Assembly (NCBI GenBank): GCA_020073165.1
Contig: JAIQFP010000001.1
Coordinates: 62,001-126,000, forward strand
Direction of reading: 5' to 3'
Source of the DNA: Terriglobia bacterium
Lineage (GTDB): Bacteria; Acidobacteriota; Terriglobia; Terriglobales; Acidobacteriaceae
DNA: 64,000 nucleotides
In this document: in pieces, positions 1 to 64,000 of the stretch
Layout: each line of letters starts with the position of its first letter
Numbering within the stretch: position 1 is the stretch's first letter
Program-made: the position numbers and the translations under genes
The notes under the pieces: model-generated
What the model saw: only the letters and a program-made list of their open reading frames with translations
Databases searched by the model: none
What the model was told of the DNA's origin: nothing

Positions 1-2220
1 CATGTACAGCCGCGCGCTGCGGTTCGCTTCGTTTCCTGAGAACACGAATCGCTTTCCGTCGGGAAGCCAGACGGCGTGAGTAGAGTTGATCTGGCTAATA
101 GCGCCATGCGCCACGGACTTGGACTCGCCTGCTTTCGTGGGCAGAAGAAAAAGCTGCGAGGGCTCGTCTGGCCGAGTGCACAACGCCCATTTGCCATCCG
201 GAGACAACGCCATCGACGCGCCCTCTCCCAGCCGAACTGCTGGCGATTCGTCCGTGGTTCGCAAGTACACCGCATAGCTGGGCCCGCCGGCCTCACCCTC
301 CTCGCGAAACAAGAGCGTCTTGCCATCAGGGGACAGCGTCAGCGGATAAGACCAGTCGAGCCAAGTCAAGTCACGTTCCGAGGCGTCACTTGGAGCCCGC
401 ACCGCCACTCCTCGTCGCCAGTTGTCGCGGGTGAGTAAGACACGCCCATCGCGCCAGGCGTCCTGGAGAGTCAGGTCGGCAGGCACGCGCGCAACCAGGC
501 GCTCCCGCCCCGACAGACTGACGGCGAACAGGGCGCGATCGATCCCTACCTTGGTGGCAGTAAACCAAACCTCATCGCCGCTTGGAGCCCAAGCCAGGCC
601 CAGCGCGCCGCCCGTCTGGACGCTGGAAAGGGTCTTCTTCTTTCCCGCCAGATCGACTACGGCGACTGCGCCAATGCTGTCTCCCGGGAAAGGATGGTCA
701 ATGAAAGCGATTCGATCGCCCTTGGGCGAGATGCGGGGATGGCTGATCCAACCGCCGGTGTCATAGAGCAATTTGCCGATCGGGTATTCCAAGCGGCTCC
801 GCCCGGAAACATCCCGCACCACTGCGAGGGTGTCTCCATCCGGAGACCAGTCGGCCCATTGCACGTTCTCCAGAACCTCGCGTGGCGCCCCGCCCACCAG
901 CGGCACGCGCGCCAGGGTTCCAATGTTCGAGTACGACTTGGCCTGATGGCTGTGCAACAAGACCGCCATCTCGCCCGTGGAAGAAACCGCCAGGATCTCG
1001 GCGCCGGGAAGGCCCAGGGAGCGCGACTCGGGGCTCTCTGGACGGGTGGTGAAAATCTCGACTGGACTGCCCTCCCAGGCGGCGCTGTAAATAACTGCCT
1101 TGCCATCGGGCGCCAGCCTCGCCAGGCGAATCGTGCCCCGGCGGTAGGTCAGCAGATGATAGAGGGGTGGCGTCGTCTTGCCCAGGTATTGAGCCAGGAA
1201 GAACGTTCCGGCTAGCAGGGCCAACAGCACCAGGACACCTGCCGCCACGTGCCACGTGGGGCGGTGCCGTTGAGTCGCAGCCGCTTCGGTCGCCTGAGCC
1301 TGGACCTGAACCGCGCTGGTCGGGCGGATCCCGCCCACGGCCCGGGCCGATTCCACTTCGCGCTTGAGCCGTTTCAGGTCTCCCCGCATCTCGGCTGCTG
1401 TCTGATAGCGGAGTTCGCGCTCCTTCTCCAGCGACTTGAGAATCACCTGCTCGAGTTTCACCGGGAGCGCTGAATTGAGGCTCTGCGGTGCGGCCGGTGT
1501 GCGATTCAGGATAGCTTCGAAGATGACCCCCTGGCTGCTGCCTGAGAACGCCAGGTTCCCGGTGGCCATCTCGTACAACACTGCGCCGAAGGCAAAAAGA
1601 TCGGTGCGCGCATCAATCTCTTCCGCGCGAACTTGCTCCGGCGACATATAGGCTACTGTCCCCAGGGTCGAGCCCGGACTGGTCAACAGATGTTCGACCG
1701 GCGCCGTCGGCATCGCGGACGACCCCGAATCCGCCGCCCCGAGGCGTCCCGAACCCAGCTTGGCCAGACCGAAATCCAGCAGTTTCGCCTGTCCCCGCTT
1801 GGTGATGAAGATATTCGCGGGTTTGATATCGCGATGGATAATTCCCTTGCCGTGAGCGGCATCCAGGGCGTCGGCAATCTCGATGCCCAGGCTAAGCAAG
1901 GTCTCCGTGTCCATGGGGCGGCCGGCGATGCGATGCTTTAGCGTTTGCCCTTCCAGATACTCCATGACGATGAAGGCCTGGCCGCCCTGCTCGTCAATCT
2001 CGTGGATGGTGCAGATGTGAGGATGGTTCAGAGCGGACGCCGCGCGCGCTTCCCGCTGAAAACGCTCCAGGGCCTGGTGATCGCGGGCGACTTCCGGCGG
2101 AAGAAATTTGAGAGCGACAAAGCGGCCGAGCTTGGTGTCCTCGGCCTTGTAGACCACACCCATGCCTCCGCCCCCCAGCTGCTCGATGATCCGGTAGTGG
2201 GAGATGGTCTGGCCGATCAT
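1..2220 (-). CDS. Ser/Thr protein kinase with C-terminal TolB/WD40-like propeller (partial, runs off left edge)
   Basis: The frame is open from an ATG at 2220 to base 1 (740 codons, no stop), so the C-terminus is missing. It is a Hanks-type kinase: Gly-rich loop [13 protein letters not shown] near residue 15, ALK lysine near 37, catalytic HRDIKPAN near 129 and DFGLAK near 148. A Pro/Ala-poor linker leads to one hydrophobic segment at about residues 323-346, so the kinase should be cytoplasmic. The rest has repeated S/APDGK..-type blades (LAPDGK, WSPDGD, ISPKGD, LSPDGK), as in TolB-like beta-propellers, predicted to lie outside the membrane as a sensor or scaffold. This architecture is common in acidobacteria. 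The signal it senses and its substrates are unknown. A promoter is visible at 2253-2281. Confidence 0.93.
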
Positions 2221-2252
2221 AGACGCGGGTGCCAAAATAACACGGGTGTGTC

Positions 2253-2281
2253 ATCTTAGGTGGGATTGTCGCGGCAGTCAA
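2253..2281 (-). promoter_or_regulatory. Sigma70-type promoter of the kinase gene
   Basis: On the minus strand TTGACT (2276-2281) is followed by a 17-nt spacer and TAAGAT (2253-2258). This matches -35/-10 spacing, with transcription expected near 2246 and a leader of about 25 nt before the ATG at 2220. No convincing Shine-Dalgarno is seen in that leader. Confidence 0.5.
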
Positions 2282-2361
2282 ACCGAACCGTGAACTCAGA
2301 GGAGAGGACTAGAAGGGGGGATCCTGGAGGTTCCCGCCGCTCTGGGCTTCCCGCGCGCCGG

Positions 2362-2613
2362 TTAATCCTTGAGTGGAACCATGCTCTTCTCGCCCTGACA
2401 AAACGTGGCGACTCGCTGCAGGCCGCCCTGGGCGTCGGTGAGCGTCATCACCGGACCGTAGCAATAGACAGCATGGCCTGATTCGGCCAGATACCACCGG
2501 CCGCCTTTTTGAGCCTGCCGCAGGATTGCGTGATCCGCCGGGATGCGCGGTGGCGGAGCAACCTCAGGCGCAGGAAGAGACAACAGCAAAAGCAACGATG
2601 CCAGAGCGTTCAT
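2362..2613 (-). CDS. Small secreted hypothetical protein (83 aa)
   Basis: The product begins with a short hydrophobic signal-like stretch (MNALASLLLLLSLPAPEV) and then a small polar domain with two Cys (YCYG, FCQGEK) and several aromatic residues. No family is recognised. It is oriented like its neighbours, between the kinase and a membrane-anchored protein. The signal peptide and plausible codon use favour a real gene, but its size makes this only moderately sure. Confidence 0.55.
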   Translation of the reverse strand: MNALASLLLLLSLPAPEVAPPPRIPADHAILRQAQKGGRWYLAESGHAVYCYGPVMTLTDAQGGLQRVATFCQGEKSMVPLKD

Positions 2614-2631
2614 GGTCTGGCCCCCTGGGAG

Positions 2632-3117
2632 TTAGATAGAAAACAGAACCCTGCGTTCGTCGGAAGTATCCGACGTGTCCCTGGGCGGCCGCGGCGGAAG
2701 TGGCCTGTGGGGTTTGCCCGCACTGTGTTCGCTCTTGCCGTTATCTCGCGGAGTCACCTGGGACGGTGAAGCTTGCATCTTGCCTTTTGGATTCGCCTGG
2801 GCTTGCGCTTCCGCCTGGGCCTGGGCCTCGGCGCGCTGCTTCTGGAAGGCTTTGCCCTTCATGGAAGACAACTGGGCGCTGTCGCTGAATAACTGCTTGA
2901 TCAGATTGCGCTGGGAGTCAATGGTGCGCCCCTGCTCCACCACCAGCAGGGCCATGAGGCCGTAGGAGACCAGGAAAAGCACGGTGAGCACGGGAAGCAG
3001 GGTGTGCTTCGGCTTGGGTATGAAGGTTGATTGATCCGTCGTCCAGCTCAACAAGTGGCACCCCGATCTGCGCCCCGGAGCAGCGGGCATAGGCGGTAAA
3101 TGCAGCTTGGACACCAT
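2632..3117 (-). CDS. Hypothetical single-pass membrane protein with Ala/Gln-rich coiled-coil tail
   Basis: From an ATG at 3117 this gives 161 residues. The frame is open upstream to 3519, but that part overlaps the acyl-CoA dehydrogenase gene antisense/out of frame and reads like a shadow; an ATG at 3090 is another option and no start has a good Shine-Dalgarno. One transmembrane segment (LLPVLTVLFLVSYGLMALLV) is followed by a charged helix that ends in repeated AQAEAQAQA and a Pro/Arg-rich tail. It is probably anchored by its N-terminal part. The function is unknown. Confidence 0.5.
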   Translation of the reverse strand: MVSKLHLPPMPAAPGRRSGCHLLSWTTDQSTFIPKPKHTLLPVLTVLFLVSYGLMALLVVEQGRTIDSQRNLIKQLFSDSAQLSSMKGKAFQKQRAEAQAQAEAQAQANPKGKMQASPSQVTPRDNGKSEHSAGKPHRPLPPRPPRDTSDTSDERRVLFSI

Positions 3118-3358
3118 CGGAGAGGAGAGTTTCAAACTGTTCCAGAAAAGGGACTTAGGACGAATACCAGGAGCCGCTGCCCAGGCTTCAGGTGCAAGTT
3201 GCTGCACATTAAGTAACCGGGATGTGTTACGGGCGTGACTTGCCAGGCCAGAAGCCGCCATGGGCGCGGCTTTTGGGGGCACCCACCCGGTGGAAAGCCA
3301 GCCCCGGGACCCAAGCAGCCGGTACCCCGTTGACAGCGACCGTACCCATGACCCCGTT

Positions 3359-4537
3359 CTACTTCCCGCCCAGGACCAGCTTCGCAATCGTGGCCAACTG
3401 CATGTTGGACGTGCCCTCGTAAATCTTGCCGATCTTGGAGTCGCGCCAATATTTCTCGACGGGATAGTCCTTCGTGAAGCCGTATCCGCCGTAAACCTCG
3501 ATCGCCAGCGAAGTAACACGCTCGGCCACCTGGGAGCAGAATAGCTTGGTCATGGCGGCCTCCTTCACGAAGGGAACGCCGGCGTCTTTCATGCGGGCGG
3601 AGTTGTACACCATGAGGCGGGCAGCTTCAATCTCCGTGGCCATCTGCGCGATCTGGAACTGGATGCCCTGGAAATCAGCGATGAGTTTGCCGAACTGCTT
3701 GCGCTCCTGTGCATATTTGCAGGCATACTCCCAAGCTCCACGTGCGACACCCGCCATCTGTGCGCCGATGCCGATGCGGCCTTCATTCAAGGTTTCGATG
3801 GCGATCTTGTAGCCTTTGCCCACTTCACCCAGGACGTTGTTCTTGGGCACACGGCAGTCTTCCAGGATCAGTTCGCAGGTGGAAGAAGCGCGGATGCCGA
3901 GTTTGTCTTCCTTCTTGCCCACGGTGAAGCCGGGGAATTCTTTCTCGACAATAAAGGCCGTAATGCCCTTGTATCCCGCGCCGGGATCAATGGTGGCGAA
4001 GAGGATGAAAATACCGGCTTCCTTGCCGTTGGTGATCCACAGCTTGCGGCCATTGAGAACATAGTCGCCGCCCTTGAGTTCGGCCTTGGTTTGCAACGCG
4101 AAGGCGTCAGAACCGGAACCCGCTTCGCTGAGCGCGTAGGCGCCGCAGGTGTCCGCGGCCATGCGCGGAAGATATCGCTTCTTCTGCTCTTCGTTACCCC
4201 AGCGCAAGAATGCGTTATTCACCAGCGTGTTTTGCACGTCCACCACCACCCCGGCGGAAGCGTCCACCCGCGACAGTTCTTCAACTGCGAGGATGGCTTC
4301 GAAAAACTTGCCACCGCCACCACCGTACTGCTCCGGGATCTCGATACCCATCAGGCCGAGCTGGAAGAATTCGTGGATGAGGTCTTTATCAAACACACCC
4401 TTCTCGTCCATCTCCTTGGAGAGTGGGCGGACCCTGTCTTCGGCAAACTGGCGGATGTTGTCGCGAAAGAGGTTTTCATCTTCAGTGAGCGTAGTGAGAG
4501 GAGCTGGGGCGGCGGCTTGCAAAGTGATCTCGGGCAT
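3359..4537 (-). CDS. Acyl-CoA dehydrogenase (short/branched-chain type)
   Basis: 392 residues, the usual length for soluble FAD-dependent acyl-CoA dehydrogenases, which oxidise acyl-CoA to trans-2-enoyl-CoA and pass electrons to ETF. The N-terminal, middle and C-terminal ACAD domains are all present: CGAYALSEAGSGSDAF (flavin/substrate region), ERKQFGKLIADFQ, and YEGTSNMQ, whose Glu at about residue 374 is in the position of the catalytic base. The ATG at 4537 is preceded by AAGGG seven bases upstream, so I prefer it to the ATG at 4597. Exact acyl specificity (2-methylbutyryl, isobutyryl or butyryl) cannot be set from sequence alone. It stands alone, without etfAB next to it. Confidence 0.93.
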   Translation of the reverse strand: MPEITLQAAAPAPLTTLTEDENLFRDNIRQFAEDRVRPLSKEMDEKGVFDKDLIHEFFQLGLMGIEIPEQYGGGGGKFFEAILAVEELSRVDASAGVVVDVQNTLVNNAFLRWGNEEQKKRYLPRMAADTCGAYALSEAGSGSDAFALQTKAELKGGDYVLNGRKLWITNGKEAGIFILFATIDPGAGYKGITAFIVEKEFPGFTVGKKEDKLGIRASSTCELILEDCRVPKNNVLGEVGKGYKIAIETLNEGRIGIGAQMAGVARGAWEYACKYAQERKQFGKLIADFQGIQFQIAQMATEIEAARLMVYNSARMKDAGVPFVKEAAMTKLFCSQVAERVTSLAIEVYGGYGFTKDYPVEKYWRDSKIGKIYEGTSNMQLATIAKLVLGGK

Positions 4538-4749
4538 AAGAGTACCCTTAGTAGCAAGATGCAAAGAAGCGATATGTTGAACTGGAAATTCTAGCATCTT
4601 TGCCCATCCGCTGCGGTGTGTGCCCTACTGGGTGATGATCCGATTCGATCGGCAATCCCGGCTGTTCGAGAGACACACGTATACGTCCGTATCCCGTGTG
4701 GGATCTCCCCTCGAAATCAGTCGGGCTACGACGTGCTGCCTGCGGCGAT

Positions 4750-5268
4750 CTACTTTGCCCCGCTGAGCTTCCCTAGCTCTGCGATGGTTGCCTGGTCATC
4801 GTAGATGCCGGCCCCCACCACATAAGGAGTGCCGCCCGCGTTCAGGGCATAACTGATCTTGCGGGACCCGTCCTTGTCGCCCGGCTTCGGCCACCAGTAT
4901 TCCACCCACAGGCCGCCGGGGTTCTTGGCGGCTTCGCAGAGGTGCCCGAAGAACGAATTCCCTTTGGTGTCTTTCATCTGCAGGATATCCTTGCCAACGA
5001 GCTCTGGCTTCATGGGATGAGCCGCCATGACTCCCTTGCCGCAGTCCAGGACAAAGATGTAGGAATCCTTCCACACCCACTGGCTCGGTTTCTTGTTGAA
5101 CTCAGCCAAGCCCGCCTCCCCGGTCCTCGACAGACTGCTCGCCGCATCGCGCACACTCTTGACGATTTCTTGTGCGCTTGCCTTGTCCTGTGCAATCGCG
5201 AATTGAGCCAGGCCACCAATGATGAAAGTGATGATGCCAAGAATAATGAGAATCTTGCTGCGTTTCAT
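4750..5268 (-). CDS. Secreted Cache-domain protein
   Basis: 172 residues. Start at 5268 is supported by AAGGAG seven bases upstream. An N-terminal signal peptide or anchor (residues about 5-27, ILIILGIITFIIGGLAQFAIA) precedes a single Cache_2-like sensor domain: WVWKDSYIFVLDCGKGVMAAHP, GKDILQMKDTKGN, and GLWVEYWWPKPG. Such domains normally bind small ligands in the extracytoplasmic part of chemoreceptors and kinases. Here the domain is solitary, with no HAMP, kinase or GGDEF part, so it may be a periplasmic binding protein or a partner for a receptor encoded elsewhere. Confidence 0.85.
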   Translation of the reverse strand: MKRSKILIILGIITFIIGGLAQFAIAQDKASAQEIVKSVRDAASSLSRTGEAGLAEFNKKPSQWVWKDSYIFVLDCGKGVMAAHPMKPELVGKDILQMKDTKGNSFFGHLCEAAKNPGGLWVEYWWPKPGDKDGSRKISYALNAGGTPYVVGAGIYDDQATIAELGKLSGAK

Positions 5269-5466
5269 ACCTACGCTCCTTGTTACTTGGTTGGATTTTG
5301 CGACTTTTTCTGCGCCCAAAGGGTGCAGTGCTCGATTTAAACGGCCAGCCGCCAGCACTGGCTGTGACCAGCGTCACAGAGGGGACGAAAAAGCAGCATC
5401 CTGGAAGGGCCCCTCGCGTGCTCACAATTGTCACGTAGTGGGTCCACGAGCAGGACGAGCGTCAGC

Positions 5467-6540
5467 TCAGATTTGCCTGGAGTGCACCAGTCTTAGTGTA
5501 TCCGCCTGTAGAATCCGCTGGACCTGGTTGCGGGCGTGGACAGCCCAAGGTCCGGTGGTGTCCAGCTTCACGTAAGCGCGCCAATGCTTCAAGGCCTTGC
5601 GCGGCTCTTTGACCTTCTCGTAGGCCAGCGCCAGATTGTAGTGCGCGTCGGCGTAGGTGGGAGCGAGTTGCAGGGCGGTGTTGTAGGTCTGGATGGCCTC
5701 ACTCACGCGGCCGGTCTCGTCGAGCACATTGCCCAGATCGAAGTACGCCAGGGCGTAGCGGGGATCGACCGTGATGGCACAGCGGTAGTGTTTCTCGGCC
5801 AACGCAAATTCCTGCCGGTTGTAGTAGAGCGTGCCTACATTGATGTGGGCGGCTGCGTGATCGGGGTCGAGTTCCAGCACGCGGTGATAGGTGGCGATCG
5901 CTTCCAATTGGCTGCTGGCATCCTCCTCCAGCGCGATGCCGCGGGCAAAGAGCTCGGCGGCATCAGCCGGCATCGGTTCCGTTCGGTTCATCGCAATGGG
6001 CGTGCTCGTCACGACTTTCTCTTGGGCAGAAAAGTCGAACATGAACTGGCCCGCGATGGGCTCGAGCAACTTGCCCCCGTGACGGAAGGCGACGCGGTGA
6101 CGTCCGGTGGTAAAAGCTCCCGCTTCGAGCAGGGGATTCTCCATGCCGGCCGCCTGCTTCTGCATGGCCTCCAGCGATTGCCGGATCACCGCCGGACGCA
6201 CCTTGCGGGCGCACAGATCACGCACCTTCTTGACTTGCAGGAGATCAAAAAAGGAGTAGCTGTCGGCGGCGGCTACCAGTCCGGCTTTTTCCCACCCTGC
6301 CAACTGGCGTGCCGTGAGCCGAAGAATTCGAAGCAAGTCCGCTCGATGGTATCGGTACACGCTTGTACTGGGCTCTCTGCGCGTATTATCCGGAAGCGGG
6401 CTTGCACTTGGCAAGGAGAAAGTAGTCTCCAGGGGAATCTGGGGCGGCAACTTGCAACACGAACTGTGCAACTTGCGTGGAAAAACAGAATTGGGCATAC
6501 AATCTGCGGGCATTTTCAGCCGCGAGTGTCGTGCTACCAT
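5467..6540 (-). CDS. MerR-like helix-turn-helix protein with C-terminal TPR repeats
   Basis: 357 residues from the 6540 start; internal ATGs at residues 10 and 15 are alternatives. Residues about 62-130 (VYRYHRADLLRILRLTARQLAGWEKAGLV...) resemble a MerR-type winged HTH. From about residue 195 there are three or four tetratricopeptide repeats (NVGTLYYNRQEFALAEKHYRCA, DLGNVLDETGRVSEAIQTY, NLALAYEKVKEPRKALKHW). The combination suggests a DNA-binding regulator whose activity depends on a protein partner bound by the TPR. No target is evident. It is divergent from the hydrolase gene at 6580, and the 39-bp gap puts both start regions side by side. Confidence 0.82.
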   Translation of the reverse strand: MVARHSRLKMPADCMPNSVFPRKLHSSCCKLPPQIPLETTFSLPSASPLPDNTRREPSTSVYRYHRADLLRILRLTARQLAGWEKAGLVAAADSYSFFDLLQVKKVRDLCARKVRPAVIRQSLEAMQKQAAGMENPLLEAGAFTTGRHRVAFRHGGKLLEPIAGQFMFDFSAQEKVVTSTPIAMNRTEPMPADAAELFARGIALEEDASSQLEAIATYHRVLELDPDHAAAHINVGTLYYNRQEFALAEKHYRCAITVDPRYALAYFDLGNVLDETGRVSEAIQTYNTALQLAPTYADAHYNLALAYEKVKEPRKALKHWRAYVKLDTTGPWAVHARNQVQRILQADTLRLVHSRQI

Positions 6541-6579
6541 CCAGAAATCTCAGCTGGATGGACGCGTGAGGAAGTGCTT

Positions 6580-7587
6580 ATGTATTGGATGATCACAAAT
6601 CGCAACATCACCGGGAGCGGTTTGGGTGACAAGTTTGCGGATTTGTCCTTCTGGAAGAATGAATCGAAGAACGCGACTGACTTCGCCGCCTGGAAACAGT
6701 TGAAGCTGGATGAATTCCGGCAAGCCCTGGTGCAGGTCTCCGATACCTTCCCGGATCCCACCAAGACCGGCAGTGAAGATCAGAAGCACGTCAACATCTT
6801 TGTGCACGGCTTCGATAACAGTTGGTCTTCCGCCGCGGGGACCTACGCGAACATCGTGGCCGGCCTGTTCAGCGGGGCGCAATCGCTGGGCGAATGCGTC
6901 CTGTTTACTTGGCCATCGCAAGGCTCCCCCCTCGGCTATTTTCCCGATCGTTCTGAAGCCCGGCAATCGGCCGAAGACTTCGCCGATGTCTTGAGCGAAC
7001 TCTATGACTGGATGGCCATGAAGCAGAAGCAGGCCGCGAAGGATCCCACTCAGGCCTGCCGAGCGATGACCTCTGTCATCGCCCACAGCATGGGCAACTA
7101 CGTGCTCGAGAACGCGATGAATGTTGCCTGGACGCGCAAGAACCGTCCCTTGCTGATGAGTCTGATCAACCAGTTGCTTATGGTGGCGGCCGATGTGGAC
7201 AACGACCTCTTTCGCAGCGGTGAGCAGGTTGAGCATGGCGACGGTGAAGGCATCGCCAATCTCTGCTACCGCGTGACCGCGCTCTATACCGGCCGGGATG
7301 CGGTGCTGGGAGCGTCCGCCGGACTCAAACACTTCGGCAAGAGACGCCTGGGGCGTAGCGGACTGGATCGCACATACCCGCTTCCGGACAACGTTTGGGA
7401 TGTCGATTGCTCCCCCTTGATTGCCACCCAAACCAGCGGATTGGATGTCCACAGCGCCTATTTTCACGAACCGAAATGCTACGACCTGATGCGGTCCCTC
7501 CTCCGTGGCGTGGATCGCGGCGTGCTGGCAAGAGCCGGCTCGTTGCCCTCGGTCCTGCCCAAAACCCAAGGCCCACCACCCGCTTAG
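6580..7587 (+). CDS. Alpha/beta hydrolase (DUF900-like)
   Basis: 335 residues. The frame is open far upstream (to 5536), but that part is antisense to the MerR-TPR gene; the ATG at 6580 has AGGAAG five bases upstream. Core features are the oxyanion-region motif NIFVHGFDNSW, the strand FTWPSQGS and the nucleophile elbow VIAHSMGNYVL (Ser in HSMG), with a later Asp/His pair expected for the triad (DVDND; HSAYFH). These features fit the DUF900/Aes-like serine hydrolases, whose substrates are mostly unknown. No signal peptide is seen, so it is probably cytoplasmic. Confidence 0.85.
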   Translation: MYWMITNRNITGSGLGDKFADLSFWKNESKNATDFAAWKQLKLDEFRQALVQVSDTFPDPTKTGSEDQKHVNIFVHGFDNSWSSAAGTYANIVAGLFSGAQSLGECVLFTWPSQGSPLGYFPDRSEARQSAEDFADVLSELYDWMAMKQKQAAKDPTQACRAMTSVIAHSMGNYVLENAMNVAWTRKNRPLLMSLINQLLMVAADVDNDLFRSGEQVEHGDGEGIANLCYRVTALYTGRDAVLGASAGLKHFGKRRLGRSGLDRTYPLPDNVWDVDCSPLIATQTSGLDVHSAYFHEPKCYDLMRSLLRGVDRGVLARAGSLPSVLPKTQGPPPA

Positions 7588-7656
7588 TTCGCAGTAATGC
7601 TGAAGGCTGGTGTTAGTGGGCGCGCAGTTCGGCAGCGAACTCACGGGCTCGGTTTC

Positions 7657-9225
7657 TCAGATGTTGCCTGCCGCCATTTGTTGGCTGATGTACTCCGCCT
7701 GTCGCAACGTCAGGGCCACAATTGTCAAAGTAGGATTCGCGGCGCCGGGTGTGCTCAAAGCACTGCCGTCAGAAATAAACAGATTCTTGACGTCGTGGGC
7801 TTGCCCCCAGGCGTTGCTGACACCGTCCCGCGGATCGGCGCTCATGCGTGCCGTACACAGGTTGTGAGTCGCCGGAGGAGTCGGACCGGTCACCACTCGT
7901 CGCGCACCAATCGCCTCGTACATCCTGGACATTTGACCTTGCGCATGTTTGCGCATGGCCTGGTCGTTGGCATGCTCGTCCACGTGCACATTCGCCACCG
8001 GCAGGCCGAATGCGTCCTTGACCTCCGAGTTCAGCGTGATGCGGTTGTCGGACCTCGGCATGTCCTCGCCATTGATGAACAGCCCCGCCATGTTCCGGTA
8101 GTTTTCCATGATTGACGCGAAGTCCCGGCCCCAACCATAAGGCAGGCCCACCAGCGGTAGCGTCGGGAGATCGAGTGTGACCAGTTCGATTCGGTAGCCG
8201 CCGACAAAGCCGCGGCGCGGATTGTTGATCGCTTCGTCTTCGACAACCCCTGCCAGTGTGGCGCCGCGCCACGAATAGACGGGCTTGTCGAAGATTCCCC
8301 ACACAAAGCCGGTGATCTGGTGGCAATAGTTCCGTCCCACCTGGCCGGAAGAATTGGCGAGACCTTGGGGGAATCTTGCCGAGTCCGAGAGCAGCAGCAG
8401 GCGGGCGGTCTCGACGGCGTTGCCGGCCACGCAGACCAGCCGGGCCTTCTGCCGTTGCTCCTTTCCTTCACCATCGCGATAGATCACCGCGTTGATGCGT
8501 CCATCCGCCCCGTGCTCAATTCGTGTCGCCGTACACTCCACCCGAAGATCCAGGTTGCCGGTCTCTTCGGCACGCGGAATGTCTGTGTAAAGCGTGCTCC
8601 ACTTCGCGCCCGTTTTGCAGCCCTGCACACAGAAGCCCTGCTGGATGCAGGAATCTCGTCCATCGTTGGGCTGGGGATTGATCGCCATGTGGCCGGTGTG
8701 CACCTGCTTGTAGCCCAGCTTCTTCGCTCCTGCATACATGACTTTGAAGTTGTTGGAAGCCGGCAGGCCGGGAATGCCATTGCGACGGGTCACGCCCAGC
8801 CGGCTTTCAGCGGCTTCGTAATACTTCTCCAGCTCCCGGTACGAGATGGGCCAGTCGATCAGCGAGGTATCCCCGAGTTGGCCGTAGGTGGTTTTTGCCC
8901 GCAGCTCCCAGGGCTGAAGCCGCGGCGCCGACGCCGTCCAGTGCACCGTGGTTCCTCCGACGGTCTTGCAATGCCACACCGGCAGGGTGGGGAAGTCCCG
9001 AGCTACTCCCCAATTGCCGCTCTGGGTGCGGGTATCCAGCCAGGTCAGTTGCAGGAAGGCCTCTCCGGGAATCTGGGAAAACGTTCTGCGCGACTGGCGC
9101 TTGCCCGCCTCGAGCAGCACGACCTTGATGCCGCGCCGGGTCAACTCGTGCGCCAGCGTGCCACCTCCGGCTCCGGAGCCGATAATGACCACCGAGTTAC
9201 CGTCGCTGAACTCAATCCTGGCCAT
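7657..9225 (-). CDS. GMC-family FAD oxidoreductase (gluconate/glucoside dehydrogenase-like large subunit)
   Basis: 522 residues. The N-terminal FAD-binding fold carries IIGSGAGGGTLAHELTRRG, followed by the second flavin-contacting region (GGTTVHWTASAPRLQPWEL), and the C-terminal GMC_oxred_C part ends with NLFISDGSALSTPGAANPTLT, including the usual H/N region (THNLCTARM). The GGAG before the ATG at 9225 supports the start. It lies 18 bp after a Tat-exported protein resembling subunit 3 of gluconate 2-dehydrogenase, so the pair is likely a periplasmic alcohol/sugar dehydrogenase carried out by the Tat signal of the small partner. The cytochrome c subunit often found in such complexes is not adjacent. 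Confidence 0.9.
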   Translation of the reverse strand: MARIEFSDGNSVVIIGSGAGGGTLAHELTRRGIKVVLLEAGKRQSRRTFSQIPGEAFLQLTWLDTRTQSGNWGVARDFPTLPVWHCKTVGGTTVHWTASAPRLQPWELRAKTTYGQLGDTSLIDWPISYRELEKYYEAAESRLGVTRRNGIPGLPASNNFKVMYAGAKKLGYKQVHTGHMAINPQPNDGRDSCIQQGFCVQGCKTGAKWSTLYTDIPRAEETGNLDLRVECTATRIEHGADGRINAVIYRDGEGKEQRQKARLVCVAGNAVETARLLLLSDSARFPQGLANSSGQVGRNYCHQITGFVWGIFDKPVYSWRGATLAGVVEDEAINNPRRGFVGGYRIELVTLDLPTLPLVGLPYGWGRDFASIMENYRNMAGLFINGEDMPRSDNRITLNSEVKDAFGLPVANVHVDEHANDQAMRKHAQGQMSRMYEAIGARRVVTGPTPPATHNLCTARMSADPRDGVSNAWGQAHDVKNLFISDGSALSTPGAANPTLTIVALTLRQAEYISQQMAAGNI

Positions 9226-9243
9226 ATCGGGGGTCTCCGGCCG

Positions 9244-9798
9244 TCATTCCTCCGCCGGCATCGGGCCGCTGTCTTCCAACGGAACCTCCGGTAGCCAGCG
9301 CAGATTGTTGAATCCGCGCAGCAGATAGCCCCCTTTGGAATACGCTTCGCCTTCGTAACCAAAGTGGGCGTACGCCATAGGGGTGGCGTAGAGGATCTGT
9401 GCTGTTTTCAGGCGCATGGTTTGAAAGAATTCCGATGATTCAATCTTCTTCAGCGCCGCCACCCGGTCACTCTCCGCGCTTTTCGCGAAACCTGCTCCCA
9501 GGCCTGCGACACCCGCCTTGATCATTCTGCGGAGGTTCTCATCCCTGCTCGCTTCGCCATCGATCGCCTGGATGACCAGCGCATACGCCGCATCCTCCAG
9601 TTTGTCGTGCGGCATGAGGGTGCGCGCCACCGCCATCAGCGTTGCCGCCTCAGAACTGGTGAGGGTGGTCATGTCCACGGCCCAGGCACGCCCTGGCGCA
9701 ATCAGGGCCAGTGGACTTCCCGCCACTACCAGGCCCGTCAACAGGCCGGTTGTCGTCTTGAGGAATTCTCGGCGATGCAGAGGAATCGGTTCGTCCAT
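9244..9798 (-). CDS. Tat-signal gluconate 2-dehydrogenase subunit 3-like protein
   Basis: 184 residues with a twin-arginine signal (HRREFLKTTTGLLTGLVVAG) and a mature part beginning LTSSEAATLMAVARTLMPHD, typical of the small 'subunit 3' that accompanies GMC dehydrogenases. AGAGG lies eight bases before the ATG at 9798. It precedes the FAD subunit by 18 bp in the same operon. Likely role (inference): hitch-hiker export of the folded flavoprotein and assembly of the dehydrogenase at the membrane. Confidence 0.85.
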   Translation of the reverse strand: MDEPIPLHRREFLKTTTGLLTGLVVAGSPLALIAPGRAWAVDMTTLTSSEAATLMAVARTLMPHDKLEDAAYALVIQAIDGEASRDENLRRMIKAGVAGLGAGFAKSAESDRVAALKKIESSEFFQTMRLKTAQILYATPMAYAHFGYEGEAYSKGGYLLRGFNNLRWLPEVPLEDSGPMPAEE

Positions 9799-9888
9799 CG
9801 TGACAACCTCTTGAGCTGGGAACCTGTCATCCTTGCCCGGACGGATTCGCGCAGGTCCATCTCCATGCCAGGGTGTCCGTAACCTGAC

Positions 9889-10800
9889 CTAGGCAATCTG
9901 GCGTGCCGGGGACTTGAAGACCCGGCGTACCGAATCCAGGAAGGTGAGCACTGCGGGGGCCTCTTCACCCTTGCGCCACGCCGCGTACACCTCGATCTTG
10001 GCTTCGGGTTCATCGAGCCGCACCCAAGCCAGCTCTAAACCCGAAACCGAACGGTTCACAATGGCCCCCGCGCCCAGGAAAATCGCTTTGCCGGAAGCCA
10101 CCATGATCGCTCCCGATTCTTCATGGGCCTCGGCGTGGGTCACGGTCAGGTGCGGTGTCAGGCCTTGCCGGCTGTACAACCCCAGGATCTTGTCGTAGAG
10201 TCCGCTGGAAAAACTGCGGTCGAAAACAATCAGGGGTTCATCGGCGACATCCTTCAGTCGCAAAGACCGGCGCTTCGCCAGGCGGTGTCCCTTGGGCAGC
10301 ACCACCACAAAATTCTCCTCAAACAGCAACTCGCAGTCGAGCACGGCTTGATCGACGGGTGGACGCAGGAAGCCGACATCAATCTCGTTCCTGCGCAGAG
10401 ACTCATTCTGCAAGTTCGAAAAAATGTCCCGGCACTCGACCTGGACCGCCGGGAACCGTTTGCAATAGTCGAACACCACTTTGCTGACCACTCCGCCCAG
10501 CCCCGAAGCCAGACCGATCTTGACAACCCCGGATTCTCCTTTCTTCGCGTAGCGCGCGGCCTGGGTGGCATGCCCCGCCTGGACCACCAGTTTTCTTGCT
10601 TCCTCAAGAAAAGCACTCCCGGCTTTGGTCAGCTCCACCCGCCGCTTGTTGCGCACAAAAAGCACCACCCCCAGATCGTCCTCCAACTGACGGATCTGGC
10701 GGCTCAGCGGCGGCTGCGCGATATGCAGTTGTTCCGCCGCCTTTCGGAAGTTCAGGTGTTCCGCAACCGCGATAAAGTACCGGACGTGTCGTAGTTCCAC
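9889..10800 (-). CDS. LysR-family transcriptional regulator (BenM/CatM-like)
   Basis: 303 residues from the GTG at 10800 (the frame is open to 10836). The N-terminal winged HTH reads VELRHVRYFIAVAEHLNFRKAAEQLHIAQPPLSRQIRQLEDDLGV, very close to the CatM/BenM/CbnR clade, which bind aromatic catabolites. The C-terminal periplasmic-binding-like effector domain is complete. It lies 104 bp downstream of a benzoate-CoA ligase-like gene on the same strand and upstream of the GMC/Tat pair. This supports a role in aromatic or organic acid metabolism, but the effector is unknown. Confidence 0.9.
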   Translation of the reverse strand: MELRHVRYFIAVAEHLNFRKAAEQLHIAQPPLSRQIRQLEDDLGVVLFVRNKRRVELTKAGSAFLEEARKLVVQAGHATQAARYAKKGESGVVKIGLASGLGGVVSKVVFDYCKRFPAVQVECRDIFSNLQNESLRRNEIDVGFLRPPVDQAVLDCELLFEENFVVVLPKGHRLAKRRSLRLKDVADEPLIVFDRSFSSGLYDKILGLYSRQGLTPHLTVTHAEAHEESGAIMVASGKAIFLGAGAIVNRSVSGLELAWVRLDEPEAKIEVYAAWRKGEEAPAVLTFLDSVRRVFKSPARQIA

Positions 10801-10904
10801 GGGCCCGCATTTTATACCCGTCGAACATCCCCGCAAGTGCTTCTTTCACACACTCCAGCATCTGCCGGGTTGACACTCGTGTGCCTCAACCACGGCGTGC
10901 CAGA

Positions 10905-12491
10905 CTATTTGGACGCAGAGGGTTCTTGATTTTCCTGGGCTTGCAGTTCGCGCAGCTTGAACCGCTGTAGCTTCCCGGTAGCGGTTTTCGGAAGTTCGGG
11001 CAGAAACTCAACCCAACGAGGCCGCTTGTAGCTGCCGATCTTCTGCCCCACCCAGTCCTGGAGTTCGCGGCGCACCTCGTCGGTCGGGGAAACATTCGAA
11101 TTCACCACTACATAGGCTGCCGGCTTGGTCAGTCCACTCTCGTCATCCCGCGCCACGACTGCAGCTTCGCGCACCGCCGGATGCGCAATCAGGGCGCTCT
11201 CCACTTCGGTCGGACTCAGCCAGCGTCCATTGACCTTGAACAGATCGTCGGACCGTCCCGCGTACCAGAAGTACCCGTCCTCATCCTGGTAGTACTTGTC
11301 CCCGGTACGAAACCAGTGACCCTGGAAAGTCTCCTTGGTTTTCTCGTGTTGGTTCCAGTAGCCGACGCAGGTGGAGTCTCCCTTGATGAGCAGACTGCCA
11401 ATCTCTCCGGAAGGCACCGGCTCTCCCTGGTCATCGACAATCCTGGCCTCGTAGCCGGGAATGATCTTGCCGCTCGATCCGGGTCTCACCTCACCCGGGC
11501 GATTGGAGATTACCATTTGCAAGGTCTCGGTAGAGCCCAGGGCATCCAGGATTTCGATCCCAAAACGCTGTCTGAAACGTTCCAGCAGTGGAGCCGGCAG
11601 AGCCTCGCCCGCTGAGATGGCGTGCCGGACACTGGAGAGATCAAACTCGCCGCCATCTTCGCGCCAGTGTGCCAGCAGAGCCGCATAATTGGTCGGAACA
11701 GAAAAAAGCAAAGTCGGCCGGTAGCGTTCGATGTCGGCGTAGATACCAGCAGGAGTGGGACGGTCAGGGGAGAGAATGGTGGTGGCGCCACAATGCAACG
11801 GGAAATAGCCGGCATTCCCCAAACCGTAGGCAAAGAATAATCGCGCCACGCTGTAGCAGCGGTCGCGCTCATTCATCCCCAGGATGCCCTTGGCGTACAA
11901 CTCCGAGGACACCACCATGTCGTGATGCAGGTGGATGCACCCTTTCGGAACCCCGGTGCTGCCCGAGGAGTACAGCCAGAAAGCCGCGTCATCCTTGTGT
12001 GTGGGTTCCGCCTCCAGCTCCGGTGATGCAGCATCCATCAGCTCGTGCAAACCTGGCTGTTGTGCCTTCCCCGTGCCCACCACCACAATCTCCCGCAGGT
12101 GCCGCAGCCGCTCGCGCGGGATCGCTTCCAACTGGGGCAGCAGGGCTGCGCTCACCAGCGCCACCCGCGCCCGGCTGTCGTTGAGGAGATATTCGTACTC
12201 GTGCGGCTTCAGAAAAGTGTTGGCCGGCACCGCCACGGCACCGATCTTGATTGCGCCCAGGAACGCATACAGAAACTCCGGTGTGTCCAGAAGCACCAGG
12301 AGCACCCGCTCCTCCGGCCGCACCCCCAGCCGTCGCAGCGCATTGCCTAGGCGATTGGTCCGCTCCTGAAGTTGCCGATAACTGACCCGCTCTTCCCCGC
12401 ACTCAATCGCAGTCTTGTCCCCTCTTCCTTCGAGAACATTACGGTCTACGAGATGGGCAGCGACATTGAAGGTCTGCGGCAAGGTGATCAA
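10905..12491 (-). CDS. Benzoate-CoA ligase family protein
   Basis: 528 residues. ANL-superfamily acyl-adenylating enzyme: A3 motif YSSGSTGVPKG, A5 LGSTE, A7 GWFRTGDKY-like (HWFRTGDKYYQDEDGYFWYAGRSDD) and the C-terminal A10 lysine (PKTATGKLQR). N-terminal features (FNVAAHLVDRN, the GDKTAI block) match the benzoate-CoA ligase group. The start appears to be a TTG at 12491, with GGAGAG five bases upstream. It would convert an aromatic or alicyclic acid to its CoA thioester. Its neighbour is a BenM/CatM-like LysR regulator, which agrees with aromatic-acid use. Substrate choice is not proven. Confidence 0.88.
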   Translation of the reverse strand: MITLPQTFNVAAHLVDRNVLEGRGDKTAIECGEERVSYRQLQERTNRLGNALRRLGVRPEERVLLVLLDTPEFLYAFLGAIKIGAVAVPANTFLKPHEYEYLLNDSRARVALVSAALLPQLEAIPRERLRHLREIVVVGTGKAQQPGLHELMDAASPELEAEPTHKDDAAFWLYSSGSTGVPKGCIHLHHDMVVSSELYAKGILGMNERDRCYSVARLFFAYGLGNAGYFPLHCGATTILSPDRPTPAGIYADIERYRPTLLFSVPTNYAALLAHWREDGGEFDLSSVRHAISAGEALPAPLLERFRQRFGIEILDALGSTETLQMVISNRPGEVRPGSSGKIIPGYEARIVDDQGEPVPSGEIGSLLIKGDSTCVGYWNQHEKTKETFQGHWFRTGDKYYQDEDGYFWYAGRSDDLFKVNGRWLSPTEVESALIAHPAVREAAVVARDDESGLTKPAAYVVVNSNVSPTDEVRRELQDWVGQKIGSYKRPRWVEFLPELPKTATGKLQRFKLRELQAQENQEPSASK

Positions 12492-13079
12492 GCCATCTCT
12501 CCAGCGCGGATTTGGAAACCTTCACGTTCCGGCGAGAAGTTGCGGAGTATAACACGGGAAAAATTGTCACTCTCGTCCATCGCGTGAACGTGAACCTCAC
12601 CGCTCGGTCGGTTAACTTGCCGTTGAGCGCTGAGCTCGTTCCTGCCCCAACCGTGGGGACAAGCTGTGAACGTCAGCAAGAGGTTGTCTCGTCTTTCGGT
12701 TGCACCCGGCAAATCGAGCGAGCCCCGAGCCGCATGAGCCGGTGCGCAGCCCTCGGGGACTGATACCCATAAAGTATTACTTTTAGACCAAACATGTATT
12801 GGACAGTTTTCCGGTTTCAAACGATGCTCTGCGCAAAATGTAGAGCTGCGATCTTGCTCGCGAAGGGTCTGAGGGTGGCCTTCCTCCCGGACCAGCGGAC
12901 GTTACTTCGCGCGGCTGTCTGGATCGCGGCACGTGGGGAATTCAGGCAGTTTTTTCTTTATCCGCAGTTCTTGTGCGAATCAGTGCGGCCTTTTTCATCG
13001 AATGCAAGGCTCAGGTTGCTGAGACCAGCAAGACTTTAGAGCATGCTTTGAACAGAGGTTCCGGCAGGGGGAGATTGCC
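12492..13079. other. Spacer between divergent benzoate-CoA ligase and receptor genes
   Basis: No convincing gene was seen in these 588 bases; the open frames lack a good start and family resemblance. The stretch is more AT-rich near 12770-12800 and directly precedes the ATG of the large receptor gene, whose Shine-Dalgarno is GGGGAG at about 13068-13073. Promoters for both flanking genes must lie here, but I could not identify them with confidence. Confidence 0.4.
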
Positions 13080-16000
13080 ATGAAACTGCGTTCCACGTTG
13101 AGCGTTTGCGTCATTGCGGGGATGGCCCTTTGTCTGGCTCCGCGCGCCTTCGGGCAAGCCACGATCAGCTTTGCCCAGTTGAATGGCACCATACTCGATA
13201 GCAGCGGCCGCGCGGTCGTGGGGGCGTCTGTCACGTTGCGCGACCAGGACACAAACCGGACTTACAGCGCGTCCTCCAATGCATCCGGCTTATATGTCGT
13301 GCCGACACTTCCGCCAGGTCAATATGAGCTCACGGTCCAGAATGCCGGTTTCGCCAAGTACGTGCAGAGTGGAATTGCCCTGAGCGTCGGCCAGACCGCA
13401 ACCGTCGATGTCACGCTGAAGGTTGCCGCGGCCGCCGAGGTAGTGAACGTGACTACCGAAGCTCCTCCCGTCGAACCCACGCGCTCGGAAACCAGCCAGG
13501 TCATTGATAGTGCCCAGATTCAGGGACTACCGACGAACGGCCGCCAGTTCGTTGACTTTGCCTTGCTGACTCCCGGTGTCGCCACCGGTCGGACCAGCAT
13601 TCAGTCCACCTTCACCGAGACGGAAGTTACTCGTATTTCCTTCGGAGGCATGCGGCGCGACCTGAGCAATGCCGTAACGGTGGACGGCGCCGACTACATC
13701 AACGAGGCCACCGGCTCACAGCGCGCTACTCCCTCGCAAGAGGCCGTCAACGAATTCCGCGTGGTGAACAATAGTTTCGGCGCCGAATACGGCCGCGCTC
13801 TGGGCGGGATCGTCAACGTGGTGACCAAGTCGGGAACCAATGATCTGCACGGTTCCGTCTATGGATACATCAGCAATAACAGCTGGAATTCCCGCTCGCT
13901 GCTGCAGTTGCCGCAGTTTGATGCTTATCGCCGGGGCCAGTTTGGAGCGACCCTTGGCGGTCCGCTGAAGAAGGACAAGACGTTCTTCTTCATGAATTAC
14001 GAAGGCCAGCGCCTGGGAGAATCCCCCACCTATCCGGGGACCTTAATCGCGAACCTCTCGCTCATTGATACCGCGAAGGAGGCCATGGGGCTGGCGCCCG
14101 AGGATCTGAGCGTACTGAAGACGATCGACCATGATGACGGCTTTGTGCGGCTCGACCACCAGATCAATAACAACAACCGGGTTGCGATCCATTACAACAT
14201 CTTCGATGCTCGTGACCTGAATACGCTGGTCGGCGACACCCTCGACGGGGGCGGCATCGGCGCTCCCAGCAGCGGACACGATACCTTCCTGCGCGATCAA
14301 TCCCTGGTCGGTACCCTGAATACGCTGCTCAGGCCAAACCTAGTCAACACTGCCCTGGTGCAATACGCGCGGCGGCACTACAACTTCCCCGGCGTGACCG
14401 GCCAACCCAACCTGGACATTCCCAACACGCTGCTGTTCGGACACAACTTCGGGACCTTTGATGCCATCAACGAAAGCCGCGTGCAGGCCTCAGATAGCGT
14501 GGCCTGGATCAAGGGGAACCATTATTTCCGGTTTGGCGGCGACTTCAACCACATCTGGAATTTTGTGATCTGGCCCGGATTCACCCCCATGCGCATTATC
14601 ACTCCCGGCTTCAACTGCCTGGTCGATTTTGCCCGCTTCGTGAACCAGACCGCGGTAGTTCCTGAGAAGCCGGAGGACGGGCCGTGTCCCACCTCCAGCT
14701 TCCCCTTCTTCTCGGGGAGTGACGTGGGCCCCAATCCCAACGATCCTCTCAATGGCGTTCCCATCGTCTTCTGGGGCGCGCCCGTGGGCACCGCACCCAT
14801 CCCGCCTGAGGGCGAGTTACCGCCGGTCATCCCTCCTGCCGGCGGAGCCTGGCCGAACGCCTATGTGAATCCCCAGGACTACTACGTCTACATCAATCAC
14901 AGTTACTACGGCCTGTTTTTCCAGGACCAGTGGCGCCTTACCCCCAAACTGACCTTGAACTACGGTTTAAGGTGGGACTTCGAGGGTGGCTTGTGGCAAT
15001 ACATGAATCACGACTATCGCGGCTTTCAACCCCGCATCGGACTCGCGTGGTCGCCCACCAAGCGTACTGTGGTTCGCTCCGGCTTTGGCATCTTTGATGA
15101 CCATTACACCATGACCTTCCTGTTTGTAACCTCTCCCCAGCGCGAGGTGGTGATTCCCAATGCGCCCCAGCCCTGGGTAAGAATCGGCAACGAGACCGCA
15201 ACCTGGGTCCTCAACCTGTTGCCCTTCCAGCCTATCGTCTTCGGCGGACTCAAATACCCCGACGGATCCAATCCGCCCTTGCCGGCGCAGGCCGCGGCCA
15301 CTCTCATCACCACCGGCCAGAACCCGATCAGCTTCAATACCGGCCCCCCGGGCTCGCTGGTTACCAACAGCGGCGGTGGCATTGACCGCAACAGCCGCAT
15401 CCCCTATTCCGAGCAGGCCAGCCTGGAAATTGACCAGGAACTCGGCAAAGGATTGGTGTTGAGCGCTAACTACCTCTTCGTCGCTTCCCACAAGCAGATC
15501 CGTCCCGAGAATCTGAATGTGTGTCCGCCCGGCGGGCTGTCCAACGCCGCCACCTTTTGTCCCCCGGCTTCGGCTGTGGGCTTTCCTCCCAACAACAAAC
15601 TCCCCGACGGCAGAGACGCCTTTAGCGGCCCGCTCTACAGCAATGCCGGCCTGATGTACTTCCTGGATAACACCGGGGTTTCCATCTACCACGGCGGCAG
15701 CATCGGGATTTCCGGCCGGACCGGCAAGTATTTCCGCTTCAACGCCAACTACACCTATTCCCACACCATTGACGATGGCACTTTCACCACTTTCGTCAGC
15801 ACTCCGCAGGACTTGTACCGGCGCGATCTGGAAAGGGCTGATTCCGTTCAGGACGTTCGCCATCGCTTCGTGGCCAATTTCGTCGCCTCCGGCCCACAGA
15901 ACACTTTTCTGAGGAACTTCGAGTTCAGCAACATCCTGAACCTCCAGTCGGGGCGGCCGTTTACCATCTTCGTGGGTAACGATATTAACAACGACACCAA

Positions 16001-16379
16001 CCCGGTGACCGATCGTGTAGGCCTGTCACCGCGAAATTCCTACCGTGGCGACCACCTCTACTCCAATGACATGCGCCTCTCCTATAAATTCCCAGTTGCC
16101 GAAAGTAAGAGGCTGGAGCTGGCGGTTGATGCGTTCAACGTATTCAACCGGCAAAACGTGGACGAAGTAACCTCGGTCTACGGTGGCGGCACCATCGATT
16201 TCTGTGGGGCCACCCCCAAGCATTTTGGCGATGCTGCTTCGCTCGCCATCCAGCAAGGGGCGGTAACCTGTGATGGCACGACCAATGGTGGTGCTCCGTT
16301 CCCCAATCCTCTGTTCGGTACGCCCCGGACGATGTTCAACCCGCGTCAGCTTCAGTTCTCGGCCAAGTTCACGTTCTAG
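13080..16379 (+). CDS. Oar-like TonB-dependent outer-membrane receptor with carboxypeptidase-regulatory domain
   Basis: 1099 residues. Signal peptide (residues 1-25, ending PRAFGQ), then a CarboxypepD_reg-like beta-sandwich (LNGTILDSSGRAVVGASVTLRD ... YELTVQNAGF, about residues 35-105), a plug-like domain (GLPTNGRQFVDFALLTPGV; YGRALGGIVNVVTKSGTN), then a long beta-barrel with alternating aromatic strands and the C-terminal residue Phe (FSAKFTF) that marks outer-membrane beta-barrels. This architecture is the expanded receptor family of acidobacteria. Ligand unknown; probably oligosaccharide, peptide or metal complexes. GGGGAG six bases upstream supports the ATG. Confidence 0.93.
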   Translation: MKLRSTLSVCVIAGMALCLAPRAFGQATISFAQLNGTILDSSGRAVVGASVTLRDQDTNRTYSASSNASGLYVVPTLPPGQYELTVQNAGFAKYVQSGIALSVGQTATVDVTLKVAAAAEVVNVTTEAPPVEPTRSETSQVIDSAQIQGLPTNGRQFVDFALLTPGVATGRTSIQSTFTETEVTRISFGGMRRDLSNAVTVDGADYINEATGSQRATPSQEAVNEFRVVNNSFGAEYGRALGGIVNVVTKSGTNDLHGSVYGYISNNSWNSRSLLQLPQFDAYRRGQFGATLGGPLKKDKTFFFMNYEGQRLGESPTYPGTLIANLSLIDTAKEAMGLAPEDLSVLKTIDHDDGFVRLDHQINNNNRVAIHYNIFDARDLNTLVGDTLDGGGIGAPSSGHDTFLRDQSLVGTLNTLLRPNLVNTALVQYARRHYNFPGVTGQPNLDIPNTLLFGHNFGTFDAINESRVQASDSVAWIKGNHYFRFGGDFNHIWNFVIWPGFTPMRIITPGFNCLVDFARFVNQTAVVPEKPEDGPCPTSSFPFFSGSDVGPNPNDPLNGVPIVFWGAPVGTAPIPPEGELPPVIPPAGGAWPNAYVNPQDYYVYINHSYYGLFFQDQWRLTPKLTLNYGLRWDFEGGLWQYMNHDYRGFQPRIGLAWSPTKRTVVRSGFGIFDDHYTMTFLFVTSPQREVVIPNAPQPWVRIGNETATWVLNLLPFQPIVFGGLKYPDGSNPPLPAQAAATLITTGQNPISFNTGPPGSLVTNSGGGIDRNSRIPYSEQASLEIDQELGKGLVLSANYLFVASHKQIRPENLNVCPPGGLSNAATFCPPASAVGFPPNNKLPDGRDAFSGPLYSNAGLMYFLDNTGVSIYHGGSIGISGRTGKYFRFNANYTYSHTIDDGTFTTFVSTPQDLYRRDLERADSVQDVRHRFVANFVASGPQNTFLRNFEFSNILNLQSGRPFTIFVGNDINNDTNPVTDRVGLSPRNSYRGDHLYSNDMRLSYKFPVAESKRLELAVDAFNVFNRQNVDEVTSVYGGGTIDFCGATPKHFGDAASLAIQQGAVTCDGTTNGGAPFPNPLFGTPRTMFNPRQLQFSAKFTF

Positions 16380-16397
16380 CTGTGTTGGGCTCTTGGG

Positions 16398-16424
16398 GGC
16401 AGCCGCCGGTGCAAAGCGGCTGCC
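16398..16424 (+). terminator. Terminator-like hairpin after the receptor gene
   Basis: A perfect 9-bp stem, GGCAGCCGC (16398-16406) with GCGGCTGCC (16416-16424), closes a 9-nt loop 18 bases after the stop codon of the receptor. The T-run after it is weak (TTCGTG). Confidence 0.5.
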
Positions 16425-16489
16425 TTCGTGACTTGATAGACAGCTTCTACTTGCAGCAGATGCAATCTCGCGTTGACAGGAGAAAGGAT

Positions 16490-16924
16490 ATGGGCATCTT
16501 TCCCAGAACTTGCTTGGCAGGGTTTCTCGCAGTCATGGTAATCGCTTCGGTCGCTCAGGACCAGAAGACGGAAATCAAACACGCCCCCGCGCCCGCCACA
16601 TCGCCGGCCTCCGGTCACGAGATGTTCGTGAGCTACTGCGCCTCCTGTCACGGCAAAGACGCCAAAGGGAACGGCCCCGCCGCCGCCGCCCTCAACGCTG
16701 CCCCGGCAGACTTGACCACTCTGGCCAAGAAGAATGGCGGAAAATTTCCCGACATGAAGGTCACCAGCGTCCTGCGTGGCCAGGCGAGCGTGGCCGCCCA
16801 TGGCAGTCAGGAAATGCCCGTGTGGGGCCCTATCTTCTGGCGCATGAGCCAGGGCCATCCGGTTGAAGTTCAGCAGCGCATCGCCAACCTCAGCAGCTAT
16901 ATCAAGTCGCTCCAGGAAAAATAG
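16490..16924 (+). CDS. Periplasmic monohaem cytochrome c
   Basis: 144 residues with an AGGAG seven bases before the ATG at 16490. A signal peptide (LAGFLAVMVIASVAQ) is followed by a class I cytochrome c domain: haem motif CASCH in MFVSYCASCHGKDAKGNGPAAA, and a Met ligand candidate in EMPVWGPIFWRM. It is exported and probably carries electrons in respiration. There is a receptor gene upstream and a tRNA downstream, so its partner is unknown; the GMC dehydrogenase 7 kb away is only a possibility. Confidence 0.9.
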   Translation: MGIFPRTCLAGFLAVMVIASVAQDQKTEIKHAPAPATSPASGHEMFVSYCASCHGKDAKGNGPAAAALNAAPADLTTLAKKNGGKFPDMKVTSVLRGQASVAAHGSQEMPVWGPIFWRMSQGHPVEVQQRIANLSSYIKSLQEK

Positions 16925-16965
16925 CCCCCCGAGCGGAGTGATTCGTGCAGGAGGGGCTTGAAGAC

Positions 16966-17041
16966 TGGAGCCGACGAGCGGACTTGAACCGCTGACCTGC
17001 CGATTACGAATCGGCTGCTCTACCAACTGAGCTACGTCGGC
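16966..17041 (-). tRNA. tRNA-Thr (anticodon CGT)
   Basis: The minus strand folds as a full cloverleaf of 76 nt including an encoded CCA. The acceptor stem pairs GCCGACG with CGTCGGC and is followed by discriminator T and CCA. The D-arm (GCTCAGTTGGTAGAGC), the anticodon arm GCCGA-TTCGTAA-TCGGC with anticodon CGT (codon ACG), and the T-arm GCGGTTCAAGTCCGC are all intact. Confidence 0.97.
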
Positions 17042-17161
17042 TGTGGTTCGATTCTAAATGCCCGCGGAAGGGAGCGTAAAGCCCGGTCAATGGTTGAGGG
17101 AGCCATTGAACATTTTCACAGCAGGCGCTACGCTGTGATTCGTAGAAGGAAGGCTAGGGCA

Positions 17162-17833
17162 ATGGCTAAGTCTCTCGGTTTTTCGCGATTGGCGACGATG
17201 GCAGCGCTTCTGGGCCTGGTAGTCTCAGCGCTCCCTGCTGCGGGTCAGGGCAACGGCGTCCCTCTTCTTCGACTTCAGCACGCGACTGCCGAGCTGGAGA
17301 TTAGCTCCAGCGCTCCACACATGCAAGGTCTTTCCGGTGTGACGACGGGCAACCCGGGCGATGTTTGGCACTACCCGAATTCAGTTTCCTGCCTGCTGGT
17401 CTACCCGGACGGCAAATACCTCTTCGAGAAGCGAGAGGAACGGACGCTAGGCAAACCAAAAGTCAAGCTGGCGGAGGGTACATTCACGCCGGACGAACTA
17501 GGGCAAATGAAGACCATCCTCGATGACGAGGCCTTGCGCAGTGTCAGTTCGCCGCCCATGCCCCCCATGCCCGACGATGTGGTTGCAGTCCGCGAAATCG
17601 AGACCCTGAACGCGCAGATCGATCGCGGCGGAAATCTTCAGGACTTCATGACCGTGAAGGAGCGGCTCAAAACCAAGGCCGCCTCGGGACTCGACACCCA
17701 ACTGAATAATGGAACCAGGTATGAGAAGACGCTGGCCCCGCTGCTGAGGTGGTTTAAGGATGTCGAGAAGAAAACCAAGTCGGCTCTTAAGGATGCCCAA
17801 CCGCAATACTGCACCCCCATGAATATTGGCTAA
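17162..17833 (+). CDS. Secreted hypothetical protein, first of a tandem paralogous pair
   Basis: 223 residues from the ATG at 17162, with AAGGAAGG upstream. A signal peptide (MAALLGLVVSALPAAGQ) is followed by a domain with SCLLVYPDGKYLFEKREER, AEGTFTPDELGQMKTILDDEALRSV and a C-terminal EKTLAPLLRWFKDVEK block. The following gene shows the same three blocks in the same order. No known family is recognised. The two may be translated together: the second gene begins within a few bases of this stop codon. Confidence 0.8.
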   Translation: MAKSLGFSRLATMAALLGLVVSALPAAGQGNGVPLLRLQHATAELEISSSAPHMQGLSGVTTGNPGDVWHYPNSVSCLLVYPDGKYLFEKREERTLGKPKVKLAEGTFTPDELGQMKTILDDEALRSVSSPPMPPMPDDVVAVREIETLNAQIDRGGNLQDFMTVKERLKTKAASGLDTQLNNGTRYEKTLAPLLRWFKDVEKKTKSALKDAQPQYCTPMNIG

Positions 17834-17837
17834 CCCA

Positions 17838-18386
17838 ATGCCACGACTGCCGCGGATCTGGTGCTTGGTTCTTTTGCTGGGTTTCGCCCCAGGGATGGGG
17901 CAGGGACAGACCGCCAACGGCCCGCCCTTTCAGCTCTTTCTTTCCGAGGTGCAACCCGGTGCCATGGCTACTGAGCAGCGTTGCACTTTGGTCTTTCCGG
18001 ACCGCCGTTTCCACTACGAAACTGCCAGCACCAAACGCGGGCGCGAATTTGGCCGCAAAGTATATGAAGGCGAGCTTCCCGATGCGGACTGGCGGGCGCT
18101 CACTGCAATTCTTGACAGCGAGGAACTTCGCAAGCTGAATGTGCCCCGAGCCTTGCCTTCACCGGTGATGCAGGACGTGCACATCTTCAATATCAGTGTG
18201 GCACGGGAAGGGAAGTTTCAGAATCTGGAGTTTCTGAATGACAAGAGCCGCAAGCCCTACGACTCCGAACTGAAGCCACTACTGCAATGGTGGAAGTCAT
18301 TCAACCATCGCCACATGTCTGAATCGCACGCTGCTCCGAGTCATCAATGCTCACTCGACATCAATAGCACCCTGTTCGCCCAGTGA
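17838..18386 (+). CDS. Secreted hypothetical protein, second of a tandem paralogous pair
   Basis: 182 residues from the ATG at 17838, five bases after the previous stop; an in-frame TTG at 17826 would overlap it. Signal peptide (IWCLVLLLGFAPGMGQGQ), then CTLVFPDRRFHYE, YEGELPDADWRALTAILDSEELRKL and a final SELKPLLQWWKSF block. These align with SCLLVYPDGKYLFEK, the DELGQMKTILDDEALRS block and KTLAPLLRWFKD of the upstream gene. It looks like an old duplication. Function unknown; probably periplasmic. Confidence 0.8.
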   Translation: MPRLPRIWCLVLLLGFAPGMGQGQTANGPPFQLFLSEVQPGAMATEQRCTLVFPDRRFHYETASTKRGREFGRKVYEGELPDADWRALTAILDSEELRKLNVPRALPSPVMQDVHIFNISVAREGKFQNLEFLNDKSRKPYDSELKPLLQWWKSFNHRHMSESHAAPSHQCSLDINSTLFAQ

Positions 18387-18614
18387 GCTGCGTGAAGCAT
18401 CTGGCCCACCCAAAACGAAAAGGCCGCCCGGCAAAAGGCGACCTCTTCTTCAAGGGAGAATAGTTCCAACGGAGGTTAAACCGTCAAAACTTTCTGGCGA
18501 AATCTTATGAGCCGAAAAAGCGGGGTGTCAAGAGATTTCTTGGAAATAAATAGCTTTATTTTCAATGGCTTAGGAAATGGGTTAACAGGCGGTGCAAAAC
18601 GTCTCAGGCTGAGA
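18387..18614. other. Spacer between convergent genes, with a weak hairpin
   Basis: No gene seen. At 18421-18444 an imperfect hairpin (AGGCCGCC with GGCGACCT, one mismatch) is followed by CTTCTTC and may end transcription of the tandem pair. The part near 18530-18570 is AT-rich (repeated TAAATA/TTATTT). Confidence 0.35.
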
Positions 18615-19823
18615 CTAGTGGCCGTTCTTTCGGCCATAAACCGCCTTTATTGATGAACTTACCTGCTGAACGTCCGGCTCGGGAGGCCCTTCCGACAGGT
18701 GCAGGGAGATAAATTCCATCTCTCCGGGACGGTCGAAAACCCGCTCGGGGAACAGACGCTTGATGGCGATGCGGAAACCGCCAAAAGCGAGGCCCGCCAC
18801 CAGCATGAAGCCAAAAATGATGGCGCACAAGATGATGACGTTCACCAGCAGATTGGCCAGATTGTCTTTCTTGGTGGCGTAGGTGTTCTGGTTCCAGGTC
18901 ACGTCGGCGTCGTAGTTCACCGCTGCCAGCAACGAGCGAGCGTCACTTTGCGTGAGCGGACCGGCAGCCACTACCACGATCGGGCCGGTTCGTTTGTCGA
19001 AGACCGGACCCACATCGCCGAGCGCGGAAGATCCCGCCGGCGATGCCGCGCTCGCAGGATGCGCCGCGGCCTCGATCCGCCGCAGATGCTCGGCTGCGAT
19101 CTGCGGCGTGGGATAAGAGATCAGCATCAACGTAGCTTCACCACCGGAGCCCTGGTAACTCCCCAGCACCACTTCCGCTCCCGCGTTGAAGTCCACCAGT
19201 GCCGCCGGAAGAGGTGTGCCGACCTTCTCCAAAGCCACCGGACCCACCACGTACTTGGCGCTGTTCTTGACGTACGACTCGCGGGGAAGATAACTAGGCA
19301 ACGTAGGCAGCTTCTGTGCGCTGTCGGAGGGCAAAGGCAAAGCGCCCGCCAGTTCACGGAGTTCGGCAGCCGACATTGCGGTCAGCCGGGCGAACATTGC
19401 GTCCACCAGAATGTCGCCGCGATAGAAGAGCACGCGCTCGTTGAGCGAGGCGGCGGCGTCGCCAATCTCTTCCGTCAGCATCTGCGGCATTTTGTAGTAG
19501 GTGAAGGCGCCGTAGGCGCCGCTGGCATCCGCGAACCGCGCTGCCTTAAGGGTAAGCTTGCGGCCGTCGTCGCGGACATAGGTAGCCGAGGCGAAGTCAG
19601 CGAAGCCGTATTCCTTGAGCAGAGCGGCGTTCACCGAATCGGCGACAGCGGGATCCTCGCTGGTGCGCATGCTATCGGAGAGTTGCCATCCGCCAAATTC
19701 CTTGGGAAGAATAGGGGCGGGCGGTGAGCTGGCGGCAAAAGCCGCGCCAGCCAGAACCAGGCCCACGAAGAAGGCCGAGATGATTTTGGGAACCTTCATG
19801 AAGACGGAGGCCGTGCGGGCCAT
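18615..19823 (-). CDS. DUF6599-family membrane protein
   Basis: 402 residues from the ATG at 19823 (a TTG at 19832 and an ATG at 19799 are alternatives). Signal peptide (KIISAFFVGLVLAGAAFA), then PILPKEFGGWQLSDSMRTSEDP, a typical opening for this acidobacterial family. Near the C-terminus is one transmembrane helix (NLLVNVIILCAIIFGFMLVAGLAFGG) followed by a basic stretch, so the large N-terminal domain should be extracytoplasmic. The family's biochemical role is not known. It lies upstream (in transcription order) of nothing obvious and is 79 bp from the amidase stop. Confidence 0.82.
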   Translation of the reverse strand: MARTASVFMKVPKIISAFFVGLVLAGAAFAASSPPAPILPKEFGGWQLSDSMRTSEDPAVADSVNAALLKEYGFADFASATYVRDDGRKLTLKAARFADASGAYGAFTYYKMPQMLTEEIGDAAASLNERVLFYRGDILVDAMFARLTAMSAAELRELAGALPLPSDSAQKLPTLPSYLPRESYVKNSAKYVVGPVALEKVGTPLPAALVDFNAGAEVVLGSYQGSGGEATLMLISYPTPQIAAEHLRRIEAAAHPASAASPAGSSALGDVGPVFDKRTGPIVVVAAGPLTQSDARSLLAAVNYDADVTWNQNTYATKKDNLANLLVNVIILCAIIFGFMLVAGLAFGGFRIAIKRLFPERVFDRPGEMEFISLHLSEGPPEPDVQQVSSSIKAVYGRKNGH

Positions 19824-19902
19824 CCCTAACAATTAGACTACAGACTCGACGGGAAAGTTTCCAGAATGGGGCTCGAACTCGGGGCCGCGTGACTCGCTGC
19901 TG

Positions 19903-22023
19903 CTATTGCCCCTCGCCCTTGTCGATCTTGCTGGCGACCTTGACCCCGCTGAGGCCGCTGACGTACTTGGATATCCCGCGGTAGAGCGACTCGGCAATCT
20001 TCTGCCGGTACTCGGGGGTCTTCAGCCGGCGCTCGTCGCCGGGGTTGCTGACGAAGGAAATCTCAGCCAGGATGGAGGGCATATTGGCGCCAATGAGCAC
20101 GATGAAGGGCGCCTTCTTCACCCCGCGATCGCGGATGCCCGGGCTCTTCGCCGACAAGCCGCTATGCAGCGCGTGCTGCACGTCAGAGGCAAATTCGTGC
20201 GACTCCTCGATCTTTTCCTTGAGTGCGATTTTCTTCACCAGGTCCTGTAGTTCGTGGATGGATTTCTCTGAGACCGCGTTTTCTCGCGCTGCCACCTCCA
20301 GCGCATCCGCCGACGATGTGAAGTTCAGGTAATAGGTCTCCACTCCCCGGGCATCTGGGTCGTCGCTGGAATTGGCATGGATGGAGACGAACAGGTCGGC
20401 CTGCTCCTGGTTGGCAATCGCCGTCCGAGTCTCCAGCGGGATAAAGGTGTCGTCGGTCCGCGTGTACACCACCTCGGCGCCGAGGCGCTCGAGTTGCTTG
20501 CCCAATCGCTTGGCGACGTCGAGAACCAAGTCCTTTTCCAGCAGACCATTGGGCCCGATGGTGCCGGTGTCATGCCCGCCGTGGCCGGGGTCAATCACGA
20601 TCTTGCCGATCTTCAGGCCCAGGGCGCGAATCAGGGAACGATCGCCGCTCGCGTTGGGCTGGGCCTCGTGGACGTCGAGTTCCGGTGGTGTAGCCGTCCG
20701 CTTCCCCTTGACGCTGCGACCCTTGCGCGCTGGCGGCGTGGGCGGCGCTGCCTTGCTCTCGGGCTTGATATCCGGCGGATCCAGCTGGGTGACGGTGACA
20801 TCGTCCTCATCGTCAGGTTCGACAATCTTCTTCTTCCCGCCAGTGGGGGCGGCCGCGGTCGACGCCTTCTTAGGCCCCGCTTTCGCCTCTACTGTCGGTT
20901 CGGGCTGGGACGGAGCCGCGGGTGCGTCTGTCTTGGCTGCCGCAGGCGTGACTGGTGTTCTCGTGGGTTCCGGTTTGGATTCCGCGATGGCCGTCGCGGT
21001 GACAGGTGCAGATTCCTTGCTGCGCGCTGCCTTGGCCGCTTGCCGCCCGTGAATATCAATGATCAGGCGCGAAGGATTGGGCAGCAGGAAGGCCTCGTAG
21101 TCGGAGAGGTCATCCACCTCCAGCACTACGCGCGTCTTGCCCGGCTGGAACTGGGCCACGCGGATCTTCTTGAGGAAGCCATCGTCTACGTCGAAGGTCT
21201 TGCCCACCAGCGTGGAAGCCAGCTTGGTATCGAGCAGGTCGAAAAAGATGCGATCCGGGTGGTCGATGCGTTGCGACTCGTACTTGACATCTTGTTCGAG
21301 GTCAATCGCTACCCGCGTGTAGTCCGGTGTGGACCAGTGGCGGATGCTGGTAACGCGTGCCTGCCGGCTGGCCCTGGAGTCGGCGGCATCGTGGCTGTCG
21401 TTGCTCGCGCTCTGGTTAGCATCGTCGGGCCCGCTTTCATCGTCGGAAGCCTTCGAACTCCGCGTGTCCTTGGATCGCAGGCTGGCCTGCTGCACGGGTT
21501 GCGCCAGCGCCTGGCGCGCTTCTTCCGCCAGGTGATTGCGGGGATAGCGGCGCAGGAACTCCGTGAAGGTGGTGCGCGCGCGGGCGGGATCGTTCAGATC
21601 ATCCTGGTAGATCTCGCCGACCGTAAACAGCGCATCGAAACGATACTTGCTGCCGGGATATTCCCGGCGCAGAAACTGGTACTGTGCGATGGCCGAGCGC
21701 AGGATGCCGTCGTCGTCAAAGCGGCGGCCCATTTCCACCTGCAACTCAGCCACCGCAACCACGCTGGAATCGGCCTTGCTGGACGTTGGAGAACCGTAGT
21801 AGACCCGGCGATAGGCGTTAATGACTCGCGAATATTCGCGGCGTGTGCGCTCGCTGGAAGGGCGGCCGTTCAACGCCTCCCGCATGCGCTCGGCGGTGGC
21901 GCACTGCGTTCGGGCCCAGGCCTCCGACTTGTGCCCGCCCGCACGCGCCGGAAGCGCGGGGAGCAACAGCAGCAAAGCTGCGCCCAGACGCAGCATGCGT
22001 CGGCTTCGGAGGAGGCTCTTCAA
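19903..22023 (-). CDS. N-acetylmuramoyl-L-alanine amidase with tetratricopeptide-like and AMIN domains
   Basis: 706 residues from a TTG at 22023 (an ATG at 21996 is possible). Order of parts: signal peptide (AALLLLLPALPARA), an outer-membrane-lipoprotein/TPR-like helical region (residues about 60-160, SAIAQYQFLRREYPGSKYRFDALFTVGEIYQ), an AMIN domain (VTSIRHWSTPDYTRVAIDLE... LIIDIHG, about 225-330), a long Pro/Ala/Lys linker, and Amidase_3 (KIVIDPGHGGHDTGTIGPNG... LFVSIHANSS, about 475-690) with the zinc ligands in DPGHGGHD and SIHAN and a Glu in ETYYLN/ILAEISF. It should cleave the stem peptide from murein during cell separation. AMIN targets peptidoglycan or septal sites. Confidence 0.93.
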   Translation of the reverse strand: MKSLLRSRRMLRLGAALLLLLPALPARAGGHKSEAWARTQCATAERMREALNGRPSSERTRREYSRVINAYRRVYYGSPTSSKADSSVVAVAELQVEMGRRFDDDGILRSAIAQYQFLRREYPGSKYRFDALFTVGEIYQDDLNDPARARTTFTEFLRRYPRNHLAEEARQALAQPVQQASLRSKDTRSSKASDDESGPDDANQSASNDSHDAADSRASRQARVTSIRHWSTPDYTRVAIDLEQDVKYESQRIDHPDRIFFDLLDTKLASTLVGKTFDVDDGFLKKIRVAQFQPGKTRVVLEVDDLSDYEAFLLPNPSRLIIDIHGRQAAKAARSKESAPVTATAIAESKPEPTRTPVTPAAAKTDAPAAPSQPEPTVEAKAGPKKASTAAAPTGGKKKIVEPDDEDDVTVTQLDPPDIKPESKAAPPTPPARKGRSVKGKRTATPPELDVHEAQPNASGDRSLIRALGLKIGKIVIDPGHGGHDTGTIGPNGLLEKDLVLDVAKRLGKQLERLGAEVVYTRTDDTFIPLETRTAIANQEQADLFVSIHANSSDDPDARGVETYYLNFTSSADALEVAARENAVSEKSIHELQDLVKKIALKEKIEESHEFASDVQHALHSGLSAKSPGIRDRGVKKAPFIVLIGANMPSILAEISFVSNPGDERRLKTPEYRQKIAESLYRGISKYVSGLSGVKVASKIDKGEGQ

Positions 22024-22083
22024 TGTTTCCAGTCCGTAATCGCGATGGTTCTACTACCTGCCTACTGAGAGATGCGCTTACCC

Positions 22084-22932
22084 TCAGTCGGTGTTGCTAA
22101 TGTACAGAAACCCGTTGGCATCGCGTTGTACCCGCACCGGATCATGCACGGGACCGCCCAGGATGTGCGAGTCCGAATCCGATTCGCCCAGATACAACTG
22201 GGTGATCCGTTTGACGTAATTGCGGGTCTCGGCGATTCGCGGTACCCCGGCACTGCGTGCCACCGCCCCTGCGCCCGCGTTGTAGGCCGCCAGGCTGAGC
22301 TTCAGGTCGCCACCGTAGCTCTCCATCAGCTTCTTGAGGTGGCGAACGCCAGCGTCCACGTTCTGCAACGGGTCGAAGGGGTTGGAGACGTGCAGTTGCC
22401 GTGCCGTCTGCGGCATCAGTTGCATCAACCCCATCGCGCCCTTGCGGGAAACCGCGTTGGGATTGAAGTTCGACTCCACCTTGATCACCGCACGTACCAG
22501 GCTGGGATCCACGTTGTGCCGGGCCGCTGCCTGATCGATCGCGGCATCGATCTGCTCCTGGGTAAACGGCCTGCCACGACTGAAAGTGACCGGAGCGCTC
22601 GAGTTCGAGCCCTGGTCCAGGTACTGGTTCACCTCGGCCGCCGCCGAGCGCGCCGCCCGTATGTTGGCGGAGGGAACCGGCTTCCAGCGATGGGCGGTCG
22701 TACTCCAGTAGACCAGCGAACTTTGCCGGGTTACAGGAGCTTGCGCCCACCGCGTCGCGGTAACGGGAGCTTCTTCGTTGACATAGACCTTGCGGCCGCT
22801 GTCGTCGGTCGTAGAGGTGATCGCCGTGGTGGACCCGGTCTGTGCCTGCACGTATGGCGTAGTAGTCGTGAGAGAAAGGAAGGTCGCGATTACGGGACTA
22901 GCCATCAGGGCGAGTTGCAGGTGCTTTCGCAT
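22084..22932 (-). CDS. Lytic murein transglycosylase (SLT domain)
   Basis: 282 residues from the ATG at 22932 (TTG at 22965 possible). Signal peptide (LALMASPVIATFLSLTTTTPYVQA), a variable region, then an SLT/GH23 domain: VDPSLVRAVIKVESNFNPNA with the catalytic Glu in KVES, GAMGLMQLMPQTA, and LAAYNAGAGAV. It cleaves glycan strands to 1,6-anhydro-muropeptides. It is 60 bp downstream-facing toward the amidase gene and co-directional, so the two cell-wall enzymes may be expressed together. Confidence 0.92.
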   Translation of the reverse strand: MRKHLQLALMASPVIATFLSLTTTTPYVQAQTGSTTAITSTTDDSGRKVYVNEEAPVTATRWAQAPVTRQSSLVYWSTTAHRWKPVPSANIRAARSAAAEVNQYLDQGSNSSAPVTFSRGRPFTQEQIDAAIDQAAARHNVDPSLVRAVIKVESNFNPNAVSRKGAMGLMQLMPQTARQLHVSNPFDPLQNVDAGVRHLKKLMESYGGDLKLSLAAYNAGAGAVARSAGVPRIAETRNYVKRITQLYLGESDSDSHILGGPVHDPVRVQRDANGFLYISNTD

Positions 22933-22969
22933 AGCCGGGTACCAGCCTTCGCCACCGAGACACAAAAAC

Positions 22970-23052
22970 CCCGGTGACTACCTACCCGGGAACCTGACGG
23001 AGAATTCTTACCAGAGTGCAGCAATTATAGGCTGGCAGGGGGGAGGGGGCAA
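22970..23052 (-). promoter_or_regulatory. Promoter and structured leader of the transglycosylase gene
   Basis: On the minus strand TTGCCC (23047-23052) and TATAAT (23024-23029) are 17 nt apart, giving a start near 23016. In the leader a GC-rich hairpin forms between 22970-22974 and 22986-22990 (CCCGG/CCGGG, loop 11 nt) after CCGTCAGG. The leader of about 85 nt is long enough for regulation, but I could not assign it to a known riboswitch class. Confidence 0.45.
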
Positions 23053-23188
23053 TCTCTCCGAAGGGCATAGAACCACCGAAGTAATCCGCATAAGTTACTG
23101 AAATATAGCTTGTTAGGGACGGACTGCCGGCCCTCGCAGGTGCGCTTCCGGGAATTCGACCCGAAATGGGCACGCAAGAAAGTTCTTG

Positions 23189-23214
23189 ACTTTGTGGACT
23201 CTATAATACAAAGT
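23189..23214 (+). promoter_or_regulatory. Operator-like inverted repeat overlapping the -10 box of the CreD-like gene
   Basis: Perfect 7-bp arms ACTTTGT (23189-23195) and ACAAAGT (23208-23214) are separated by 12 nt that include TATAAT (23202-23207). A regulator bound to the repeat would cover the -10 box. TTGACT at 23186-23191 is too close (10 nt) to serve as the -35. The start codon follows at 23237 with GGAG seven bases before it. Confidence 0.55.
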
Positions 23215-23236
23215 ACTCTGCATACGGAGAAGTCCC

Positions 23237-24502
23237 ATGATCAAGCGCATTGCCGCCCTGACCTTCATCTTCGTCTGCACTGCCGTCGCCTGGGTCATCC
23301 TGGGCGCCACCATTTTCGCGCGCACCTATTCAGCGGGCGATCGCCTGGAAACCAAAGTTGCCTCCAGTTGGGGATCGGCCCAGGTGCAGACCCCGCCTAC
23401 TGCCGCCTATTGGGTGACCCGGACCAAGACCGAGGAAACCCTGCAGAACGGGCAAAGGATCCTGCGGCAGGTGCCGGAATCGACCCGGGTACCTTTGCCA
23501 CTGGAAAGCAGCCGAGTGAATGTTGCGCTCCATCTCGATCCTCGGCAGAAGGGGCTGTTGTGGTACAGCACCTACGCCGTGGATTTCGCGGGGGCATACC
23601 GCTTCACCAACACGAGCTCCGAAGACGAAGCAGTTTCCTTTCAATTGAAGTTTCCCGCTGCCCATGCGGTCTACGACGACCTGGCCGTGCTGGTGGATGG
23701 CCAGCCTGCAATCATCCGCACCGACAGCAATGGGGCCACTGCCACCGTGACGTTGCCGGCAGGCAAGCCGGTGTCTCTGAGCTTCTCCTACCGCTCGCAG
23801 GGAATGGGAAGCTGGGTTTACCGCTTCGGCGATGACGTCTCCCAGGTCCACGACTTCGCACTGAACATGAAAACCAATTTCAAAGAGGTGGACTTCCCGC
23901 AGGACACGCTCTCGCCCACGGAGAAACGGGAGACTCCGGACGGCTGGGAGCTGACCTGGAAGTACAACAATCTGCTTTCGGGCTTGCAGATCGGGACCAC
24001 CATGCCGGAGAAGCTGCAGCCCGGGCCGCTGGCCGGCCAGATCAGCTTCTTCGCCCCGGTGTCGCTGTTCTTTTTCTTCTTCCTGATGTTCATCATCACC
24101 ACCCTGCGCGGGATCGAGCTACACCCGATGAATTACTTCTTTCTGGCGACGGCGTTCTTTGCTTTCCACCTGCTCATGGCGTACCTGGTGGACCACATCT
24201 CGATTCACTGGGCTTTCGTAATCTGCTCCGCCGTGTCCGTTTTTCTCGTGGTAAGTTACCTGCGCCTGGTGGTGGGAATCCGCTTCGCCGCGGTAGAAGC
24301 GGGCTTGGCCCAGCTCATCTACCTGGTGCTGTTCTCCTACGCGTTTTTCTTCAAAGGCTTTACCGGGCTGGCGGTCACCATCGGCTCGATCATCACCCTG
24401 TTTGTGGTGATGCAGATGACGGGAAAGATCAAATGGGCCGAGAAGTTCGCCGCCAAACCGGCTCCTCAGCCGGCGTTCTCCTCGGGAGGCCTGCACGACT
24501 AA
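23237..24502 (+). CDS. CreD-like inner-membrane protein
   Basis: 421 residues. N-terminal membrane helix (IAALTFIFVCTAVAWVILGATIFA), then a large extracytoplasmic beta-rich domain with YWVTRTKTEETLQNGQ, an AGAYRFTNTSSEDEAVSFQLKFP block and VSLSFSYRSQGMGSWVYRFG, and five or six C-terminal transmembrane helices from about residue 275 (APVSLFFFFFLMFIITTLRG; PMNYFFLATAFFAFHLLMAYLVDHISIHW). This arrangement matches the CreD (CET) family, induced in other bacteria under envelope stress or beta-lactam exposure. Its role here is inferred only. It appears to be the single gene of its transcript, controlled by the repeat just upstream. Confidence 0.8.
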   Translation: MIKRIAALTFIFVCTAVAWVILGATIFARTYSAGDRLETKVASSWGSAQVQTPPTAAYWVTRTKTEETLQNGQRILRQVPESTRVPLPLESSRVNVALHLDPRQKGLLWYSTYAVDFAGAYRFTNTSSEDEAVSFQLKFPAAHAVYDDLAVLVDGQPAIIRTDSNGATATVTLPAGKPVSLSFSYRSQGMGSWVYRFGDDVSQVHDFALNMKTNFKEVDFPQDTLSPTEKRETPDGWELTWKYNNLLSGLQIGTTMPEKLQPGPLAGQISFFAPVSLFFFFFLMFIITTLRGIELHPMNYFFLATAFFAFHLLMAYLVDHISIHWAFVICSAVSVFLVVSYLRLVVGIRFAAVEAGLAQLIYLVLFSYAFFFKGFTGLAVTIGSIITLFVVMQMTGKIKWAEKFAAKPAPQPAFSSGGLHD

Positions 24503-24620
24503 AAGCCTGTAACAAAACCCGCCCTACCGCGACCTGCATAGAAGGTCGTGCGCGCACCATTGATTCATTGGACGATTGAGCCGTCTCGCGCCACGCTGCG
24601 GCAGCTGCCGGCCATCCCGT

Positions 24621-26192
24621 TCACGGCTCTGTTGATGGTGCTATCGCCTCCACAAACGATCCTAGGCTGTCGGGCTTCCTCGACAGTGCTCCGCGCCCAC
24701 CGCCGAACCCCTGCTTCACCAGCTTGAAGATGGTTCGCCGATTTTGGGCAATCAATCTCACCCATGCCAGGCGGCCCATCATGGGGAAATAGATGCCGCG
24801 GAAACAGAGACGCGCGAGGAAGATGTTGACACGATGACCCAGGGGTTGGTCGCGCAGCGCGTCTACGGCTTTGGCCAGTGCGTCGGGGCTGTAGGCATGC
24901 GCCCACCCGTAATTCACCTCGGAATGAGCTTCTGCAATGGTCATCTTCAACGGCGTGTGGGCCATGGCAAACGGGATGAACTCCTGCCAGTGCTTGGGCC
25001 GCGTAAGCCGACCGGCGGTCTCCAGCCGCTTGTAAAGCGGCGTCGCCGGCAAGGGAGTCAGCAGACCAAAAATGGGTAGTCCGGGTGGCCAGGTGCGAAC
25101 CTGCGCGAGCGTCCGCTCGGCGACGCCCACGGTGTCATTATCCATGCCAAAAATGAAGGAAGTAATCGCATACACATTTCGCTGGGCGAGCCTTTCGAGC
25201 ACGGCGGCGTATTCACCGGGCTGGTTGAATCCCTTGTTCACATCTTTAAGATTGGCAGGGTCGATGGACTCCATGCCAATGAAAACCCATTTGCCCCCCG
25301 AGGCCGCAATCAGGTCAACCAGTTCCTCATCGCGCAGCAAATTGGCGCTGATCTGGGCCACCCAATTCACCTGCGCGCCGGCGGCAACGATGTCAAGCAG
25401 CAGCGACTTGGTGCGTTTAATGTTGATGGCGAAATTATCGTCAATGAAAAAAACGGCAATCTGACCTTTTTCTTTGCGGGCCCGCGCTTTCAACAGCAGC
25501 AATTCATTTACTACACTCTGGTTGGTGCGGAAGCGAATGGAGTCGCCAAAAAATCCGGTCACAGTGCAGAACTCGCAGCCGTAAGGACAGCCTCGCCCGG
25601 ACTCGACCGGAACAATGCGAAATGTTCCCCAGCCCTCTCCGACTCGGTTGAGCAGCCGGGTCGCAATCTTCGGCACCAGATTGAACTGGTCGAGGTCAAT
25701 CGAATCCCACGGGATGGCCGGATACGCCTGGAGCGAGGGCTTGCGCTCCTTCCCAGCCTCATCCACGGGCGCGTAGATGTCCTTGAGCTCGCCACGGACC
25801 GCGTCTTCCACGATCTTCGGCCACGTTTCATCGGCTTCCCCGAGGGCCACTGCATCGGCGTGACGCGGCCCACCGTCGCGACCGAGCGCCTCGTCGGCCA
25901 TTTCCGTTACGTGAGGCCCGCCCATCACCACCGGCACTCCCGCGGCGCGAACCGCGTCGGCCATGCGGTAGGCCTTGGCGATCATCCTCGTCATCGCACC
26001 GATGCCGACCAGTCCAATGTTCTCTTTGCGAACGAACCGCGTGATGCTCTCTTCATTCATCGGCTGGGCGTTGCCATCAATCAGCAACACCTCATGGCCC
26101 GCCGGGGTCAGCGCTTGGAGAAGAAACATCCAAAGGTGCGGCATGAAATTACGAGTCACGCCGTTGTCGGGGTTGTAAAGCAGAATTCTCAT
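24621..26192 (-). CDS. B12-binding radical SAM protein (DUF4070-type C-terminus)
   Basis: 523 residues from the ATG at 26192 (an ATG at 26207 is in frame). The N-terminal cobalamin-binding-like domain (ILLYNPDNG... HEVLLIDGNAQP... VPVVMGGPHVTEM) is followed by the radical SAM core with CPYGCEFC (CxxxCxxC, near residue 205) and FFIDDNF, and a C-terminal helical part (FGLLTPLPATPLYKRL). Such enzymes carry out methylations or other radical reactions on unreactive carbons; hopanoid C-2 methylase HpnP has this build, but so do many others. There is no hopanoid gene nearby, so specificity is open. Confidence 0.88.
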   Translation of the reverse strand: MRILLYNPDNGVTRNFMPHLWMFLLQALTPAGHEVLLIDGNAQPMNEESITRFVRKENIGLVGIGAMTRMIAKAYRMADAVRAAGVPVVMGGPHVTEMADEALGRDGGPRHADAVALGEADETWPKIVEDAVRGELKDIYAPVDEAGKERKPSLQAYPAIPWDSIDLDQFNLVPKIATRLLNRVGEGWGTFRIVPVESGRGCPYGCEFCTVTGFFGDSIRFRTNQSVVNELLLLKARARKEKGQIAVFFIDDNFAINIKRTKSLLLDIVAAGAQVNWVAQISANLLRDEELVDLIAASGGKWVFIGMESIDPANLKDVNKGFNQPGEYAAVLERLAQRNVYAITSFIFGMDNDTVGVAERTLAQVRTWPPGLPIFGLLTPLPATPLYKRLETAGRLTRPKHWQEFIPFAMAHTPLKMTIAEAHSEVNYGWAHAYSPDALAKAVDALRDQPLGHRVNIFLARLCFRGIYFPMMGRLAWVRLIAQNRRTIFKLVKQGFGGGRGALSRKPDSLGSFVEAIAPSTEP

Positions 26193-26514
26193 AGCTTCTT
26201 TCCCCATTCCAGAAATCGCTGCTTTGGTGCGTGGCCCACCGCGGGAGGAGACACTAGCGGCGTCCGAACCGGCGGTTTCCCCGTGCGCTTCTTATCCAGG
26301 ATTTTCGTTTGGGAGTACCCCAGTGGGCAGGATTGTACACCCGATGCCCTTGTCTTGATCTGGAAAGGCGCTGAGGACGAGTTTGTTACCGGCTCTACGC
26401 GGCATGGATAACCCCCGTCCCGCAGGAACGATTGAAACACTGCAAACTGCGGCTCGTCAGGCCCGCTCTGACTTTCCCCTCTCCGTGCCCCTGTAGTACC
26501 CTCGCACTGACCCC
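26193..26514. other. Divergent spacer between radical SAM and Rieske genes
   Basis: About 320 bases without a supported gene. It should hold the promoters of both divergent neighbours. I saw no clear -35/-10 pair or palindrome. Confidence 0.35.
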
Positions 26515-27630
26515 ATGCCCGAACTCGACTCCCCACAGCGTCAGACCCCGGACTCCCTCATGCTGTCCGGCTTCTGGTATCGCGCCCTGGCTAGCGACCA
26601 GATCAGCCGCAATCGCCTGAAAAAGGCGATGCTGCTAGAAATCCCGCTGGTCATTGGCCGCGACCGCCAGGGACGTCCGTTCGCCTTGCGCGATGCCTGT
26701 CCGCACCGCGGCATGCCTCTCTCCTGCGGCTGGTTCGATGGCCAACAACTGGAGTGCAGCTATCACGGCTGGAAATTCGACGCCCACTCCGGCCAGTGCC
26801 AGCTCATTCCCTCGCTGACCGCCGATCAGACTCTGAAAGTCGACCGCATCTACGCCGGCAGTTTCGCCTGCCAGGAGCACGACGATTTCATCTGGGTATT
26901 CATCCCCGAGCCCAACCCCACCGGCGCAGGTTTCGCCAGGCGCGACGAACCTCCCGTCCCCGTCCCGCGCGTCACGACCTTCAGCGACAAATACAAGCTG
27001 GCATACCTGAGCGCCGACCTGCCTTGCAGCGTGGACCACGGCATCATCGGCCTGATGGATCCCGCCCACGGCCCCTTCGTCCACCAGGCTTGGTGGTGGC
27101 GCTCCCGCCACAGCATCCACGAAAAGCAGAAGAATTTTGAGCCCATCCCCAACGGCTTCCGCATGAGCGCCCACACCCCCAGCTCGAACAGCGCCCCCTA
27201 CAAGCTGCTGCGCCTGTACGCCGACGCGGAGGCCATCACCACCACCATTGACTTCGTTCTGCCCAACCTCCGTTCCGAGATTATTCAAGCAGGGAAGTAC
27301 TGGTTCGCCAGCCTGACCACGGTCACGCCCATCACCCGCAGTCACTGCCGGATCGACGTGGTGGCGGCGTGGAACATCTTCCGCTGGCTGCCCTTCGGCC
27401 CGGAGCTGCTGAAGTATGTCTTTGCCAAATTTGTGGAGCAGGACCGGCAAACCATGGAGAAACAATCCGAGGGGCTGAAACACAACCCCCACCTGATGCT
27501 GATTGACGATGCCGACCGTCCCGCCAAGTGGTACTTCCAACTCAAGTCCGCGTATCTGGAGGCCCGCCGCAACGGCGGAGACATGCGTCATCCCATGCCC
27601 GGGCCAGTCACGCTGAAGTGGAGAAGTTAG
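26515..27630 (+). CDS. Rieske non-haem iron oxygenase, alpha-subunit type
   Basis: 371 residues. The N-terminal Rieske [2Fe-2S] domain has CPHRGMPL (residues 62-69) and CSYHGWKF (about 81-88). The catalytic domain has the mononuclear-iron motif region DHGIIGLMDPAHGPFVH, with Asp/His ligands expected in DPAHGPFVH. The build resembles PobA/vanillate O-demethylase/Pao-like single-component oxygenases, which need a separate reductase; none is adjacent. Its substrate cannot be told from sequence. Its end overlaps repeat DNA shared with the convergent gene. Confidence 0.9.
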   Translation: MPELDSPQRQTPDSLMLSGFWYRALASDQISRNRLKKAMLLEIPLVIGRDRQGRPFALRDACPHRGMPLSCGWFDGQQLECSYHGWKFDAHSGQCQLIPSLTADQTLKVDRIYAGSFACQEHDDFIWVFIPEPNPTGAGFARRDEPPVPVPRVTTFSDKYKLAYLSADLPCSVDHGIIGLMDPAHGPFVHQAWWWRSRHSIHEKQKNFEPIPNGFRMSAHTPSSNSAPYKLLRLYADAEAITTTIDFVLPNLRSEIIQAGKYWFASLTTVTPITRSHCRIDVVAAWNIFRWLPFGPELLKYVFAKFVEQDRQTMEKQSEGLKHNPHLMLIDDADRPAKWYFQLKSAYLEARRNGGDMRHPMPGPVTLKWRS

Positions 27631-27665
27631 TACCGAGTACCCAGTACCGAGCAACACTCGGTACT
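27629..27665. repeat. AGTACC[CG] heptamer repeat with inverted copy (possible bidirectional terminator)
   Basis: AGTACCG-AGTACCC-AGTACCG-AG occupies 27629-27651 and the reverse copy CTCGGTACT follows at 27657-27665. It overlaps the stop codons of the two convergent genes. The inverted parts can form a hairpin on either strand. Confidence 0.75.
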
Positions 27666-28026
27666 AGTCCTTCACCAGCCAGTCCATGGCCTCTTCGCGC
27701 GTCTTGAAGGCTGGCAAATCGCGCTGCGAGAAGCTCTTGATGTGCTCATAGAAAACCTGGGGTATGGCCTCGGTTCCTACCCACGCCGAGCGCTTCAAAT
27801 GCGGACGGTTGAACACCGCGTCCTTCTTGATTTCGGTAACCGTGTCGCGCTTGATGTCTGCTCCGGTGAAATCGGCGAGCAGCAGCACCGACCCCAGCGG
27901 TTCCGCAGTCACATAGGACGGAAGAAGCTGGGAGATTTTTTCCACTTCAGCGGCCGTGCAGTGGGAGCAGTCCGCCAGGAGGATCTGCTTGTTCTTGTAG
28001 GTAATGAAGCGAATGCGTTCTTCCAT
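27664..28026 (-). CDS. STAS/SpoIIAA-like (SEC14-type) small protein
   Basis: 120 residues from the ATG at 28026, preceded by GGGAG five bases upstream. Alternating strands and helices (IRFITYKNKQILLADCSHC, SVLLLADFTGADI, SAWVGTEAIPQVFYEHIKSFS, REEAMDWLV) resemble the SpoIIAA-like/STAS group that may bind lipids or act as partner-switch proteins. It begins 21 bp after the stop of alaS on the same strand and is probably cotranscribed with it. Function unknown. Confidence 0.75.
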   Translation of the reverse strand: MEERIRFITYKNKQILLADCSHCTAAEVEKISQLLPSYVTAEPLGSVLLLADFTGADIKRDTVTEIKKDAVFNRPHLKRSAWVGTEAIPQVFYEHIKSFSQRDLPAFKTREEAMDWLVKD

Positions 28027-28047
28027 GGGGACTCCCAAGCCACCCGA

Positions 28048-30918
28048 CTATTTCCCCAATAGCGAATCCACGACGGTATACACCTCCGCGAGGGCCGCGT
28101 CCAGTGCTTCGGGGTTCTTGCCGCCGGCTTCGGCCAGGTCAGGACGTCCGCCGCCTTTGCCACCGACTTTTTGCGCCACCGCGCCCACCAGTTTGCCGGC
28201 CTGAATGCGGCTGGTAAGATCCCTGGTTACACCCGCAATCAGGGCGACGTTCCCGTTACTGGCGGACCCGAGCACCACCACGCCGGAACCCAACTTGTCG
28301 CGCAGTTGGTCCACCAGCGTGCGCATCTGAGCCCGCTCCAGGTTGTCCACTCGGTGCGCCAGAACCTTGATGCCGCGAACCTCTTTGATGTTTTCGCCGA
28401 CTGAGGCCACCGACGATGACGCCGACTTCATGCGCGCCTGGTCGAGCTCGCGAGTCAGGCGCTTGATCTCCGCATCGCGCTTGTCGAGTTCAAGTTTGAG
28501 CGCTTCGGCGGGAGACGCAGCTTCGGTACGGCTGGCCAGCGCCGCGACCACGCCCTCGAGTTCGTGATCCTTCTGGAAATGATGCAGCGACCCTTCCCCG
28601 GTGACCGCTTCAATGCGCCTCACCCCGGAAGACACGCTGCCTTCCTTCAGAATCTTGATCAGACCAATCTCGCCAGTCGCGGCCGTGTGCGTGCCGCCGC
28701 ACAACTCGGTAGAGAAGTCGCCGATGCGGATGACGCGCACCTTGTCGCCATACTTCTCGCCGAAGAGCGCCATCGCCTTGTATTCGCTGACGGCGACGTC
28801 AATCGGGACGTCGGGGATGACCTCGACCTTCTCGTTGCGCAGCACTTCTTTGTTAATGATGTCTTCAATGTCCTGCAGTTCCTCATCCTCTACGCCAGTG
28901 AAGTGCGAGAAGTCGAAGCGCAGATGATTGGGTGCGACCAGCGAGCCTGCCTGCTTCACATGCTTGCCAAGCACCTCGCGCAACCCGGCATGAAGCAGGT
29001 GCGTCGCCGTGTGGTTGCGCATGGTGGATTGGCGGATGTCGGTATTGACGACGGCGTCCACCTTATCGCCGACGTGAATGACTTGTTTGGCGACAACCTG
29101 ATGCGCCCGAACCCCCTGGATGGGGTAGTAGCAGCCCTTCACTTCAGCCACAACGGTATTGTGATCGTCGCTGTAAAGCCATCCGCGGTCGCCCACTTGC
29201 CCGCCGGATTCGGCGTAGAACGGAGTGGGGTCGAGGATGACCTCGCCCTTTTCACCGGACTCTAGGTGCAATACGCCCTTTCCGCCCTGAACAATAGCGA
29301 GAACCTCAGAGCCTCTGGAAATCGTGCTGGCGTAGCCTTCGAAAACCGTGGCCTTGAGGCTCTTATAGGCCGGACTTGCTGTCGCTTTTGTCCCTCCTTT
29401 CCAAGACGCCCGCGCAAGTTTTCGTTGCGCTTCCAGTGCTCGTTGAAAACCTTCATCATCAAACAACACGCCTTGATCCCTGCACGCGTCTTGCATGAAG
29501 TCTAGTGGCAAGCCAAAGGTGTCATACAACCTGAACGCTGATTCGCCTGGCAGAAATGGCCGACCAATTTTCTGCACGATCTCCGCCGCCAGCGACTCAC
29601 CGACGTTGTCCCCGAAAAACTTGACCAGCTCCAGATAGACGTTGCCTCCACCTTTCGGAATTACGCTTTCCTGCACGTGTCGTACGAATGCATCCCTGTT
29701 CAGCCAGGATTGGCTGCCGAGATATTCACCCAGTTTGTTTGCAAATTCATCTCTAGCGGAGGTAATTAGCTCTTCAAGCTTCTTCAGACCTAAATCGAGC
29801 GTTCGCGCGAAGCGACTTTCCTCAGCCAGCACGATGCGGGAAACCCGTTCTGCATTTGGTTCAAGATCAGGGTACGCGTCCCGCATCAGATCGCGGACGG
29901 CAAACACCATCTGATGGAGAAAGGGTTGCTTCTGTCCAAGCAAGCGTCCATGAGTCAGCGCGCGGCGTATGATTTTTCGAAGGACATATCCACGGCCCTC
30001 GTTTGAGGGAAGTACGCCGTCGGAGATAAGAAACGTTGTCGACCGGGAGTGATCCGCGATGATTCTCAATGATGGGTCTACGGACTGGCTAGTGCCGTAC
30101 TCAGTCTTCGTTAGAATCCCGGCTACATGAAGAAGCGGCACGAACAAATCTGTGTCGTAGTTGGAAATCACGCCCTGCAAGACCGCCGCCAATCGCTCCA
30201 GCCCCATCCCCGTATCAATCGAAGGCTTGGGCAGCGGATTGAGCTTCCCGCTGGCATCGCGGTCAAACTGCATGAACACCAGGTTCCAAATCTCGACATA
30301 GCGCCCGCAATCGCACCCAAACGCACAATCCGTATGCCCCTGGTCGGACGCAATCGCGCCCATGTCGTAATGAATCTCGCTGCACGGGCCGCAAGGGCCG
30401 GTATCGCCCATCTGCCAGAAATTGTCTTTCGTCCCAAATTCGTAAACGCGATCTTTCGGGACGCCTTGCCCCAGCCACAACTTGTAGGCCTCCTCATCGC
30501 GCGGGACCCCGCCCTCGCCCTTGAAGATGGTCACGTACAACTTGTCCTTCGAAATCCCAAACCACGCGGGCGAAGTAATCAGCTCCCAGGCGTACGCAAT
30601 TGCATCCTTCTTGAAGTAATCCCCGAACGAGAAATTCCCCAGCATCTCAAAAAACGTGTGGTGGCGGTTGGTGAAGCCTACGTTTTCGAGATCATTGTGC
30701 TTGCCTCCCGCCCGCACGCACTTCTGCGAGGTGGTGGCGCGGTTGTAACCGCGCTTTTCTAGGCCAAGAAATACATCCTTGAACTGGTTCATCCCCGCAT
30801 TGGTGAACAGCAAGGTAGGATCATTCGCCGGGACAAGCGACGACGAATGGACCTCGTTGTGCCCATGCTGGACGAAATAGTCCAGGAACTTGCGGCGAAT
30901 CTCAGAGCCGGTGAGCAT
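28048..30918 (-). CDS. alaS: Alanyl-tRNA synthetase
   Basis: 956 residues from the ATG at 30918 (TTG at 30930 possible); most bacterial AlaRS are about 870-890. The class II core has [16 protein letters not shown] (motif 1/2 area), [17 protein letters not shown] and GMGLERL (motif 3). The editing domain has [11 protein letters not shown] (HxxxH) and [13 protein letters not shown]-terminal DHHA1-like domain is present ([20 protein letters not shown]). Compared with the usual pattern there is an extra segment at about residues 384-453, between LEELITSA and [19 protein letters not shown]. The DNA from about 29280 to 30170 is poorer in GC than the rest of the gene. The STAS-like gene follows closely, and recX lies 99 bp upstream. 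Confidence 0.97.
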
Positions 30919-30937
30919 GCGGAAAATCAATTCTAAA

Positions 30938-31020
30938 TGAAAACCGCAGAGGACGCCGGGGACGCGGGAGCAATGAAGATCAAGAATCCTCCGCGCCCCC
31001 TGCGTTTTCAGCGGTTTTCA
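30938..31020. repeat. Imperfect inverted repeat between recX and alaS
   Basis: TGAAAACCGC (30938-30947) is exactly inverted as GCGGTTTTCA (31011-31020). The arms continue inward with mismatches (AGAGGACGCCGGGGACGCGG against TGAAAACGCAGGGGGCGCGG in reverse complement), giving about 30-bp arms. The element contains the recX stop codon and could end recX transcription or be a small repeat element. Confidence 0.65.
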
Positions 31021-31563
31021 TTCCGGCACTTCCTCCTCCAGCGCGCTCAAGGTCTCCTCATCCACATCCCACTTTTTCAAGATCGAGAAGATTGTTCTTG
31101 AGGTGAACCCTGCCCGCATCAGCTGCCGGAAAATCCGCGCTGCCTGCTTCTGGTCCTTCGGCTTCTGCAGGCGCTTGCGCTTCAAGTACGCCCGCGCCTG
31201 CTTCTCCTCGCTCACATCCTCGTAGGCAGAGGCAATCGCCTTTTCGATGACCTCGCCGTGGACTCCCTTGGCCTTGAGATCGGTGATGACCCGCCTGCGC
31301 CCGTACTTCTCGTTGTCGCGCCGAAAGGACGAATAGGCAGCGGCATACTTGGCGTCGTTGAGGTAGCCCTGATCCTTCAGGCGGCGGATCACCAGCTCCA
31401 TCAGTGTGTCGCCGTACTCGTCGGCTTCCACGCGCCGGCGCAGCAAACGCTTAAGGTCTGCCACAGTGCGCATTTGCCGCGCCAGTGCGCCCACCGCGTA
31501 CTGGTAGAGTTCGTCTTCGGTCTGTAACTTCCGGGAACCTGGGAAGGCCATTCTACGTAACAT
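31018..31563 (-). CDS. recX: Regulatory protein RecX
   Basis: 181 residues, within the family range. Three helical modules are visible: YQYAVGALARQMRTVADLKRLLRRR, VIRRLKDQGYLNDAKYAAAYSSFRRDNEKYGRRRVITDLKAKG, and RIFRQLMRAGFTSRTIFSILKK, matching RecX repeats. RecX binds RecA filaments and tunes recombination and SOS. recA is not next to it here. The start may be the ATG at 31563 or that at 31551; neither has a clear Shine-Dalgarno. Confidence 0.9.
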   Translation of the reverse strand: MLRRMAFPGSRKLQTEDELYQYAVGALARQMRTVADLKRLLRRRVEADEYGDTLMELVIRRLKDQGYLNDAKYAAAYSSFRRDNEKYGRRRVITDLKAKGVHGEVIEKAIASAYEDVSEEKQARAYLKRKRLQKPKDQKQAARIFRQLMRAGFTSRTIFSILKKWDVDEETLSALEEEVPE

Positions 31564-31685
31564 TATCGTAAGGCAACGTGTTTGAGGAGAAAGGCTTTAT
31601 CGTCCGGCCGGATTTTCGTGCCAGCTTCGGTAACTTCCGCCGGGGGTCATCGTCTAACTAGGTATCTGCAGTGAGGGAGTCTGTC

Positions 31686-32057
31686 ATGCTGACCATCGAT
31701 GTGGAAAGAACGGGGGATGTAGCGGTCGTGCGATGCACCGGACGCCTTGTGCGTGGTGAAGCCATTCGTACGCTTCGGACCGCGGTCGTGTCGGAGCGGG
31801 ACACCCGTATCGTGGTACTCGATCTGTCAGAGGCAGAGACGATTGATGCCGGCGGTCTGACCGCCCTGGTGTCGTTGCATCATTGGACCCGCAGTCGTGG
31901 CATCCAGTTGAAGCTGGTGAATCCCTCGCATTTTGTAAACGAGATGCTGGAGCGCACGGGTTTGAACCATGTGTTTGAAATCTCGTCCCTGCATGACGCA
32001 ATCGTGGTGTTGACCGCCACTGGTCAAGAGGAGTCCAAGTACGCGGCGGGCTACTAG
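31686..32057 (+). CDS. STAS-domain protein (anti-sigma factor antagonist-like, no phospho-Ser)
   Basis: 123 residues from the ATG at 31686, GGGAG six bases upstream. The STAS fold is clear: MLTIDVERTGDVAVVRCTGRLV, IVVLDLSEAETIDAGGLTALVSLHHW and LKLVNPSHFVNEMLERTGLNHVFEI. In SpoIIAA-like antagonists the loop reads D-S-S/S; here it reads D-A-G, so the phosphorylated Ser is absent. It may be a permanently active antagonist or a structural STAS. No kinase or phosphatase partner adjoins. Confidence 0.88.
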   Translation: MLTIDVERTGDVAVVRCTGRLVRGEAIRTLRTAVVSERDTRIVVLDLSEAETIDAGGLTALVSLHHWTRSRGIQLKLVNPSHFVNEMLERTGLNHVFEISSLHDAIVVLTATGQEESKYAAGY

Positions 32058-32141
32058 GCTCGGCCTCTCAGAGTCTATCTTCTGTGATCTATCCCACCTG
32101 CCCGGGCGATTCCCGCCATCTGAGCTCTGACGTCCGAGGTC

Positions 32142-32170
32142 AAAAAAAGGGCGCGCTTTTCGCGCGCCCT
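32142..32170 (-). terminator. Rho-independent terminator of pilT
   Basis: On the minus strand AGGGCGCGC (32162-32170) pairs perfectly with GCGCGCCCT (32148-32156) around a 5-nt loop, followed by seven T (32142-32148). It lies 22 bases after the pilT stop. It faces the STAS gene end and might also act on that transcript. Confidence 0.9.
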
Positions 32171-32191
32171 GAGTGTTCAGGAGGGTAAAAC

Positions 32192-33316
32192 TCAGCGGCC
32201 GCCAAATCCTGCCTGCTGCATGGCGTTGCGGGAGATGTCGCTGGTGGACGAAATTCCCTGCATACGCAGCTTGAAGTCGTCGGCGTTGGAAGCATTTTCG
32301 AGAGCGGTTTCGTAATTGATCAGTCCGGCCTGGAACAGGTCCCAGAGAGACTGGTCGAAAGTCTGCATACCGTATTGCGAGGTGCCGGCAGAGATGGCAT
32401 CGCGGATCGCGCGGGTCTTTTCCGGCACCAGCACGCATTCCCGGATGTACGCCGTGTTGATCATCACTTCTACCGCAGGCACGCGCCCTTCACCGTCGCA
32501 GCGCTTGACCAGCCGCTGGCTGATGACGGCCCGCAGCACGGCGGCGAGCTGCAGACGAATCTGCTTCTGCTCCGGCGGCGGGAAGATGGCGATGATACGG
32601 TTGATGGTTTCCACCGCGTCCAGAGTGTGCAAGGTGGAGAACACCATGTGGCCGGTTTCGGCGGCGTGCAGCGCGGTGGCGATGGTTTCCAGGTCGCGCA
32701 TTTCGCCGACCAGGATGACGTCGGGATCCTGACGCAGAGAAGCACGCAATGCCGCTCCGAACGAAGGCGTGTCCACCTCCACCTCGCGCTGGTTGACGTA
32801 GCCTTTCTTGTCGCGATGCAGGAATTCGATGGGGTCTTCGATAGTGATGATGTGTTCCGCCCGGGTGGAGTTGATGCGGTCCACCATGGCGGCCAGCGTG
32901 GTTGACTTACCGGAACCGGTCACGCCCGTGACCAGTACCAGCCCGCGAGGCATGTCGCAAACCTGCTCCACAACCTTCGGCAAATAGAGTTCGTCAAGCG
33001 CCCGGATCTTGGTGGGAATGACGCGCAGCACCAGTCCCACGTTGCCGCGCTGCTGGAAGACGTTCACACGGAAGCGGCCCAGTCCGGCCACGCCGTACGC
33101 CATGTCGATTTCCGTGGTTTCTTTGAACTTTTGCTTCTGCCGCGCCGACATCATGCTGAAAGCCATGGTCAGCATGTCTTCGGCGCTGACGCGGGGCTGG
33201 TCGGTGAGTGGAATCAGTTCGCCGTCGATGCGCAGGTGCGGGTAGTTTCCCACCTTCAAGTGCAAGTCGGAGGCGCGCCGCTCCATGGCGATGCGCAGCA
33301 GATCATCAATGTTCAT
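32192..33316 (-). CDS. pilT: Type IV pilus twitching ATPase PilT
   Basis: 374 residues. Although the frame is open to 33844, the family start MNIDDLLRIAMERRASDLHLKVG lies at the ATG at 33316, with GGGGGAAG six bases upstream. Walker A GVTGSGKST, Asp box ITIEDPIEF, Walker B LVGEMRDLETI and His box STLHTLDAVETINR are intact. PilT is the hexameric retraction motor for type IV pili in the cytoplasm. It stands alone here, without pil structural genes; an MglA-like GTPase that could affect polarity lies 10 kb away. Confidence 0.95.
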   Translation of the reverse strand: MNIDDLLRIAMERRASDLHLKVGNYPHLRIDGELIPLTDQPRVSAEDMLTMAFSMMSARQKQKFKETTEIDMAYGVAGLGRFRVNVFQQRGNVGLVLRVIPTKIRALDELYLPKVVEQVCDMPRGLVLVTGVTGSGKSTTLAAMVDRINSTRAEHIITIEDPIEFLHRDKKGYVNQREVEVDTPSFGAALRASLRQDPDVILVGEMRDLETIATALHAAETGHMVFSTLHTLDAVETINRIIAIFPPPEQKQIRLQLAAVLRAVISQRLVKRCDGEGRVPAVEVMINTAYIRECVLVPEKTRAIRDAISAGTSQYGMQTFDQSLWDLFQAGLINYETALENASNADDFKLRMQGISSTSDISRNAMQQAGFGGR

Positions 33317-33436
33317 TCGACACTTCCCCCAATGACTATTCCGTATCATGAACCCAATCGTCACCCGGCCCAAGATGACTGAAGTAATAGCCCTTTGGCC
33401 GTCTGGCCAGTGGCTTTCGGGGAATAGGAGGCAATG

Positions 33437-33461
33437 AAAAAGCCGCCCCGCAGGGCGGCTT
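33437..33461 (-). terminator. Rho-independent terminator of the DinB-like gene
   Basis: AGCCGCCC (33441-33448) and GGGCGGCT (33453-33460) form a perfect stem with a 4-nt loop, extended by one A-T pair. On the minus strand it is followed by a run of T (33437-33441). It sits 20 bases after the stop codon of the DinB-like gene. Confidence 0.88.
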
Positions 33462-33480
33462 CTGGTTGAGCCAGAAATCC

Positions 33481-34020
33481 TCAGGCGGCGGTCTGAGTGG
33501 CACCCTGAAAGGGCTCGTCGTAGCTGCCACCGTAGATGCACGGAACCTTCGAACCCATGGGACGGAGATAGGTTGCCAGTTCGCCGCGGTGGTGGATGGA
33601 ATGGTTGTTGACAAACCCCAGATAAAACACCGCCGGAAAGTTGAACACCCCCAGGAAGTCGACGGGAGTGATCAATTGCTCCGGCGTCAGCGCCTGGACT
33701 CTGGCGGATGCGCGCGTGAAGTTTTTGTCGTACCAGTCCACGATTTCGGCAATCGTATGGGGCTTGGTTTCGGGATTTTCCATGCTGAACTTCCGATCGG
33801 CGATCCCGTCGAGGAATTGCACATCCGTGTTCGCCAGGTGCCATGCCAGTTCCCTGGCCGTGCGGGCATTGGGATCGGGACGATAGTCGTCAGCTTTGGC
33901 GTCTGGAATGGCTGCCAAAACTCTCTTGGTAATTTCCGCTTCTCGGGCGAGACCGTCGAGCATCATGGCTCGATAAGCCACGGCGAATTCCGGCGTCAGA
34001 CCTTGCTGAGGGTTTGCCAT
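33481..34020 (-). CDS. DinB/YfiT-like metal-dependent protein
   Basis: 179 residues from the ATG at 34020, with AAGGAG seven bases before. Four-helix DinB fold signs: YRAMMLDGLAREAEITKRVLAAIP, RELAWHLANTDVQFLDG (first His region) and NHSIHHRGELATYLRPMG, whose His residues typically bind a metal. Many members are thiol transferases or stress-linked enzymes of unknown substrate. It ends in a clear terminator. Confidence 0.87.
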   Translation of the reverse strand: MANPQQGLTPEFAVAYRAMMLDGLAREAEITKRVLAAIPDAKADDYRPDPNARTARELAWHLANTDVQFLDGIADRKFSMENPETKPHTIAEIVDWYDKNFTRASARVQALTPEQLITPVDFLGVFNFPAVFYLGFVNNHSIHHRGELATYLRPMGSKVPCIYGGSYDEPFQGATQTAA

Positions 34021-34086
34021 CGTACTTCTCCTTGTGAGTTGCAGGTCTTGGTTGAAGACAACGTGATTGAAAACTAGAAGAGGGAA

Positions 34087-34105
34087 GGGGCGCACACCGC
34101 GCCCC
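34087..34105 (-). terminator. Hairpin after ilvE
   Basis: GGGGCGC (34087-34093) pairs with GCGCCCC (34099-34105) around ACACC, 23 bases after the ilvE stop; the minus strand continues TTCCCTCTTCT, a weak U-tract. It may separate ilvE from the DinB-like gene. Confidence 0.4.
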
Positions 34106-34127
34106 CGTTTGATTTACAGAGACTGCT

Positions 34128-35075
34128 CTAGACGCCGACCGGATGCTTGCTGCTTACCGGCACTGGCGTCAGCCATCCGAACTTGTCCGGCTTTTCTCCG
34201 CGGATGATTCCGTAGAACTCCTTCTGGATCGCCTTGGTGATCGGCCCGGCCACGCCCTTGCCCACGCTGATCTTGTCCACCGAGCGCACCGGCGTGATCT
34301 CCGCGGCGGTGCCGCTGAAGAAGACTTCATCGGCGATGTACAGCATCTCGCGCGGAATCATCTGCTCGACAATCGGAATATCCAGCTCGCGCGCAATGCG
34401 CAACACCGAGTCCCGGGTAATTCCGGGCAGAACCGAATTCCCCAGCGGCGCGGTCAGCAGCGAACCGTTACGCACCACGAAGATGTTCTCGCCCGAGCCC
34501 TCGCTGACGAAGCCGTTGACGTCCAGCGCGATGCCTTCGACGTAGCCGTTGAGGATGGCTTCCATCTTGATGAGCTGCGAGTTCATGTAGTTGGCGCCCG
34601 ACTTGGCGATGGCGGGCAGCGTATTGGGCGCAATCCGCGTCCATGACGACACGCACACATCCACGCCCTGCTCGGCGTCGGTGCCCAGGTATTTGCCCCA
34701 GGGATAGTTGCAGATGTAAACCTCGGTCGGCGAGTTGAACGGGTTCACGCCCGCCTCGCCGTAGCCGCGCAGCACGATGGGCCGGATGTAGCACGGCCAC
34801 ACTCCGTTGTTCTTCACCACCTCGAGCAAGCCGGACACGATTTCCTCGCGGGTGTAGTCCACGTCAATGCGGTAGATTTTGGCCGAATCCAGCAGGCGCT
34901 GGACATGCTCGTTGGCACGGAAAATGGCCGGTCCGTTGGGGAGCGCGTAACAGCGGATACCTTCAAACACCGACGAGCCGTAGTTCACCACGTGCGACAT
35001 CACGTGGAGGGTTGCCTGATCCCAGGGAATGAGCTTGCCGTTGTGCCAGATTTTTTCCGTGCTTTGAATCGCCAT
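34128..35075 (-). CDS. ilvE: Branched-chain amino acid aminotransferase
   Basis: 315 residues, the usual length. Class IV PLP fold: IWHNGKLIPWDQATLHVMSHVVNYGSSVFEGIRCY, the PLP lysine in AIAKSGANYMNSQL, then ALDVNGFVSEGSGENIF and the phosphate-binding PGITRDSVL. AAGGAG five bases before the ATG at 35075 fixes the start. It makes the last step of Leu, Ile and Val synthesis (or the first of their breakdown). No other ilv gene is in the window. Confidence 0.95.
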   Translation of the reverse strand: MAIQSTEKIWHNGKLIPWDQATLHVMSHVVNYGSSVFEGIRCYALPNGPAIFRANEHVQRLLDSAKIYRIDVDYTREEIVSGLLEVVKNNGVWPCYIRPIVLRGYGEAGVNPFNSPTEVYICNYPWGKYLGTDAEQGVDVCVSSWTRIAPNTLPAIAKSGANYMNSQLIKMEAILNGYVEGIALDVNGFVSEGSGENIFVVRNGSLLTAPLGNSVLPGITRDSVLRIARELDIPIVEQMIPREMLYIADEVFFSGTAAEITPVRSVDKISVGKGVAGPITKAIQKEFYGIIRGEKPDKFGWLTPVPVSSKHPVGV

Positions 35076-35443
35076 GAGCGCTCCTTAACCTGAGTTGATT
35101 CAACCGTGCTACCGAGGGATGCGCTTTTTCGCTGCCGGGTTTCTCCGCGGGTGGATCCACCTGCCACAGGGAAGGCAGGGGGCGCGGCCAATCCAGGCCC
35201 AGCGCTGCAGCTAAATTATCCGCATTATAACCGAGGTGGGGGAGGAGCCAAGGGGGATTTCCGAAGCTGGCAAGAAATTCGTCTAGCTGCTGAACAGATT
35301 GCAGGTAATGCAATCTCTTGCAGGTTCTGGGTGCCCCATTTTCCCCGCCTTCTGCGAGACGAGGGGCCTAGCGTTCCTGCTGAGACTTGACTGAAATATC
35401 ACCCGGATAGACTCGGGCATTCAGTGCTGCCAAGAGCCAAGGA
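35076..35443. other. Spacer upstream of ilvE
   Basis: Bases 35076-35443 hold no supported gene. The ilvE leader must be here, but no T-box specifier or TGGNACC-type sequence was found. Nothing else stands out. Confidence 0.4.
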
Positions 35444-36907
35444 CTATTTGGTAGGAACAGTCAGAGTGGCCTGAGCCGTTTGCTGTAGCTCATCCCCTCG
35501 AAAATACTGTCCCTTGGCCGCCCGCATCTCCGGCATGGCCGCGTAGGGTTTGCTGTAGTCGTTGTTGGCATTCCAGAAGAGGAAGCCGATTCCGCCCTTG
35601 TTTTTCGCGGTCAGCACCTGCACTTTGATGTATTCGGGCGAATACGTTTTCGTACGCCAGTGAAAGGCCTGCAGCCAGGGGCGGATCACCACCCCGCTGC
35701 CCTTGGTGATCAACTGGAAGCGGTCCATGGATTCGCCGATGAAGTGCTCGGGAGCATCGCCGGGACGGGCAATCCCATCCATGCCGAAGAAGTGCGAGGG
35801 GTAAATCATGGGCGATAGCACATCGCAATACTTTGCCATTTTCACAATGTCCTGGCCGGTGTGATTCAGGTCCACCGGCCGCTGCCAGGCCATCACTCCG
35901 AAAACGTCCAGAGACAACAAGACGCCGGTCGGGTGTAGCTCGGCGTAGGCGTGCTTAAGGAAGTCAGCGATTACGTCCGAGCGATGCCAGTCAGGATGGT
36001 CTTTCTGATACACGAAGCTGGCGTCTTTCTGGTCGCCTTCGGCAGGGAAGCGGACATAATCAAACTGGATCTCATCCACCCCGGACTCGGCAGCTTTCCT
36101 GGCCAACGCAATGTCATACTCCTGCACCTTGGGCTGGGAGGGATCGGTCCACACCAGCTTGCCGTTCTCGCGCCAGGCCTCTCCGGTGCGGTGTGACTTC
36201 ACCGCCAGTTCGGGATGGGCGATCACCAGGCGTTCGTCTCGGAAAATCGCGATGCGGGCAATAGCATGCATGCCCTGCGAGTGCAGAAAATGCGTGAGCT
36301 TCGGCAAGTCGCGGATGTAAGTGTGCCCACCCGCCAGGGGATGGTTGAAGGCAATGTTGACAATGCCGTCGCTGTCCTTAATGTCGAAGACTACAGAGTT
36401 GCCGCCCAGTTCGCGCCAGCGGCGAATGATGCGCAGGCCATGATCGCTGCCCGCCATAACTCCGGTCAGGTACACTGCGCGCACTTCAAAATCGCGCGCC
36501 ACCGGCATCGACTTCTCCGCGATGGGCGCGTCCAGGATGCCGGGAATCACCAGCGGTTGACCCGCCTTCAGAATGTTGCTGTGTAGATCTCCGTTGGCCG
36601 CGCGAATGGCCTCAGCCAGTTCGGAGGAGGTCAGATACTTGGTCTGCGGCACGTAGCGATGCGCGACTAAGGGAATGCTGTCTCCACGCTTGGCGGTATA
36701 TAGGATGCTCCCTGGTGGCAGGGTCAGGGTGAGCGCGGAAGCGTCTGGCGCCTTGGGGCTGGCGGGCACGCGCGGGTTCGAGGTGCGTACAAGCTGAGGG
36801 TTTTGCGCTTGGGCAGCCGCGGGGATGGCGGACAGAATCCGCCAGAATCCCACGCCGCAAGCGAGGCTAACGACAACCGTGGTGAATAGCAGGCCGAGGC
36901 GACGCAA
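35444..36907 (-). CDS. Glycoside-hydrolase-like protein (DUF4015/GH13-like) with LysM-like region
   Basis: 487 residues from a TTG at 36907, chosen because GGAG lies six bases upstream and the product then begins directly with a signal anchor (RLGLLFTTVVVSLACGVGFWRIL); an ATG at 37003 is the longer option. A LysM-like stretch (ILYTAKRGDSIPLVAHRY... LKAGQPLVIPG) precedes a TIM-barrel domain: VRAVYLTGVMAGS, ARIAIFRDE, GVDEIQFDYVRFP and LSPMIYPSHF. Such proteins are thought to act on cell-wall or extracellular glycans. Substrate unknown. Confidence 0.85.
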   Translation of the reverse strand: MRRLGLLFTTVVVSLACGVGFWRILSAIPAAAQAQNPQLVRTSNPRVPASPKAPDASALTLTLPPGSILYTAKRGDSIPLVAHRYVPQTKYLTSSELAEAIRAANGDLHSNILKAGQPLVIPGILDAPIAEKSMPVARDFEVRAVYLTGVMAGSDHGLRIIRRWRELGGNSVVFDIKDSDGIVNIAFNHPLAGGHTYIRDLPKLTHFLHSQGMHAIARIAIFRDERLVIAHPELAVKSHRTGEAWRENGKLVWTDPSQPKVQEYDIALARKAAESGVDEIQFDYVRFPAEGDQKDASFVYQKDHPDWHRSDVIADFLKHAYAELHPTGVLLSLDVFGVMAWQRPVDLNHTGQDIVKMAKYCDVLSPMIYPSHFFGMDGIARPGDAPEHFIGESMDRFQLITKGSGVVIRPWLQAFHWRTKTYSPEYIKVQVLTAKNKGGIGFLFWNANNDYSKPYAAMPEMRAAKGQYFRGDELQQTAQATLTVPTK

Positions 36908-37190
36908 GTTGTTCTCCGTGGAAAGGGTTCTGCCTTGGATGCTAGCGGGGGGGCACAGCGCGTGCCAGTTACGTCGGGTCAACGCCACGTGGTTGGTGCA
37001 CATCTGTTTAGATGCGCCCAGAAACTTCCCGCCTCATGCGCAAACTATTTCTCTTTACCCGCCCCCGGTGGCCAAGGTGGATGACTCCCTTTCTTGGCTA
37101 TCGGCATCTAAGACTTACAGGAAGACAGTTATGGGCAAGCAGCACGAGGATGGCTAGTCATTTGCAGTGACCAGGATGCGCCAAGAAAGG

Positions 37191-37213
37191 GAAGTGACAA
37201 AATTTGTCGCTTC
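37191..37213. promoter_or_regulatory. Near-perfect palindrome upstream of the AAA ATPase gene
   Basis: GAAGTGACAAA (37191-37201) and TTTGTCGCTTC (37203-37213) flank a single A; the 11-bp arms differ at one position. It lies 73 bases before the ATG at 37287, a sensible place for an operator. It does not match CIRCE or the usual LexA box. Confidence 0.45.
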
Positions 37214-37286
37214 TATTGCAACCGATTGACCTGTTCTCCCAGCAGTAAGCAAGGCCCAGGAAAGGAAAAATAGGGGCGCAAACCCT

Positions 37287-38441
37287 ATGAAAACCGTGCT
37301 CAGCACCGTACTGGACCCGACCCGTCGTAGTCATGACGCCCGCGAGTTTGACCATGCCCTGCGCCGCCGCATCGTCGGCCAGGACCCGGCGCTGGAGAAA
37401 GTGGTGGAGATCTACCAGATGTTCCTGGCCGGGCTGAATCCCCCGGGGCGTCCGGTAGGCAACCTGCTGTTCCTGGGACCCACAGGATCGGGCAAGACCC
37501 GCGTGGTCGAGGCCATGGCTGAGGCGCTGTTCGGCGACGCCCGGGCTTGTATCAAGATTGATTGCGCCGAGTTCCAGCACTCGCACGAGATCGCGAAGTT
37601 GATCGGCTCGCCTCCCGGCTATCTGGGTCACCGCGAGACCCATCCCTTGCTTACCCAGGAAGCCCTGAACCAGTGGCATACTGAAAAGCTCAAGCTGTCG
37701 ATTCTGCTGTTTGACGAAATCGAGAAAGCGTCCGACGCGCTGTGGCAACTGCTGTTGGGGATCCTCGACAAGGCTACATTGACGCTGGGAGACAACCGCC
37801 GCGTGGACCTCTCGCAATGCGTCATCATCATGACCTCCAATCTGGGAACCGGCGAGATGACCGGCCTGGTGGAAGGCGGGCTGGGCTTTGCGCAGAAGCC
37901 CCTTCAGGTGGATGCCTCCCTGGATGAGAAGATCAGCCGCACCGCCGTCGAGGCGGCACGCCGCAAATTCACTCCCGAGTTCATGAACCGCATCGACAAA
38001 GTGGTGGTGTTCAAGACCCTGCGCTCTGAGCACCTGGAACAGATTTTGGAAATCGAACTGGGCATGGTGCAGCAGCGCATCCTCATGGCCTCTGCCGCCA
38101 ACCAGTTCGTTTTCAATTGCACCCCCAAGGTCAAGAACTTCTTGCTCCACGAGGGCACCGACCCGAAGTACGGTGCGCGTCACCTGAAACGGGCCATCGA
38201 GCGGCACGTGGTATTTCCCTTGGCCAACCTCGTCGCTACCGGGCAGGTGAAGCTCGGCGATTTCATCCGCATCGATCTGAACCCGGAAGGCCGGCTTACC
38301 TTTGTGAAGGAAGCTGAGGGAGCGATGGTGCCGATGCTGCTGGAACGTTACGGTGCCGCCGCTGCGCCTCCGACAGCACGCGCTGCCCGCACCGCCGCCG
38401 TGCGGCGCGAGTTCGGCGCCACCGGAACGCTGGACAAGTAA
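37287..38441 (+). CDS. Solo AAA+ ATPase resembling the second ATPase domain of ClpB/ClpA
   Basis: 384 residues: IVGQDPALEKVVEIYQ, Walker A FLGPTGSGKTRVVEAMAEAL, the pore-loop-like GSPPGYLGH, Walker B ILLFDEIEKASDALWQLLLGILD, sensor 1 IIMTSNLG, and the C-terminal D2-small domain with DPKYGARHLKRAIERHVVFPLA (sensor 2 Arg). There is no N domain, no first ATPase ring and no ClpP-binding loop, so it is only about the last third of ClpB. It may work as a one-ring unfoldase. A strong terminator follows. Confidence 0.88.
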   Translation: MKTVLSTVLDPTRRSHDAREFDHALRRRIVGQDPALEKVVEIYQMFLAGLNPPGRPVGNLLFLGPTGSGKTRVVEAMAEALFGDARACIKIDCAEFQHSHEIAKLIGSPPGYLGHRETHPLLTQEALNQWHTEKLKLSILLFDEIEKASDALWQLLLGILDKATLTLGDNRRVDLSQCVIIMTSNLGTGEMTGLVEGGLGFAQKPLQVDASLDEKISRTAVEAARRKFTPEFMNRIDKVVVFKTLRSEHLEQILEIELGMVQQRILMASAANQFVFNCTPKVKNFLLHEGTDPKYGARHLKRAIERHVVFPLANLVATGQVKLGDFIRIDLNPEGRLTFVKEAEGAMVPMLLERYGAAAAPPTARAARTAAVRREFGATGTLDK

Positions 38442-38467
38442 CCTCCGGCAAAGCAGGCCTTTTTCCC

Positions 38468-38495
38468 GGCGCCGCCCCGCGGCGCCTTTTGTTTT
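38468..38495 (+). terminator. Rho-independent terminator of the AAA ATPase gene
   Basis: GGCGCCGC (38468-38475) pairs perfectly with GCGGCGCC (38479-38486) around CCC, followed by TTTTGTTTTTT. Confidence 0.9.
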
Positions 38496-38560
38496 TTCGA
38501 CCCACCCCGTGATACAAGTGGCCTCTGGCAGTCAGTTCGAGAGCCGCCGCATCTAAGATG

Positions 38561-38582
38561 GGTAGCGCCGGCGTCCGGCTGG
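38561..38582. repeat. GTAGCGCCGGCGTC-type dispersed palindromic repeat (short copy)
   Basis: GGTAGCGCCGGCGTCCGGC resembles longer copies at 46987-47013 and 53954-53980. Here it sits in the leader of the M48 peptidase gene. Confidence 0.6.
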
Positions 38583-38614
38583 CTGTAGGGGGCAGCCCCC
38601 ACCGCGGAGGAGCC

Positions 38615-40000
38615 ATGAGAACTCGTTCTCGAGCAGTGCGAAGCGTGGCAATCCTGCTGACCCTTTGCCTGGCAGCACCCCAGTTGCTCGAAGCCCGCGT
38701 CACGCCTACCCATGGCTTCGATCTGTTTTCGGCCCAGGAGGAGATCCAGGCCGGCCAGCAGGCCGCCACCCAGGTTCCTAAGCAACTCCCCCTTCTCTCG
38801 GACTCGAACCCCATCACGCAATACGTTCAGCATCTGGGCCAACAGCTCGCCGCCCACGCGCCCGGCGAGAAGTGGCCCTACAGCTTCCATGTCGTGAACC
38901 AGAAAGAGATCAACGCCTTCGCCCTTCCCGGCGGGCCGGTCTACGTGAACCTGGGCACTATCCAGGCAACCGACAATGAAGCCGAGTTGGCGGGCGTGAT
39001 GGCGCACGAGATCTCGCACGTGGTGCAGCGCCACGGTACGCGGGCTGCCAGCAAGCAGATGGCAGCGCAATTGCCGCTGGCGATTCTGGGCGGAGTGCTG
39101 GGTCGAGGCGCGCTCTCCCAGATGGCACAACTTGGGCTGTCGTTCGGTGTGGGCTCGTATTTTCTAAAGAACTCGCGCCAGTCAGAAAAAGAAGCCGACC
39201 TGCTCGGCGCCGACATCATGTATGACGCCGGTTTCAATCCCCAGGCCATGGCGCAATTCTTCGAGAAGATTCAGTCGCAGGGCGGTTCCCGCGCTCCCCA
39301 ATTCTTCAGCGACCACCCGAGTCCCGGCAACCGGATGGAGTACGTGATGGAGGAAGTCGATACCCTCCCGCGTAAGCAGCAGTATCGCTCTGACAGCGAT
39401 GAGTTCCGCCAGATCAAACAGGAAGTGGCAGGCATGAAGCCGCTCTCCGCGCAGCAGATCGCGGCGGGACAGAAGCAGGGCGGTGGCGCGGCCGGTTTGC
39501 CGGGCGCGGATGTGACCCCCGCCGGCAACATGCGCAGCTTGAATCACGACGACTTTCAAATCTCCTATCCGGAGAACTGGCAGGTGTTCGGAGACCAGAC
39601 CTCGGCGGTGACCATCGCCCCGGAGAGCGGAGTGTCGCAGAATGCAGTCGCCTACGGCGTCATGATTAGCGTCTACCAGCCGGAGGATCCGAAAGCCAGC
39701 CTGGACCAGGCCACGCATTCGCTGCTGAGTTCGCTCCGGCAATCCAATCCCGACCTGCGCCAGATCGGCAATGACGAAAGCATCCGGGTGAATGGAGCCT
39801 TGGGGCGGTCGGTGGACTTGATCGGAACTTCGCCGTTGCAGGACCAGAGCGGCCGCCCGGCACAAGAGCGGGATTGGCTGGTGACCACCAAGCGCGCTGA
39901 CGGATCGCTACTCTACCTGGTCTTTATCTCTCCCGACAAAGACTTTGGCTCGCTGCGGCCGACCTTCGAGCAAATGCTGCGGACGCTGAAAGTGCGGTAG
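38615..40000 (+). CDS. M48-family zinc metalloprotease (BepA/LoiP-like)
   Basis: 461 residues from the ATG at 38615, with GGAGG four bases upstream. Signal peptide (SVAILLTLCLAAPQLLEA), then a peptidase M48 domain: YVNLGTIQATDNEAELAGVMAHEISHVVQRH with the zinc-binding HEISH (near residue 133), and the third ligand region SEKEADLLGADIMYDAGF. The C-terminal 180 residues (NHDDFQISYPENWQVFGDQTSA...) form an added domain like the PsbP/PG-type envelopes. It is probably a periplasmic quality-control protease. Confidence 0.9.
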   Translation: MRTRSRAVRSVAILLTLCLAAPQLLEARVTPTHGFDLFSAQEEIQAGQQAATQVPKQLPLLSDSNPITQYVQHLGQQLAAHAPGEKWPYSFHVVNQKEINAFALPGGPVYVNLGTIQATDNEAELAGVMAHEISHVVQRHGTRAASKQMAAQLPLAILGGVLGRGALSQMAQLGLSFGVGSYFLKNSRQSEKEADLLGADIMYDAGFNPQAMAQFFEKIQSQGGSRAPQFFSDHPSPGNRMEYVMEEVDTLPRKQQYRSDSDEFRQIKQEVAGMKPLSAQQIAAGQKQGGGAAGLPGADVTPAGNMRSLNHDDFQISYPENWQVFGDQTSAVTIAPESGVSQNAVAYGVMISVYQPEDPKASLDQATHSLLSSLRQSNPDLRQIGNDESIRVNGALGRSVDLIGTSPLQDQSGRPAQERDWLVTTKRADGSLLYLVFISPDKDFGSLRPTFEQMLRTLKVR

Positions 40001-40005
40001 GGACC

Positions 40006-40192
40006 AGCCGTCAGTGGTCCTAACTTCTAAGACCCGGCGTCATCCCGAAGACCGGCGCAGTTCAGCCGGGCGAGGGATCTTGCGCGCAGCCGCACAGAGC
40101 TCGTGCTCGCCGCAGTGCCCGTTGCCGCCCCGCGCCAGGTCCTTCGCGGCATGCCGCTCAGGATGACGTCGGACTTGGGTGGCTGACGGCTG
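40006..40192. repeat. MITE-like inverted element (GTCATCCC/GGATGAC ends)
   Basis: The outer ends AGCCGTCAG (40006-40014) and CTGACGGCT (40184-40192) are inverted, as are GTCATCCCGA (40039-40048) and CAGGATGAC near 40160-40168. The interior is GC-rich and codes for nothing. A related copy is at 57289-57350. The element fills the spacer between the convergent M48 and M13 peptidase genes. Confidence 0.7.
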
Positions 40193-40196
40193 CTGT

Positions 40197-42221
40197 TTAC
40201 CACACCTCGCAACTCTTCTCCCCCCGCACCATCGCCGAGTCTGCCTTGCAGCTGAACGCCTTTTGAAACTCCGGCAAGTTTGACAGCGGCCCGTTCACGC
40301 GGTACTTGGCCATCGGGTGCGGGTCGGCTTGGATCATGACGCGCTGCTGCTCGATGCGGATCTCGTCCCCGCGGAACTGCCCCCAGGCGATGAAGAACTG
40401 TTGCTCTGGCGTGAAGCCATCAATGTCCGGCGGACGCGGCTTGCCTTCCAGCGACTTCTGATAGGCCATGAAAGCGATCTTAGCGCCACCCAGGTCCCCG
40501 ATACTCTCGCCCAGAACCAGCTTGCCATTGTGGTGCACGCCGGGCTCGATGAAGTAATGGTCGAACTGGTCCACCACGCACGCGCCGCGCTCCTGGAATT
40601 TCTTCAGGTCGGCTTCTGTCCACCAGTTCTTCAGCCGGCCCTGCTCGTCGAATTGCGCCCCCTGGTCATCAAAGCCGTGTGAGATTTCGTGCCCGATCAC
40701 CACCCCGATCGCGCCATAGTTCACCGCATCCACCGCATCCAGGTAGAACGCAGGTGGCTGCAGAATGCCCGCCGGGAAAACAATCTCGTTTAGCAGCGGG
40801 TTGTAGTACGCGTCCGATGTCGGCGGCGTCATGCCCCAGCGCTCGCGATCCACCGGCTTGCCGATAGTCTGCCGGTCATCCTCCACCACAAACTTGGTGG
40901 CCGCCACGGTATCCTCGAAGAAATCGTCACGCCGGATATCCACCTTGCTGTAGTCCTTCCACTTGTCCGGATAGCCAATCTTGGGATGAAAGGTCGCGAT
41001 CTTGGCCAGCGCCCTCTGTTTGGTCTCGTCGCTCATCCACGGGCGGGTGGAGATGTCATCCTTCATTGCCGCGAGCAGGTTCTTCACCATGTCCTGCATG
41101 CGCGCCTTGGCCTCGGGAGGGAAGTACTTCTCCACGTATTTCTTGCCCAGGGCCTCCCCAAGAAGCTGGTCGGCGGATTCCACACATTGCTTCCAGCGCG
41201 GCTTGTTTTCAGTGGCGCCGCCCAGGTACTTGCCGTAGAAGGCGAAACTCTCATCCACAAATGGGGTGGGCAGCGCCTGGGCCGCGGCATCCAGCAGGTG
41301 GCCCTTCAAATAGACTTTCCAGTCGGCCAGCGGAGTTTGTTGCATCTGCCGATCCACTTCCTGCATGAACTTGGGTTGGTCCACGTTCATGTCCACGTCT
41401 TGCGGCAGTTGTTTATGCTGGAAATATTCGACCCAGTCGAAATGCGGAGCCATCGCCTGCAACTGCGCGAAGGTCGTGTTGTGATCAGTGGCTGAGGGAT
41501 CGCGCAGCGTGACCTGGTCAAGGGAAGCTTCGGCCAGCTTGGTCTCCATGGCGAAGACGGTCTGCGCCCCCGCGGTGGCCGCTGCCTGGTCCCATCCGGC
41601 CAGCTTGAGCATGTTGGCGACGTGCTCTTTGTACTTGTCGCGGGCCTCGGCAAAGCGGGGTTCCGGTTTCAGGTAGTAATCGCGCTCGGGCAGTCCCAAC
41701 CCGCTGGCGGCGATGTCGGCCAGGACCTGGGTGGGGTTATGCGGGTCCTGCCCACCATACATCACGAACGGCACGGTCACCGCCACATCATGCAGGCGGA
41801 AGATCACCTTCTGCAGGCTGGCGATGTCCCTGGCGTTGTCAATATCGTCGAGCCAGGGCTGGAGCGGCTTGAGGCCGCGGGCATCAATCTGCGCCACATT
41901 GGTGCAGGCGCCGTAGTAGTCGCCGATGATCCGGTCGGTGCTGCCCTTGGGCGCGCTCTGGTTCTTCGCGGCCTCTTCCGCCACTAGCTTCAGCTTGTCC
42001 TTGCTGGTTTCCCCCGCCGCCCACCGCTTGCTCCAGCGGGTCATCGAGGCGGGAATGGGATTGTTTGCCCGCCAGGTGCCATTGGCGAACTGATAAAAAT
42101 CGGTGCAGGGATCTGCTTTGCGGTCGAGATCGCTGACGTCAATGCCGTGGAGCGAGCTGCTCTGGCTGAACAGAAGTGGGGAAGACAGGAGGACCAATAA
42201 AAGCATTCTGAGAGTCTGCAT
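40197..42221 (-). CDS. M13-family (neprilysin-like) zinc metallopeptidase
   Basis: 674 residues with a signal peptide (LRMLLLVLLSSPLLFSQ). The N-terminal M13 domain begins GIDVSDLDRKADPCTDFYQFANGTW, and the catalytic domain has NEIVFPAGILQPPAF, VIGHEISHGFDDQGAQFD (HExxH) and GESIGDLGGAKIAF (third ligand). The final block EIRIEQQRVMIQADPHPMAKYRVNGPLSN is typical, and the penultimate sequence ends CEVW. Exported peptidase for oligopeptides. All catalytic ligands are present. Confidence 0.95.
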   Translation of the reverse strand: MQTLRMLLLVLLSSPLLFSQSSSLHGIDVSDLDRKADPCTDFYQFANGTWRANNPIPASMTRWSKRWAAGETSKDKLKLVAEEAAKNQSAPKGSTDRIIGDYYGACTNVAQIDARGLKPLQPWLDDIDNARDIASLQKVIFRLHDVAVTVPFVMYGGQDPHNPTQVLADIAASGLGLPERDYYLKPEPRFAEARDKYKEHVANMLKLAGWDQAAATAGAQTVFAMETKLAEASLDQVTLRDPSATDHNTTFAQLQAMAPHFDWVEYFQHKQLPQDVDMNVDQPKFMQEVDRQMQQTPLADWKVYLKGHLLDAAAQALPTPFVDESFAFYGKYLGGATENKPRWKQCVESADQLLGEALGKKYVEKYFPPEAKARMQDMVKNLLAAMKDDISTRPWMSDETKQRALAKIATFHPKIGYPDKWKDYSKVDIRRDDFFEDTVAATKFVVEDDRQTIGKPVDRERWGMTPPTSDAYYNPLLNEIVFPAGILQPPAFYLDAVDAVNYGAIGVVIGHEISHGFDDQGAQFDEQGRLKNWWTEADLKKFQERGACVVDQFDHYFIEPGVHHNGKLVLGESIGDLGGAKIAFMAYQKSLEGKPRPPDIDGFTPEQQFFIAWGQFRGDEIRIEQQRVMIQADPHPMAKYRVNGPLSNLPEFQKAFSCKADSAMVRGEKSCEVW

Positions 42222-42307
42222 AACAGGCTTTTCCTCGTAGGGGATGTGCGCCTGTCATTCTAGACGAGCCAAGGGCGGAATGGTTAGGAAGAAACCCGGC
42301 CACCGGG

Positions 42308-43450
42308 TTAGTTACACGTCGTGCTGCCGCAGTGAAGCAGGAAGACAAATGAATTCGTGATGCTCTTGCTGCGTTGATAGCTCACCACCGGCCGGCCCTG
42401 CCGGTCCAGTTGCAAGGAACTGAAAGGGCCATTGAGGTTGCTGAGGTCAGGATAGGCGAAGGTATTGCCCGCCGAGCAGTTGGCATCGCCGCAGTGAGCG
42501 ATGGTGAGCCGGTCTGCGCGTCCCTGCTGCACCTCGTAGCTGACCACGGGATTGCCGTGGCTATCCAGGACGATCGAGCCTTGATCAGGGGTGACGGCGG
42601 CGGCATCCAACAGAGTAATCACATTCTTTGCACTGCAATTGGGGTTGCCGCAATGAGCGATCTGGCGGCCGAGGTGATAGTAGGTGACGATAGGGTTGCC
42701 AGACTCGTCCAGAGCCAGGGTTGCGTTTCCCAGACTGTCATCAGTATCGTCCACGGCCTTGATCGTACGACTGGAGCAATTGGGATCGGCACAATGCGCA
42801 ACCTTTATTTTTGGGCTTGTACCCGCGCTGCGGTAAGCGACGACCGGGTTGCCAAACTCATCCAGCGCCAAGCCGGTGCCGAGGTTCTCGCCAGAAGTAT
42901 TGTCGATCGAAACCACGGAATTCTGCGAGGTGCAGGTAGGGTTGCCGCAGTGGAGCAGCTTGAGTCCGTCGCCTCCGGTATAGCTCACCACGGGGTTGCC
43001 GGAGGCGTCGAAGGTCAAAGAGCTACCCAGGCCGTCGGATCCGCCAACGCTCATGACAATTTGGTTTCCTGAAGAACAGTTCGGGTCGCCACAGGTGACG
43101 ATCTGCAAGCCGCTCCGGCCGGAATAGCTGATTACCGGATTCCCCGCCTGGTTCAGGGCAAGCGAGAGGCTAGATTGGACGGCGGTATCGATCTGTTGAA
43201 TTTGCGTCCCGCTGGAGCAAACCGGATTGGCGCAATGAGCGAGCTTTAGCCGGGCCGCACTCGAGTAGGCGATGACTGGATTGTGAGCAGCGTCAAGCTT
43301 CAGCGAAGTGCTGCCGCCAGGGGCGTCAATCTGGGCGAACCGGTTGGTTGCCGCGGCATCCAGGGTGGGGAGAACTGGCTGATGGACCAGAATTGCTGCC
43401 AGAATTATGAGAAATACAAAGCAGGCCATCCGGGAGCCGATACGAAGCAT
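42308..43450 (-). CDS. Secreted repeat protein with paired-Cys HCGNPNCSS repeats
   Basis: 380 residues from the ATG at 43450, preceded by AGGAGG four bases upstream; an ATG at 43429 is also possible. Signal or anchor (MACFVFLIILAAILVHQPVL), then seven or eight repeats of about 45 residues. Each holds a strand pattern SLALDxxGNPVVSY, then AHCGNPNCSSG with two Cys five residues apart. The pattern suggests a beta-propeller or solenoid stabilised by a disulfide in each repeat. No enzyme motif is present. Related CGNxNC repeat proteins occur in environmental bacteria; function unknown, probably surface or binding. Confidence 0.8.
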   Translation of the reverse strand: MLRIGSRMACFVFLIILAAILVHQPVLPTLDAAATNRFAQIDAPGGSTSLKLDAAHNPVIAYSSAARLKLAHCANPVCSSGTQIQQIDTAVQSSLSLALNQAGNPVISYSGRSGLQIVTCGDPNCSSGNQIVMSVGGSDGLGSSLTFDASGNPVVSYTGGDGLKLLHCGNPTCTSQNSVVSIDNTSGENLGTGLALDEFGNPVVAYRSAGTSPKIKVAHCADPNCSSRTIKAVDDTDDSLGNATLALDESGNPIVTYYHLGRQIAHCGNPNCSAKNVITLLDAAAVTPDQGSIVLDSHGNPVVSYEVQQGRADRLTIAHCGDANCSAGNTFAYPDLSNLNGPFSSLQLDRQGRPVVSYQRSKSITNSFVFLLHCGSTTCN

Positions 43451-43540
43451 TGCTCCTCCTCCAGAGACGGGGCGGAGACGAATCATATCGCGGTCGAATG
43501 CCGGTGGGTAGTGGGTCGAAGGTCTCTACGAAACCCCTTC

Positions 43541-43568
43541 ACCACAGAGGACACGAAGGAACACAAGG
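43541..43568. repeat. CACAGAGGACACGAAGG-type dispersed repeat
   Basis: ACCACAGAGGACACGAAGGA at 43541-43560 continues with ACACAAGG. A related sequence in opposite orientation is at 49791-49820. It lies in the spacer between the repeat protein and the mglA-like gene. Confidence 0.6.
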
Positions 43569-43599
43569 TAAGGCTGAGGTCTGACGCCCGACGCCTGCT

Positions 43600-44187
43600 T
43601 TATCCCCCCTGCTTCAACTCCGTCAGCACCTGCTTGGCGATTTCCTTGAGAGTGTCGAATACGCCCTGGCCCTGAAACGCAATGGCTTCGATCACCGGCT
43701 CATTCTTCCGCCGCAGTTCCTTGGATAGCTTATCCACCGGCATCACGTTGGGCAGGTCGCGCTTGTTGAGTTGCAGGACGTAGGGAATCTTGTGGAAGTC
43801 GTAGCCGTGTTCTTTCAGGTTCGCCATCAGGTTGTCGAGGGCTTCGACGTTGGCGTCCATGCGCTCGGACTGCGAATCGGCGACGAAAACGATTCCATCC
43901 ACTCCCCGCAGGATCAGCTTGCGGCTGGCGTCATAGAACACCTGGCCGGGAACGGTATAGAGGTGAATGCGGGTCTTGAAGCCGCGCACCGAGCCCAGGT
44001 CCAGGGGCAGGAAGTCGAAGAACAGAGTACGCTCTGTCTCCGTCGCCAGCGAGATCATCTTGCCCTTCTGCTGTTCGGCAGTCTTCTGATAAATGAACTG
44101 CAAATTGGTGGTTTTGCCACCCAGCCCGGCGCCGTAGTAGACGATCTTGCAATTGATCTCGCGGGCTGCAAAGTTAATGAAACTCAA
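43600..44187 (-). CDS. mglA: MglA-like small GTPase
   Basis: 195 residues. P-loop [11 protein letters not shown] (near residue 20), switch region [13 protein letters not shown]3-like TVPGQVFY (where Ras has DTAGQ), and G4 NKRDLPN. This is the MglA signature: the divergent G3 (TVPGQ) and the extended switch. MglA controls cell polarity and the site of pilus or gliding motors in Myxococcus; here a PilT gene is 10 kb away. MglB, its usual GAP partner, is not adjacent. Confidence 0.92.
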
Positions 44188-44490
44188 GAGTTTCCTCAGA
44201 CCAGCGGGGACACTCCTTGTCCCGGCATACCCCCGCCTGATGATTTCGCTTGGTGCTGCTGGTTTTATACCACAGGGGCATGCGTCACCGGCAGGTTACC
44301 CCGGTTACTATCGGGAAGACCCCAGTAGGCTGCGGAGAAGATCGAGATTCAACGTAGGTTTGAAAGGGCGCGCCTTCAGGCGCGCCGCAACGTGCCTGCA
44401 ATACGGCTTTAGCCGCTGAGGTCAGCTGTTGGGTGCAGAAAAGAACTTTTCCGCAACCTCTAAACCTTTGCCAGCCCGTCCCAGGGTTAT
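44188..44490. repeat. Spacer with GGCGCGCC-TTCA-GGCGCGCC hairpin repeat
   Basis: No gene seen. At 44367-44386 a perfect 8-bp stem (GGCGCGCC) closes TTCA. Flanking GAAAGGG and GCAACG and a following TTTAGCCGC(TGAGG) make it look like one of the dispersed palindromic repeats of acidobacterial genomes (family assignment is inference). Confidence 0.55.
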
Positions 44491-45813
44491 TCACCGGGTC
44501 GGAGGTACGGGATAGTAGCCGTCCTTGGCATAGATGCTGACGCAAGGGCGTTCAGCCCGGTCGCAGCCCGGACGGTTCACCCGCACCTCGATCTGGCGGT
44601 AAGCGGTGCTGGGCGTGGCGCGCGTGACGTAGCCCAAGGTGTACTGATTGCGGGCATCGCTGAGGGCGCGGGCGTAGGTGTCCTCAATGGCAGAGCGTGA
44701 GAACTCGGTGTACAGCCACCCTCCCGTCGCGTTGGTGTACTTGGGCAGGATGTTGCTGTAGCCGAAACGCGGCAGATGCAGCCTCTCCAGCTTGTTATAA
44801 AGCGGGATCGCGGATCCTTCCGCGGCCACCCCATAAACGATGATGCCATTGGTGAGCAGGACCTTCAGCACGTCGCTGTAGCTGGCCTTGCTGCCGAACT
44901 CGCGGCCGTCGCTGATGATGAAAATAATCTTCCGTCGGGTGCGGTCCCGCTTGCCCAGGTCCAGGGCCGCCGCCAGAATGGCGTCATTGAGTACGTGCGC
45001 TTCCTTGGGGGGCGTGACCACCGGCACTACAGGCGAGTTCACGGGAACACCATTGATGATGGGGCCCTGGGGACCAAGCGGGCCGCTGGTCACCGGCGGT
45101 CCATTGTTGCGGCCGGAGGCGCTCTTCAGGGTATTCAGCGTAGTCGTCACCTGCTTGCCGGCCGCCGCGAAGTCGCTCACTTTCGCAAAGGTACTGCTGT
45201 AGGTGTAGATCGAGACCTCGTCAAACTGGCTGAACGCGCCTTCCAGCGCCGGGAAGGTCTGGTTGACCTTCTGTACCGCCGAGTCTGGCATTCCCAGGTC
45301 GAGAATCACCGCCGCCGACAAGGCAAACGGGTCGCTGGTAAAGAAATTCATCTTCTGCTTGACCCCGTCCTCGTACACGGAGAAGTCCTTCGGCAGCAAT
45401 CCGCTGGTCAGCCGCCCACTGTCGTCCTTCACCATGACCGGCACCAGCACTTGGTTCACGGTGGTGATGAGCTTGAACAACTCCTCCTGGGAACCGCCGG
45501 TCGCTGGCGTGGCTCCCCCCTCTGGGACCGTCTTGATGTTCAGGGGAGGCTTGGGGGCCGGCGCTTCTTCCTCTGGGGCCGGCGTCGGCGCTGGCGTCGG
45601 ACTGGCTGCGCCGGGCACCGGAGGAGTGGGTTGAACCGCCGGGGGAGTCGAAGGAAACGGCTGCGCTGGCCGCGACGCCGAGGGCGCATCCGGAATCTCC
45701 TGCTTGGGCTGCTGTTCGGGCTGCGACTGGGCCCTTGCCGTGACCGAGGCCAGGCAAAACACCGCTATCGCCAGCCCACCGACCCTCCATCGTTTCCAGG
45801 TTAATTCACGCAC
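44491..45813 (-). CDS. VWFA-related acidobacterial protein with Pro-rich linker (degenerate MIDAS)
   Basis: 440 residues from a GTG at 45813, with GGAGAGGG six bases upstream. A signal peptide (GGLAIAVFCLASVTARA) leads to a Pro/Ala-rich stretch (residues about 35-105) and then the VWFA-type domain opening with VNQVLVPVMVKDDSGRLTSGLLPKDFSVYEDGVKQ. The metal site reads DLGMPDS instead of DxSxS, so metal binding is doubtful. The later IIFIISDGREFGSKASY block and YTLGYV end are typical. Probably exported; partner proteins unknown. It is divergent from another VWA gene. Confidence 0.85.
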   Translation of the reverse strand: MRELTWKRWRVGGLAIAVFCLASVTARAQSQPEQQPKQEIPDAPSASRPAQPFPSTPPAVQPTPPVPGAASPTPAPTPAPEEEAPAPKPPLNIKTVPEGGATPATGGSQEELFKLITTVNQVLVPVMVKDDSGRLTSGLLPKDFSVYEDGVKQKMNFFTSDPFALSAAVILDLGMPDSAVQKVNQTFPALEGAFSQFDEVSIYTYSSTFAKVSDFAAAGKQVTTTLNTLKSASGRNNGPPVTSGPLGPQGPIINGVPVNSPVVPVVTPPKEAHVLNDAILAAALDLGKRDRTRRKIIFIISDGREFGSKASYSDVLKVLLTNGIIVYGVAAEGSAIPLYNKLERLHLPRFGYSNILPKYTNATGGWLYTEFSRSAIEDTYARALSDARNQYTLGYVTRATPSTAYRQIEVRVNRPGCDRAERPCVSIYAKDGYYPVPPTR

Positions 45814-45926
45814 CGGATACCCTCTCCGCCTCGCGGCGCATCTGTTTCATCGGATGCTAAGATCAGCAATTTGGTGCATCTAAACTAGAGGAATAGACTA
45901 ACAAAAACAGCGAGAGAATACCTTAC

Positions 45927-46961
45927 ATGCCCAAAGCCCGTGTTCTTCAGGTCTTGAGTTCGGTAGTTCTACTGGCCGGCACTCTCACGATTGCCCGCGC
46001 CCAGCAACTCCCCACGCTGGCCGGACAGGACAAGGACCAGAGCCAGAGCCAGGGCGAAGACCAGTCCGTTGATACCCTCCGGGTGAACGTGGACGTCGTC
46101 CAGCTCTTTTTTAACGTCAAGGACAAGAAGGGGGCATTGATCCCCAGCTTGACCAAGAATGACTTTGATGTCTTCGAGGACAGCAAGCCCCAGACCATCA
46201 AGTATTTCGCCGCCGAATCCAACCTGCCGCTCACCCTGGGAATCCTGATCGACGCCAGCGGCAGCCAGGCCCGCGTGCTGGATATGGAAAAGGAAGTGGG
46301 CGGCTCGTTTCTCAACGAAATCCTGCGCGACAAAGACCTGGCCTTCGTGCTCAGCTTCGACGTGAACGTAGACTTGCTGCAGGACTTCACTAGTTCAACC
46401 CGTCTCTTGAAGCAAGCCCTCAACAGCGCCCGCATTAACACCGGTGGCGGCAGCAGCGGTCCCCCGGGGTTGGGTGGTGGCCCGGTTCCTACCGCTAACC
46501 CGCGCGGCACCTTGCTTTACGATGCTGTCTACCTGGCCGCGCACGACGAACTCGCCCAGCAGGTCGGGCGCAAGGCCATGATCCTGCTCACCGACGGCGA
46601 AGACCAAGGCAGCCAGTTGCGGAACAAAGATGCCATTGAAGCAGCACAAAAGTCCGACAGCATCGTTTACGTGTTGCTCTGCGCTGATCGCGGATTCTAT
46701 GGCTTCGGCGGCTACTCCGGCGAAGGAGAAATGAAAAAACTTACCCAGGAGACTGGCGGCCGTGTCATCGAGGTTGGCAACAAGTTCGAGAAGCTGAAAG
46801 AAGCCTTCGACCAGATCGCCAGCGAACTGCGCAGCCAGTACAACATTGGCTATACGCCCACCAACCGGGCCAAGGATGGAACCTTCCGTAAAGTGGAAAT
46901 CAAGTCCAAGGGCGGCTACAAGATTCAGGCTCGGACCGGGTATTACGCCATCGCCCACTAA
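45927..46961 (+). CDS. VWFA-related acidobacterial domain protein (intact MIDAS)
   Basis: 344 residues. Signal peptide (VLSSVVLLAGTLTIARA), then a short acidic/Gln-rich linker and the characteristic VNVDVVQLFFNVKDKKGALIPSLTKNDFDVFEDSKPQ. The metal-ion site DASGS is intact (LGILIDASGSQARVLDMEKEVGG), and the Asp of LLTDGEDQGSQ is present. It ends with LRSQYNIGYTPTN and GYYAIAH, as in its relatives. It is divergent from the 44491-45813 gene and convergent with the DUF3052 gene, and may act as an exported adhesion or scaffold protein. Confidence 0.9.
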   Translation: MPKARVLQVLSSVVLLAGTLTIARAQQLPTLAGQDKDQSQSQGEDQSVDTLRVNVDVVQLFFNVKDKKGALIPSLTKNDFDVFEDSKPQTIKYFAAESNLPLTLGILIDASGSQARVLDMEKEVGGSFLNEILRDKDLAFVLSFDVNVDLLQDFTSSTRLLKQALNSARINTGGGSSGPPGLGGGPVPTANPRGTLLYDAVYLAAHDELAQQVGRKAMILLTDGEDQGSQLRNKDAIEAAQKSDSIVYVLLCADRGFYGFGGYSGEGEMKKLTQETGGRVIEVGNKFEKLKEAFDQIASELRSQYNIGYTPTNRAKDGTFRKVEIKSKGGYKIQARTGYYAIAH

Positions 46962-46986
46962 GTGATTCGTGTGGTGTGGGTGCATG

Positions 46987-47013
46987 GCCGTAGCGCCGGC
47001 GCCCCGCCGGCCA
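46987..47013. repeat. GCCGTAGCGCCGGCG-type dispersed palindromic repeat
   Basis: GCCGTAGCGCCGGCGCCCCG is followed by CCGGCCA. It shares most bases with 53954-53980 and sits between convergent genes. Confidence 0.65.
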
Positions 47014-47042
47014 CCATGCTCCGAACCAACGGCGCCAGGCTC

Positions 47043-47453
47043 TCAGCTTTTGCGGTCTTTCACCCGGATCACGAACTTCAACCCTGACCAGACCTCGGTC
47101 ACGGCGCACACCTTCACGTCCACCAGTCCGGCCTCCAGCCCGATCTTGCGCACCACACTCTCGTCGAGGTCCGTAGCTACGCCGGAACTCTTCTTCGGCC
47201 AACTCACCCAAAGCATGCCGGCCGGCGCCAGTTGCTTGGAGACGCGCGCAAATAGATTCTTCATTTCGGCTTGCGACTTGACGAAGATCATCGCGAAGTG
47301 CAACGGACCGCGCCCGCCCTTCGCCATTTCGCAGCCCGCCAGGGCCGGCTTGAGTTCTGATTTCACGTCCGCCGGCACAGCGATCAAAGCCACGCGGAAC
47401 TTTTCCTTGATGCCAAGCTTCTGTGGGAGTGGAGTGCCGGAGTATCCAGGCAT
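47043..47453 (-). CDS. DUF3052-family protein
   Basis: 136 residues. The opening GYSGTPLPQKLGIKEKFRVALIAVP is the hallmark of DUF3052, followed by DFAMIFVKSQ-like (HFAMIFVKSQAEMKNLFARVSKQLAPAGMLWVSWPKK). No signal peptide, so cytoplasmic. It begins four bases after the stop of the upstream VWA gene and is very likely cotranslated with it. Function of the family is unknown. Confidence 0.87.
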   Translation of the reverse strand: MPGYSGTPLPQKLGIKEKFRVALIAVPADVKSELKPALAGCEMAKGGRGPLHFAMIFVKSQAEMKNLFARVSKQLAPAGMLWVSWPKKSSGVATDLDESVVRKIGLEAGLVDVKVCAVTEVWSGLKFVIRVKDRKS

Positions 47454-47457
47454 GAGG

Positions 47458-48630
47458 CTATTGCGCGGGCGCGTAGTAGCCGTGGCGGCTGCGCACCTTC
47501 AGACCCTTCTTGTTTTGCGCCAGGATCTCGATAGTGCGAAAGCGGCCGTCGGCACGGAAGTCGGCGGGCTTGTAGGAGAGCGCGTACTGGCTGCGCAGTT
47601 CGTCCTGGATCTCGGTGAACGCATTGGCCACGTCGTTGAGCTGGAACGGAAAGAAGGAACGGCCGCCGGTGGCGTCGGCAATGCGCTCCAGCACTTTGTC
47701 GGCCCGGCCCCGCGTGCCCGAGATATTCGTGCTGATGGTGTACACGATCACCTCGGCGCGCTGCGCCATCTCGATGGCCTCTTCCCGTGAGACATGGCTC
47801 TGGTTGTCATCGCCATCGCTCAGCAGAATGATGGCTCGCCGCACGGGACCGCTCTGGGTGTGCTTCATCAGCTTGTCGCGGCAAGCAAAGTACAAGGCAT
47901 CGTACATGGCGGTGCCGCCCCCGGGACGCAAATCGCGCACTCCCCGCGACAGCGCTTCGGTATTGTCGGTGAAGTCCTGGGTGACATCCGGGGTTACGTC
48001 GAATCCCACAACGAAAGCCTGGTCGTATTTCGGCCGTACCGTCTGGTTGAGAAACTCAATCGCTGCCTCCTGCTCGAACTTGAAGCGATCGCGCACCGAG
48101 TTGCTGGCGTCCACCAGCAGCCCGACCTGCAACGGCAGATCGTTCTCACTGTGGAAGCTGCGAATCTCGGCCGCAGGCCGGTTGTCATCCACGACCGCGA
48201 AGTCGCCCTTCTTGAGGTCGCGCACAAAGTGGCCGTGTTTGTCGGTCACGGTGAACACGACGTTCACTTCGTTGACGAAGGTGCGAATGGTAGTGGCGGC
48301 CTCGTCCAGCGGAGGCGTGGGCTTGTCAGACGCGGGAGCGGCATCGGCCTTGGGCGACTCGATGGCCGGCGCGTCGGCCGCTGGCTGCGGTGGGGGCGTT
48401 GTGGGCTGCGGCTTGGCCGTATCCGCCGGAGCCTGGGTTGGCGACTCCTGCGGCGGTGGCGTCTGCTGCTGCGGCGCGGGGGGCCGGGCCTGCGGCTTGT
48501 TCTGCTGCAGCGTGGCGGATGGCGCGGAAGGCAGCTCCTGCCCGGAATTCTGCGCCGCAACCGGGGGCAGAAGCAGGGCACTGCCGGCCAAAAGCAGGAT
48601 GAAACTGGGGACCCTCATCTTTGCTTTCAT
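47458..48630 (-). CDS. VWFA-related acidobacterial domain protein with Pro/Gln-rich linker
   Basis: 390 residues (ATG at 48630, or 48618). A signal peptide (FILLLAGSALLLPPVAA) is followed by a Pro/Gln/Ala-rich stretch to about residue 110 and then the domain FVNEVNVVFTVTDKHGHFVRDLKKGDFAVVDDNRPA. The metal site is intact (LLVDASNSVRDRF), and the Asp of LLSDGDDNQSHVSREEA is present. It ends LRSQYALSYKP... GYYAPAQ. It heads an operon with the DUF3052 gene and lies 80 bp from the RluA gene. Confidence 0.9.
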   Translation of the reverse strand: MKAKMRVPSFILLLAGSALLLPPVAAQNSGQELPSAPSATLQQNKPQARPPAPQQQTPPPQESPTQAPADTAKPQPTTPPPQPAADAPAIESPKADAAPASDKPTPPLDEAATTIRTFVNEVNVVFTVTDKHGHFVRDLKKGDFAVVDDNRPAAEIRSFHSENDLPLQVGLLVDASNSVRDRFKFEQEAAIEFLNQTVRPKYDQAFVVGFDVTPDVTQDFTDNTEALSRGVRDLRPGGGTAMYDALYFACRDKLMKHTQSGPVRRAIILLSDGDDNQSHVSREEAIEMAQRAEVIVYTISTNISGTRGRADKVLERIADATGGRSFFPFQLNDVANAFTEIQDELRSQYALSYKPADFRADGRFRTIEILAQNKKGLKVRSRHGYYAPAQ

Positions 48631-48710
48631 TATAGCCGCAATTGGCTGCCGGACTCACCCCGGCAGGGAAGACGTTTTGCCCAGCCCCTTCGGTCCGCCC
48701 CGGATGGCCA

Positions 48711-49688
48711 TCATTGTCCCCCGCTTCCGGTCCGTTGTAGGAACTGCTCCAACTCCGCCGGCAACGGCCGCGAAAAACTCAACGCCGCTCCGCTGCGCGG
48801 ATGTTGGAACTGCAAAGAGGCAGCATGCAGAAAATTTCTGGGCAGGGAAATGTTTCCTGCCTTGCCGCGGAGTTCGCGCGGCGCCCCATACAGCGTATCG
48901 CCCACCACGGGATGACCAAGAGAAGACAGGTGAACACGAATCTGGTGGGTGCGTCCGGTGTCGATCTGCAGTTCCACCAGCGTGAACTTGCCAAACGGCG
49001 AGTCGATCCGTTGCCGCACGGTGTAGTGCGTGAGGGCTTCACGGCCACCGCTGCGGTGTGTAGTCATGCGGGTGCGGCGCACGCGGTCGCGGCTGATGCT
49101 GCTGCTGATGGTTCCACGCTCCTGTTTCAGCCAGCCGTGTACCAGCGCGACATACATTTTCTTGACTTGACGGCGGACGAACTGCGCTGCCAGCCGGCGG
49201 TGACTCTCATCGTTCTTGGCAACCACGATCAGGCCGCTGGTGGCCTTGTCGAGCCGGTGTACGATGCCGGGCCGCAACTCGCCGCCTACGCCGGAGAGTT
49301 CGCCAAAGCGATGCAGCAGCGCATTTACCAGCGTGCCGCGATTGCGTTCGTCTTCCGTTGCTCCGGCCCCGGCGTGCACCATCATGCCCGCAGGCTTGTT
49401 GATCACCGCCAGGTCGTCATCTTCATAGACGATGTCGAGCAAGATCTCCTCCGCAATCGCCCGCAGCGGCGGTGCTTGCACTTCCCCTAGGACAGCGATG
49501 CGTTCGCCTCCACGCAGGCGGAGCGAAGCTTTGGCGGCAGCCTCATTGACGAGCACTTTCTGTTGCTCGATGAGTTGCTGCACCCTGGCCCGGCTAGTGT
49601 CCGGAAGCTGAGCGGTCAAGAACTGGTCGAGGCGCTTGCCCCCGTCTTCCTGAGCCACGGAGATCGAAATGGGGAACTGTTCAGACAT
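48711..49688 (-). CDS. RluA-family 23S rRNA pseudouridine synthase (RluD-like)
   Basis: 325 residues. An N-terminal S4 RNA-binding domain (GKRLDQFLTAQLPDTSRARVQQLIEQQKVLVNEA) precedes the pseudouridine synthase domain with catalytic HRLDKATSGLIVVAK (the Asp of RLD). Further motifs: VKKMYVALVHG and TGRTHQIRVHLSSLGHPVVGDTLYG. RluD-like enzymes modify helix 69 of 23S rRNA, important for ribosome assembly; which RluA subgroup this is cannot be fixed. The start ATG at 49688 sits with the stop of the spacer repeats. Confidence 0.93.
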   Translation of the reverse strand: MSEQFPISISVAQEDGGKRLDQFLTAQLPDTSRARVQQLIEQQKVLVNEAAAKASLRLRGGERIAVLGEVQAPPLRAIAEEILLDIVYEDDDLAVINKPAGMMVHAGAGATEDERNRGTLVNALLHRFGELSGVGGELRPGIVHRLDKATSGLIVVAKNDESHRRLAAQFVRRQVKKMYVALVHGWLKQERGTISSSISRDRVRRTRMTTHRSGGREALTHYTVRQRIDSPFGKFTLVELQIDTGRTHQIRVHLSSLGHPVVGDTLYGAPRELRGKAGNISLPRNFLHAASLQFQHPRSGAALSFSRPLPAELEQFLQRTGSGGQ

Positions 49689-49790
49689 GGAGCACTCAGC
49701 ATTCGGTCAGAAACGTGCTGCAGTGAATGGCTGCACCGAAAGGATATCGCGAAGAGGGGTGTTCGGAGGGTTTGAAAAACCAGCCTCGAG

Positions 49791-49820
49791 TTTCTCTGTG
49801 TCTCAGTGTCTCTGTGGTGA
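49791..49820. repeat. CACAGAG-type dispersed repeat (reverse orientation)
   Basis: TTTCTCTGTGTCTCAGTGTC followed by TCTGTGGTGA; its reverse complement is TCACCACAGAGACACTGAGA, close to 43541-43568. It lies between the RluA-like gene and lgt. Confidence 0.6.
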
Positions 49821-49827
49821 AAAGTCT

Positions 49828-50631
49828 CTACCGCGCCTGCGCCGGCACCGCCTTCGGCACGCCGCTGCGCAACCACCAGATGAACCCGCCGAGGATGACC
49901 AGGCAGATGGAGATCAGCTGGGTGCCGGTCATGATTCCCCCGAACACCGAGCCGCGGCCCGGGTCGTCCCGGATAAATTCCAGGAAGTACCGCGCCACCC
50001 CATAAAGGATGAGATACGCTCCGAACACTTGTCCATCGAACTTCTTGCGCCTGAACATCCACATCAGGACGAAGAAGTTCGTCAGCTCTACCGCCGATTC
50101 GAAGAGCTGGGTCGGCTGAAGCGGCTTATTCAACGGGGTCTCGGAGATGAGGTGGGCCAGTGGATCGGTAAATGTCACCCCCCAGAAATGACCGGTAGGC
50201 TTACCGTAACAGCAGCCTGCGGCGAAACACCCGACTCGCCCAATCGCGTGCCCCATTGCCAGCCCAGGTGCGAAGGCATCGCAGGTAGCCAGAGCGGGCA
50301 TACGGTATTTGCGGATAAACCACACCGCAGCGATAAGCGCGCCAATCAGCCCGCCCGAGAACACCCCTCCCGCCTGCAGTGTGCTCAAACTGAAGATCTC
50401 GCTGGGGTGAGCGACGTAGGTGCTCCAGTCATTGACGATGTACAGGATCTTGGCGCCCACAATGCCGCTCAGCACCACCAGGATGCCGAGATTCCAGGCA
50501 TTCTCCGGATCGATGCCTTGCTTTTGGGAGTTGCGAACGCTGATCCACAGCCCGACCAGGACTCCCATAGAGACCAGCAGTCCATAGGTGGGCAGGTTGA
50601 AGCTGCCGATATGAAATAGTCGTGGAAACAC
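49828..50631 (-). CDS. lgt: Prolipoprotein diacylglyceryl transferase
   Basis: 267 residues from the GTG at 50631, where the family usually begins (VFPRLFHIGSFNLPTYGLL); the frame is open farther upstream to 50745, through repeat DNA. Seven hydrophobic segments, the YGLLVSMGVLVG region, GGVFSGGLIGALIAAVW (H/G motif area) and the signature MGHAIGRVGCFAAGCCYGKPT with the Asn-containing/Arg loop. Lgt adds diacylglycerol to the lipobox Cys of lipoproteins in the inner membrane. Confidence 0.95.
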   Translation of the reverse strand: MFPRLFHIGSFNLPTYGLLVSMGVLVGLWISVRNSQKQGIDPENAWNLGILVVLSGIVGAKILYIVNDWSTYVAHPSEIFSLSTLQAGGVFSGGLIGALIAAVWFIRKYRMPALATCDAFAPGLAMGHAIGRVGCFAAGCCYGKPTGHFWGVTFTDPLAHLISETPLNKPLQPTQLFESAVELTNFFVLMWMFRRKKFDGQVFGAYLILYGVARYFLEFIRDDPGRGSVFGGIMTGTQLISICLVILGGFIWWLRSGVPKAVPAQAR

Positions 50632-50740
50632 TAGTCCATTAGATGCAAACAAAATCGAAAATGCTGGGCACAGTTTAGCAGGAAAGGGAAGCCTGGGTCG
50701 CCGCTGGTCCGCACTCGCGTCTCTACTGGCTTGGCCACCG

Positions 50741-50766
50741 ACCAACGACGAACGACCAACGACGAA
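50741..50766. repeat. ACGACNA heptamer repeat
   Basis: ACCAACG-ACGAACG-ACCAACG-ACGAA in the lgt leader region, next to the 6S RNA end. Related tracts are at 56122-56150 and 61482-61514. Confidence 0.75.
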
Positions 50767-50770
50767 GAAG

Positions 50771-50968
50771 CAAGCCGACCCGCTCTGCCGTGTGGTAGGC
50801 CGAGAATGAACCCGTCATAGACGGTGGGAACCCGCCGAGACCCATTAGGCATTTCCGCATGGCGGAACGTTGCTCACCGGATCAAAGTTCGAGTCGAGTC
50901 CCCGTTCATTCGGTGTTGGTTCAAAAATCGGTTACCACCATCACCAACCTTGCAGGCCGGCTCTCAAG
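50771..50968 (-). ncRNA. ssrS: 6S RNA
   Basis: The minus strand from about 50968 to 50771 folds as a long rod: GCCGGCC with GGTCGGC (one wobble) as the end stem, GTGGTA (50933-50938) with TACCAC (50792-50797), CCGA with TCGG, and TGAACC with GGTTCA, followed by a large central bubble. Beyond it, GGTGAGCAACG, a TTCCGC-CAT-GCGGAA hairpin and ATGCCTAATGGG recall the E. coli 6S apical part GGUGAGCAUGCUCGG ... GAAGCCUUAAAACU. It lies just downstream of zapA, the classic ssrS position. It mimics an open promoter and holds RNA polymerase in stationary phase. Exact ends are uncertain by several bases. Confidence 0.85.
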
Positions 50969-51114
50969 TTGGATGCTAGGGAAATCTGGTGAGATTGGCA
51001 AGAGGGGCCCCGCAAAAAGTTGGCAGTCGGCTTGCCAGCGACTTTCGTGTCGGCGAACGGCGGGGGAGACGGCTGCCTCGGCTGTCCCGCCGAGCCAAGC
51101 TCGGCAACGAAACC

Positions 51115-51450
51115 CTACCCGGCTCGGCGCTTATCCTCCAGCACCTCGTCCAGCGCGTGCGCCAGATGCTGCGCCCGCTGCCGGTATTCGGAGCCCCCGT
51201 TGTCCGACTTGCGCTTGAGCAGATGGTATTCATCGGCGATGTTGAGCGCAGCCAGCACCGCAAGCCGGGCTGTGTCCACAGTGTGGGTCTGTTCCGAGAC
51301 CGCCCGCATCTTCGAGTCCACATACTCCGCCAGCTTCAGGATGTATTCCGGGTCGGAGCCCCGCAGGTTGTAGGCCTGGTCGAAGATCTCCACCCGCACG
51401 CTATTGTTGCTGGTGTCCTTCACCGGAGTTTGTTTCGTCGCACTTGCCAT
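51115..51450 (-). CDS. zapA: Cell division protein ZapA
   Basis: 111 residues from the ATG at 51450 with GGGAG nine bases upstream. Opening SVRVEIFDQAYNLRGSDPEYILKLAEYVDSKMRAVSEQ is the ZapA signature, followed by a coiled coil to the C-terminus (AEYHLLKRKSDNG.. EYRQRAQHLAHALDEVLEDK). ZapA crosslinks FtsZ filaments at the division ring. It is 84 bp after a coiled-coil gene and before the 6S RNA on the same strand. Confidence 0.92.
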   Translation of the reverse strand: MASATKQTPVKDTSNNSVRVEIFDQAYNLRGSDPEYILKLAEYVDSKMRAVSEQTHTVDTARLAVLAALNIADEYHLLKRKSDNGGSEYRQRAQHLAHALDEVLEDKRRAG

Positions 51451-51534
51451 AAATTTCTGCTCCCACAGGACCAGTGAGCGATGCTCCGTTGCCAAGAGCC
51501 CGAAACTCGCTCCTCGGTACGCACCACTCGTCAC

Positions 51535-51831
51535 TCAGCTCGCGGCCTGCTCCTCCGCCAGGGACTCGATCTGCCGCAACATCTTTTCCACGCGGCCGCG
51601 GATCTCTTCGCGCTCCCGGCGGAGCTGCACCATCTCGCGGCGCATGGTCTCCACTTCCTCCTCGCGTTCCTCCAGTTGCTCGCGTAGGCGCTGGGCGTCG
51701 CGTTCGGCGCTGGCCCGGGCCTCGCGCGCCGCCTTGTACAGCTCAATGGTGCGATAAACCTTTTCTTCCAGCGCCTGAAAATCGTCGGCGGGAACCTGGG
51801 CGGACACCTCTTCGACCAACTTCACAGCCAT
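51535..51831 (-). CDS. Small coiled-coil protein upstream of zapA
   Basis: 98 residues from the ATG at 51831. Nearly the whole chain from residue 16 is heptad-rich coiled coil (ALEEKVYRTIELYKAAREARA, REQLEEREEEVETMRREMVQL, EIRGRVEKMLRQIESLAEEQ). Its position next to zapA suggests a ZapB-like or other FtsZ-ring accessory, but this rests on context only. The Leu/Glu-rich composition also allows a simple structural protein. Divergent from the DUF4440 gene. Confidence 0.8.
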   Translation of the reverse strand: MAVKLVEEVSAQVPADDFQALEEKVYRTIELYKAAREARASAERDAQRLREQLEEREEEVETMRREMVQLRREREEIRGRVEKMLRQIESLAEEQAAS

Positions 51832-51969
51832 GATGGCACTTCTTCCCCGAGAAATTTGGACCTCGTGGGCGAAGTATACCCCAGAAAGCTGTGGAATGCG
51901 CCCCACCGGTGCCGGAGGTATTAAGATGTGGTCCGCCGGGCTGCGAGTCGCGCCCAGTCAGGAAAGGAA

Positions 51970-52722
51970 ATGGTTATGGTCCGGATCGCGTATCTCTTGC
52001 TTTGGCTGTCGCTCTCAGTGTCGCTGGTCGCCCAGGTTTCGCCCGCCCCTCTGTCCAACGCGAGCCTGCAAGCCCAGTTGAAGGGCGCCGTATTGGCTCG
52101 CTGGGATGCACTGGAGAAGGGGGATCTCCAGGCCTATGCCGTTTTTTTCGAGGATGGCTTCCTCATGGTCACCGGCGATGGCAGAGTGCTGACCAAAGCG
52201 ACCCTCATCAACCTGGTGCGTCACAATCAGCAGATTGGGCAAAAGGAGCATAACTCGGAGCCCGGCGAGATTCGCGTGTGGGGCGCGGGGGACACAGCCA
52301 TGCTGAATTACAAAATTACAAACACGGCCCCGCTTGCCGGACAGCAGATCGTAACCGAGGAACGCGTTCTGGAGAGCTTTGTCCTGCGCAACAAGAAGTG
52401 GCTGCTGGTATCGCGGGCGGAGGTTCCGGTCCCCAACGCGAGCCGCCAACCGGCCCCGGTTAATGCTGCCGCCTTCCGGGACTACGTCGGACAGTATGAA
52501 ACTGCGCCCAACAGCGTGGTGAGAGTCTGGCGCGAGGGGGACAGGCTCTATGAGCAGTGGCCGGGCGAACAGAAGGCGTTGGACTTTCCCCTCACCGATA
52601 GCGTCTTCTACCAGCACGAGCAGCCGGGTCTGCGCAACTTTGTGCGCGATGAAACTGGCGCTGTCATCGGCTTCCAGTTGTGGATCGGAGACAGCACCAT
52701 CACCGGGCGGAAGGTCCGGTAG
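51970..52722 (+). CDS. Secreted SnoaL/DUF4440-like protein with DUF3471-like tail
   Basis: 250 residues from the ATG at 51970 (ATG at 51976 has AAGGA seven bases before and is an equal option). Signal peptide (IAYLLLWLSLSVSLVAQ), then a DUF4440 fold of the NTF2 type: LARWDALEKGDLQAYAVFFEDGFLMVTGDGRVLTKA ... ERVLESFVLRNKKWLLVS. The last 85 residues, FRDYVGQYETAPNSVVRVWREGDRLYEQWPG, resemble the DUF3471 domain seen behind beta-lactamase-like enzymes. Periplasmic; substrate unknown. Confidence 0.85.
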   Translation: MVMVRIAYLLLWLSLSVSLVAQVSPAPLSNASLQAQLKGAVLARWDALEKGDLQAYAVFFEDGFLMVTGDGRVLTKATLINLVRHNQQIGQKEHNSEPGEIRVWGAGDTAMLNYKITNTAPLAGQQIVTEERVLESFVLRNKKWLLVSRAEVPVPNASRQPAPVNAAAFRDYVGQYETAPNSVVRVWREGDRLYEQWPGEQKALDFPLTDSVFYQHEQPGLRNFVRDETGAVIGFQLWIGDSTITGRKVR

Positions 52723-52731
52723 CGCGTCGCA

Positions 52732-53931
52732 TCATCCCGCGCGCAGTTTTTTCAGCCGGCGAGCCGCCTCGTCGAGCGTGTCTTCGCGCTTGCAGAAGGC
52801 AAACCGTATCTGTTGCGCGCCGTCGCGCGGATCATTGTAGAAGCTCGAACCGGGAACCGCGGCCACGCCGATCTCCTTGACCAGGTGGCGGGTGAACGTG
52901 ACGTCGTCGGGAAAACCGAAGGCGCTGATGTCAGTCATCACGTAGTAGGCGCCACGTGGCCGGAAGCAGCGGAAGCCCGCCTCGGTCAGTGCCGGCATGA
53001 GATGGTCGCGGCGTGCCCGGTATCCGTTGGCCAGGGCGTGATAGTAGCTGGCAGCGAGCCCCAGCGCGACCGCGCCGGCTTCCTGCAGCGGGGCCGGAGC
53101 CCCCACGGTCATGAAGTCGTGCACCTGGCGGATGGCGTTGGTAATGGCAGGCGGCGCCACCGCCCAGCCCACGCGCCATCCAGTCACGCTATAGCTCTTC
53201 GACAGCCCGTTAATGGTGACGGTGCGCTCGCCCATGCCGGGAAGGCGCGCGATCGAAATGTGCTGCGTGTCGTCGTACAGGATGTGCTCGTAGATCTCAT
53301 CCGTGATGGCGACCACGTCGAATTCCACGCAAAGGTCACGAATCAGGTTCAACTCGGCATGGGTGAACACCTTGCCGGTAGGGTTGTTCGGTGTGTTGAG
53401 GATGATTGCCTTGGTGTGATTGTGAAACGCTGCGCGCAACTCGCGCTCATCAAAGGCCCACTCGCCCTCGGGTGTGCTCGGCGGGCGCAGCTTCACGAAA
53501 CGCGGCTTGGCCCCGGAGAGGATCGCATCCGGGCCGTAGTTCTCGTAGAAGGGCTCGAAGACCACGACCTCGTCCCCGGGGTTGCAGATGGCCAGCAGCG
53601 TTGAAATCATCGCCTCGGTCGAGCCGCAGCACACGGTGACCTGCGTTTCCGCATCGACATGAATGCCCTGCCACTCCTGCATCTGCCGGGCGATGGCTTG
53701 CCGCAGACTCTTGGCCCCCCAGGTGATGGCGTACTGATTGACGTCAGCCGCAATGGCCTCCTGCGCGGCGCGCTTGATCTCGGCGGGAGCGGGAAAGTCG
53801 GGGAACCCCTGGGCCAGATTGATGGCCCCGTAAAGCATGGCCTGGCGCGTCATCTCGCGGATCACCGACTCGGTGAAGTGCGCGACGCGATCGCTCAAAT
53901 GATGCTTGGGTTGGAATGCCGCCTCGGCCAT
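52732..53931 (-). CDS. Class I/II pyridoxal-phosphate aminotransferase (kynurenine/methionine type)
   Basis: 399 residues from the ATG at 53931 (ATG at 53952 is the longer choice). Fold-type I features: INLAQGFPDFPAPAEIKRA, QYAITWGAKSLRQAI, TVCCGSTEAMISTLLAICNPGDEVVVFEPFYENY, LNTPNNPTGKVF, TDEIYEHILYD and the PLP lysine in NGLSKSYSVTGWRVGW. These resemble kynurenine--oxoglutarate/glutamine transaminase K-like or methionine aminotransferases. The preferred substrate is not determinable here. It is convergent with the DUF4440 gene (10 bp apart). Confidence 0.93.
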   Translation of the reverse strand: MAEAAFQPKHHLSDRVAHFTESVIREMTRQAMLYGAINLAQGFPDFPAPAEIKRAAQEAIAADVNQYAITWGAKSLRQAIARQMQEWQGIHVDAETQVTVCCGSTEAMISTLLAICNPGDEVVVFEPFYENYGPDAILSGAKPRFVKLRPPSTPEGEWAFDERELRAAFHNHTKAIILNTPNNPTGKVFTHAELNLIRDLCVEFDVVAITDEIYEHILYDDTQHISIARLPGMGERTVTINGLSKSYSVTGWRVGWAVAPPAITNAIRQVHDFMTVGAPAPLQEAGAVALGLAASYYHALANGYRARRDHLMPALTEAGFRCFRPRGAYYVMTDISAFGFPDDVTFTRHLVKEIGVAAVPGSSFYNDPRDGAQQIRFAFCKREDTLDEAARRLKKLRAG

Positions 53932-53953
53932 GGTTCGGTCAGGGTAGCACAAA

Positions 53954-54018
53954 GCCGTGGCGCCGGCGTCTCGCCGGCCAATACGAACCCGCGTAGCCGC
54001 GCCGGGACGGCGGCGCCA
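53954..54018. repeat. GCCGTGGCGCCGGCG-type palindromic repeat pair
   Basis: GCCGTGGCGCCGGCGTCTCG followed by CCGGCCA at 53954-53980, then GCGTAGCCGCGCCGGGACGG with CGGCGCCAAGGC to 54018. The two parts are partly inverted copies of each other. It fills the spacer between the aminotransferase and pheT. Confidence 0.65.
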
Positions 54019-54021
54019 AGG

Positions 54022-56061
54022 CTATGAGGCTCTCAGCCTCCCGCCGAGCCCCTCAAGTGCCTTGATAATCTTCCCCGACCACTGCGCCACTTCGTCCTCG
54101 CGCAAAGTCCGCTCATTGGATTGGAATGTAGCCCGCAGCAGCAGGGAATACTTGCCCGCCGGGACTCCCCCGCCCCGGAAGATCTCCACCGGGACAAAGC
54201 TACGCAACTCCGCGAGACCCAATCCCGCCACGGCCTGATAAATTTTGTCGAACACCACCGCGTCGGCAAAAATGAACGAAAAATCCCGCTCCACCGCGGG
54301 ATAGCGCGGCAAGGCCTGGTAACGGACCTCGCGCAGGCCGCGAGCGTACAGGCGATCAAGAAACAGCTCGGCGATGAAAACGTCCTGGCGCAACTTGCGC
54401 GCGCCGGCAACGTCAGGATGAATCTGCCCGAACTGGGCCACGGTGGCGCCGTCCATCACTGCTCGTGCCGAGCGTCCGGGGTGGTAATACTCCGCCGTGT
54501 TCGCGTCGTAGTACAGAGCGTTGTGCTGGAGCGCCTGCAGCAGGTTGTCGACGTCGCCCTTCAGATCGAAGAACGAGAGCGGCCTCGTCGGTTGATGCAC
54601 TCCGGGCGCTACCGCGCTGCCAGTTGCGCCCATCGCGATTCGCTTCAGCTCCACCGACTTCGGTCCCGAAGCCTCGAACACATTGCCCGCCTCGAACAGG
54701 CGCACGTTGTCGCCGCCTCGGTTCAGGTTGTAGGCCAGCATGTTGAGCATGCCCGGCACCATCGAACTGCGCATGACCGACGATTCCTCACTGAGCGGGT
54801 TGGCCAGCTCAATCGCGGGCATGGGAGAGAACTGTTTCGCATCTTCGTGCGAAATGAAACTCAGCGACACCGCCTCGTTGTAACCCAGCGCCAGCAGCGA
54901 CGACCGCAGCTTCTGACCTTTTTCCGCGTGAGGCAGTTCGACCACGGAACCCGCGTAGGCGGGCAGTGTGTTGGCGAACTTGTCGTAGCCGTGCAGACGC
55001 GCAATTTCTTCAATCAGGTCAATCTCGCGCTCCACATCCAGGCGCCAACTGGGAATGCGGACCGTGAAGTCCCATTCCCCGCCGCGTTCCGGCATCAGTT
55101 CGAAACCCAGCTTGTTGAGAATCCGGAAGATTTCCTCCGTGCTCAGTTTTTCACCCAGGATGCGATGCACTTCGGAAACATGCAGCTCGACCGGAGCCTG
55201 GTCCACGTGTCTTGCAACGACGTCCACCACCTCGCCGACGAGTTCGCCGCCTCCCGACTCCAGAATGAGTTCGGCGACGCGGTCGCAGGAGAGAACCGTA
55301 GATTCGTAATCAGCGCCGCGTTCGAAACGGTGTGACGCATCGGTATGCAGCCCATGGCGCTTCGACACCTTGCGGATCGTGGCCGGGTCCCACCACGCGG
55401 ACTCGATCAGGACGTTCCGCGTCTTCTCCGTGATCATAGTGTCGAAGCCGCCCATCACGCCGGCCAGGCCCACTGGCTTGCGCGCGTCGGCTACCACCAG
55501 GTCAGTGGTCGTGAGCTTGCGTTCGATTCCGTCAAGAGTCCTGAGAGTCTCACCCTCGCGGGCGCGGCGCACGATGATCTTCCCGCCTTCCAGCAGGTCG
55601 AGATCAAAGACGTGGGTCGGCTTGCCCATCTCCCACAGCGTGTAGTTGGTGGCATCCACCGCGTTGTTGATGGGCCGCTGATCGATCAGCGCCAGCCGAT
55701 CGGCAATCTTCGGCGGCGAAGCCTTGATCTTCACCCCGCGCAGCACGCGCCCCGTAAAGCGCGGACACAGCTTGGGCTCCTCGATCTCAATGGGGAAGCC
55801 GCTTGCCCCTTTCACGTTGGGCAGCCGCGGCTGGATTGCCTTCAGCGGCAGATCGTAGATCGCCGAAGCCTCCCGCGCCACGCCGTAGTGGTTCATGGCG
55901 TCAGGCCGGTTGGTGCCGATCTCCATCTCAAAGACCGTGCCGTCGCCTGCGCCGCTCACGCCCTCGACCGCGATGCCGGCCAGCGTGAGGTCATCCGCAA
56001 GAGTGCGGTAGTCAACCTTGAGGTCAACGTAGTCGCGCAGCCACTGAGGAGAAATCTTCAT
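54022..56061 (-). CDS. pheT: Phenylalanyl-tRNA synthetase beta subunit, short form
   Basis: 679 residues against about 790-800 for most bacterial PheT. The EMAP-type tRNA-binding domain that normally follows the first 40 residues is absent: TLADDLTLAGIAVEG runs almost directly into FEMEIGTNRPDAMNHYGVARE. The other parts are present: B3/4 editing region (PRFTGRVLRGVKIKASP... INNAVDATNYTLWEMGKPTHVFD), B5 (LHVSEVHRILGEKLSTEEIFRIL), catalytic-like core and the C-terminal anticodon-binding FDX-ACB (PRYPAVERDFSFIFADAV). It pairs with PheS, encoded just upstream. Confidence 0.95.
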   Translation of the reverse strand: MKISPQWLRDYVDLKVDYRTLADDLTLAGIAVEGVSGAGDGTVFEMEIGTNRPDAMNHYGVAREASAIYDLPLKAIQPRLPNVKGASGFPIEIEEPKLCPRFTGRVLRGVKIKASPPKIADRLALIDQRPINNAVDATNYTLWEMGKPTHVFDLDLLEGGKIIVRRAREGETLRTLDGIERKLTTTDLVVADARKPVGLAGVMGGFDTMITEKTRNVLIESAWWDPATIRKVSKRHGLHTDASHRFERGADYESTVLSCDRVAELILESGGGELVGEVVDVVARHVDQAPVELHVSEVHRILGEKLSTEEIFRILNKLGFELMPERGGEWDFTVRIPSWRLDVEREIDLIEEIARLHGYDKFANTLPAYAGSVVELPHAEKGQKLRSSLLALGYNEAVSLSFISHEDAKQFSPMPAIELANPLSEESSVMRSSMVPGMLNMLAYNLNRGGDNVRLFEAGNVFEASGPKSVELKRIAMGATGSAVAPGVHQPTRPLSFFDLKGDVDNLLQALQHNALYYDANTAEYYHPGRSARAVMDGATVAQFGQIHPDVAGARKLRQDVFIAELFLDRLYARGLREVRYQALPRYPAVERDFSFIFADAVVFDKIYQAVAGLGLAELRSFVPVEIFRGGGVPAGKYSLLLRATFQSNERTLREDEVAQWSGKIIKALEGLGGRLRAS

Positions 56062-56121
56062 TTCACTTCGTTTCTAAATCCAACTGAATCGTGTCGCGAC
56101 TGTCTTTCTTTTGCTCTCGCC

Positions 56122-56150
56122 GACGACTAACGACGAACGACCAACGACCG
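56122..56150. repeat. ACGACNA heptamer repeat between pheS and pheT
   Basis: ACGACTA-ACGACGA-ACGACCA-ACGACCG. It is the same 7-nt motif as at 50741-50766 and (inverted) 61482-61514. Confidence 0.8.
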
Positions 56151-56151
56151 T

Positions 56152-57267
56152 CTAACCAAACTGCTCCAAGAACCTTACATCCCCGTTGAAAAACAACTGA
56201 ATGTCATCCACGCCGTACTTCAAAATCGCAATCCGCTCCACGCCCATGCCAAATGCGAAGCCCGAAATCTTCCTTGAGTCGTAGTCCACAAAGCCATACA
56301 CATTGGGATCGACCATTCCGCATCCCAGCAACTCAATCCAGCCGCTCGCCTTGCAGTTGCGGCACGGGCCGCCATCGCGAGTGCCCTTGCCGCCGCAGAA
56401 AATACAGCTGATCTGCACGTCGGCGCTGGGCTCGGTGAAGGGGAAGAATGACGGATAAAAGCGCGTCTTCACGCTCGACCCGAACAGCGCTTTCATGGCG
56501 TGGTCCAGTGTGCCCTTCAAATCGCAAAACGTAATATTGGTGTCGACCGCCAAGCCCTCCACCTGGTGAAAGATAGGCGAGTGGGTGGCGTCGGGCGCAT
56601 CGTTGCGGTGCACCTTGCCCGGGCAGACCACGCGCACCGGAGGCCGCTGCTTCTCCATGGTGCGAATCTGCACCGGCGAGGTGTGCGTGCGCAGCAGCAA
56701 CCGGTCGCGCAGCGGCTTCGACTCCTGTCCCGCAATAAAGATCGTGTCCTGCGTATCCCGCGCGGGATGGTTGGGCGGAAAGTTCAGCGCCTCGAAATTG
56801 TAGTAGTCGGTCTCAATCTCCGGTCCCTCCTCAACCGAGTAGCCGAGGTTGCGGAAGACCGACACGATCTCGTTCATCGTCTTGATGACAGGATGCTCCG
56901 CTCCCAAGGGCCGGCGGATACCGGGCAGGGTGATGTCAATGCGCTCGGAGGTCAGCTTCGACGCGGATGTCCCACCCAGCATCCGTTGCCGCGTCGCCTC
57001 GACCGTTTCTTCAACCTGCGATTTGAGTTGGTTGACGCGTTGGCCGACATCACGCTTGGCATCTTTCGGCGCGGCTTTCAGCCAGAGATCGTTGACCAGC
57101 GTCAGTACGCCGTTCTTGCGCGCCAGCCAGCGATCGCGAAAGACCTTCCAGTCCGCTTCGTTGCTGACCGCGCCCGCCTCGGACTCCAGCGCCGCCAGCA
57201 ACTTGGCCACGGCCCTCTCCAGCGCCGCCGCCGAGTAATCCGTCAATTTGGAAACGGTGTATGCCAC
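56152..57267 (-). CDS. pheS: Phenylalanyl-tRNA synthetase alpha subunit
   Basis: 371 residues from a GTG at 57267, GGAG nine bases upstream. N-terminal coiled-coil (tRNA-contacting) to about residue 95, then class II motifs: GIRRPLGAEHPVIKTMNEIVSVFRNLGYSVEEGPEIETDYYNFEALNFPPNHPARDTQDT (motif 1-2 area), RTHTSPVQIRTM and FAFGMGVERIAILKYGVDDIQLFF (motif 3). A zinc-ribbon-like insert CIFCGGKGTRDGGPCRNCKASGW is present, as in B. subtilis-type PheS. It forms the (alpha-beta)2 enzyme with PheT. Confidence 0.96.
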   Translation of the reverse strand: MAYTVSKLTDYSAAALERAVAKLLAALESEAGAVSNEADWKVFRDRWLARKNGVLTLVNDLWLKAAPKDAKRDVGQRVNQLKSQVEETVEATRQRMLGGTSASKLTSERIDITLPGIRRPLGAEHPVIKTMNEIVSVFRNLGYSVEEGPEIETDYYNFEALNFPPNHPARDTQDTIFIAGQESKPLRDRLLLRTHTSPVQIRTMEKQRPPVRVVCPGKVHRNDAPDATHSPIFHQVEGLAVDTNITFCDLKGTLDHAMKALFGSSVKTRFYPSFFPFTEPSADVQISCIFCGGKGTRDGGPCRNCKASGWIELLGCGMVDPNVYGFVDYDSRKISGFAFGMGVERIAILKYGVDDIQLFFNGDVRFLEQFG

Positions 57268-57288
57268 TTACCAAAACTCCAAGAACTT

Positions 57289-57350
57289 GTCATCCCGAAC
57301 GCCGCCCGAGCCGCGCCCGGCGCGGTGAGGGCAAGTCGAGGGACCTTGCG
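57289..57350. repeat. Copy of the GTCATCCC repeat element
   Basis: GTCATCCCGAACGC at 57289 and GTCGAGGGACCTTGCG at 57335-57350 match the ends of one half of the 40006-40192 element. It sits between rplT and pheS. Confidence 0.6.
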
Positions 57351-57400
57351 TTCTCCCCGACCTGAGTCAACAACCGAGATACACCCATGCGGTTCAGGGA

Positions 57401-57427
57401 ACTGAGTGCTGAAGGCTGATTGCTGGT
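57401..57427. repeat. TGCTGAN-type heptamer repeat
   Basis: ACTGAGTGCTGAAGGCTGAT followed by TGCTGG, a degenerate 7-nt repeat just after the rplT stop codon. Related tracts are at 58184-58211 and 61191-61221. Confidence 0.7.
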
Positions 57428-57429
57428 TT

Positions 57430-57795
57430 CTACGCTGCCCCGCCGAGCGCGCCCTTCGCCTGCTCGGCAAGGCTCTTAAAGGCGCCGGGATCGTTCACCG
57501 CCAGGTCGGAGAGGATCTTGCGATCCAGTTCCACGCCGGCCGTCTTCAGGCCATGGATGAACTGGTTGTAGCTCATCCCGTTCAGCTTGGCGGCCGCGCC
57601 GATGCGCACGATCCACAGCGAGCGGTACTGGCGCTTCTTCTGCTTGCGCCCCGAGTAGGCGAACTTCAGCCCGCGCTCGACCGCTTCTTTGGCGGAGCGG
57701 TACAGTTTGGATTTTGTCAGGAAATAACCGCTGGCGCGGTCTAAGATTTTTTTCCGCTTGGCGCGGCGTTTGGTTCCGCGTTTGACACGAGGCAT
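57430..57795 (-). CDS. rplT: 50S ribosomal protein L20
   Basis: 121 residues, the usual length. [24 protein letters not shown], then [79 protein letters not shown] is unmistakable L20. It is a large-subunit assembly protein and usually represses its own operon. It follows rpmI on the same strand. Confidence 0.98.
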
Positions 57796-57898
57796 GGTCT
57801 GCTCCTTTTTTCTTTCGTTTTCACGGCGGCTGGAGGTAGGAGACTTTGCAGTCTGACCTCTTCACTCGCCCGGCGAGCTGCTTTCGGTTTGCTCGCAA

Positions 57899-57931
57899 CT
57901 CGGTACACGGTACTCGGTACTGAGTTAGTAC
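57899..57931. repeat. GGTACTC heptamer repeat between rplT and rpmI
   Basis: CTCGGTACACGGTACTCGGT continues ACTGAGTTAGTAC. The motif GGTACWC and a GTACTNA variant are repeated; similar to 27629-27665. It overlaps the rpmI stop codon. Confidence 0.7.
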
Positions 57932-58119
57932 GGAATCATCCGCTTGATCTTCGGAGTATCCGCATCGCTTACCAGGACGGACTGTCCCAGTTTCTTCTTC
58001 CGCTTGTGCGGCTTCGAGGTCAGCATGTGGCGCAGGTGCGAATGCCCGCGCTTCACCTTCCCCGTGGCAGTCTTCTTGAAGCGCTTGGCGGCGCCCTTGT
58101 GTGTTTTTAGTTTCGGCAT
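57925..58119 (-). CDS. rpmI: 50S ribosomal protein L35
   Basis: 64 residues: [46 protein letters not shown], the L35 signature, with the usual length. It lies between infC and rplT in the conserved IF3 operon order. Confidence 0.98.
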
Positions 58120-58183
58120 AAATCCTCAAAAAGCGTTCAGCATTTGAGTTTCTCACAAACGCCCGGCAAACCTGTCAGGGCTT

Positions 58184-58211
58184 AATGCTGAGTGCTGGTT
58201 GCTGAGTGCGG
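58184..58211. repeat. TGCTGAG heptamer repeat between rpmI and infC
   Basis: AATGCTGAGTGCTGGTTGCT then GAGTGCGG, a degenerate 7-nt tandem repeat directly after the infC stop codon. Confidence 0.7.
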
Positions 58212-58216
58212 TTTCC

Positions 58217-58813
58217 CTACACCTGATTCGCGCGCGACTGCTGGGGCGGCGGTGGTTGCTGCGGCTTCGGCGCGGCCGGCTTGCTCTGTTTCTGCTGCTC
58301 CACCTTCTTCGGGGCCAGGATGAGGTGCAGCGTGTTGCCTTCCTGCCGCGGACGAAATTCCACGATCCCTTTTTCGTCGACGTCTTTAATCAGCCGCTCC
58401 AGGATCTCGCGTCCCAGTCCGGTGCGCGTCATTTCCCGCCCGCGGAAGAAGATGGTCGCCTTGACCTTGTCTCCCTCCTCCAGGAAGCGCAGCACGTGGT
58501 TCTTCTTGGTCTCGTAGTCGTGGTCGTCCACATTGATGCGGAACTTCACTTCCTTGACCACGATGACTTTCTGGTGCTTCTTGGCCTCGCGCTCTTTCTT
58601 TTCCTGCTGGTACAGGTATTTCCCGTAATCCATGATGCGGCATACGGGAGGTTGCGCGGTAGGCGAAATCTCGACCAGGTCCAGGTTGCGTTCGCGGGCC
58701 ATCTTGAGCGCTTCGTACGGTGGCAGAATCCCGATCTGGCCGCCTTCGTCGTCAATCACGCGGATTTCCCGCGCCCGAATACGCTCATTGGTGCGGATAA
58801 AACGTTTGTCGAT
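58217..58813 (-). CDS. infC: Translation initiation factor IF-3 with ATC start
   Basis: 198 residues. RTNERIRAREIRVIDDEGGQIGILPPYEALKMARERNLDLVEISPTAQPPVCRIMDYGKYLYQQEKKEREAKKHQKVIVVKEVKFRINVDDHDYETK is IF-3, with a normal C-domain and a Gln/Pro-rich tail. GGAGG (58820-58824) touches the in-frame ATG at 58819, which is too close, but lies exactly six bases before ATC at 58813. infC is famous for AUU/AUC starts, which let IF-3 repress its own translation. I therefore favour ATC. It begins the operon infC-rpmI-rplT-pheS-pheT. Confidence 0.9.
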   Translation of the reverse strand: MDKRFIRTNERIRAREIRVIDDEGGQIGILPPYEALKMARERNLDLVEISPTAQPPVCRIMDYGKYLYQQEKKEREAKKHQKVIVVKEVKFRINVDDHDYETKKNHVLRFLEEGDKVKATIFFRGREMTRTGLGREILERLIKDVDEKGIVEFRPRQEGNTLHLILAPKKVEQQKQSKPAAPKPQQPPPPQQSRANQV

Positions 58814-58851
58814 AACCATCCTCCATCAGCTACTGCTTGCAGGAATTCAAA

Positions 58852-58860
58852 ATTATAGCA
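58852..58860 (-). promoter_or_regulatory. Extended -10 promoter of the infC operon
   Basis: On the minus strand TGCTATAAT (58860-58852), a perfect TATAAT with the TGn extension; the -35 side is weak (TTCCCG, 16-nt spacer). The start would fall near 58845, giving a leader of about 32 nt. Confidence 0.6.
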
Positions 58861-58973
58861 TGTAACCCCGCAGCGGGAAGTGTGCTCCCACCCAGAGCGA
58901 TTCCTGCTCCCGTGCCACCTGGACCGGGAATCTGGTCGGCAGCTCTTCTAGAGATTTGGCCGGGAGTTCTGCT

Positions 58974-60362
58974 TCACGACAGCGATTCCTCGGCCACGCC
59001 TCCGCCACCGCTACGCTTCATCTGGTAGAGAGCGCGGTCGGCCGCTTCCAGCAGGCTTTCGATCGTCTCGCCATCGTCCGGATAGGCGCTGATTCCAATC
59101 CCCACCGCCAGTGGTGGTGCTTCCTGGTCCGCGCCTAATCGCTCCCGGACGCGCCGCGCCACTTGCAGGGCTGCGGTTCCATCCGTCTCCAGCAAAAGCA
59201 TGGAAAACTCATCTCCGCCGAATCGTGCTGCCGTATCAATGTTCCGGCGGCAACTCTGCAGGACTTCGCTGAGGCGCTCCAGGGCCCGGTTACCTACCAG
59301 GTGGCCGTGGTGGTCGTTAATTTGCTTCATGCCATCCAGGTCGAGCAGCAAGACCGCAAATGGGCTCCCAGTGCGCTGCGACCGCTTGATCTCTTCTGCC
59401 AGAACTTCCATGAAACGGCGGTAATTCGCCAGGCCCGTGACCGGGTCAGTTGCGGCCAGGTGCTGAAGCCTTTCCTCGATCTCTTTGCGTTCTGAAACCA
59501 AAGCTGCCAGGGCCAGACCTATCACCGCAGAGACGCTCACATACACCTGTAACAGGACAAGAGACTCATTCTTGTCGCTCCTGGCAAACGGACCGAATCC
59601 GGCCAGTGTGCCCGAGATTGCAATTCCAGCAATCACGGACACCGCTGCCGCAGTCTCGCGTGGGCCAAACCGGAACGCCGCCCAGATCAGGAAGGGGATG
59701 CAGAGAAACTCCAGAGGATAGTTCCGAATACTAGAGGGAAAGAACCCGCCGAACACGGTCTGGCCGATAAGCACTGTGCTCGCGAGCAAAACAAACGCTT
59801 CGGTAAGCTGGGCGCGGCTCCATCGGAAACGTGGATCCCGGAACCAGAGAACCAGTAAAGGAGTGATGACCAGTGCCCCTCCCGCATCGCCCAACCACCA
59901 GGTCGCCCAGATCGGCCCGGACTCCGGCCACTTCGCCAAACCGCTGAGACAAAGGCTGGCAACACCGAGCGTGGCGCTGATCGACGTACTTGCCAGACCT
60001 GCGAGAGCCGCGAACCGGAAGATATCTTGTGCCCGATTGAACGCTTTGCGGCCGTGGGCAAAGTGATTCACCAGATAGCAACCTGCCAGTGCTTCGAGGG
60101 TATTTCCCGCAGCGATGCCGACGGAGGTTGCCAACGAGCCTGCCGTTGTAATGTTTACCAGGAATGCGCCTAGGAACACGCCCGGCCAAACCTCATATCC
60201 CAGAACCAGTAAGGCTGCCAGGGCGATTCCAGTGGGGGGCCACACCGCGGTTGCGCTCGGATTCACAAACGCCAGTCGCAGTCCTAGCTTGCCGGCGATC
60301 AAGTAAATGACAGCCAGCAGCAAGGCCCGGGCGAGTTTTCGGGAAGACCGTGAACCATTCAT
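58974..60362 (-). CDS. MASE1-GGDEF diguanylate cyclase
   Basis: 462 residues. The N-terminal MASE1 sensor has about eight transmembrane helices (LLLAVIYLIAGKLGLRLAFV; ATAVWPPTGIALAALLVLG; GAALVITPLLVLWF), ending near residue 290. A GGDEF domain follows (ATDPVTGLANYRRFMEVL, then AARFGGDEFSMLLLETDG). The active-site GGDEF is intact, and RNID five residues before it forms an RxxD inhibitory site, so the enzyme is probably product-inhibited. It makes c-di-GMP, which controls motility versus biofilm. No effector gene adjoins, but pilT is in the window. Confidence 0.93.
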   Translation of the reverse strand: MNGSRSSRKLARALLLAVIYLIAGKLGLRLAFVNPSATAVWPPTGIALAALLVLGYEVWPGVFLGAFLVNITTAGSLATSVGIAAGNTLEALAGCYLVNHFAHGRKAFNRAQDIFRFAALAGLASTSISATLGVASLCLSGLAKWPESGPIWATWWLGDAGGALVITPLLVLWFRDPRFRWSRAQLTEAFVLLASTVLIGQTVFGGFFPSSIRNYPLEFLCIPFLIWAAFRFGPRETAAAVSVIAGIAISGTLAGFGPFARSDKNESLVLLQVYVSVSAVIGLALAALVSERKEIEERLQHLAATDPVTGLANYRRFMEVLAEEIKRSQRTGSPFAVLLLDLDGMKQINDHHGHLVGNRALERLSEVLQSCRRNIDTAARFGGDEFSMLLLETDGTAALQVARRVRERLGADQEAPPLAVGIGISAYPDDGETIESLLEAADRALYQMKRSGGGGVAEESLS

Positions 60363-60500
60363 TTCCGGTTGGTGCCCACGGTTCGAGTGGAGACTCGCCT
60401 TTCTGGTTCAGATGGTCGAAGCTCGATGGGCCAAGATATTAGGCTTGATCTTCAGAACAGTCAAAGCGGCACCCCCTCGGAAGGAGAGTGCCAGGAAAGT

Positions 60501-61958
60501 CTACGCCCAGTCTCTGCCCAGCAGCGTTCCATCTTCGACCCCTTCCACCAGTACCCGAATCCACCGGTTGGCTTCGTGCCTCCCGGTCACGCGGACCTTC
60601 AGATAATTGCTGGTTAGGGCCTCGGTGCGCTCGCATTCGAAGGTGCTGAGGGTGATAGCCTCCACCGCTTTTCCAACGAACGACCGCATGAACTCCTGCT
60701 TTTTCGCTGCCGCAAGTTCGCGCAACATGCGGTTGCGCTCCCGCGCCACCTGCACCGGAACCTGGTTACGCATCGCCGCCGCCGGCGTCCCTGGTCGCGC
60801 CGAGTACGTGAACACGTGCAGATAAGTGAAGGGCAGTTCTTCCACCATGCGCCGCGTCTCTCCAAAATCGGCGTCAGTTTCGCCAGGGAAGCCCACCATC
60901 ACGTCCGCCCCGATCGCCGCCGTGGGCATGGCTTCACGAATCCTGAGAATCTTCTCCCGATAATGCCACGGCCGATACTTGCGATGCATGGCCCGCAGTA
61001 CCCGGTCACTGCCCGATTGCATGGGTACATGCGCGTGCTTCGCAACGCGTGGCGACTCGGCCACGAGGCGAAGGAGTTCATCGCTCCAGTCCATCGGCTC
61101 GACCGAACTGATACGCAGCTTCTCCAGAGAGGTTCGCTCGAGAATCGAGCGGACAAGGTCTTCAAATCGCATTTGCCGCGCGCTTTTCCTGATGGCTGAC
61201 GGCTGATGGCTGACGGCTAGGTCCCGTCCCCATCGGCCCAAGTTGATCCCGGAGATGACCACTTCGCGGTATCCTGATGCGACCAGCGCATCCACTTCGC
61301 GGAGGACCGCTTCCAGCTTTAGCGACCGGCTCTGCCCCCGCACGTAAGGGATCACGCAGAACGAACAACGGTTGTCGCATCCATCCTGCACTTTGAGGTT
61401 GGGACGCGTGCGCTCGCTGGCGGCATCGAACACCGGCGCTGCCAGCAGTTCGGTGTGGGCGAAAATGTCAGAAACGAAAACCAGTCGTTGGTCGTTGGCC
61501 GCCGGTCGTTGGTCACATGCGGTCAGCTTCGTAAGAGGCACGAAGCCACCAGCCTGTTCCGTATCAGGGCATGGCTTCAGCCATGCCGAGTGCTCCCAAA
61601 GCAGGCCGGCTTTCGCCGCTGAATGTGCGAGTGCAAGCTGGGCCAACTGATGTTTATGGGAATTCCCAATCACTCGAGCTACGCCCGGCAGGACTGCCAA
61701 CTCCTCCGGCGCCCGCTGTGCGTAGCAGCCAGTCACCACAATCTGGCAGCCGGGATTCTCGCGATGAATCCGTCGGATCGCCGCCCGCGCATCTTGATCC
61801 GCTGCTGCGGTTACCGTGCAGGTGTTGAGCACCACAATCTCGGCTTCGCCGGGCGCCCCGGCACGCTCCAATCCGCGCTCGCGGAACTGACGTTCGATGG
61901 CGGCGCCGTCAGCCTGTGTGGCTCGGCAGCCAAAGTTTTCCACGTAGAAACTGCCCAC
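60501..61958 (-). CDS. mtaB: MtaB-like tRNA 2-methylthio-transferase with repeat-derived in-frame insertions
   Basis: 485 residues from a GTG at 61958 (frame open to ATG 62030); MtaB is usually near 430-450. N-terminal UPF0004 domain (FYVENFGCRATQADGAAI, VVLNTCTVTAAADQDARAAIRR, GCYAQRAPEELA), radical SAM core with CDNRCSFCVIPYVRGQSRS (CxxxCxxC, near residue 194), and a C-terminal TRAM domain. MtaB makes ms2t6A37 in tRNAs reading ANN codons. Residues about 125-131, 149-159 and 246-256 are coded by intergenic-type repeats (61568-61587, 61482-61514, 61191-61221), which lengthen loops without breaking the frame. Confidence 0.9.
   Translation of the reverse strand: MGSFYVENFGCRATQADGAAIERQFRERGLERAGAPGEAEIVVLNTCTVTAAADQDARAAIRRIHRENPGCQIVVTGCYAQRAPEELAVLPGVARVIGNSHKHQLAQLALAHSAAKAGLLWEHSAWLKPCPDTEQAGGFVPLTKLTACDQRPAANDQRLVFVSDIFAHTELLAAPVFDAASERTRPNLKVQDGCDNRCSFCVIPYVRGQSRSLKLEAVLREVDALVASGYREVVISGINLGRWGRDLAVSHQPSAIRKSARQMRFEDLVRSILERTSLEKLRISSVEPMDWSDELLRLVAESPRVAKHAHVPMQSGSDRVLRAMHRKYRPWHYREKILRIREAMPTAAIGADVMVGFPGETDADFGETRRMVEELPFTYLHVFTYSARPGTPAAAMRNQVPVQVARERNRMLRELAAAKKQEFMRSFVGKAVEAITLSTFECERTEALTSNYLKVRVTGRHEANRWIRVLVEGVEDGTLLGRDWA
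61191..61221. repeat. GGCTGAY heptamer tract inside mtaB
   Basis: GATGGCTGACGGCTGATGGC then TGACGGCTAGG: four near-perfect copies of GGCTGAY. It is read in frame within the mtaB-like gene as AVSHQPSAIR. Confidence 0.85.
61482..61514. repeat. CGTTGGT heptamer tract inside mtaB
   Basis: AGTCGTTGGTCGTTGGCCGC then CGGTCGTTGGTCA, the reverse complement of the ACGACCA motif at 50741 and 56122. It is read in frame as DQRPAANDQRL. Confidence 0.85.
61568..61587. repeat. GGCATGGCT-TC-AGCCATGCC palindrome inside mtaB
   Basis: A perfect 9-bp inverted repeat with a 2-nt loop, in a tract (about 61560-61610) whose flanks also look like the dispersed palindromic repeat seen at 44367. It is coded as AWLKPCP in the mtaB-like frame. 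Confidence 0.8.
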
Positions 61959-62081
61959 GCTTCTATAGTAACGTAATGACAGCGCGATTTCCCTGAAGTC
62001 ACCCCGCGCCGCTCTCGCGAGGATTTTCACTGGAGCGTGTCAAGCCCTTGGCGGCACGCTCCCGGTTTGTTGAGGTGTTCC

Positions 62082-62534
62082 ATGAAGCGGCGAATCCTGT
62101 TGGTGGATGACGACGTTGCCGTCCTCCTCACCCTCAAGGCAGTCTTGGAGATGGACCAGTTCGAAGTGCACACCGCTGCCTCCGCGGCCGAAGCCATGGA
62201 GAAGCTGCACTCCGGCCCCTACCACATGGTGATCACTGACGCTCATATGGAGACCGAGGATGCCGGCTTCCAGGTCATCGCCGAAGCCCGCCAGCAGCCG
62301 TACCATCCCGCCACCGCGTTGCTCACCGCCTATCCCCCGCATCAAGGCGGCTGGGCCAAGCAAGGCGTGCAGTCGCTGCTGGTCCAGCCCCTCGGGACAC
62401 AGGACTTGGTGCGGCAGATTGAGTCGCTCCTGGTGCGCCACGAGGACGAAAAACGGCGCCTCCGCCCCACGGAGAAGTCCGTGGATCGACACGCATCGGC
62501 TTGGAATCGGGAAGGCGGGAGGAAGATCAGCTAG
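62082..62534 (+). CDS. Single-domain response regulator (REC)
   Basis: 150 residues from the ATG at 62082 (GAGG six bases upstream). REC fold: ILLVDDDVAVLLTLKAVLEMDQFEVHTA (acidic pocket DDD), VITDAHME with the phospho-acceptor Asp, and LLTAYP with the Thr. The invariant Lys of the last loop (normally K-P) is Gln here (SLLVQPLG), so phosphotransfer response may be altered. No output domain follows; the last 25 residues are basic and polar. No histidine kinase gene is in the window. Confidence 0.85.
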   Translation: MKRRILLVDDDVAVLLTLKAVLEMDQFEVHTAASAAEAMEKLHSGPYHMVITDAHMETEDAGFQVIAEARQQPYHPATALLTAYPPHQGGWAKQGVQSLLVQPLGTQDLVRQIESLLVRHEDEKRRLRPTEKSVDRHASAWNREGGRKIS

Positions 62535-62605
62535 CCCCGCCGATTCACTGGTGCTTGCTCAGTGCTACCCGCACCGGCCCGCAACCCGTGGCCGGCTCGT
62601 TAAGA

Positions 62606-62920
62606 TCAGGCCGAAGCCGCTTGTCGCCGCTGCTGGAAGCATTCCCGGCAGAACACCGGTCGTCCCTGCGTTGGCTTGAAGGGTACGGTGGTTTCTTTGC
62701 CGCACTGCGAGCACACGGTGCGGGTCTCAACTTTGGCAAAGCCGCCGCCAGCGCGTACCGGCGCTGCCCCCAGCACCGACACCCGTTTGGCTTTGCAGAC
62801 CTTGCACCGCTTGGGTTCGTTCTTGAACTGCTTGTCGTGGAAAAACAACTGTTCCCCGGCCGTGAAGACGAAATCGGCGCCGCAGTCAATGCATTTCAAC
62901 ACCTTGTCCTGGAATTCCAT
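62606..62920 (-). CDS. Zinc-ribbon protein (two Cys4 modules)
   Basis: 104 residues. First module CIDCGADFVFTAGEQLFFHDKQFKNEPKRCKVCK (CxxC...CxxC), second CSQCGKETTVPFKPTQGRPVFCRECFQQRR. This matches the 'zinc-ribbon domain containing' CxxC-x-DFxFTxGEQxFF family. Probably a small nucleic-acid-related protein; its exact function is unknown. A 260-bp spacer with two hairpins separates it from rpsU. Confidence 0.85.
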   Translation of the reverse strand: MEFQDKVLKCIDCGADFVFTAGEQLFFHDKQFKNEPKRCKVCKAKRVSVLGAAPVRAGGGFAKVETRTVCSQCGKETTVPFKPTQGRPVFCRECFQQRRQAASA

Positions 62921-63107
62921 TGAGAGGCTCCCTTCAGCCCTATACTCCGCGACTCTCTCGCCACCCTCAGTCCTGTGGCTCGAGTGCGCGAAGCTTTGCT
63001 CACACCCCCCTCAAACAACCCCTTGGAAACTTACCCCTGGATTCGGCCCCGCCATGCCCAGATTGGGGCATGGGTTCCTCCGGTAGCAAAACTGCAAAGT
63101 GCCGATG

Positions 63108-63134
63108 AAGTGCTTCCCAAAACGGGAAGCACTT
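63108..63134 (-). terminator. Second hairpin after rpsU
   Basis: AAGTGCTTCCC (63108-63118) pairs perfectly with GGGAAGCACTT (63124-63134) around AAAAC. The 11-bp stem is strong; no long T-run follows on either strand. Confidence 0.55.
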
Positions 63135-63146
63135 GGATAAAGCAAT

Positions 63147-63172
63147 GGGCCGCCACCTGGGAGGGGCGGCCC
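63147..63172 (-). terminator. Terminator of rpsU
   Basis: On the minus strand GGGCCGCC (63165-63172) pairs with GGCGGCCC (63147-63154), loop 10 nt, 9 bases after the rpsU stop codon, followed by ATTGCTTTAT. Confidence 0.65.
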
Positions 63173-63180
63173 AAAGGAAA

Positions 63181-63378
63181 TTAGTCCTGTTCTTTGCGTG
63201 CTTTCTTGCGGCTGCGTTTACGAGCCAGTGCTTCCTTCACGCGCTTCTTCTCGCCCGGCTTCAGGTAGAAGGAGTGACGCTTGACCTCCTTGATGATGTC
63301 TTCCTGTTGCACCTTGCGCTTGAAGCGGCGCAGCGCATTCTCGAGAGATTCTCCCTCTTGGAGTCTGACTTCCGCCAA
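63181..63378 (-). CDS. rpsU: 30S ribosomal protein S21
   Basis: 65 residues: EVRLQEGESLENALRRFKRKVQQEDIIKEVKRHSFYLKPGEKKRVKEALARKRSRKKARK is S21. The start is a TTG at 63378 (TTGGCGGAAGTC) with GGGGGTG eight bases upstream. S21 helps start translation and assemble the 30S platform. It is a single-gene transcript that ends in the hairpin at 63147. Confidence 0.95.
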   Translation of the reverse strand: MAEVRLQEGESLENALRRFKRKVQQEDIIKEVKRHSFYLKPGEKKRVKEALARKRSRKKARKEQD

Positions 63379-63417
63379 ACTGACTACACCCCCAAACTCG
63401 TCCTATTTGGACGCGGA

Positions 63418-63448
63418 TAGTTATTGCAAGGTTCTTCTGTCAAGTCAA
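63418..63448 (-). promoter_or_regulatory. Candidate promoter of rpsU
   Basis: On the minus strand overlapping TTGACT (63443-63448) and TTGACA (63438-63443) precede TAACTA (63418-63423). Spacing is 19 or 14, neither ideal, but this is the most promoter-like DNA before rpsU. Confidence 0.35.
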
Positions 63449-63514
63449 GGGCTATGTCAGGTTTTTGTACAGCGGTCCGCGCGGCCCCCATCGAGTTGGG
63501 GCCTGTGGGCGTCC

Positions 63515-63946
63515 CTAATAGACCAGTTTCAAAGCCACTTGCACCTGGCGCGGAGCATAAGCGTCCATGGCCTGCATGAAATTTGCCGGCTTCTGGTAGT
63601 GAGCAGGAAAGTAGTTGATTCCAATGCTCTTATCTATCTTGAGGAACTGTCCTGCCGTGTTCGTGAAGCCGTCATCACTGACGACCACACGCTGGTTGTC
63701 GCGGTTCAACAGGTTGAAGGACTCGATTACCAGGTCGAGCTTCACCCGATCGCCGAGGTAAAGCCGCCGAGTCAGCCGCAGGTCGGTGGTGGCGTAGTCG
63801 GGTCCCAGGAAAGCATTGCGTCCCGCGCCCGGCAGGCGATCGTTGCTGTCGTTGCCGTCTTGATTGGGGTCGCCGAAGATGCGCGCGTCCACCGGGCGGC
63901 CGCTGCCGATCGTCACCACGCCCGATATCTTCCACTCATTGAACAT
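63515..63946 (-). pseudogene. C-terminal fragment of a TonB/Oar-like outer-membrane receptor
   Basis: 143 residues from the ATG at 63946: FNEWKISGVVTIGSGRPVDARIFGDPNQDGNDSNDRLPGAGRNAF, then DLRLTRRLYLGDRVKLDLVIESFNLLNRDN and a C-terminal APRQVQVALKLVY. This is the last part of the same receptor family as the 13080-16379 gene, with a final aromatic residue. The frame has an in-frame TGA (63947-63949) directly before this ATG, and no Shine-Dalgarno. The rest of the gene, if it exists, must lie in another frame beyond the window; a frameshift or a remnant are equally possible. Confidence 0.65.
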
Positions 63947-64000
63947 TCATCCCAGCAGTTCGTGTCCCCGGTGAAAAGGTTTGGGTTCTGCAATCCAGGA

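Follow-up and report, generated by a model that had tools for sequence, protein, structure and literature searches.

How repeats of a mostly intergenic kind come to lie, with the reading frame intact, inside the gene of a tRNA-modifying enzyme is the question raised by this locus of the window, i.e., of the whole 64,000-nucleotide stretch of DNA analyzed here. The gene (60501..61958, minus strand) had been described as MtaB-like in a first-pass annotation, an assignment that holds, since both the gene call and a match to TIGR01579 (403.5 bits in the profile search, against an equivalog cut-off of 357.05) identify it as MtaB, the tRNA (N6-threonylcarbamoyladenosine(37)-C2)-methylthiotransferase. 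Translation likely starts at the GTG at 61958, with the open frame extending further upstream. Cysteines C11, C47, C78, C194, C198 and C201, which include the CxxxCxxC motif and which we take to be the residues binding the Fe-S clusters, are invariant in 27 of 27 aligned homologs, and judging from this conservation the enzyme is probably active. Alignment of orthologs delimits two variable regions, both on the minus strand: loop 1 (residues 108–162, 61473..61637) is the hypervariable, insert-bearing linker of the N-terminal and radical-SAM domains, and loop 2 (residues 248–264, 61167..61217) follows the motif GINLGRWGRDL. In an AlphaFold2 model built on 27 alignment rows (mean pLDDT 77.5), pLDDT fell below 50 at residues 114–155 of loop 1 and 251–259 of loop 2; as it did so at residues 195–199 and 202–208 too, adjoining the radical-SAM cysteines, a low value is by itself no proof of disorder, and we regard the loops as permissive and probably disordered. 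At 62606-62920 (minus strand), a 104-aa open reading frame absent from the gene calls contains four CxxC pairs and resembles, by eye, a small zinc-ribbon protein. No RNA family reached its gathering score between 55000 and 64000.

The three repeats reported inside the gene are all present. Loop 1 holds a CGTTGGT/ACGACCA heptad tract (61482..61514, plus strand; 61484-61514 according to TRF), read as CDQRPAANDQR, together with a perfect palindrome with 9-bp arms at 61568..61587 (GGCATGGCT-TC-AGCCATGCC), read as SAWLKPCP. The GGCTGAY tract of loop 2 (plus strand), read as AVSHQPSAIR, extends slightly further than first described, to 61189..61221, and TRF resolves 61189-61218 as a 14-bp super-unit with 100% match. 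The first-pass annotation held that all three repeats are read in frame, which is correct for the insert as a whole but not for its units: seven not being a multiple of three, each heptad is read in another frame than its neighbor, so that three of them (21 bp, 7 residues) use every frame, and it is the entire insert that keeps the frame.

It had also placed the same motifs in spacers elsewhere in the window, which proved right for CGTTGGT, weakly so for GGCTGAY, and wrong for the palindrome. CGTTGGT matches the window nine times at up to 2 mismatches (2.2 expected; two of the nine are the MtaB tract itself), and spacer tracts of the CGTTGGT type, the first of the same class as the loop-1 tract, occur at 50735..50766 and 56123..56149 (both minus strand), with CGTTGGT matches at 50735-50761 and 56120-56146; another spacer tract, at 57892..57921 (plus strand), is built of ACTCGGT. 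GGCTGAY has eight such matches against 2.4 expected, three of them in the MtaB tract, outside which the window contains no exact GGCTGAY double unit. At the scale of the genome, GGCTGAYGGCTGA, of the GGCTGAY type, matched 16 times, in 12 tracts, and its reversed control twice, while CGTTGGTCGTTGG, the CGTTGGT/ACGACCA double unit, gave 13 matches including the MtaB copy (control 0): both MtaB heptamer tracts are beyond chance. A single copy of the palindrome core was found in the window, and the genome has no other; it is therefore no dispersed motif of this organism, so that it was rejected as a shared repeat. Its 20-mer pattern, GGCATGGCTNNAGCCATGCC, has 95 copies in one genome of the same class (G056) and 0-5 in the 59 other genomes searched. 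A different stretch of the window, 30 bp at 46986-47016, matches the sister genome G001 at 23 places (84–97% identity), and some of these form closely spaced inverted pairs; as two copies (C34:47981-48010 and 48095-48122) adjoin a Y1 transposase gene (C34:47652-47933), the stretch seems to represent a genuine REP family accompanied by its transposase.

The heptad tracts belong to a class that is widespread on the contig holding the window (C23), to which the period enrichment and the division between spacers and coding DNA refer. In exact runs over 424 kb of this contig, compared with five sequences simulated under a third-order Markov model, only 7 and 14 were clearly enriched among the periods not divisible by 3. 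With mismatches allowed, 24 period-7 tracts reached score 11, whereas the control periods 4, 5, 8, 10, 11, 13, 16, 17, 19 and 20 yielded 0-3 each. The 28 period-7 tracts at score 10 were distributed over spacers (21), gene edges (4) and coding DNA (3), on a contig of which about 84% was called coding, spacer counts being approximate as the simple gene finder misses some short genes. With head-to-tail 7-bp units above chance and an intergenic excess, the tracts are heptameric simple sequence repeats. No single unit type dominates this genome, however, since 77 tracts collected over 811 kb comprised 33 distinct consensus units in imperfect copies (ACGACCA, GGCTGAC, CAGCATT, CTAATTG and ACTCGGT are examples); that sample includes 20 stretches outside C23 chosen around motif hits, so that its counts are no fair genome sample, and ACGACCA is the commonest unit partly because stretches were picked for it. 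The 33 units fit a shared YAGNNNT frame with 5.5 bits, against a maximum of 4.9 in 40 letter-shuffled sets, in a test made lenient by related units being counted separately and hence non-independent. No invariant tetranucleotide such as a GTAG or CGTC tag was found among the units compared, a comparison of units and not of element ends. Beyond this organism, the ACGACCA pattern was detected in 16 of the 61 genomes searched, where it matched at most 16 times per genome (8-16 times in six of them), overlapping matches within a tract being counted apart; the reversed word gave 0-4 in 60 genomes and 21 in G051. In the latter, a member of the same class, the control word is itself a repeated heptad (unit ACCAGCA), seemingly an abundant heptad of its own. 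Relatives outside the genus, sampled with 16.8-40 kb from each of 23 genomes, yielded 24 period-7 tracts in 12 genomes, compared with 0, 6, 2, 0 and 1 tracts at control periods 5, 8, 10, 11 and 13.

Alignment with MtaB from other bacteria, a check proposed at the outset, revealed that the same two loops are filled in this way again and again. We retrieved 110 MtaB loci, 100 of them distinct, and dropped ten non-acidobacterial rows and two fragments to retain 88; six peptides served for the search, and as WEHSAWLK among them comes from loop 1, there is a small bias towards that loop; the loop boundaries derive from one MAFFT alignment. Loop 1 ranged from 15 to 73 aa among the 88 acidobacterial orthologs, with just two below 20 aa, while loop 2 measured 5 aa or less in 37 and up to 77 aa in others. 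Period-7 tracts at score 8 were present in loop 1 of 26 orthologs and loop 2 of 30, in at least one loop of 38 and in both of 18, compared with 0-2 for seven control periods, and codon shuffling within each loop left a mean of 0.28 (loop 1) and 0.15 (loop 2), with a maximum of 2 in 200 rounds. Outside the loops the MtaB genes showed one period-7 tract in 100 kb (control periods 0-5). The units differ among genera, and a quick tree of 86 rows (two more partial rows dropped, loops removed, 33 of 83 inner branches unresolved) requires at least 13 changes of tract state in loop 1 and at least 11 in loop 2. Close relatives can differ as well: L072 and L131 are 90% identical in the MtaB body with unrelated loop-2 sequences, and in L075, L076, L080 and L134, at 92–94% identity, loop 2 varies from 21 to 52 aa, a difference of up to 31 aa. 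Among 30 genomes, tracts in MtaB were commoner in those with at least two ACGACCA matches (5/9 vs. 2/21, p = 0.014), in a comparison tallied by hand in which the counts include MtaB's own copies. Since the repeats belong to a mostly intergenic class, and the loops are far shorter in many relatives, spacer-type DNA does shape the MtaB protein.

Other genes carry such tracts, too. Within predicted genes of the 811 kb, which were partly chosen for motif hits, ten score-11 tracts were found, in (NCBIfam names) MtaB (loop 2), RsmH, DnaE2 (two), a molybdopterin oxidoreductase scoring below every NCBIfam family cut-off, HemL, TilS, MnmG, MtnA and TrpA; in HemL, MtnA and TrpA the position is C-terminal or nearly so. 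For MnmG, 60 genomes gave a match and 30 of them were surveyed: 13 of the 30 orthologs have tracts, with varying units, in one loop (0-1 for each of five control periods), and 2 have them in another (controls 0-1). The two in-frame tracts of DnaE2, an error-prone polymerase, are in L049:3995-7267, and DnaE2 has been listed among REP-bearing genes (PMC3733652). In some genera the same MtaB and MnmG loops are filled by a second type of in-frame insert (CHPERSEA, CHSEERSDEES, HPERSE, ILSEGPALSEPKGS and similar), encountered in the MnmG gene at L056:9434-11542 and in the loops of L012, L025, L237 and L239.

Many tracts are arranged as hairpin arms. When inverted partners of score 12 were sought within 200 bp over the 811 kb, 29 of 77 tracts had one, compared with 0.5% of random places, and the other 48 had none. 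As with REP and RPE elements, the hairpins are palindromic spacer DNA that also occurs in frame in genes, here in the MtaB and MnmG loops. Among loop-2 inserts no shorter than 20 aa, those with a score-10 tract folded at z < −2 relative to codon shuffles in 12 of 21 cases and those with a tract score below 8 in 0 of 5, five inserts of intermediate score (8 to 10) being excluded from this comparison; the best of them, in L108, L085, L089, L131 and L077, are complete hairpins with both heptad arms translated, that of L108 reaching −70.1 kcal/mol (z −7.5). Loop-1 inserts displayed no folding excess (2/24 with tracts vs. 7/60 without, mean z −0.6 vs. −0.7). In the MtaB of the window, an inverted partner is lacking for the loop-2 tract (score 6.5), and the loop-1 tract (score 9) is under the cut-off of the partner test. 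Heptad tracts were also seen beside or around terminator-like hairpins at C23:190470-190600, L056:1110-1240 and L059 near 7615. Transcription termination as a general role was considered and rejected, because tracts are under-represented in convergent spacers (2/47 vs. 69/470 in the 811-kb sample, p = 0.046).

A comparison of sister strains, likewise suggested by the first-pass annotation, uncovered extension, loss and change of unit in place. In 121 kb of aligned orthologous stretches of the window's genome (G000) and its sister G001, six score-11 tracts were shared, nine were scored in G000 alone and 16 in G001 alone; the one-sided cases include weaker tracts that are not absences. RsmH has 21 bp (3 units) more heptads in G001, and in TilS one genome has ACTGAGA at the place where the other has CTGACGA. 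Both arms of a hairpin that lies in no predicted gene (L056, near 1127-1224) differ between the genomes, largely by a change of the CAGCC to the CAGTC type, and each version still folds, with −92.8 kcal/mol for a 175-base piece and −78.0 kcal/mol for a 146-base piece. The spacer tract at 50735-50766 has heptads in the orthologous G001 stretch as well; for the one at 56123-56149 no heptads were found at the aligned G001 place. Divergence amounted to 17% in spacer tracts, 13% in other alignable spacer DNA and 26% at third codon positions. Within MtaB, dN/dS was 0.63 in the loops vs. 0.08 in the body, with a low loop dS (0.115 vs. 0.70). The loop-1 CGTTGGT tract is identical in G001 and the palindrome has one mismatch there; over the 40 codons containing both (61482-61587), 0 of 22 fourfold sites changed compared with 78 of 197 (40%) outside the loops (p = 7e-5), in a region fixed by the given features and not picked from the data, and in a single gene pair. 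The other loop-bearing 20-codon blocks had changes at 3/12 and 1/8 fourfold sites. The synonymous conservation of loop 1 is at odds with a simple neutral loop, and either constraint at the DNA or RNA level or a recent exchange between lineages would account for the pattern.

Heptanucleotide repeats of Calothrix go by the name of STRR. Several different tandem heptanucleotides occur in one Calothrix genome, as in ours (PMC4692102); the likeness is one of description, not of sequence, and neither hairpin arms nor in-frame loops figure in that description. GGGNATC heptamers of Xanthomonas and Nostoc, located preferably between aligned ORFs (PMC4692102), and TAACTGA heptamers of Beggiatoaceae, where 25 proteins of one genome contain or overlap repeats and related heptamers are rarely repeated (PMC4679880), share with the present tracts the period of 7, the many places per genome and the mostly intergenic position, but are reported there as one unit type, whereas here tens of imperfect units often form hairpin arms and recur at internal loops. 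The closest parallel for the intragenic inserts is that of the Rickettsia palindromic elements (RPE) and of intragenic GTAG/CGTC REPs, which likewise bring short palindromic spacer DNA in frame into housekeeping genes, including those of DnaE2 and tRNA pseudouridine synthases, and of which two Xanthomonas species bear different members at about the same recB site (PMC3733652). Those families have a defined sequence and a terminal tag, while here tandem heptad arms vary in unit by place and between close species, the loop filled is the same one across dozens of species and no link to a transposase was found around 15 Y1 genes. In-frame REP/RPE insertions and intergenic heptamers are thus known already. 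In the literature searched, which left subscription papers largely outside, we found no description of heptad repeats of such kind in Acidobacteria, nor, in the same literature, of variable heptad arms or of the repeated filling of one loop across dozens of species; heptad-armed hairpins of changing unit and the reuse of one loop look like a new form of these known phenomena.

The tracts and their class, their recurrence at the same loops, the in-frame hairpin arms of some relatives and the differences between close species are observed. The reading that we prefer, with a probability of about 0.6, is that permissive, probably disordered loops repeatedly acquire and exchange spacer-type DNA made locally by slippage and hairpin template switching; in it, we infer the generator (slippage, template switching), the direction of the changes and their neutrality. 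These genomes would keep producing short imperfect period-7 tracts, often as two hairpin arms, through replication slippage inside a tract and through template switching that copies one arm onto the other. Most tracts would land or grow in spacers, and those reaching an unconstrained loop or tail would survive if they kept the frame and were free of stops, later extension, loss and replacement making the loop differ between species and the protein loop being a tolerated by-product. Template switching is described as making and mending hairpins (PMC8794818) and, at inverted repeats in coding DNA, as a source of amino-acid change (PMC8604942); as in our tracts, arms are corrected towards each other and coding DNA is altered, but this quasipalindrome mutagenesis is a mutational process and not a repeat family, and it provides no reason for a period of 7 (PMC8794818, PMC8604942). 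A unit changed in place and two arms changed together fit slippage with arm-to-arm template switching and not a ready-made insertion. Against this reading speak the loop-1 fourfold sites without a change, the lack of an inverted partner for the window's loop-2 tract and the loop-1 inserts, which with tracts fold no more than without; the 8-16 ACGACCA matches in six genomes and the shared YAGNNNT frame argue against a purely local one, and slippage gives no reason for seven. As favored units recur and the number seven is unexplained, a mobile or templated process is retained as a rival.

In its mobile form, that rival regards the tracts as non-autonomous elements of the REP, RPE or MITE kind, copied to spacers and by chance to tolerant loops, and it would explain why one unit appears many times per genome, why hairpins are so common and why G000 and G001 differ in presence and absence; Y1 transposase genes exist in 50 of 61 genomes, and acidobacterial transposases flanked by terminal inverted repeats, as well as REP and RPE inside genes, are on record (PMC3733652). 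We nonetheless consider it unlikely, because units vary by place and genus, 13 of the 15 Y1 genes examined (a subset of those found) have no score-10 tract within 700 bp, the three tracts in 25 kb around Y1 genes are not clearly above the contig background, and simple insertion would not leave different units at one position in closely related species (TilS, L072/L131). The conclusion of the first-pass annotation that a mobile or replicating repeat is at work is therefore unsupported, and the REP transposase was rejected as a mover, Y1 genes being nearly everywhere and tracts not gathered at the 15 examined. The recurrence of ACGACCA in several genomes leaves some form of spread possible. In its templated form, Acidobacteriota would have an active process, inherently advancing in steps of seven nucleotides, that places heptad arms of changing unit in spacers and in loops able to tolerate them; essential tRNA-modifying enzymes would thereby keep gaining newly made protein segments. 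The agent might be, for example, a polymerase or a reverse-transcribed template acting on hairpins, and we rate this as speculative and improbable.

Retention of the insert DNA for a task at the RNA or DNA level, e.g., an mRNA hairpin that slows ribosomes or protects the message, appears no less improbable. The very stable in-frame hairpin of L108, the sister-genome hairpin that still pairs while its unit changes and the unchanged loop-1 fourfold sites in G000 and G001 would suit it, but many orthologs (37/88) manage with a loop 2 of 5 aa or less, loop-1 inserts with tracts fold no more than those without, the divergence of spacer tracts resembles that of the remaining alignable spacer DNA and the convergent spacers, where terminators belong, are under-used. 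That selection acts on the protein, with the loops a useful MtaB linker and the repeats a coincidence of codon usage, is very improbable: some linker is always present, as the rarity of a loop 1 below 20 aa indicates, but codon shuffling reduces the 26 and 30 tracts to fewer than one, the encoded residues differ between species and the loops are modeled with low confidence.

Seven-letter repeats of an intergenic type have settled, with the frame intact, in two loops of MtaB in this acidobacterium and in many of its relatives, often differing by species. For annotators this is a warning that such loops are not conserved sequence. For the study of how non-coding repeats become protein, it offers a system that can be counted, with one loop, dozens of species and many separate in-frame fillings, and it makes two questions testable, namely why bacterial tandem repeats so often have a period of seven, and whether template switching at hairpins writes new segments of proteins.
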